Shown: one piece after another, positions 1 through 13,364 of the stretch
Layout: the number at the start of each line of letters is the position of its first letter
Numbering within the stretch: position 1 is the first letter of the stretch
Origin: Clostridia bacterium
GTDB lineage: Bacteria > CBDUZB01 > JAGLHV01
Assembly (NCBI GenBank): GCA_030595925.1
Contig: JAUVLC010000068.1
Coordinates: 1-13,364, forward strand
DNA length: 13,364 bases
Direction of reading: 5' to 3'
Program-made: the position numbers and the translations under genes
The notes under the pieces: generated by a model
Databases searched by the model: none
What the model was told of the DNA's origin: nothing
What the model saw: only the letters and a program-made list of their open reading frames with translations

Positions 1-97
1 GCAAAGTCTTTGCTCGGGATTTTTTATCCAGGTGTTGAATGAAGTCTTTTACAGGATAATCTCCCCTACGAGTTGCGTAAAATTTTATTTTATACAT
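1..97 (-). CDS. RelE/ParE-superfamily toxin, Gp49/HigB-like, N-terminal part (runs off window)
   Basis: Only the first 32 codons are inside the window. The protein begins MYKIKFYATRRGDYPVKDF and continues IQHLDKKSRAKTL. The short beta strand, the G-x-x-P-V-x-x-F-I/L segment and the following helix resemble the start of the phage Gp49-like/HigB toxin family, which are ribosome-dependent mRNA interferases. The ATG at 97 is supported by AGGAG at 102-106, four bases upstream, and by a near-consensus promoter just before that. In this family the antitoxin gene (HigA-like, helix-turn-helix) usually follows the toxin, which would place it beyond position 1. The palindrome within the promoter fits autorepression by such an antitoxin. 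The family call rests on a short N-terminal stretch, so another RelE-like subgroup is possible. Confidence 0.7.
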   Translation of the reverse strand, partial: MYKIKFYATRRGDYPVKDFIQHLDKKSRAKTL

Positions 98-113
98 TTA
101 ACTCCTCATTATA

Positions 114-142
114 AGTATATAGCAAATTTGCTATATTGTCAA
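114..142 (-). promoter_or_regulatory. Sigma70-type promoter of the toxin gene
   Basis: On the minus strand, TTGACA (137-142) is followed by a 17-bp spacer and TATACT (114-119). The -35 is a perfect match and the -10 matches five of six. A second TATAAT-like sequence directly downstream (around 108-113) is too far from the -35 to be the main -10. Transcription would begin only about ten bases before the ATG at 97, leaving a very short leader that contains the AGGAG ribosome site. Confidence 0.8.
117..136. promoter_or_regulatory. Perfect 20-bp palindromic operator in the toxin promoter spacer
   Basis: ATATAGCAAATTTGCTATAT is identical to its own reverse complement over 20 bp. It occupies the spacer between -35 and -10 and runs into the -10 hexamer, so a dimeric repressor bound here would block RNA polymerase. 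Toxin-antitoxin operons are typically autorepressed by the antitoxin or the complex through such a site. That the binder is a HigA-like antitoxin is an inference. Confidence 0.7.
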
Positions 143-159
143 GTAAAAAAACACCCTCT

Positions 160-369
160 TTATTTTTCCTTTGGTTTTTCACCGGTACTCAATTGTCTTA
201 TGGTGACTTCCAGGGTGTTCTTTTTCTTTTTTAGTTTTTTATAGATTGTTTCTATGGATTCTAATTATTTTAATGTCTTGGCCGAGTCGTCTTTTAGTTG
301 TTTAACCAGGGATTCGGTGGTTTCGAATTTGTATTCTTTGCCGGAAATTTTCGTGGTTAGTTTTACCAT
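160..369 (-). pseudogene. Small gene of 69 codons interrupted by an in-frame TAA
   Basis: The reading starts at ATG 367-369 with a good ribosome site (AAAAAGGAG, six bases upstream) 21 bp after the stop of the TPR gene, on the same strand. It reads MVKLTTKISGKEYKFETTES and continues LVKQLKDDSAKTLK, then meets TAA at 265-267. The same frame continues at once as LESIETIYKKLKKKKNTLEV and then TIRQLSTGEKPKEK before TAA at 160-162. The second half is charged, helical and protein-like and has no start codon of its own, so it looks like one small beta-plus-coiled-coil protein split by a point nonsense change (for example CAA, GAA or AAA to TAA). The family is not recognised. Alternatives are a functional 34-residue peptide, a sequencing error, or programmed readthrough. 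The position suggests co-transcription with the TPR gene. Confidence 0.6.
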
Positions 370-390
370 GGGAACTCCTTTTTTATATTA

Positions 391-2661
391 TTATTTATTA
401 ATTAAATTAAAAAGTTGGTCAGCCCGATTGCTATCCAGCTTTTTTAATATTTTACATTCTTCAAGTGCATCTTCTTTTCTATCCAAAGCAAGATAAGCCG
501 CCCCAAGATTATTATGCGCCTCTACATGGTCGGGTTTAATCCTGATTGCTTCTTTAAATTTCTTTATGGCCTTATCGTACGAATCTTTACCTTTCTTCAT
601 ATAAACCACCCCAAGATTATTATACGCTTCTGCATAATCAGGTTTAATCCTTATCGCTTCTTCAAATTTCTTTATGGCCTTATCGTACAAATCTTTACCT
701 TTCTTCATATAAACCACCCCAAGGTTATTATACGCTTCTGCATAATCAGGTTTAATCCTTATCGCTTCTTCAAATTTCTTTATGGCCTTATCGTACGAAT
801 CTTTACCTTTCTTCATATGAACCAGCCCAAGAATATGATGCGCTTCTGCTAAATCGGGTTTAATCCTGATTGCTTCTTTAAATTCTTCTATCGCCTTATC
901 GTACAACCCTTTATTAAAATACGCCACACCGAGATTATAATGCGCTTCTGCTAAATCGGGTTTAATCCTGATTGCTTTTTTATATTCTTCTATCGCCTTA
1001 TCGTACAACCCTTCATTTCCATACGCCACACCGAGATTATAATGCACTTCTGCTAAATCGGGTTTAATCCTGATTGCTTCTTTATATTCTTCTATCGCCT
1101 TATCGTACAACCCTTCATTTCCATACGCCTCCCCACGTTTAGCATATGCTTCTGCAAGGGTATAATACACTGCTGTATAATCAGGTGTAATCCTAATCGC
1201 TTCTTTAAATTCTTCTATCGCCTTATCGTACAACCCTTTATTAAAATACGCCCCCCCGAGATTATAATGCGCTTCTGCGTAATCAGATTTAATCCTAATC
1301 GCTTCTTTAAATTCTTCTATCGCCTTATCGTACGAATCTTTACCTTTCTTTATATAAACCACCCCAAGGTTATTATGTGCATCTGCATAATTAGGTTTAA
1401 TTTTTATCGCTTCTTTAAATTTATCTATTGCCTGTTCAAATTTATTTTTTTCTAAATATATAGTCCCCAGATTATTATAGACATTAGCAACTTTAAATCC
1501 GTGTTTTATAGCTAATTCATATTGCTCCATTCCTTCTTCCGGTTTTTCTTGTTTATAATGATACAGAAGCCCCAAATTATAGTAAGCACCACCAGAATCA
1601 GGACCATATTTTATTGCTTTTTCAAAATTTTCTATGGCTTCTGTTACTTCATCACTTTCATAATAAATACGCCCCAAACCGTTATACGCTTCTGCAAAAA
1701 TAGAATCATCTTTTATTACTTTTTTAAACATCATCATTGCTTCGTCATATTTTTTATTTTTTTCATGAATTAGACCCACAAAAAAATACCAATTACTAAT
1801 TATTTTTTTATCACTATTTTGGAGTATAAATTCTGCACAATCAAAAAAAGTATTTTCATCTTTATAGTTTACATTGAAATATTTTTTATTATCAATACGA
1901 ATAGAGATATTCCAACCATTTTCAATATTAGTAACATCTCCACCTACATTATAAAATTTATATCCAAATATATTTTCTAAATACCCACATTTTTTAAAAT
2001 AATTCACAACTTCATTTAAAGATAAACCAATTGGTTTAATATATATATCCGGTCCATTTTTCGTTTCTAAACTAGCAGGTGAGACATCCCTGCCCAATGA
2101 ACTTATTTCATCTACTGCTTTCCCTTTGAATATCCTACTGTTTCTCTTATTGTTTTCAATAATTTTATAGATTACATCTGTAACATGGCTAGTAAAGGCT
2201 TCATTTGTAAAACCTGTATGCTTCTTAAAAGTATCAGAAACAGAAGAAAAGTCAATGTAGATACAATCTTTTTTTAACTTGTCCATAGAAATTAAAATAA
2301 AAACTATAAAAAACAAAACAATTATTATATCCATTACATTTTTTATATAAACTATTAATAACAAAACTATCCATAAAACCAACAAAACTAAACATATTAA
2401 CGATATCCAATAAAATTTGTCTATCGATAATCCAAAAATTAACGTGCACGTAATAAATAACTTTAATGTATGCCCACTAGTTATAGTTTTTATCCCTTTC
2501 TCAACTGCACTTATAACTTTAGAAATAACCTTTTTAAAATAAAACATTACTATTTTTCCCCAACACATAGCAGATTTCCCCACCTCTAGAGTAAAGAGTA
2601 ACATCCTTTTTATCAATCCTCTTATTCCCCTAACTTTTTTTAATAATCCTTCTAATTTCAT
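391..2661 (-). CDS. Membrane-anchored TPR-repeat protein (756 aa)
   Basis: The N-terminus (1-65) is basic and amphipathic. Three hydrophobic segments follow at about 67-80, 84-106 and 109-126, then a soluble domain at about 131-285 of unrecognised family. Thirteen tetratricopeptide repeats run from about 290 to 750, with the W/Y-x-x-LG-x-x-Y...A pattern. Repeats 1-4 are divergent, while 5-12 are nearly identical (KAIEEFKEAIRIKPD core). Repeats 5 and 10-12 are 36-residue versions with a KGKDSYDKA insertion, and repeat 7 carries seven extra residues. TPR arrays are protein-protein scaffolds, so a membrane-tethered docking role is likely, with partner unknown. The ATG at 2661 has GAGGAT about seven bases upstream. 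A loosely similar beta-rich domain occurs before TPRs in some sensor or adenylate-cyclase-like proteins, but I could not confirm this. Confidence 0.9.
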   Translation of the reverse strand: MKLEGLLKKVRGIRGLIKRMLLFTLEVGKSAMCWGKIVMFYFKKVISKVISAVEKGIKTITSGHTLKLFITCTLIFGLSIDKFYWISLICLVLLVLWIVLLLIVYIKNVMDIIIVLFFIVFILISMDKLKKDCIYIDFSSVSDTFKKHTGFTNEAFTSHVTDVIYKIIENNKRNSRIFKGKAVDEISSLGRDVSPASLETKNGPDIYIKPIGLSLNEVVNYFKKCGYLENIFGYKFYNVGGDVTNIENGWNISIRIDNKKYFNVNYKDENTFFDCAEFILQNSDKKIISNWYFFVGLIHEKNKKYDEAMMMFKKVIKDDSIFAEAYNGLGRIYYESDEVTEAIENFEKAIKYGPDSGGAYYNLGLLYHYKQEKPEEGMEQYELAIKHGFKVANVYNNLGTIYLEKNKFEQAIDKFKEAIKIKPNYADAHNNLGVVYIKKGKDSYDKAIEEFKEAIRIKSDYAEAHYNLGGAYFNKGLYDKAIEEFKEAIRITPDYTAVYYTLAEAYAKRGEAYGNEGLYDKAIEEYKEAIRIKPDLAEVHYNLGVAYGNEGLYDKAIEEYKKAIRIKPDLAEAHYNLGVAYFNKGLYDKAIEEFKEAIRIKPDLAEAHHILGLVHMKKGKDSYDKAIKKFEEAIRIKPDYAEAYNNLGVVYMKKGKDLYDKAIKKFEEAIRIKPDYAEAYNNLGVVYMKKGKDSYDKAIKKFKEAIRIKPDHVEAHNNLGAAYLALDRKEDALEECKILKKLDSNRADQLFNLINK
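517..1396 (-). repeat. In-gene tandem DNA repeats, 102- and 108-bp periods, encoding TPR units
   Basis: Near-identical units recur inside the TPR gene. CATAATCAGG (plus strand) is found at 633 and 741, a 108-bp period. AAATCGGG is found at 851, 953 and 1055, a 102-bp period. The first ~76 bp of the 633 and 741 copies differ by a single base that changes Leu to Ser. Conservation extends through synonymous positions, so these are recent duplications and not only protein-level conservation. The array is a candidate for copy-number change by slippage or unequal recombination. Confidence 0.9.
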
Positions 2662-2692
2662 ATAATATCCTCAAAACTAATATTTTTAAGCA

Positions 2693-2721
2693 ATTATAAT
2701 AAAGATTTACGTAAAAACTAA
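2693..2721 (-). promoter_or_regulatory. Possible promoter of the TPR gene
   Basis: On the minus strand TATAAT (2693-2698) lies about 30 bp upstream of the TPR start codon. A 17-bp spacing places TTAGTT (2716-2721) at the -35 position, which is a poor match. The perfect -10 in an AT-rich gap is suggestive but easily due to composition. Confidence 0.3.
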
Positions 2722-2727
2722 ATAAAA

Positions 2728-3177
2728 TTAATCATCGTCTTCCCGGGTGATGTTAAACACTGCCCAGATGGGACGATGGTCGGAGACGGCTAATTTTGCT
2801 TTTGTATCGTCATTATTAAACATTGTTTCGTCCAACATGTCAATACCTGAACTTTGGTTATATTCGGTTAGATACTCGTTTTGAAACCAGAAATTATCGT
2901 ATAAGCTCGTATCTGTAATTGTGGTTTTGTTGGGTGATTCGATTAAAAAAGTCATTGTGGGAATGGTTTTTAAGTTGTCAAATCCTTTGAGTACGAATTC
3001 CTTATAAGAAAACATTAATATAGCAAAATATCCTTTTAAGGGAACTTTTTGGTGCTTTTTTTTGTCTAAGGTATAAGGTAAAAGAGCATCAATAAGAAAC
3101 AAATTTATCTGCGTTCCCTTCCGGAAATTATAACTTGTAAACTTTTTAGCAAAACAGTATAATAAAACACAATTAAA
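2728..3177 (-). pseudogene. C-terminal remnant of an endonuclease/exonuclease/phosphatase-fold protein
   Basis: The frame is open from just after a TAA at 3178-3180 to the stop at 2728-2730 (149 codons). It has no ATG, and the only possible start is a TTG at 3100-3102 without a clear ribosome site. Family-like sequence extends upstream of that TTG (FAKKFTSYNFRKGTQINLFL), so the TTG is unlikely to be a true start. Near the end it reads KLAVSDHRPIWAVFNITRED. The S-D-H-R-P motif is the conserved catalytic C-terminal signature of DNase I-like/EEP hydrolases, where the His and Asp take part in metal-dependent phosphodiester cleavage. Complete members are usually 250-350 residues, so the N-terminal metal-binding Asn and Glu region is missing. 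The RND promoter lies within the 5' part of this remnant. It is most likely a decayed, 5'-deleted gene. Confidence 0.55.
3135..3163 (+). promoter_or_regulatory. Likely promoter of the RND-TolC gene
   Basis: TTGTAA (3135-3140, four of six) is followed by a 17-bp spacer and a perfect TATAAT (3158-3163). The start of transcription would fall near 3170, giving a leader of about 37 bases with AAAGGA at 3191-3196 ahead of the ATG at 3207. No operator-like palindrome is obvious here. Confidence 0.55.
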
Positions 3178-3206
3178 TTATTGAAAGAACAAAGGACATT
3201 ACTTTA

Positions 3207-6200
3207 ATGTGGGAAAAAATTATAAATTATTGTTCAAGGCGGCATTTGTTAGTAAACTTCATTGCTCTCAGCGTATTGATTGGCGGGGTATTTTTCTGGC
3301 ACCACACACCCAAGGAAGAACTGCCGAATATGGAATTTGATTTCGTAAGAATATCCGCTTACTATCCCGGTGCCTCTCCCAGCGAAGTAGAACATTTTGT
3401 AACAAAACCCATAGAAGATGCGGTTAAAGGAATTGACGGGATTGACGAAATATCCAGTACATCCAATGAAGGAAGTTCCAGTGTTTCCGTCCAGCTTGAA
3501 CAAAATTATGCAGACAGGGATGAGTGTATCATTGAAATCCGTAACGCGGTAATGGATGTAAGACTCCCTGATGAAGTGATAGATGAACCACATATCAGAG
3601 AATTTAAAACTTCCAAAAAAGCAATCATAGACATTGCCTTATTTGATAATACTCAACAGCTCTTAGACTATAACCAAAGGAAAAAACTGCAACGTTATGT
3701 CAGGGTATTGGAAAACCAACTATTAGCACTTCCTCAGGTAAGCGAAATACGGAGAAGCGGATATCTTGATGAGGAAATTCAAATTCATGCTTATCCTAAA
3801 AAACTTATGCACTATAATATTTCTTTCAATAAAGTGCGTCAGGAAATCCAGAACAATAATGTGCGCCAACCGGCAGGCAGTATCGAAGATGAAAAAGAAT
3901 CAAAAGTTACCCTTGCCGCAGAACTGGACAATCCTGAAAAACTCAGCCAACTGATTATTGAAGGCGGATTCGAAGGCCAGGCAGTAAAACTTAACCAGCT
4001 TGCTGATGTCGGCTATGCTTACGAAAAAAATAAAAATATTCTTAAAATAAACGGACACGAAGGCATTATCCTCAATGTTGTAAAAAGCAGCTCTCATGGT
4101 ATTTTAAAAAGTGTTGATGCCGTCAATAAAACCATAAAAAATTTCCAGAACAGCACCCTTAAAAACAGTGAAATAAAAATGGTTCCCTTAGACGATGAAT
4201 CAATAATGGTACGCAACCGGCTTTCCATAGTTCAGATTAACGGGGCCATAGGATTTATATTCATCCTGATTATGCTTTTTGTTTTTCTTGATTTTAAATC
4301 AAGTATATGCGTAGCCGTGGGTATCCCTTTTTCCTTCTGCTTTGCGATGATTTTTACTTCTCTTTTTGGTTTTACCATTAACAACATTACCCTGGCAGCG
4401 GTAATAATCGTTATGGGGATGGTTGTTGACGACGCAATAGTCGTTGCCGAAAATATTATCCGCTTAAGATCTCATGGCAATAATTTTCAGGAAGCCACGG
4501 TAAAGGGAACATCTTATGTTCTTCTGCCTATTATTGCCAGCATCGTTACTACCTGTGTCGCTTTCATCCCGCTGTTTTTCTTTCCGGGAAGGTTTGGCAA
4601 GTTTAACCAGTTTATTCCACCTATAATATTTCTCATGTTGGGTGGAAGCCTTTTCGAAGCCATATTCATTCTTCCTTCACATATGAATATTCAAGTGCCG
4701 CAATGGCTTAGAAGGACAAAAAATACGCCTGCCACAGAGCGAAAGAAAGAACAGCGTCATTGGTTTCATAGAGTTGAAGATGTTTACGGCAAAATTCTGG
4801 AAAAAACATTGAAACTTAAACTGCTTATTTTTCTGGTATTCATCGGACTTATGGTTTCTGCCGGATTTGTTTTTATAACCAAGATGAAATTTGTAATGTT
4901 TCCCAGAGAGGAAACTACACAGGTTTCTCTTGCCGGCGAAGCCCATCCGGGGACAAAACGCTATGAAACCGCCCGGCTGGTACAACCACTGGAAAAAATA
5001 TTTTCTGATTATATCGGGAAGGAAATTATCGGTTTTCGAACACAAATAGCCCGAAGCAGGCGGGGGGGTGAGGTGCAAGAAAATAGAATGCGTATGCGTA
5101 TTGAGCTTGTAGCCAAAGAAAAACGGGATAAATCCTCAAAACAACTTATTAAGGAATGGAAAAAAAAGATTGCCGGTGTTCCCGGTTTTATCAAACTTGA
5201 TTTTCAAAAACACCGCTTTGGCCATTCCAGCGGAAGTCCTATTGAAGTAATTATTCAGGAAAACAACGACGAAGTGCGGGAAAAAGTCGTGGCCCTAATG
5301 GCTAAAAGCATGGAGGAATTTTCCGCTCTGGATAATGTGGAAATTGATCGACCACTAAAACGGCCTGAATATAAAGTAGACCTTAAGCGAAAACTAATCA
5401 AGCGTCTGGGTATTAATCCATCCAACATTAAGAATACCTTCCGAACCCTGCTGGAAGGAAATGTGCTTTATGAAGTGCTTCACGAAGACGAAGAAATTAA
5501 AGTCCGCCTGACTTCAATTGAAAAGGCTAAAGACGATATAAAAAAAGTGCTTAATGTCCCGGTGGAAAATAACAGCAATTATCTTGTTCCTCTTAAAAAC
5601 ATCGTTGACATTAAAAAGATTATTTCACCCAATAGTATTTCACGTAAAAATTATAAACGTTTTACCACTATTGATGCTGATTTAAGTGAAACTACCGATT
5701 TGACCCCTGTTGAAATTGCCGAATATTTTGAAGAAAATATCATTCCGCAAATAATTTCCCAACATCCGACTGCAGGAATAATTTTTGAAGGTGAGGTTAA
5801 AGAAACACGGGAATCGCAAAACTACTTTAAAATAGCTATTTTTATGGTGCTTTTTCTTATTTATGTCGTTCTTTCTTTATTATTTGACTCACTGGTTAAA
5901 CCCCTGCTGATTATGGTCACCATTCCTTTTGGGTTAGTGGGTATAATTTTCGCTTTCTGGGGACACGGAATTACTCTTGTCGGCTACTTTGCCGCCATAG
6001 GGGCACTGGGCCTTGCCGGGGTTGTGGTAAATGATTCTATTATTATGCTGGTTAAACTGGACAAGGAATATGACCGGGGGAAACACAGAGAACTATCCAA
6101 CAAACAAATTGCCAATATTGCCAAAACCAGACTGCGAGCGGTTATTCTTACTACCTTAACTACTGTAGCCGGATTGTTTCCCACCGCATACGGTATAGCA

Positions 6201-7763
6201 GGATACGATGCGATGTTGGCGGATATGATGCTGGCAATGTCCTGGGGGCTTTTATTCAGCACTTTTATTACCCTGTTATTAATCCCCAGTCTGTATGGTT
6301 TCATAAGGGATGTCAAACATAAGTTTCTACCCACACAAAAAGTCTTGAAATCCGGGAAATTATTTACCTTTCTGTTTGTAATTCTTTTTTGTGGTACTGT
6401 TTTAGTAGAGGCTAAAGAAGTAGAGCCACCCCAAGTATTGCCTTTGCCTGAATTTGTTACCAAAGCCTGCACCAACGATATTACCTTTCAGGAAATTCTC
6501 GTTAACCAACTGGCCGTTACCTATACAAGTTTTTTAACCCTCCCGCTGAAGGACTGGATATTCTCCCTAAAAAGTCAGCATGATACAGTCATTGGCGGAG
6601 ATTCCACTACCAGCCCGACCAACAGTGTCTCTCTGGACAAATTATTCCCAGCGAGCGGTACAAATCTTTCTATTGACTATGATTTGTCCGGAAACCCTTC
6701 ATCATCAGAAAACAGTTCCTCTTTTTCCGTCTTAATTTCGCAGCCTCTGGCAGAAAATGCTTTTGGAAAAACTAACAGGTATCTTAAAAAAATAACCGGT
6801 ATTGAAGAGACTGTCGCCAATCATCAAATTGTCGAAGCGTATGAAGATTATCTGGCGGTCTTAATTACACTATATTATAACTGGTATTTTGCTTATGAAA
6901 ACTTAAAAACCGCTGAGGCTTCTTACCGGGAAAGTCTCAAACAACTGGATAATATGCTTAAGCGTAAGAAAAGTAATATTGCCCTTGCTGTTGATGTAAA
7001 TAAAATACGCCTGCAGGTGCTGGCTAAAAAAGAGCGTGTTATTTCTCTTGCGGACAACTTTGATCAAACACACAATCTGATTAAACAAGCTATCGGAGAA
7101 AAGGATCAATCAAAATTTTTGCCTGAAGAAACCCCTTCCTTTTACAAAAGTTTAACCCGGTCATTCGATGAAGAATACGCATTATTTAAAGAAAAAAGCC
7201 GTACATCCAAAATATTGGGATTATTGGAGAAAAAATCAGACCTGGAATTGAGCAAAGATAAAAACGCTTTACTTCCCTCTTTAAATCTTAGTTTTGGTTA
7301 TTCCCGGGATGGCTCCGGATACAGGATAACAGATGAAAGCAGCTTTGCCTATACTATGATTTCACTTGAATTTCCCTACAAAGCCACACAGGAAAAAGCG
7401 GCATACGAAATATCCAAACTCAATCGTAGAAAAACAGTATTATCTTCCAAAAATAAGCATATTCATCTTTATACTGATTTGCTTAACCTCTACGAAGAGA
7501 TAGAAAAAACTAAAAATCTTATAAATAATGCCCGGGAGCGTACTAAAATAGCTCAATCCATTTTAAAAGATGAACAAAGAAACTACACCCTGGGACAAGC
7601 AACCCTTAATGACTTGATTGCAGCAATCAACAAACTGGAAGATAACAGGTTTAATAAAATTGCTTATTCGGTACAATTGAAACTCCTAATGACTGAATGG
7701 TGCCGTTTAACTGACCGGTTAGTTACCCCAAAAGAAATTACGAAAAATAAGAAACCGCATTAG
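3207..7763 (+). CDS. RND efflux permease fused in frame to a TolC-like outer-membrane factor (1518 aa)
   Basis: Residues 1-1040 form a full HAE1-like RND permease. They include a first membrane helix (about 13-31), a porter domain with PNMEFDFVRISAYYPGASPSEVE, and TM2-6 from about 345 with the proton-relay Asp pair D408-D409 in GMVVDDAIVVAEN. A second porter half and TM8-12 follow (874-1035), with GVVVNDSIIMLVK in TM10 and Asn-Asp where AcrB has its Lys region. Residues 1051-1069 look like a signal peptide, KLFTFLFVILFCGTVLVEA. Residues 1070-1518 form a TolC-like factor with two long helical halves, a Tyr/Trp-rich helix (1221-1230) and beta segments such as LPSLNLSFGYSRDGSG. The combined length equals a normal RND (~1040) plus a normal TolC protein (~450). 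Normally pump, periplasmic adaptor and outer-membrane factor are separate; no adaptor gene is visible here. Substrate unknown, most likely drugs, detergents or metabolites. A lost stop codon or a sequencing error at the junction is the main alternative. Confidence 0.93.
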   Translation: MWEKIINYCSRRHLLVNFIALSVLIGGVFFWHHTPKEELPNMEFDFVRISAYYPGASPSEVEHFVTKPIEDAVKGIDGIDEISSTSNEGSSSVSVQLEQNYADRDECIIEIRNAVMDVRLPDEVIDEPHIREFKTSKKAIIDIALFDNTQQLLDYNQRKKLQRYVRVLENQLLALPQVSEIRRSGYLDEEIQIHAYPKKLMHYNISFNKVRQEIQNNNVRQPAGSIEDEKESKVTLAAELDNPEKLSQLIIEGGFEGQAVKLNQLADVGYAYEKNKNILKINGHEGIILNVVKSSSHGILKSVDAVNKTIKNFQNSTLKNSEIKMVPLDDESIMVRNRLSIVQINGAIGFIFILIMLFVFLDFKSSICVAVGIPFSFCFAMIFTSLFGFTINNITLAAVIIVMGMVVDDAIVVAENIIRLRSHGNNFQEATVKGTSYVLLPIIASIVTTCVAFIPLFFFPGRFGKFNQFIPPIIFLMLGGSLFEAIFILPSHMNIQVPQWLRRTKNTPATERKKEQRHWFHRVEDVYGKILEKTLKLKLLIFLVFIGLMVSAGFVFITKMKFVMFPREETTQVSLAGEAHPGTKRYETARLVQPLEKIFSDYIGKEIIGFRTQIARSRRGGEVQENRMRMRIELVAKEKRDKSSKQLIKEWKKKIAGVPGFIKLDFQKHRFGHSSGSPIEVIIQENNDEVREKVVALMAKSMEEFSALDNVEIDRPLKRPEYKVDLKRKLIKRLGINPSNIKNTFRTLLEGNVLYEVLHEDEEIKVRLTSIEKAKDDIKKVLNVPVENNSNYLVPLKNIVDIKKIISPNSISRKNYKRFTTIDADLSETTDLTPVEIAEYFEENIIPQIISQHPTAGIIFEGEVKETRESQNYFKIAIFMVLFLIYVVLSLLFDSLVKPLLIMVTIPFGLVGIIFAFWGHGITLVGYFAAIGALGLAGVVVNDSIIMLVKLDKEYDRGKHRELSNKQIANIAKTRLRAVILTTLTTVAGLFPTAYGIAGYDAMLADMMLAMSWGLLFSTFITLLLIPSLYGFIRDVKHKFLPTQKVLKSGKLFTFLFVILFCGTVLVEAKEVEPPQVLPLPEFVTKACTNDITFQEILVNQLAVTYTSFLTLPLKDWIFSLKSQHDTVIGGDSTTSPTNSVSLDKLFPASGTNLSIDYDLSGNPSSSENSSSFSVLISQPLAENAFGKTNRYLKKITGIEETVANHQIVEAYEDYLAVLITLYYNWYFAYENLKTAEASYRESLKQLDNMLKRKKSNIALAVDVNKIRLQVLAKKERVISLADNFDQTHNLIKQAIGEKDQSKFLPEETPSFYKSLTRSFDEEYALFKEKSRTSKILGLLEKKSDLELSKDKNALLPSLNLSFGYSRDGSGYRITDESSFAYTMISLEFPYKATQEKAAYEISKLNRRKTVLSSKNKHIHLYTDLLNLYEEIEKTKNLINNARERTKIAQSILKDEQRNYTLGQATLNDLIAAINKLEDNRFNKIAYSVQLKLLMTEWCRLTDRLVTPKEITKNKKPH
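6357..6413 (+). other. Internal signal-peptide-like segment at the RND/TolC junction
   Basis: Codons 1051-1069 encode a lysine, a hydrophobic core and V-E-A before KEVEPP, which fits the small-residue -3/-1 rule of signal peptidase I. The RND part should end in the cytoplasm after its twelfth helix. This segment would therefore act as a thirteenth helix delivering the TolC part to the periplasm, and cleavage would release it. An in-frame TTG at 6345 (codon 1047) would give a classic stand-alone TolC precursor (M-KSGKLFTFLF), but no Shine-Dalgarno sequence precedes it. Confidence 0.6.
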
Positions 7764-7821
7764 GGATAATTTTTAATTGCTCCCCTCTTCTAATTTTTAA
7801 ATAATAAAATAAATATTTTTA

Positions 7822-7850
7822 TTGACAATGATTTAAAGAGGTTGTATATT
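7822..7850 (+). promoter_or_regulatory. Strong promoter of the MNT-HEPN-DUF4062 operon
   Basis: A perfect TTGACA (7822-7827), a 17-bp spacer and TATATT (7845-7850, five of six). Transcription should start around 7856-7858, inside the operator-like repeats and about 40 bases before the first ATG. No other convincing promoter is seen before the two downstream genes, which are closely packed or overlapping. Confidence 0.8.
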
Positions 7851-7881
7851 ATGTTTAGATTCGTAAACATATGTTTAGATT
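7851..7881. promoter_or_regulatory. Operator-like repeat cluster over the transcription start
   Basis: ATGTTTAGATT occurs at 7851-7861 and again at 7871-7881, a direct repeat with 20-bp period. Within it TGTTTA (7852-7857) is inverted against TAAACA (7864-7869). TAAACATATGTTTA (7864-7877) is a perfect 14-bp palindrome. Three half-sites on the start point and early leader suggest cooperative binding by a winged-helix dimer, most simply the product of the first gene. The binder is inferred. Confidence 0.7.
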
Positions 7882-7896
7882 AAAAGGTAAAAATAT

Positions 7897-8520
7897 ATGA
7901 GAATAAACAAACCTTTAGATAAAATTTTAAATAGCGAGGTAAAGGTTAAAATCTTGCGATTCCTTTGTAGAACAGAGGCAGAATGGAACGGCCGTCAAAT
8001 TGCCAAAGAAATTAAAATAAGTCCTGCTACCTGTCACAAAGCCTTACGTGAATTGAATAATGAACAAGTGTTATTATTGAAAAATGTAGGGAAGAGCTAC
8101 CTTTATCGCTTGAATAAAGAAAATTTTCTTATATCAGCTTTGCTTAAACCTTTATATGAAAAAGAAAACCAACTCCATCGTGAAATATATAAAGCTATAA
8201 TAGAAAACATAAGTCCCCTATCAAAAAAAAACATAGTTTCTATAGCAGTTTTTGGTAGTATCCAAGCAAAAAAAGAACGGCCTACAAGTGACATAGATCT
8301 TCTGATATTGGTAAGTGATAAAAAATATAAAGTACAAATAGAAAAAAATTTTGAAAAAGTGAATAGAAATGTTTTCGACAAATTTGGCAATGTAATTTCT
8401 CCTTATATTCAAACTGTTGATGAATTTAAAATAAAACATAAAAACGGACTTCCTTTAATAAAGAAGCTTTTGCGGTCACATAATTTGCTTTTTGGTAAAG
8501 CTTTAGAAGGAATAATTTAA
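7897..8520 (+). CDS. Winged-helix / minimal nucleotidyltransferase (MNT) protein, putative antitoxin
   Basis: Residues about 12-72 look like a winged helix-turn-helix: VKVKILRFLCR, the recognition region GRQIAKEIKISPATCHKALR, and a wing ending KSYLYRLN. Residues about 110-200 form a polymerase-beta-like minimal nucleotidyltransferase with GS at 120-121 and D132-I-D134, matching the GS-x10-DxD active-site motif that binds metal and nucleotide. In known MNT-HEPN pairs the MNT protein neutralises the HEPN ribonuclease by adding AMP to it. Here a DNA-binding domain is fused, so the protein probably also represses its own promoter through the repeats at 7851-7881. The ATG at 7897 is preceded by AAAAGG at 7882-7887. 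Its stop abuts the HEPN start codon (TAAATG). A pure regulator without antitoxin role is possible. Confidence 0.85.
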   Translation: MRINKPLDKILNSEVKVKILRFLCRTEAEWNGRQIAKEIKISPATCHKALRELNNEQVLLLKNVGKSYLYRLNKENFLISALLKPLYEKENQLHREIYKAIIENISPLSKKNIVSIAVFGSIQAKKERPTSDIDLLILVSDKKYKVQIEKNFEKVNRNVFDKFGNVISPYIQTVDEFKIKHKNGLPLIKKLLRSHNLLFGKALEGII

Positions 8521-8946
8521 ATGTCTGCTAAAAAAATAAAAACAAAACCTATAGAAAAAACTCAATATAGAGTTTATTTCAGGAAAGCTACCCAATTTTA
8601 TAAAGTAATGTTTCAGGCTAAAGAAATACAAAACTGGGATGCTGTAGGTCTAAATGCTGTTCATTGTGCTATTTCTGCCTGTGATGCAATGCTTGTTCTT
8701 TATTCGGGTATTCGTTGTAAAAGTGAAAATCATCTGGATGTAGTTACTTTACTGATAAACTCAGTAGATTTAGATGAAACTAAATCCAAAAGCAACACTT
8801 TAAAAAAAATTTTATTTAAAAAAAATATCATTGAATATGAAGACAGAAATTTTACCCAAAAAGAAGCCTTAGATATACTTAAACTCACAGAAAGATTCTA
8901 TATGTGGGTTAGTTCAAAAATAACGAACGAGTTTCATTATGAATAA
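8521..8946 (+). CDS. HEPN-domain protein, putative RNase toxin partner of the MNT
   Basis: A 141-residue all-helical protein. Residues 20-60 read YFRKATQFYK...NWDAVGLNAVHCAISACDAMLV, the typical first long helices of HEPN proteins coupled to nucleotidyltransferases. R65-CKSEN-H71 fits the R-x4-6-H motif of active HEPN ribonucleases, although it lies earlier than the C-terminal motif in HepT-type toxins. The C-terminal pattern EYEDRNFTQKEALDILKLTE also recurs in HEPN families. Translation starts directly after the MNT stop, with AGAAGGA at 8504-8510 as ribosome site. HEPN proteins paired with MNT usually cleave RNA and are held inactive by AMPylation. A purely substrate-binding HEPN is the alternative. 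Confidence 0.78.
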   Translation: MSAKKIKTKPIEKTQYRVYFRKATQFYKVMFQAKEIQNWDAVGLNAVHCAISACDAMLVLYSGIRCKSENHLDVVTLLINSVDLDETKSKSNTLKKILFKKNIIEYEDRNFTQKEALDILKLTERFYMWVSSKITNEFHYE

Positions 8947-11365
8947 AATAAACAATTTTATCGTCTTTTTAGCTTCTCCAAATGATCTTAAAGAGGAAAG
9001 ACTTCTGGCAAAAAAAGTTGAAGAGGACTTAAACAAGAGTATTTCCAAAGGATTAAACTGGCAGATTAATTTACTTGTTTGGGAGGAGTTATCTCCTGGG
9101 GTTGGTAGACCTCAAGAAACAATTAATAAAGATATAAAAAGGTGCGATCTCTTTGTTGGTTTGCTTTGGCAGCGATGGGGAACACTCCCTGGAAATGAAT
9201 ATTCTTCCGGATTTGAAGAAGAATTTGCACTTGCTCAAGAATGTCGTAAAAACCCTGATTTTCCATGTAAAGACATATGTTTATTTTTTAAAGAAATAAC
9301 TGCCCACCAATCTAGTGACCCAGGTCCACAACTAAGAAAAGTTATCGATTTCAAGAAAGAAATAGAGACAAAAAAGGAACTTCGTTATAAAGAGTTTAAA
9401 ACTAAAAAAGACTGGGAAGAATCGTTTAGAACCCTCTTGCTTGAAAAAATAATAGAAGTGAGTAAGTCATATAATACATTCGAAAAAGAGTCTAAGACAA
9501 AAAGTTTACCATCAAATACAATTCTGCCCATTGACCCCACCAACAAAATAACTACCCCGGCTATGAAAGATATTCAAGAAATTATTCAACAATTAGGAAA
9601 AAGTGCTACGCTTCCAAAAAAATTTGGAACACTAAATTCATTTCAACGGAATAGATTATATTTATTTTCTTCAGCATTATTATATAATTATGACATTTAT
9701 GAAACAATGGGGACTCATGAAATTAATTCCTTGTTTAAATATAGGGAAAAGGTTAAACCTTTTTATTTTGAGCAAAAATTAATTTTTAGAACTATAATAA
9801 AGGATTCATACGATATAAAACCCGGATGGTTTTGGTCTCATAAAATGACTGAACAAGGACTAACCAAAATATTAATACTTTTTTACAAATCGGTAATCTC
9901 AGACGAAGAATTAAAAATACAATGTGTTAAAATATTAAATAAAATGTGGTCAAAAAGCTTAGAAAAGGAAATGTGCCTTTCGCTAAAGGATAACAGTGCA
10001 AATGTAATAAAAGAAATTTTAAATGTTTTGCAAATAAAGGGGGACAAAGAATCTCTAAAATATATAGGCACTTATCAAGTAAGCAGTGATTCTTCTGTAA
10101 AAAAAGAAGCATTAAGAGCAAAATTTTCCATTTTAGTACGGTGTGACCATTGTGAAGCAATTAATTTTTTAATGGGCATGAAAGAAGACACAGATATTGA
10201 ATATAGCGATATACAAAAATTGACTCAGAATAGTAATGAAAGAGAATTGCGTTCGTTATTGACAAATTCTAATGATAAAGTACAGCTAGTAGCTTATAAA
10301 GAATTAATACCTCGTAATAAATTAAGCAAAAAGAAATTACAAGGTTTGTTAGAAAATGAATCTTTAGAATTGAAATATTATGCTTATAACAAATTAATTG
10401 ACCAGGGAGAGAACTTTGACCCTAAGGAGATTAGCAACAAATTCGCTTTTCTATCAGAAAAATTAGAAGAAGAAGTTTTATTAAAACTTTTCAAAAAATA
10501 TTCAAAATCTGAATTACTTAAGCATATAGATTGGATATCATTAAATAGCCCTATTGCTTACAAAGCATTAGGAATCAATTATTTTGATTCGTTCCAAAAC
10601 ATATTAAGGAAAGACATAGATAATAACTTTGAAAGAATAAAACTTGCCTATATTGAGCTATTTGCAAAAGAAATAACGGAGAAAACAATATTAGGGTTAA
10701 AAATAAAAAATTTACCTTATGATGCAAAAAAAATAGAACAGCATTGTAAATTACTAGCAGAAAAAGAAATGGAAAAAAAGTTTAATAAATTTGATAATTC
10801 TATAAAAAATGACTTCACACATGCAGCTCTTAGCGTTTTATTAATTGAAGGACATAAAGATGATGTAATTTATGCAAGAAAATACTTAAGCTCTGATAAT
10901 AGTGAAATAAAGGAAATAGCGGTAGAAATATTAAGACATTTTGGTAATGACAAAGATATAGTTAACTTATTTGATATAGCTACAAATAGTTCTGGAAGTT
11001 TGAAAGAAAAGGCTGCAAAAGCAGCATTATTCTTAGATAAAAATATGCACTTTAAGATTAGACACCTGTTTTTAACGAGTAACGATCCTAAATTAGTTAA
11101 ATATTCTCTTAGTAAAGACAACAGTTATTTAAGTCTTGTCGAAAAAAATCTTCTTAGTAATAATAGTGAAATTAGAGAAATATGTATTTCTTATTTAATT
11201 AAAAATTTAGAGGAAGAAAAACTATTATCCTTATTGGATAGACATTTAAATGAAAAAACTTATTATTACAACGTTGTGTGTTGGTTAGATAAATGTTTAT
11301 ATGCTCCCCCAAAATTGAAAGAAGTTTTTTTTAAGGAAATAACTGGTAAAATAGATAATGAGTAA
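8939..11365 (+). CDS. DUF4062 (TIR-like) domain protein with long HEAT-like helical tail (808 aa)
   Basis: Residues 6-115 match the DUF4062 style: FIVFLASPNDLKEER (7-21), WEE (48-50), GRPQETIN (56-63), CDLFVGLLWQRWGT (69-82) and SSGFEEEFALAQE (89-101). DUF4062 is related to TIR domains, and the Glu cluster 93-95 sits where TIR NADases carry their catalytic Glu. A linker at about 175-210 follows. Residues about 225-800 are helical, with HEAT-like pairs such as SLKYIGTYQVSSDSSVKKEA, LRSLLTNSNDKVQLVAYKEL and YLSSDNSEIKEIAVEILRHF. No P-loop NTPase is seen, unlike the STAND/NACHT proteins that often carry DUF4062. Its ATG overlaps the HEPN stop by 8 bp (ATGAATAA), which points to translational coupling and co-regulation. 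A defence sensor-effector role is inferred. Confidence 0.85.
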   Translation: MNKINNFIVFLASPNDLKEERLLAKKVEEDLNKSISKGLNWQINLLVWEELSPGVGRPQETINKDIKRCDLFVGLLWQRWGTLPGNEYSSGFEEEFALAQECRKNPDFPCKDICLFFKEITAHQSSDPGPQLRKVIDFKKEIETKKELRYKEFKTKKDWEESFRTLLLEKIIEVSKSYNTFEKESKTKSLPSNTILPIDPTNKITTPAMKDIQEIIQQLGKSATLPKKFGTLNSFQRNRLYLFSSALLYNYDIYETMGTHEINSLFKYREKVKPFYFEQKLIFRTIIKDSYDIKPGWFWSHKMTEQGLTKILILFYKSVISDEELKIQCVKILNKMWSKSLEKEMCLSLKDNSANVIKEILNVLQIKGDKESLKYIGTYQVSSDSSVKKEALRAKFSILVRCDHCEAINFLMGMKEDTDIEYSDIQKLTQNSNERELRSLLTNSNDKVQLVAYKELIPRNKLSKKKLQGLLENESLELKYYAYNKLIDQGENFDPKEISNKFAFLSEKLEEEVLLKLFKKYSKSELLKHIDWISLNSPIAYKALGINYFDSFQNILRKDIDNNFERIKLAYIELFAKEITEKTILGLKIKNLPYDAKKIEQHCKLLAEKEMEKKFNKFDNSIKNDFTHAALSVLLIEGHKDDVIYARKYLSSDNSEIKEIAVEILRHFGNDKDIVNLFDIATNSSGSLKEKAAKAALFLDKNMHFKIRHLFLTSNDPKLVKYSLSKDNSYLSLVEKNLLSNNSEIREICISYLIKNLEEEKLLSLLDRHLNEKTYYYNVVCWLDKCLYAPPKLKEVFFKEITGKIDNE

Positions 11366-11449
11366 CTATTCTGACTAATAATATCAATCATAGATTTTGA
11401 AAAATTAATGTATAAAAAACATATACAAAGAGTACTTACAAAGTAATTT

Positions 11450-11510
11450 TTGTACAACAACTATACGGAGACAAATATACTTTCAATTCCCCTCCTGCCT
11501 ATTGTACAAT
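11450..11510. repeat. Pair of TTGTACAA palindromes 52 bp apart
   Basis: TTGTACAA occurs at 11450-11457 and at 11502-11509. The second is extended to a 10-bp palindrome, ATTGTACAAT (11501-11510). The 52-bp spacing is about five helical turns, so the sites face the same side of DNA. They may be binding sites of a dimeric regulator of the ATPase, but AT-rich palindromes of this size also arise by chance. Confidence 0.4.
11482..11510 (+). promoter_or_regulatory. Possible promoter of the P-type ATPase gene
   Basis: TTCAAT (11482-11487, weak) is followed by a 17-bp spacer and TACAAT (11505-11510, five of six). The -10 coincides with the second TTGTACAA palindrome, so a protein bound there would compete with RNA polymerase. 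The poor -35 keeps this tentative. Confidence 0.3.
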
Positions 11511-11543
11511 TAATACAAAATTATAGATACAAAGGAAAAGTAA

Positions 11544-13364
11544 ATGGAACATTGGTGGCAAATAGAAAAAGAGGAAGTAGTTCAGGTTTTAACAAGTGAT
11601 TTAACTTCCGGGTTAAGCACCGAGGAAGCAATAAGCAGATTAAAAAAATACGGACATAATCAATTAAAGGAAAAAAAAAGCCGTTCACCTTTGCGTATTT
11701 TCTTTGAACAATTTGAAAATTTTATCGTCTGGGTATTAATCGGGGCAGCTTTGGTATCAGGTTTTTTAGGTGAATGGATAGATGCTATTGCCATAGTAGC
11801 TATTGTTACGTTAAATAGCGTTTTAGGATTTATTCAGGAATATCGTGCCGAAAAAGCCCTGGAGGGTTTAAAAAAATTATCCTCCCCTTTCTCCAAAGTC
11901 ATCCGCGAAAGCAAACATGAAGTCGTGCCTTCTTTAAATCTTGTTCCCGGTGACTTGATAGAAATCGAGGCAGGTGACCATATCCCGGCGGATAGCCGTG
12001 TGGTCTATATGACCCAAAACTTTAGCACACAGGAAGCAAGTCTCACCGGAGAATCTCATCCAACGATAAAAACTACTGCTGTTTTAGATAAAGAAGTTGC
12101 CTTAGCTGATAGAAAAAATATGCTTTTTCTGGGAACCTCCGTTGCCTCGGGTAAAGCAAGAGCAATAATTGTTGCGACCGGGATGAATACTGAATTGGGT
12201 AAAATTGCGGAAATGATTCAAGAGGTAGAACCGCAATCCACCCCTTTACAGAAAAAATTAGCCCAGTTTGGGAAATTTGTTGTTTACTTTTGTTTTGTTC
12301 TTGTTGCCATCGTTTTTTTATTGGGATTTCTACGCGGCGGAAATCTTTTTGATTTATTTCTTACCTCCGTAAGTTTAGCTGTAGCCGCTATACCGGAAGG
12401 ACTTCCGGCAGTAGTAACTGTTGTGCTGGCTCTTGGTGTTCAAAAAATGGTAAAACGTAATGCCCTTATCAGGAAACTCCCGGCTATTGAAACATTAGGC
12501 TGTTCAACAGTAATATGCTCGGATAAAACAGGAACTCTTACTAAAAACGAAATGACTGTTCAGGCCATCTTTACTAATAATAGTCTATTTAAAGTAACCG
12601 GAATAGGGTATGAACCCCAAGGAGAATTTCTACTCAACGGAGAGGCAATTAACTTAGCCGCTTATCCGGATTTAAAAAATGTTTTAGTCTGCGGGAGTTT
12701 ATGTAACGGAGCTGAGCTGATTAAAAAAGATAATTCTTATAAAATAATCGGGGATCCCACAGAAGGTTCTTTATTAGTTTGTGCGGCTAAATCCGGTTTA
12801 TGGAAAAATAAACTTGAAGAGAAATTTCCTTTTATAGAAGAAATACCTTTTGATTCTATCCGAAAGAAAATGACTATAATCCGCAAAGATAAAAACAAAT
12901 TAGTTGCTTTTGTAAAAGGAGCTCCTGATGTAATGCTTGATAATTGCACCGAGATTGAAATAAATGGTCAGCGAAGAAAAATTACCCAGTCCGATAAGCA
13001 AAATATACTTAATGTTAATAGTGAACTTGCCCATCAGGCAATGAGAATTTTAGCGGTGAGCTCTCGGGAATTAGATAATAGCGTTACCAATTATGGCCCG
13101 GAAACCATAGAAAAAAATCTTGTTTTTTTAGGTTTAATGGCAATGGTTGACCCACCCAGGGAGGAAGTAAAAAAAGCGGTAGCTGAATGTAAAACCGCCG
13201 GCATAAGAACCGTAATGATTACTGGTGACCATAAACAGACGGCAGTGGCAATTGCTCAAAAATTGGGTTTTTTTAAAAATGATATCCGTGCATTGACCGG
13301 CGTAGAATTGGACAAATTAAGTAATGAAGCCTTTAAAGAAGAAGTTACTAAAACTGCCGTATAC
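11544..13364 (+). CDS. P2A-type cation (probably Ca2+) transporting P-type ATPase, 3' end outside window
   Basis: The first 607 codons are present; complete members have roughly 870-950 residues, so the last membrane helices are missing. In order: cation-ATPase N-terminal domain (about 3-55), TM1-2 (about 58-100), actuator domain with the TGES phosphatase motif (168-171), TM3-4 with PEGLP (284-288) forming part of the ion site, the phosphorylated Asp in DKTGTLT (D327), nucleotide-binding domain with KGAPD (458-462), MVDPPR (534-539), and TGD (560-562) of the hinge. All catalytic motifs are intact. PEGLP with VAAIPEGLPAVVTVVLALG is typical of the SERCA/PMR1-like P2A group, which exports Ca2+ (sometimes Mn2+) from the cytoplasm. 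The ATG at 11544 follows AAAGGAAAAGTAA. Specificity needs the missing TM5-6 residues. Confidence 0.95.
   Translation, partial: MEHWWQIEKEEVVQVLTSDLTSGLSTEEAISRLKKYGHNQLKEKKSRSPLRIFFEQFENFIVWVLIGAALVSGFLGEWIDAIAIVAIVTLNSVLGFIQEYRAEKALEGLKKLSSPFSKVIRESKHEVVPSLNLVPGDLIEIEAGDHIPADSRVVYMTQNFSTQEASLTGESHPTIKTTAVLDKEVALADRKNMLFLGTSVASGKARAIIVATGMNTELGKIAEMIQEVEPQSTPLQKKLAQFGKFVVYFCFVLVAIVFLLGFLRGGNLFDLFLTSVSLAVAAIPEGLPAVVTVVLALGVQKMVKRNALIRKLPAIETLGCSTVICSDKTGTLTKNEMTVQAIFTNNSLFKVTGIGYEPQGEFLLNGEAINLAAYPDLKNVLVCGSLCNGAELIKKDNSYKIIGDPTEGSLLVCAAKSGLWKNKLEEKFPFIEEIPFDSIRKKMTIIRKDKNKLVAFVKGAPDVMLDNCTEIEINGQRRKITQSDKQNILNVNSELAHQAMRILAVSSRELDNSVTNYGPETIEKNLVFLGLMAMVDPPREEVKKAVAECKTAGIRTVMITGDHKQTAVAIAQKLGFFKNDIRALTGVELDKLSNEAFKEEVTKTAVY

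Follow-up and report, generated by a model that had tools for sequence, protein, structure and literature searches.

The window analysed here, a stretch of 13,364 nucleotides from a Clostridia bacterium (contig JAUVLC010000068.1), encodes an RND pump and a TolC-like outer-membrane factor (OMF) in one reading frame, and this fused frame is genuine and genus-wide. The fusion most likely works as a polyprotein (a probability of about 75%), in which an internal signal would be cut by signal peptidase I to give two proteins. A lasting covalent link between pump and channel, as proposed in a first-pass annotation of this DNA, is unlikely.

The frame runs on the forward strand from an ATG at 3207 to 7763 (stop included), a total of 1518 codons with no internal stop, and is also found at the congeneric loci L039 and L038. 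A promoter-like TTGTAA-17-TATAAT lies upstream (3135-3163, forward strand); this is a consensus match only, identical in L039 and not in L038. The RND permease part (residues 1-1034, positions 3207-6308, forward strand) was delimited by Pfam, an AlphaFold2 (AF2) model, Foldseek and alignments. It gives a full-length match to ACR_tran (PF00873; residues 6-1033, profile positions 2-1020 of 1021, 535 bits against a cut-off of 28), and the AF2 model (pLDDT 84.5), Foldseek and hydropathy agree on an AcrB fold with 12 TM helices and two periplasmic loops, matching AcrD, CmeB and AcrB with a TM-score of up to 0.87. In the alignments, one of them with CmeB, the Asp pair of TM4 is present (D408/D409, in VVDD), whereas N942-D943 occupy the positions of AcrB K940-N941, so that the lysine K940 is replaced by asparagine. 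The nearest PDB sequence neighbours are CmeB, ZneA, MtrD and MdtB, and the pump scores below every curated NCBIfam subfamily cut-off. It is not of the HAE1 (AcrB-like) type, given the asparagine at K940 and the scores of 297 of 940 bits for TIGR00915 and 492 of 1250 for NF033617. Membership of the HME (CusA/CzcA) group was also rejected, with 297 of 701 bits for TIGR00914 and a position outside the HME clade in the tree.

The C-terminal part is a complete TolC-like channel (residues about 1080-1502), and the predicted mature OMF comprises residues 1070-1518 (positions 6414-7760, forward strand). It contains two stretches of OEP (PF02321), the best at 1321-1502 with 73 bits, and has PDB profile matches to TolC; its AF2 model shows helices and strands in the canonical TolC order and a TolC/OprM-type match by Foldseek (TM-score about 0.6-0.73, depending on the target). 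Both half-models align with AcrB-type and TolC/OprM-type structures, respectively, over essentially their entire length. Hence, the initial observation that a full-length pump and a full-length channel share one frame was borne out by the single ORF, Pfam and AF2/Foldseek, and translation as one chain would indeed fix a 1:1 synthesis of the two components, as had been suggested.

We searched for homologues with the same domain order and found the fusion in both of the other genus genomes examined, making it common to three congeneric MAGs. The joined frame is full length in G002 (JAGLYT010000021; 1531 aa, 89% identity), while in G001 (JAGLHV010000128; 87% identity) it covers 1140 aa, past the junction and up to the contig end, with the rest of the channel part at the start of another contig. 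The first-pass annotation would have given way if all close relatives had two separate genes; instead, the congeners are fused, and two genes are found only in more distant relatives. The window is itself a MAG contig, which could favour an assembly or sequencing artefact, or a pseudogene in decay, but an assembly error is very unlikely because both congeners, as separate MAGs, share the fusion. At the junction, the congeners differ in length by just one whole codon, and substitutions between the window and L039 are dominated by third positions both upstream and downstream of it (81, 43 and 256 at the three codon positions in the RND part, 35, 19 and 104 in the OMF part), all of which leaves artefact or decay with almost no probability.

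In relatives with 51-56% identity (Omnitrophota, Elusimicrobiota, further MAGs), two neighbouring genes encode the pump and the channel, as they do in two Bdellovibrionota (42-43%) and in G035 (46%). The two-gene pairs of Omnitrophota, Elusimicrobiota and some Bdellovibrionota resemble the fusion in their homologous pump (42-56%) and channel (19-45%), in gene order and in having no adjacent adaptor gene, but are separate genes with a stop and start of their own, which overlap or leave a gap of at most about 20 nt. Mostly, the overlap is of a few bases, and the two genes are nearly always in different frames. In six genomes of Bacteriovoracaceae/Halobacteriovoraceae, the pump is present with no channel gene directly adjoining. 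The tree unites the three fused pumps in a clade (100) whose sister group is the two-gene pumps of Omnitrophota and Elusimicrobiota (99). This sister position indicates, at the sequence level, that the fusion is a derived state requiring one event, in the window's genus, and that the ancestor had two adjacent, mostly overlapping genes. No RND-OMF fusion of the window's type was found outside the genus among the matches listed at E ≤ 1e-110 in the 386 genomes searched. Other long RND frames in the sampled genomes (L060-L068) showed no fused OMF when their ORFs were inspected, and are mostly over-extended frames in GC-rich DNA; L059 was the one RND-OMF fusion among them.

The junction comprises a basic loop of cytoplasmic type after TM12, ending RDVKHKFLPTQKVLKSGK (positions 6309-6359, forward strand; AF2 pLDDT partly below 50), and an internal signal-peptide-like segment, KSGKLFTFLFVILFCGTVLVEA (residues 1048-1069, positions 6348-6413, forward strand). 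The net charge of the 23 residues leading up to the hydrophobic stretch is +5 in the window and +3 to +5 across the three species, and the mean hydropathy over LFTFLFVILFCGTVLV is 2.76. All three species have the basic flank, 15-16 uncharged hydrophobic residues and then VEA or LEA followed by KE; the sequence of the segment diverges (KSGKLFTFLFVILFCGTVLVEA, ESGKVLTFLFVILCGTVLVEA and VSRNLFIFLLLILCSSVFLEA), while the hydrophobic stretch and the small-residue cut site persist. The region evolves fast, with amino-acid changes exceeding silent changes. A simple drift simulation of the hydrophobic stretch gave p values of 0.07-0.10 for divergent pairs, which is suggestive, rather than proof, of hydrophobicity being kept against drift. 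The segment lines up with the leader sequences at the N-termini of separately encoded OMFs in relatives, and a signal peptidase I site is predicted after A1069; the export signal directly ahead of the mature channel is thus assigned by composition and alignment. A lipobox was considered and does not fit, as the residue ahead of C1062 is F in the window and L in the congeners.

In the polyprotein reading, translation yields one chain of 1518 residues, as seen at the level of the sequence. The RND part would insert through its 12 TM helices and leave its C-terminus in the cytoplasm, as expected from family topology and hydropathy. Since the pump C-terminus is cytoplasmic by family topology, an additional membrane-crossing segment is required in any case. 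The channel's original N-terminal signal peptide, which has become internal, would serve as this thirteenth, N-in/C-out segment. It would thread the channel part via Sec into the periplasm, and signal peptidase I would cleave after A1069, as the motif suggests. The freed channel would then trimerise in the outer membrane while the pump remains in the inner membrane, so that the working machine would consist of separate proteins in equal amounts. A supporting parallel comes from independent RND-OMF fusions of HME pumps, 9/9 of which have an internal signal ending in x-A before Q. The Bradyrhizobium FbcH cytochrome b/c1 polyprotein likewise joins a membrane protein to an exported protein, with an internal signal sequence cut by signal peptidase, although the proteins are unrelated to those of the window's fusion and FbcH has no outer-membrane component.

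Alternatively, the hydrophobic stretch could remain uncleaved as a stable TM13, linking each channel subunit permanently to a pump subunit. The single frame in three species is consistent with such a tether, and so is the absence of an adaptor gene nearby, which the tether might replace. However, only about 10 residues (at most about 40 Å when stretched) separate the predicted cut from the first channel helix, at about residue 1080 in the AF2 model. The periplasmic part of the AcrB pump is about 70 Å tall. Helix H1 of the channel is part of the equatorial domain, around the middle of an alpha-barrel of about 100 Å (PMC8277102), and many homologues, lipidated ones, have their N-terminus held at the outer membrane (PMC13082787). 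Both trimers could hardly sit in their own membranes if the chain stayed uncut, because a link of this length is too short to lead from the inner membrane past the pump domain to the equatorial domain. In addition, the cut site keeps its small residues across the species, and in the alignment the stretch ahead of the channel is no longer in the fused than in the separate channels. With a signal-like segment retained at the junction and so short a link to helix 1, the permanent connection of the two trimers put forward in the first-pass annotation is unsupported, and we regard it as improbable.

The channel might also be made separately, by internal initiation near codon 1047, with the long product being minor. 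The window has an in-frame TTG AAA TCC GGG AAA directly ahead of the signal, and an argininosuccinate lyase-OMF frame of the same genus has an ATG at the equivalent place in 3/3 species. However, the TTG (codon 1047, positions 6345-6347, forward strand) is the only start-like codon just ahead of the segment and is TTA in both congeners, and the comparison of the three congeners revealed no start codon common to them there. This lack of conservation argues against a separate translation start of the channel, for which we see very little likelihood.

Pump-channel fusion is not without precedent: many Bacteroidota have annotated RND-OMF fusions of the CusA type. The same fusion in CusA/CzcA-type (HME) pumps was found in one sampled Bacteroidota genome (L059, with the fusion confirmed by Pfam) and in at least 51 plasmid records, counted where one place covers at least 80% of the L059 query. 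In the nine HME fusions inspected, the hydrophobic stretch ends with GKA, LNA, VQA, TKA, SWA, AQA, TQA, ARA or ANA before Q. The Bacteroidota fusions (e.g., Flavobacterium sp. N2155 WP_264563277 and Haliscomenobacter WP_013768944; about 1450-1470 aa) share with the window's fusion the domain order and an internal signal-like segment ahead of the OMF, but differ in their RND subfamily, in a separate fusion event and in being followed by an adaptor gene, as seen in 8/8 annotated plasmid loci inspected. As the HME fusions and the window's fusion fall into different clades of the tree, sequence comparison indicates that the RND-OMF architecture arose independently at least twice. A literature search among open-licence papers found no paper on RND-OMF fusions. 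The architecture itself is already known, and what is new here is its occurrence in a non-HME pump clade without an adjacent adaptor gene.

AcrAB-TolC and CmeABC share the pump and channel folds with the window's fusion, but consist of separate polypeptides with a dedicated periplasmic adaptor. No adaptor (MFP) gene was found in the window or beside the two-gene pairs of the relatives. In the window's own genome, which is 97% complete, a search with the RND adaptor family found only a short partial protein beside another pump and one match in a biotin-carrier-like gene, and other adaptor families gave nothing above cut-off. In G001, a full adaptor gene precedes that genome's own CusA-like pump. 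The MAGs compared are incomplete. The fused pump may dispense with a classical adaptor and dock directly with its channel, or it may use an adaptor that has diverged or is encoded elsewhere. Two further loci were noted in the window's genome: a second pump at L091:3278-7929 (G000:C42), with an OMF gene (481 aa) and an RND gene (1069 aa) that overlap by four bases and have no adjoining adaptor gene, and at L092:1574-6724 (G000:C8) an OMF, a short adaptor-like protein of 222 aa and an RND gene in a row, the adaptor-like protein matching the RND adaptor profile in its C-terminal half only.

The lyase-OMF frame joins argininosuccinate lyase and a TolC-like channel in 895 codons (L090:3063-5750, corresponding to G000:C152:6062-8749; also L097 and L098). 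It is present in all three congeners at 84-91%, with the G001 copy stopping at a contig edge, and has a signal-like segment at the junction in addition to the ATG, whose conservation makes internal initiation possible there. Bacterial polyproteins sorted to two different membranes by signal peptidase are rare, and the same internal-signal anatomy in two RND lineages and an enzyme-OMF frame suggests that annotated "pump-channel fusion proteins" are two-for-one precursors rather than covalent machines, which changes how such fusions should be annotated and modelled. This pump clade apparently lacks an adaptor gene, which also raises the question of whether an RND pump can reach an OMF without such a partner. 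Tentatively, and at a fairly low probability, we could picture a clade of bipartite, adaptor-free pumps that work with their own OMF, of which one genus supplies both parts as a polyprotein that sorts itself through cleavage at the internal signal peptide; internal signals would then be a general route for the fusion of OMF genes to an upstream gene, even argininosuccinate lyase.

Elsewhere in the window, a 756-aa protein with N-terminal hydrophobic segments and a long TPR array of near-identical units is encoded on the reverse strand at 391-2661, followed, on the same strand at 2728-3102, by an apparent gene remnant, a 124-aa frame ending SDHRPIWAVFNI, which by eye resembles an endonuclease/exonuclease/phosphatase C-terminus. 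Downstream of the fused gene, positions 7897-8946 encode an HTH-nucleotidyltransferase (MNT) and HEPN pair, likely of the toxin-antitoxin type; L039 has a shorter, altered version of the HEPN frame. Overlapping the HEPN gene, positions 8939-11365 encode a DUF4062 protein that contains HEAT-like repeats and matches the PADLOC candidate family PDC-S60 (5e-28); this gene is missing at the equivalent place in L039, where the P-type ATPase comes immediately next.
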